Of a stretch of 6,322 nt of DNA, positions 1-6,322 are shown piece after piece; position 1 is the first letter of the stretch, and the number at the start of each line of letters is the position of its first letter. A model generated the notes under the pieces. The model was not told where the DNA came from and made no database searches. It saw only the letters and a program-made list of their open reading frames with translations. This stretch comes from Piscirickettsiaceae bacterium (GTDB taxonomy: Bacteria > Pseudomonadota > Gammaproteobacteria > Nitrosococcales > Methylophagaceae). The stretch spans positions 1-6,322 of the forward strand of contig JAUXFA010000076.1 of assembly GCA_030620285.1 (NCBI GenBank), read 5' to 3'. Both the position numbers and the translations under genes were made by a program.

Positions 1-309
1 ATTCATATCTGGCGAACCGAACCAATCTCCTTGCTCCGGTAAGGTCTCAAATAATGGTTTTTCAAGCCGGGGTAAATAAGTAGGACAATCAAAATTTTGT
101 TGAAGTTGGATTAACGCACCAGCATGATCTAAATGGCCATGTGTTAATAGAATTTTCTGAATATTGGGCTGTGATTGCTGCTTAAGTAGATGTTGTACTA
201 ATTCACCATTATCACCTGTATCAATAATCGCACATTCATCGCTTGCCTCATCTGAAATGAGATACGTGTTTACTTGAAATGCCCCAACAGTGAAGCACTT
301 AATGTCCAT
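1..309 (-). CDS. Metallo-beta-lactamase-fold hydrolase, YcbL/GloC-like (glyoxalase II family), 3' end outside window
   Basis: The first 103 residues of a metallo-beta-lactamase-fold hydrolase are visible; the gene runs off the left edge, and family members are usually about 200-215 residues. Residues 56-62 read THGHLDH, the HxHxDH metal-binding signature (His57, His59, Asp61, His62), and Asp30 sits in the early IIDTGD strand-loop. The stretch around residues 88-98 (LPEQGDWFG) resembles the LPAQ...FG segment of E. coli YcbL/GloC as I remember it. That subgroup has been assigned to hydrolysis of S-lactoylglutathione in methylglyoxal detoxification in the cytosol; the substrate here is inference, since later metal ligands are not visible. 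The ATG fits the family N-terminus (CFTVGxFQVNTYLI), and an in-frame stop lies just upstream. There is no clear ribosome binding site. It starts 38 bases after the stop of the WYEAN-repeat gene on the same strand, so co-transcription is possible. Confidence 0.88.
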   Translation of the reverse strand, partial: MDIKCFTVGAFQVNTYLISDEASDECAIIDTGDNGELVQHLLKQQSQPNIQKILLTHGHLDHAGALIQLQQNFDCPTYLPRLEKPLFETLPEQGDWFGSPDMN

Positions 310-347
310 AAATGACGATTTAAATAACAGTAATGATTATCAACGGA

Positions 348-1085
348 TCACCATTTTTTTTGGCCTTCACGCGCAGCTTGCAGGTTCGCCTCATACCATT
401 TCTTCTTAGCATTTTGAGCTTTGGCCACTGCAAGATTCGCTTCATACCATTTCTTTTTAAGATCGGCATGAGGATTAGAATTAACAATCAAATTAGCTTC
501 ATACCATGGTTTATGTTTAAGGCTAGAACGTGCTGCGGCTAAATTTGCCTGATACCATTTTTTCTTAGTATCGTTATATTTTTCTTCATTGATTTCATAC
601 CAATGAGTTTGCGTAGGCGTAGCATCGAGATTAGCCTCATACCATTTTTCCTGACTAGCACGTGCAATTTCTAAATTTGCTTGATACCATTTTTTCTTAA
701 TATCTGCATGGGGATCGACATGCATATTCGCCTCATACCATGGCATGGCAGCATGCTCAGCGGATTGCTGATTTGCTTCATACCATTTTGCACGATCAGC
801 ACGCACTGAAATCACGGCAGCTTTTAAATTAGCCTCATACCACTTTTTCTTAGCATCTAAATGTTGCTCTATATTCGCTTGATACCACTTCTTTTGACCT
901 TGACGAGCTGTCTCAGTATTTGCTTTATACCATCTCTGCTTAAATTGATTTTTCCTGACAAGTGCAATATTCGCTTCATACCATTTTTTCTTAGTATCCA
1001 TATGAGGATCAACTACTAAATTAGCTTCATACCATGGTTTAGTTTTGCGACTATCTCTTGCAGTTTTTAAGTTCGCTTCGTACCA
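348..1085 (-). repeat. Tandem degenerate coding repeats, 42-57 bp period
   Basis: Fifteen copies of a TGG-TAY-[GCA]AR-NNN-AAY core (Trp-Tyr-Glu/Gln/Lys-Ala-Asn) recur every 42-57 bases and fill the gene. Core codons differ between copies: Glu as GAA or GAG, Ala as GCG, GCT or GCA, Asn as AAT or AAC. Intervals in residues are 17, 17, 17, 15, 15, 19, 15, 17, 15, 14, 16, 16, 19, 17 and 15, all multiples of three bases, so the reading frame is kept throughout. The array is old or under protein-level selection rather than a recent DNA expansion. Confidence 0.92.
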
Positions 1086-1115
1086 TTTAGTTTTCACATC
1101 GACCGTTATATTCAT
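348..1115 (-). CDS. WYEAN-repeat protein of unknown function (15 degenerate repeats)
   Basis: I do not recognise this 255-residue protein. After ten leader residues it consists of WYxxN motifs whose Trp lies at 11, 28, 45, 62, 77, 92, 111, 126, 143, 158, 172, 188, 204, 223 and 240, with a sixteenth Trp as the last residue (255). Spacing is 14-19 residues. Trp, Tyr and Asn are invariant in all 15 motifs; position 3 is Glu 11 times, Gln three times and Lys once; position 4 is Ala except for Ile at the 172 copy. Linkers are Lys/Ala-rich and often end KKK or KK before Trp. There is no Cys, no signal peptide and no membrane segment, so a basic cytosolic protein is expected. Codons vary synonymously between copies, which argues for selection on the protein. 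The ATG has a GAGGT ribosome binding site 9 bases upstream and a candidate promoter. A scaffold/linker, a nucleic-acid or polymer binder, or a multi-core peptide precursor are all conceivable; none is shown. Confidence 0.9.
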   Translation of the reverse strand: MNITVDVKTKWYEANLKTARDSRKTKPWYEANLVVDPHMDTKKKWYEANIALVRKNQFKQRWYKANTETARQGQKKWYQANIEQHLDAKKKWYEANLKAAVISVRADRAKWYEANQQSAEHAAMPWYEANMHVDPHADIKKKWYQANLEIARASQEKWYEANLDATPTQTHWYEINEEKYNDTKKKWYQANLAAARSSLKHKPWYEANLIVNSNPHADLKKKWYEANLAVAKAQNAKKKWYEANLQAAREGQKKW

Positions 1116-1124
1116 CGTCTAAAT

Positions 1125-1129
1125 ACCTC
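1125..1129 (-). promoter_or_regulatory. Ribosome binding site of the WYEAN-repeat gene
   Basis: The minus strand reads GAGGT here, 9 bases before the ATG at 1115. This is a good Shine-Dalgarno match and supports the repeat gene as translated and correctly started. Confidence 0.7.
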
Positions 1130-1146
1130 AATAAATCTTTATATTG

Positions 1147-1176
1147 ATAGTACATGAGATGAAGCTGGTTTCACAA
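1147..1176 (-). promoter_or_regulatory. Candidate sigma-70 promoter of the WYEAN-repeat gene
   Basis: On the minus strand a TTGTGA -35 box (1176-1171) and a TACTAT -10 box (1152-1147) are separated by 18 bases. Transcription would begin near 1140, about 25 bases before the ATG, leaving just enough leader for the GAGGT site. The repeat gene could therefore be expressed independently of the gene upstream. Inferred by eye only. Confidence 0.4.
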
Positions 1177-1219
1177 GCAAGAAAGCGGTTTATTTGGCGA
1201 AATAATTCGCAGCAGAATG

Positions 1220-1657
1220 CTACTCAAAGCAGCGTTTTTCGGCCTTAACTTGTTGCAACATAGCGATTTGCTGTTCTATTTGTAACATCCGACGCTGCTC
1301 TTTTTCATCAATCAACGCCGAGTATGCTAAATAAGTAAATCCAACCCATTCTCCAATGATGGGCACTGTTCCAATTACAGGCAATGAATCAATCGTGATT
1401 AATGTTGTCGCTATTTTATTGGCATCGTCTTGATAAAACTCGGGCTTATAACTATATCGGTAAGGATGCAAATAGCGAATATTATTATCTAATGTGACAC
1501 AACTAAGTTGTCTGATATCATCCGTAGCCTCAACAATAGGTGGCTCGAAGTAGATTGGTTCGCTTGGAATAGGTAATTCAGTCAATGCCAAAGCCAGAGA
1601 TGTAAACCCAAATAAACTCATCGCTATAGCAGAAATTAATGCCGATTTAATACTCAC
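1220..1657 (-). CDS. Small exported hypothetical protein
   Basis: Unrecognised protein, 145 residues from the GTG chosen here. A short basic N-terminus and a hydrophobic stretch end at an ALA motif near residue 24, a typical Sec signal peptide with signal peptidase I cleavage. The mature part opens with a Pro/Glu-rich stretch and has a Tyr-rich patch (LHPYRYSYKPEFY, about residues 63-75). A hydrophobic segment at about 82-116 could be membrane-embedded, and the Gln/Glu/Lys-rich C-terminal tail is probably helical. Cys53 and Cys143 are the only cysteines and could form a disulfide. It most likely sits in the periplasm or on the inner membrane. Start choice: an in-frame ATG at 1675 would add six residues but has no ribosome binding site, whereas GAGGT lies 9 bases before the GTG at 1657. 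It is divergent from the PilZ gene at 1820 and lies 104 bases upstream of the WYEAN-repeat gene. Confidence 0.75.
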   Translation of the reverse strand: MSIKSALISAIAMSLFGFTSLALALTELPIPSEPIYFEPPIVEATDDIRQLSCVTLDNNIRYLHPYRYSYKPEFYQDDANKIATTLITIDSLPVIGTVPIIGEWVGFTYLAYSALIDEKEQRRMLQIEQQIAMLQQVKAEKRCFE

Positions 1658-1666
1658 TTGCGGACT

Positions 1667-1671
1667 ACCTC
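1667..1671 (-). promoter_or_regulatory. Ribosome binding site deciding the GTG start at 1657
   Basis: The minus strand reads GAGGT here, 9 bases ahead of GTG. The alternative ATG at 1675 lies upstream of this site, with no purine-rich motif before it. An ACTATAGT palindrome just upstream (1686-1693) contains a TACTAT-like -10 element, which would start transcription very close to 1675 and also favours the downstream GTG. No good -35 was seen. Confidence 0.5.
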
Positions 1672-1675
1672 TCAT

Positions 1676-1819
1676 TCACTATTACCACTATAGTATCGGA
1701 CAATAAAATAAAAGCTACAGTTTTTCATCATTCGCTAGCCTAAAAAGGCACTTTTAGCTTAGGATAGGCATAATTGATAAAAAATATTTAGTTTTCGACC
1801 ATGTTGGAGTAACTAATAA
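1676..1819. other. Divergent intergenic region with a small inverted repeat
   Basis: This 144-base AT-rich gap lies between the minus-strand exported-protein gene and the plus-strand PilZ gene, so it must hold promoters for both. On the minus side a TACTAT-like -10 is visible near 1687-1692. On the plus side CATAAT at 1769-1774 could be a -10, but no matching -35 is present. An inverted repeat CTAAAA/TTTTAG with a 6-base loop (1740-1757) lies between them. GGAG at 1806-1809 serves the PilZ start. Confidence 0.4.
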
Positions 1820-2128
1820 ATGGCTGACGATCATTACCAAGAGAAGCGTGATTTTATAAGAATGCGCGTCGATACTCAGGTCACTTATACCCTCAATGAT
1901 AAAGCTGATGATATCCACCACGGTAATAGTATCGATCTCAGTGCCACCGGCTTATATATGGTGACCGATTATGCCCCAAAAGTTAATGACGAAGTTAATA
2001 TCTTAATGAATCCCAGTAGCGAACGTCTGCCTCCTTTCTCGGCAACAGGAAAAGTGATTCGTTGCTCGACAGATAAGGATAATAAAAACCTCTACCATGT
2101 CTCAATTGAATTAATGCATTCCAGCTAA
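1820..2128 (+). CDS. PilZ-domain protein, first of a tandem pair
   Basis: A stand-alone PilZ domain of 102 residues, the usual c-di-GMP receptor module. Both halves of the binding signature are present: RxxxR at residues 10-14 (RDFIR) and (D/N)xSxxG at 39-44 (DLSATG), so ligand binding is expected. The rest matches the six-stranded barrel, ending in a YHVSIEL strand. There is no signal peptide, membrane segment or extra output domain, so it probably acts in the cytosol by binding a partner, for example in motility or polysaccharide control; the partner is not evident. The ATG is preceded by GGAG at 10 bases. The next gene, 70 bases downstream on the same strand, is its paralogue, and the two are probably co-transcribed. 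Confidence 0.9.
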   Translation: MADDHYQEKRDFIRMRVDTQVTYTLNDKADDIHHGNSIDLSATGLYMVTDYAPKVNDEVNILMNPSSERLPPFSATGKVIRCSTDKDNKNLYHVSIELMHSS

Positions 2129-2198
2129 GATAATCAAAATGCCGACGGGAAAGTAATGGGCAGTTTAATGTTAGTTTTAAAATAAGGAGCCTTTAGCG

Positions 2199-2549
2199 AT
2201 GCACACAGTCAACTCCAACGAAAGGAGAGGCGCTGTACGAATAGATGCTCAAATAGACGTAAGATTTACTCTTAATGGCAACCATGATATAGCTCACCAA
2301 GGCACCAGCCAAAACCTAAGCACAAGCGGCCTCTATATGACGACAAATTTTGGCCCAAGAATCGGCGATGATATAGCGCTTTTGATGAACCTAGATGGCA
2401 AAAGACTACAATCATCCATCACTAAAGGAATTGTAGTTCGAAGCAGGTTTGATAAAAAAGATAATAAATTATTTCATGTGTCCGTTGCTTTTACCGAGCC
2501 ACTAACACAACTTAGTAGTGACTTATTTACACCCAATAACTTGTTTTAG
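2199..2549 (+). CDS. PilZ-domain protein, second of a tandem pair
   Basis: A 116-residue stand-alone PilZ protein with RxxxR at residues 10-14 (RGAVR) and NxSxxG at 39-44 (NLSTSG), so c-di-GMP binding is expected. It aligns to the preceding gene product without gaps over residues 8-64, with 23 of 57 identical by hand count, and both motifs fall at identical positions: a tandem duplication followed by divergence. Compared with its partner it has about 14 extra C-terminal residues, rich in Ser, Leu and Asn. A strong ribosome binding site (AAGGAG, 2184-2189) lies 9 bases before the ATG. Its last 23 bases overlap the end of coq7 on the opposite strand. Cytosolic; target unknown. Confidence 0.9.
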   Translation: MHTVNSNERRGAVRIDAQIDVRFTLNGNHDIAHQGTSQNLSTSGLYMTTNFGPRIGDDIALLMNLDGKRLQSSITKGIVVRSRFDKKDNKLFHVSVAFTEPLTQLSSDLFTPNNLF

Positions 2550-3171
2550 TCATTACCTTCGACATGATGCCCATTGCCAACTTAATCGGCTGGGGCAATT
2601 CTGCACCACCGGCTTCTAACGCTACCGTACCATGGCGTAATTCATCTTGTTTCATCTGTTCGAGAATGGCTCGACTTTTCTCATCATTTGAACTGATTTT
2701 TTGTAGGTGTTCGTCTAAATGTTTAACCACTTGTTTTTCTGTTTCAGCAACAAAGCCTAAACTCCATTTATCGCCAATTTTCCCTGCAATCGCACCTATT
2801 GCAAATGAATTTGCATACCATAGTGGATTAAATAAACTGGTATGACCTCCAAAATAATGAACACGCTGTTGACACCATAACAAGTGGTCATTCTCTTCTA
2901 TTGCAGCTTGCTCCATAGACTGCCTCACTTTTGGCAATTTAGCCGTTAATGCTTGGCCTTGATACAAGGCTTGGGCCGACACTTCACCAGCATGATTGAC
3001 CCGCATTAAACGTATTGATTGAGCTTGCTCAGTTGCGCTCAAGTCGTGTTCTTTAATATTTGCATCAGGAATGGGCCTATCCGTAGTTTCAGGTTTACCG
3101 AAGATAGTTTTCAGTGCTCTATCCGCTTCCATTATCATGGTATCAAATAAGCTATATTGACGTATGGTCAC
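2527..3171 (-). CDS. coq7: 3-demethoxyubiquinol 3-hydroxylase Coq7
   Basis: A 214-residue member of the Coq7 di-iron family, full length for the bacterial form. It catalyses the O2-dependent hydroxylation of 2-polyprenyl-3-methyl-6-methoxy-1,4-benzoquinol (demethoxyubiquinol), the penultimate step of ubiquinone synthesis, at the inner membrane. The di-iron ligands expected for the family are all visible: Glu63 (NHAGEV), Glu93 and His96 (EENDH), Glu145 (ETEKQVV), Glu177 and His180 (DELRH). The text is close to Pseudomonas-type Coq7 (ALYQGQALTAKLPKVR, DEKSRAILEQM). The start is GTG: the family N-terminus (R-x-YS-x-x-D) begins here, AGGGG lies 5 bases upstream, and the ATG overlapping at 3173 is closed at once by TGA. 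It lies 70 bases downstream of cheV on the same strand, and its end overlaps the second PilZ gene. Having Coq7 rather than UbiF is usual outside the enterics. Confidence 0.96.
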   Translation of the reverse strand: MTIRQYSLFDTMIMEADRALKTIFGKPETTDRPIPDANIKEHDLSATEQAQSIRLMRVNHAGEVSAQALYQGQALTAKLPKVRQSMEQAAIEENDHLLWCQQRVHYFGGHTSLFNPLWYANSFAIGAIAGKIGDKWSLGFVAETEKQVVKHLDEHLQKISSNDEKSRAILEQMKQDELRHGTVALEAGGAELPQPIKLAMGIMSKVMTKTSYWV

Positions 3172-3176
3172 ATGAA

Positions 3177-3181
3177 CCCCT
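3177..3181 (-). promoter_or_regulatory. Ribosome binding site for the GTG start of coq7
   Basis: The minus strand reads AGGGG here, 5 bases before GTG. With the conserved N-terminal residues it supports the GTG over the internal ATG codons at residues 12 and 14. Confidence 0.5.
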
Positions 3182-3190
3182 AAAAGTCTG

Positions 3191-3212
3191 AGGTAGGATA
3201 ATTATTCTACCT
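3191..3212. repeat. Near-perfect 22-bp palindrome upstream of coq7
   Basis: AGGTAG (3191-3196) and CTACCT (3207-3212) are exact inverted repeats. Between them ATAATTAT (3198-3205) is itself palindromic, leaving one non-matching pair (3197/3206). It lies between the cheV stop and the coq7 start and overlaps the candidate coq7 -10 box. It has no following T-run on either strand, so a protein-binding operator fits better than an intrinsic terminator; which protein is unknown. Confidence 0.6.
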
Positions 3213-3233
3213 ATATTTCAAATTGTATCGCAA
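3204..3233 (-). promoter_or_regulatory. Candidate coq7 promoter
   Basis: On the minus strand TTGCGA (3233-3228) and TAGAAT (3209-3204) are 18 bases apart, a moderate sigma-70 match. The -10 box lies inside the palindrome at 3191-3212, so a factor bound there would compete with polymerase. coq7 could instead be read through from cheV. Confidence 0.3.
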
Positions 3234-3241
3234 ATAGGCAT

Positions 3242-4204
3242 TTATTTCGCCGCATTTTGTTTATCAAAAAACTCCGTCAATGTCGCCGCTAATTCTCGCG
3301 GTTGGAATTTTGGTACATAAGCATCGGCCCCTACACTTTTACCCATGCTCATATTCGCATCAGCGGTTAATGACGAATGCATAATAACGGGTAAATGTTG
3401 TAACCGTGGGTCATCTTTTATCCTCTGCGTTAAGACATAGCCATCCATTTCAGGCATTTCCACATCCGTTAATACTAACTGAATTTCGGTAAGGATATCC
3501 TCTCCTCTAGCTTCACATTTATCTGCCAAATCATTCAGTAGTCGCCATGCCTCAGCACCATTGACCACCCCCATATGTTGAATACCCATATGATCAAGAG
3601 CCTTTGTAATTTGTGTTCGGGCAACAGCCGAATCATCAGCAAATAGAATCGTCTGTTTCTGTTCTAAATCTAATTTATCAATACCATCAAACAGCTCTTC
3701 CTCATAGAACCCGCCCGCATCTGCTAGCACTTTCTCCACATCCATAATCATCACTAAGCGATTATCATCCAGCTCTGACACGGCTGTGACCAAACCACCT
3801 AGTCGTTTTGACAATAAGGGTGGTGGCGCTTTTACTTGTTCCCAATTCAAGCGCTGAATCGTATCAACAGCCGTCACTAAAAATCCTTGAATATGGGTGT
3901 TATATTCCGTGATCATTAATATTTTAGGCTCATCATTTGACTGTAAATTACAAAATTTCTGCAAATTAATAATTGGCACCATCTCACCACGTAAACTGAC
4001 AAAACCTTCAATACCCTCTGGCATTTCAGGAGCACTGGTGATGTCAGGAATATTTAAAACCTCACGCACTTTAAACACATTAATGCCAAAGGCTTCATTA
4101 CGGCCCGTTTCATCATTAGTTCCTAAACTGAACAATAGAACTTCGAGGTGGTTTGTCCCCGCTAATTTCGTCCGCTCATCAATTGAATCTATTAATGTCG
4201 CCAT
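3242..4204 (-). CDS. cheV: Chemotaxis protein CheV (CheW domain plus response-regulator receiver)
   Basis: A 320-residue protein with the standard CheV layout. Residues about 15-165 form a CheW-like coupling domain (LLFSLG, FGINVFKVREVL, GFVSLRGEMVPIINL, VSELDDNRLVMIMDVEKVL) that joins chemoreceptors to the CheA kinase. Residues about 184-318 form a receiver domain with the acidic pair Asp190/Asp191, phospho-acceptor Asp247 (LVLTDVEMPEMDG), the Ser277 switch residue (VIMHSS) and Lys299. All key residues for phosphorylation by CheA are present, so CheV probably tunes receptor-kinase signalling or adaptation at the polar receptor array. The ATG at 4204 has only a weak purine-rich stretch upstream (GGAAAAAGAA); another ATG at 4220 is out of frame. 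coq7 follows after 70 bases, and rnr diverges 385 bases upstream. No other chemotaxis gene is in the window, so it is an orphan cheV, as is common in gammaproteobacteria. Confidence 0.95.
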   Translation of the reverse strand: MATLIDSIDERTKLAGTNHLEVLLFSLGTNDETGRNEAFGINVFKVREVLNIPDITSAPEMPEGIEGFVSLRGEMVPIINLQKFCNLQSNDEPKILMITEYNTHIQGFLVTAVDTIQRLNWEQVKAPPPLLSKRLGGLVTAVSELDDNRLVMIMDVEKVLADAGGFYEEELFDGIDKLDLEQKQTILFADDSAVARTQITKALDHMGIQHMGVVNGAEAWRLLNDLADKCEARGEDILTEIQLVLTDVEMPEMDGYVLTQRIKDDPRLQHLPVIMHSSLTADANMSMGKSVGADAYVPKFQPRELAATLTEFFDKQNAAK

Positions 4205-4230
4205 AATGTTCTTTTTCCATTCAAATTAAT

Positions 4231-4260
4231 ATTGTAAAACTATATACCTTTTGCTGACAG
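4231..4260 (-). promoter_or_regulatory. Candidate cheV promoter
   Basis: On the minus strand CTGTCA (4260-4255) and TACAAT (4236-4231) are separated by 18 bases, giving a leader of about 20 bases before the cheV ATG. A TATATA at 4241-4246 is an alternative -10. No sigma-28 type flagellar promoter (TAAA then GCCGATAA) was seen. Confidence 0.3.
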
Positions 4261-4400
4261 TTCTCTAACAAGCAGAACTCATCTTTACCATATTATCGGC
4301 ATCTTTCTATTTTTCTGTTACAAAAAAACCGATTAAATTATTTGCCCACTATCAATCTAAAAATACGCACAAATATAAGTTTATTTATAAGGATAATTAT

Positions 4401-4445
4401 GGTGTTCTAAATTTTAACAACAACAAATTTAAAAATCATCACACC
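4401..4445. repeat. Nested inverted repeat in the cheV-rnr intergenic region
   Basis: TAAATTT (4408-4414) and AAATTTA (4425-4431) form a perfect 7-bp AT stem around a 10-base loop, and GGTGT (4401-4405) with ACACC (4441-4445) form an outer 5-bp stem. The unpaired bases between the stems differ in number, so a continuous helix is not possible. It lies upstream of the rnr promoter and could be a regulator site or chance in AT-rich DNA. Confidence 0.3.
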
Positions 4446-4488
4446 ACACTATTTCAAGTCCAATACAAAGAAATTAATATCCTTATTT

Positions 4489-4517
4489 TTGAATAGGGTT
4501 AGAATGATGTCTATAAA
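4489..4517 (+). promoter_or_regulatory. Candidate sigma-70 promoter of rnr
   Basis: TTGAAT (4489-4494) and TATAAA (4512-4517) are separated by exactly 17 bases, the best promoter match in the window. Transcription would start near 4524, giving a leader of about 65 bases before the rnr ATG. Confidence 0.5.
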
Positions 4518-4589
4518 CATATTTATAGCAATACATAAAACAACTCTTAACTTGTCAACAAGTCCTTTACGATTAAATCCTTCCAAACC

Positions 4590-6322
4590 ATGTCTAAAAA
4601 AAAAATAACCGATTCCTATAGCGCTCGCGAAGCAGAGAAATACGACAACCCTATTCCCAGTCGTGAATTTATTCTTGAGCTCCTCAAACAAAATAATCGC
4701 CCATTAACACGCCGCAGCATCAGTAAGCTTCTTGCTATTAAAGGTGAACAACAAACCGAGGCTTTACGCCGGCGTCTCCGAGCAATGGAACGTGATGGCC
4801 AATTATTACGTAACCGTAAAAATGCCTATGGTGTGGTCTCCAAAATGAATCTCATCACCGGTCGCATTACGGGACATCCCGATGGCTATGGTTTTCTCAT
4901 TCCAGATGAGGGGGGCGATGATCTGTTCTTAAATGAGCGTGAAATGCGAATAGCCTTACATGGCGATCGCGCAATTGCTCGCATAACAGGTATTGACCGG
5001 CGTGGCCGCAAAGAAGGTGCTATCGTCGAAGTGATCAAACACAGCAATGAACGTATTGTAGGCCGCTTATTTATTGATGCGGGCATCTCATTTTTAATTC
5101 CAAATAATCGCCGTATCAGCCAAGACATTCTCATCCCTCCCGATAATTTGATGGATGCCAAAGAAGGTCAAATTATTGAAATTGAAATTACCGAACACCC
5201 CAATAAACATCGCTCACCTTTAGGAAAGGTAGTCACCGTATTAGGCGAGCATATGGCCCCTGGGATGGAGATAGACATTGCGCTACGTGCCTTTGATTTA
5301 CCTCATGACTGGTCAAAAGAAGCGCTTGAACAAGCCGAGTCTTTTGGAGGTGATGTGCCCATTTCAGGCAATGACCAACGCCTAGATTTACGCTCCCTAC
5401 CTCTGGTGACGATAGATGGTGAAGATGCACGCGACTTTGATGATGCCGTTTATGCTGAAAAAACAGAATCAGGTTCATGGCGTTTGTGGGTAGCCATTGC
5501 CGATGTATCCTCCTATGTGCAAGCAAATAGTCCATTAGACAAAGATGCTATCGAACGCGGTACATCCGTCTATTTCCCTAGCCAAGTTATTCCCATGCTG
5601 CCAGAAGTATTATCAAATGGCCTCTGCTCATTAAACCCTAATGTAGATCGTCTATGCATGGTCTGCGAAATGGTCATTAATGCTAACGGTACAGTAGAGT
5701 CTTATCAGTTTCATCAAGCCATTATGAATTCAAAAGCACGTCTTACCTACACCGATGTCGCCGCTATATTAGTTGATGGTCATGCTGAATTACGCCAGCA
5801 ATATCAAAATGTACTACCGGGTTTAAAAGCCATGTATGACTTATATCAAGTTATGTTAAACGCGCGTGGGCAGAGAGGTGCAATTGATTTTGAATTAACC
5901 GAGACTCAATTTATTTTTGATGATAACCGTAAGATTAAATCTATCGAACCTCGGGAGCGTAATGATGCTCATCGTTTAATTGAAGAGTTTATGGTGGCCG
6001 CTAATGTTTGTGCCGCCCAATTTTTATTAGATAATAAATTACCTGCACTCTACCGTATTCATGAAACACCTTCAGAAGAAAAATTAACTGGGCTACGTGA
6101 ATTTTTAGCGGAACTCGGTTTATCTCTTGGTGGTGGCAGCGAACCGCAGCCAAGTCATTATGCATCGCTGCTTAAAGCCGCTAGCAAACGGCCTGACGGT
6201 CATTTACTGCAAACTGTTATGTTGCGTAGTATGAAACAAGCCGTCTACAGTCCCGACAATGTAGGACATTTTGGCCTAGCATTAGAAGCTTATACGCATT
6301 TTACCTCCCCTATTCGCCGCTA
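4590..6322 (+). CDS. rnr: Ribonuclease R, 3' end outside window
   Basis: The N-terminal 577 residues of RNase R, a processive 3'-5' exoribonuclease of the RNase II family that degrades structured RNA in mRNA decay, rRNA quality control and tmRNA-linked decay. The open frame reaches the window end; the E. coli protein has 813 residues, so the last part of the RNB domain, the S1 domain and the basic tail are missing. After the start the text matches E. coli closely (REAEKY-NPIPSREFIL, LRRRLRAMERDGQL). In order: a winged-helix-like region (about 22-85), cold-shock domain 1 from residue 91 (HPDGYGFL), cold-shock domain 2 from about 158, and the RNB domain with the metal-binding aspartates Asp276, Asp282, Asp284 and Asp285 (DGEDARDFDDA). 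It stops inside the conserved HFTSPIRR. The start is fixed by homology and an in-frame stop at 4548. No clear ribosome binding site precedes it, and codons 3-6 form a run of ten A. Confidence 0.97.
   Translation, partial: MSKKKITDSYSAREAEKYDNPIPSREFILELLKQNNRPLTRRSISKLLAIKGEQQTEALRRRLRAMERDGQLLRNRKNAYGVVSKMNLITGRITGHPDGYGFLIPDEGGDDLFLNEREMRIALHGDRAIARITGIDRRGRKEGAIVEVIKHSNERIVGRLFIDAGISFLIPNNRRISQDILIPPDNLMDAKEGQIIEIEITEHPNKHRSPLGKVVTVLGEHMAPGMEIDIALRAFDLPHDWSKEALEQAESFGGDVPISGNDQRLDLRSLPLVTIDGEDARDFDDAVYAEKTESGSWRLWVAIADVSSYVQANSPLDKDAIERGTSVYFPSQVIPMLPEVLSNGLCSLNPNVDRLCMVCEMVINANGTVESYQFHQAIMNSKARLTYTDVAAILVDGHAELRQQYQNVLPGLKAMYDLYQVMLNARGQRGAIDFELTETQFIFDDNRKIKSIEPRERNDAHRLIEEFMVAANVCAAQFLLDNKLPALYRIHETPSEEKLTGLREFLAELGLSLGGGSEPQPSHYASLLKAASKRPDGHLLQTVMLRSMKQAVYSPDNVGHFGLALEAYTHFTSPIRR

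Follow-up and report, generated by a model that had tools for sequence, protein, structure and literature searches.

The window, i.e., the whole stretch of 6,322 nucleotides that was analysed, contains a gene coding for a protein built of WYxxN repeats, with a ribosome-binding site, promoter-like elements and a neighbour gene with a signal-peptide-like start lying 5' of it (Table 1). The 255 residues of the repeat protein hold 15 WYxxN motifs and its last residue is a 16th Trp. The successive Trp spacings are 17, 17, 17, 15, 15, 19, 15, 17, 15, 14, 15, 17, 19, 17 and 15. By comparison, 20,000 shuffles of the protein's own composition gave at most 2 WYxxN (mean 0.08). The number of motifs and the range of Trp spacing (14 to 19) announced in an earlier note on this DNA are thus found again on recounting.

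Table 1. Features of the repeat gene and its surroundings in the window.
Feature	Position	Strand	Basis or remark
WYxxN-repeat protein gene	348..1115	minus	ATG start, 255 aa, stop codon included
Whole 15-unit array, units of 14-19 residues each	354..1085	minus	unit table
Units 1-5	1085-1035, 1034-984, 983-933, 932-888, 887-843	minus	unit table
Units 6-10	842-786, 785-741, 740-690, 689-645, 644-603	minus	unit table
Units 11-15	602-558, 557-507, 506-450, 449-399, 398-354	minus	unit table
Module of about 180 residues, unit types in fixed order	351..887	minus	49 modules aligned
Ribosome-binding site GAGGT	1125..1129	minus	sequence; position kept in orthologues
-10-like TACTAT	1147..1152	minus	conserved upstream pattern
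-35-like TTGTGA, 18 nt from the -10-like element	1171..1176	minus	conserved upstream pattern
Neighbour gene, signal-peptide-like start	1220..1675	minus	Pfam: nothing above cut-off
Tandem PilZ-domain genes	1820-2128, 2199-2549	plus	

The protein has a pI of 9.6, no Cys, and contents of 14.5% for Lys and 6.3% for both Trp and Tyr; no signal-peptide-like start was seen. The units differ from one another in their synonymous codons, as already remarked in the earlier note, and Tandem Repeats Finder detects no array at the gene in the DNA of the window. The array is thus a diverged one and not the product of recent slippage.

The good ribosome-binding site and the candidate promoter of the earlier note both have counterparts in the orthologues. 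The former occupies the same position in them. A promoter-like pattern (TTG-N3-N15..19-TANTAT), written after inspection of the same upstreams, is present in 38 of the 40 distinct 110-nt upstream regions (with an 18-nt spacer in 34), against a mean of 1.2 and a maximum of 6 upstreams for 200 mononucleotide shuffles. In most upstreams the element, in the form TTG-N3-N18-TANTAT, lies 36-45 nt 5' of the ATG. A generic sigma-70 scan of the window does not list this promoter-like site. One of the two upstreams failing the pattern is that of locus L040, where the leader with its ribosome-binding site is tandemly duplicated and the -10-like part is shifted to -67.

The family profile matches 53 of the 57 genomes of the window's own family (Methylophaga and relatives) and none of the 6 genomes of another family of the same order, i.e., 53/63 for the order. 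In a wider draw from the class, 4 of 369 genomes match, all 4 belonging to the own family. The absence of homologues, which in the earlier note would, together with a lack of transcript or peptide, have pointed to a non-functional expansion, is thus discarded. A pattern scan of named genomes, which reaches close relatives only, gave 45 loci (Methylophaga, Piscirickettsiaceae, Methylophagaceae, Gammaproteobacteria and Pseudomonadota). The gene is missing from four genomes of the family (G022, G029, G031 and G070). In total 53 complete ORFs of 202-427 residues were collected, 40 of which are distinct since the two genome collections overlap. The distinct orthologues have 11 to 23 WYxxN and a net charge of +4 to +30; all 40 have a pI of 8.8-9.8 and none contains Cys. 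In Methylophaga muralis Bur 1 (locus L058, 5964-7234) the repeat gene is shorter and broken into two overlapping frames; similar splits are seen in G064 and perhaps also in G067.

The repeat gene occupies a syntenic locus whose other genes are housekeeping genes of a long conserved block. Fifty stretches were surveyed, some genomes being represented twice and contig ends truncating many of the stretches. The counts per gene are as follows: repeat gene, 48; exported-looking neighbour, 45; BamE, 40; Fur, 39; RecN, 39; carbonic anhydrase, 37; NAD kinase, 37; COQ7, 33; metallo-hydrolase, 26 (names are those of the Pfam matches for the representative locus L090 and for the window). The carbonic anhydrase gene (PF00484 in L090) lies one or two genes downstream of the repeat gene. 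This could be taken in favour of a multivalent scaffold, in which each WYxxN would be a sticker for a pocket of one partner protein and the array would cluster copies of that partner; but among housekeeping genes that stay together over a long syntenic stretch, closeness says little. In most other stretches a single PilZ-domain gene is found in place of the tandem pair. Between COQ7 and the exported neighbour, relatives carry a LonB-like protease gene in 28 of the 50 stretches and a large membrane-sensor-like gene in 10 of the 50; neither is present in the window.

The exported-looking neighbour belongs to the locus, and its share in the function is only putative. It has orthologues in 51 of the 57 family genomes and is absent from all 4 genomes lacking the repeat gene; G018 and G069 carry the repeat gene and lack the neighbour. 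The protein is restricted to the family, with a conserved YFEPP motif, the segment LHPYRYSYKP and two conserved Cys; it gives a weak match to DUF4112, below the cut-off. In G029 (a reduced genome of 1.1 Mb, locus L073) COQ7 is directly followed by a carbonic-anhydrase-like gene, the repeat gene and the neighbour gene both being missing. In the same locus a BamE-like ORF (3322-3582) contains a run of SDK repeats.

The order of the Trp spacings recurs among orthologues. The module of about 180 residues occurs once in the window protein and twice in the orthologues of about 400 residues. The alignment of 49 of the 55 modules has 27 invariant columns (the six others were left out, having more than 300 residues or 263 residues, or being the near-duplicate from L046). 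Over 776 units, WYxxN is near-invariant and the linkers are variable. The values of dN/dS are 0.011-0.148 for the 15 pairs with finite dS among the 17 aligned (18 pairs were listed, one being left out for an incomplete gene; dS is saturated in 2 of the 17). It is concluded that the repeat protein is real and selected, and that purifying selection reaches every part of the chain, the linkers as well as the order in which the unit types follow each other. The comparison of orthologues suggested in the earlier note thus yields both a variable number of motifs and a constrained sequence.

These results bear on two readings. (i) A scaffold agrees with a near-invariant motif between variable linkers, with 11 to 23 copies of it per orthologue and with purifying selection; on the other hand, conservation goes further than the motif and extends to the unit types and their succession, i.e., more than plain stickers need. 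(ii) The tandem short motif and the family-restricted distribution would agree with a precursor of many copies of a modified peptide, or with a non-functional expansion. Either is highly improbable in view of the dN/dS values, the conserved promoter-like element and the conserved locus, in which no gene for peptide modification or export was found. The multi-core peptide precursor put forward in the earlier note is unsupported, because the neighbours are housekeeping genes and selection extends to the linkers and the order of units.

AlphaFold gives a pLDDT of 51.7 and a pTM of 0.20 for the whole protein (13 sequences), and 62.5 and 0.22 for the module (49 sequences). The models are of low confidence: helices are predicted, with no confident arrangement between them. 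Structure prediction had been proposed in the earlier note; it supplies helices and no confident fold. In the module, a long helix is predicted for example at residues 141-178, the block means being 71-84 in the last four tens of residues. The lack of a confident compact fold is consistent with a scaffold. The long predicted helices would rather suit a structural rod or ruler, in which they would pack against each other or between copies and set a distance, possibly at the membrane together with the exported neighbour, whose gene follows the repeat gene in its absences. This is unlikely: the pTM values are low, the neighbour has a signal-peptide-like start and the repeat protein none, and two genomes keep the repeat gene without the neighbour. 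Moreover, a 15-residue coiled coil has hydrophobic residues at a, d, h and l, according to a passage of PMC9858780. With Trp as a, the repeat has Ala at position 4, Pro, Ala, Lys or Thr at position 8 and Thr or Ser at position 12, so that positions 8 and 12 depart from this pattern and the pentadecad coiled coil was rejected.

The raw CAI of the repeat gene is like that of ribosomal genes. When the codon usage of the neighbours is taken as reference, values as high are reached in 23 of 1000 draws in one genome (a weak effect) and in 355 of 1000 in the other (no effect); high expression is thus not retained on the basis of codon usage.

No convincing match to the window protein was obtained in Pfam, NCBIfam, PHROGs or the PDB sequences. 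Against Pfam it gives NMD3_OB and DUF7588 alone, both below the cut-off, and the 49 modules give, at E<=0.01, PF01156 in 2, PF05332 in 1 and PF21192 in 1. The curated Pfam models for repeats, among them TPR, HAT, Sel1 and pentapeptide, give no match, and the repeat protein is outside every Pfam repeat family tested. A clear hit to a characterised repeat family, by which the earlier note would have been refuted, is absent from these searches. The NUMOD models likewise give no match to the window protein, and no Pfam nuclease domain is found in it, in a 412-residue orthologue or in the 49 modules. PHROGs give nothing at E<=0.1 for the window protein, and no nuclease PHROG at E<=0.01 for any of the 49 modules. 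A tblastn search against 50,697 phage records, with the low-complexity filter on, found no match. Literature searches, including one with WYEAN, returned no paper recognisable as dealing with the repeat protein or the array. The statement of the earlier note that no known repeat family fits is thus in agreement with the curated databases; it does not extend to the unit itself, which has relatives in nuclease-associated arrays.

These relatives came from direct searches. A single-sequence search retrieved 2 family members and 7 other proteins; the family profile, scored on the 7997 candidates sharing most words, retrieved 3 family members and 8 non-family proteins at E<=0.001. Among these 8, four have a Pfam HNH domain, one a GIY-YIG domain and two an HNH-like motif recognised by pattern, P0011 having neither. 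All 8 carry tandem 15-residue W(Y/R)EAN units, e.g., WYEANLERTKATSRA. The earlier note expected its scaffold or peptide reading to be new in either case; the unit, for its part, resembles those of these HNH and GIY-YIG proteins. A second search, started from the array of one HNH nuclease and covering proteins of 0.55-1.75 times the query length (free-standing arrays of other sizes are thus under-sampled), gave 52 proteins, i.e., 51 besides the query. In the resulting set of 59 array proteins, a Pfam nuclease domain is precomputed for 39 (36 HNH and 3 GIY-YIG), an HNH-like motif is recognised by pattern in 8 more, and 12 are without sign of either; 4 of these 12 have PHROG endonuclease matches, which may rest on the array itself. 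Two of the sign-free proteins, P0021 and P0050, have by eye a similar short C-terminal segment (L-G...P.ELI..KR..L..LR/KR) and may represent the array as it occurs in phages without a nuclease attached. Against solved structures, the matches that P0004 obtains above noise fall on its HNH domain, with weak matches to engineered RecA within the array region, and P0007 has nothing below E 0.06.

The spacing of Trp is exactly 15 in 237 of 286 cases for the 59 array proteins, each having at least one such spacing. Among the distinct orthologues (40 in number) the commonest value is again 15 (380/835), followed by 17 (189) and 14 (113); spacings of these last two lengths, which come with Pro, are nearly absent from the nuclease arrays. 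On both sides the 15-residue units have W1, E3, A4 and N5 in common, with basic residues towards their end. Their column profiles are correlated over columns 2-15 (r=0.635; 0 of 20,000 position permutations as high), but the relatives were gathered via shared 5-residue words, so that the WYxxN-like motif itself was selected for. With the motif columns left out (columns 6-15), the correlation is weak (r=0.29; 135 of 20,000 permutations as high). The hhalign comparison of two-unit profiles gives a probability of 97.8 and a score of 43.8, against 0.2 and 5.5 for the reversed profile; over 40 permuted profiles keeping Trp, the best score is 19.5 (probability 76) and the mean 7.0. In the reverse search with the HNH nuclease P0003, the repeat gene is the best match in 52 of the 57 family genomes, via the array of P0003. 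The five genomes without match are the four lacking the repeat gene and G076, where it is a fragment at a contig end. Among the P0003 matches listed, those of G003, G020 and G062 include some to the HNH or N-terminal part. A 15-residue unit carries a net charge of +0.75 in the Methylophaga family and of +1.89 in the nuclease arrays.

The lower charge and the weak correlation outside the motif columns could reflect convergence, i.e., helices rich in Lys, Ala and Glu around WYxxN, with a function elsewhere. For example, the protein, rich in Lys, Trp, Tyr and Asn and without Cys, would serve the methylotroph as a sink for reactive aldehydes. We consider it quite unlikely: the profile score is far above those of the reversed and the 40 permuted controls, the commonest period is 15 on both sides, the match is reciprocally the best in 52 of 57 genomes, and a chemical sink needs no fixed order of motifs.

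The reading that we favour, tentatively and by analogy, is that the repeat protein is a nuclease-free basic helical array, which may bind DNA or RNA along its length without cutting. Two observations bear on nucleic-acid binding, i.e., the resemblance to nuclease arrays and the basic pI of all the distinct orthologues. For phage endonucleases of the HNH and GIY-YIG types, DNA-binding parts are described as beads-on-a-string modules, and the DNA-binding domain of I-TevI as winding round 20 bp and repressing by itself (passages of PMC2988022). From this precedent and from the position of the array beside cutting domains, we infer that the unit contributes to the holding of nucleic acid. In the nucleases the array would keep, or help to keep, the enzyme on DNA; in the Methylophaga line the holding part would have been retained, the cutter having been lost or never present. 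In the low-confidence model the units are mostly helical and present Trp, Tyr and Asn on one face, with the Lys-rich stretches opposite. The Lys-rich stretches would meet phosphates, and the Trp/Tyr/Asn face would contact bases, grooves or the helix that follows. The role would be architectural, nucleoid- or RNA-associated, with a reach set by the number of units. It must be added that a linker or ruler role in the nuclease arrays is as possible as nucleic-acid binding, and that a specific partner would account for the fixed order of unit types no less than a nucleic acid would.

The main rival of the nucleic-acid-binding array is the protein-clustering scaffold, which is possible though rather doubtful: it explains the motif and the changing number of units equally well and leaves the resemblance to nuclease arrays unexplained. 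The repeat protein is in any case outside the nuclease kind, having no catalytic domain and an irregular spacing. That a DNA-holding array of mobile-element nucleases became a cutter-free chromosomal core rod, modular, with 11-23 WYxxN units and organising the nucleoid or RNA, i.e., an architectural kind so far undescribed, is a more speculative proposal, conceivable rather than probable.

The marine methylotrophs concerned are a well-cultured group. The results tie their family-wide core protein, to which no domain is assigned, to a unit recurring beside nuclease domains of mobile elements and matched here by no curated Pfam model. If the array binds nucleic acid, this would explain the arrays of many nucleases and show one of them co-opted for an architectural role. 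Should it be a scaffold, the genomes would offer a natural series of 11 to 23 motifs for measuring the effects of valence.

Several known systems come near the repeat protein. The first is that of the W(Y/R)EAN-array nucleases (HNH, endonuclease VII-like and GIY-YIG; e.g., P0003, P0004 and P0009; phrog_1035). Common to both sides are the tandem 15-residue unit with W1, E3, A4 and N5, the basic residues near positions 10 and 13-15 and the richness in Lys and Arg. On the contrary, the window protein has neither nuclease domain nor zinc cysteines; zinc-ribbon cysteines are present in many, not all, of these nucleases and in none of the 40 orthologues. Position 2 is Tyr in the Methylophaga family and mostly Arg in the nuclease arrays. 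The family has less charge and unit lengths that are also 14, 17 and 19, whereas the nuclease arrays keep a near-constant spacing of 15, and its gene is a chromosomal core gene at a fixed locus. Two short phage families, phrog_14214 and phrog_36724 (58 and 88 positions), match the arrays of several collected relatives and thus seem to describe the repeat itself; at E<=0.01 they match none of the 49 Methylophaga-family modules.

The second system is that of the linker proteins of carboxysomes and pyrenoids, CsoS2 and EPYC1, which are multivalent and cluster many copies of a partner. They would share with the repeat protein a repeated aromatic/basic motif on a flexible chain, and differ from it in having a defined partner.

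The third is that of I-TevI and other phage homing endonucleases. The likeness lies in the extended modules in a row; at the level of sequence none was seen, the NUMOD models included. According to the same passages of PMC2988022, the DNA-binding part of these enzymes can act without cutting.
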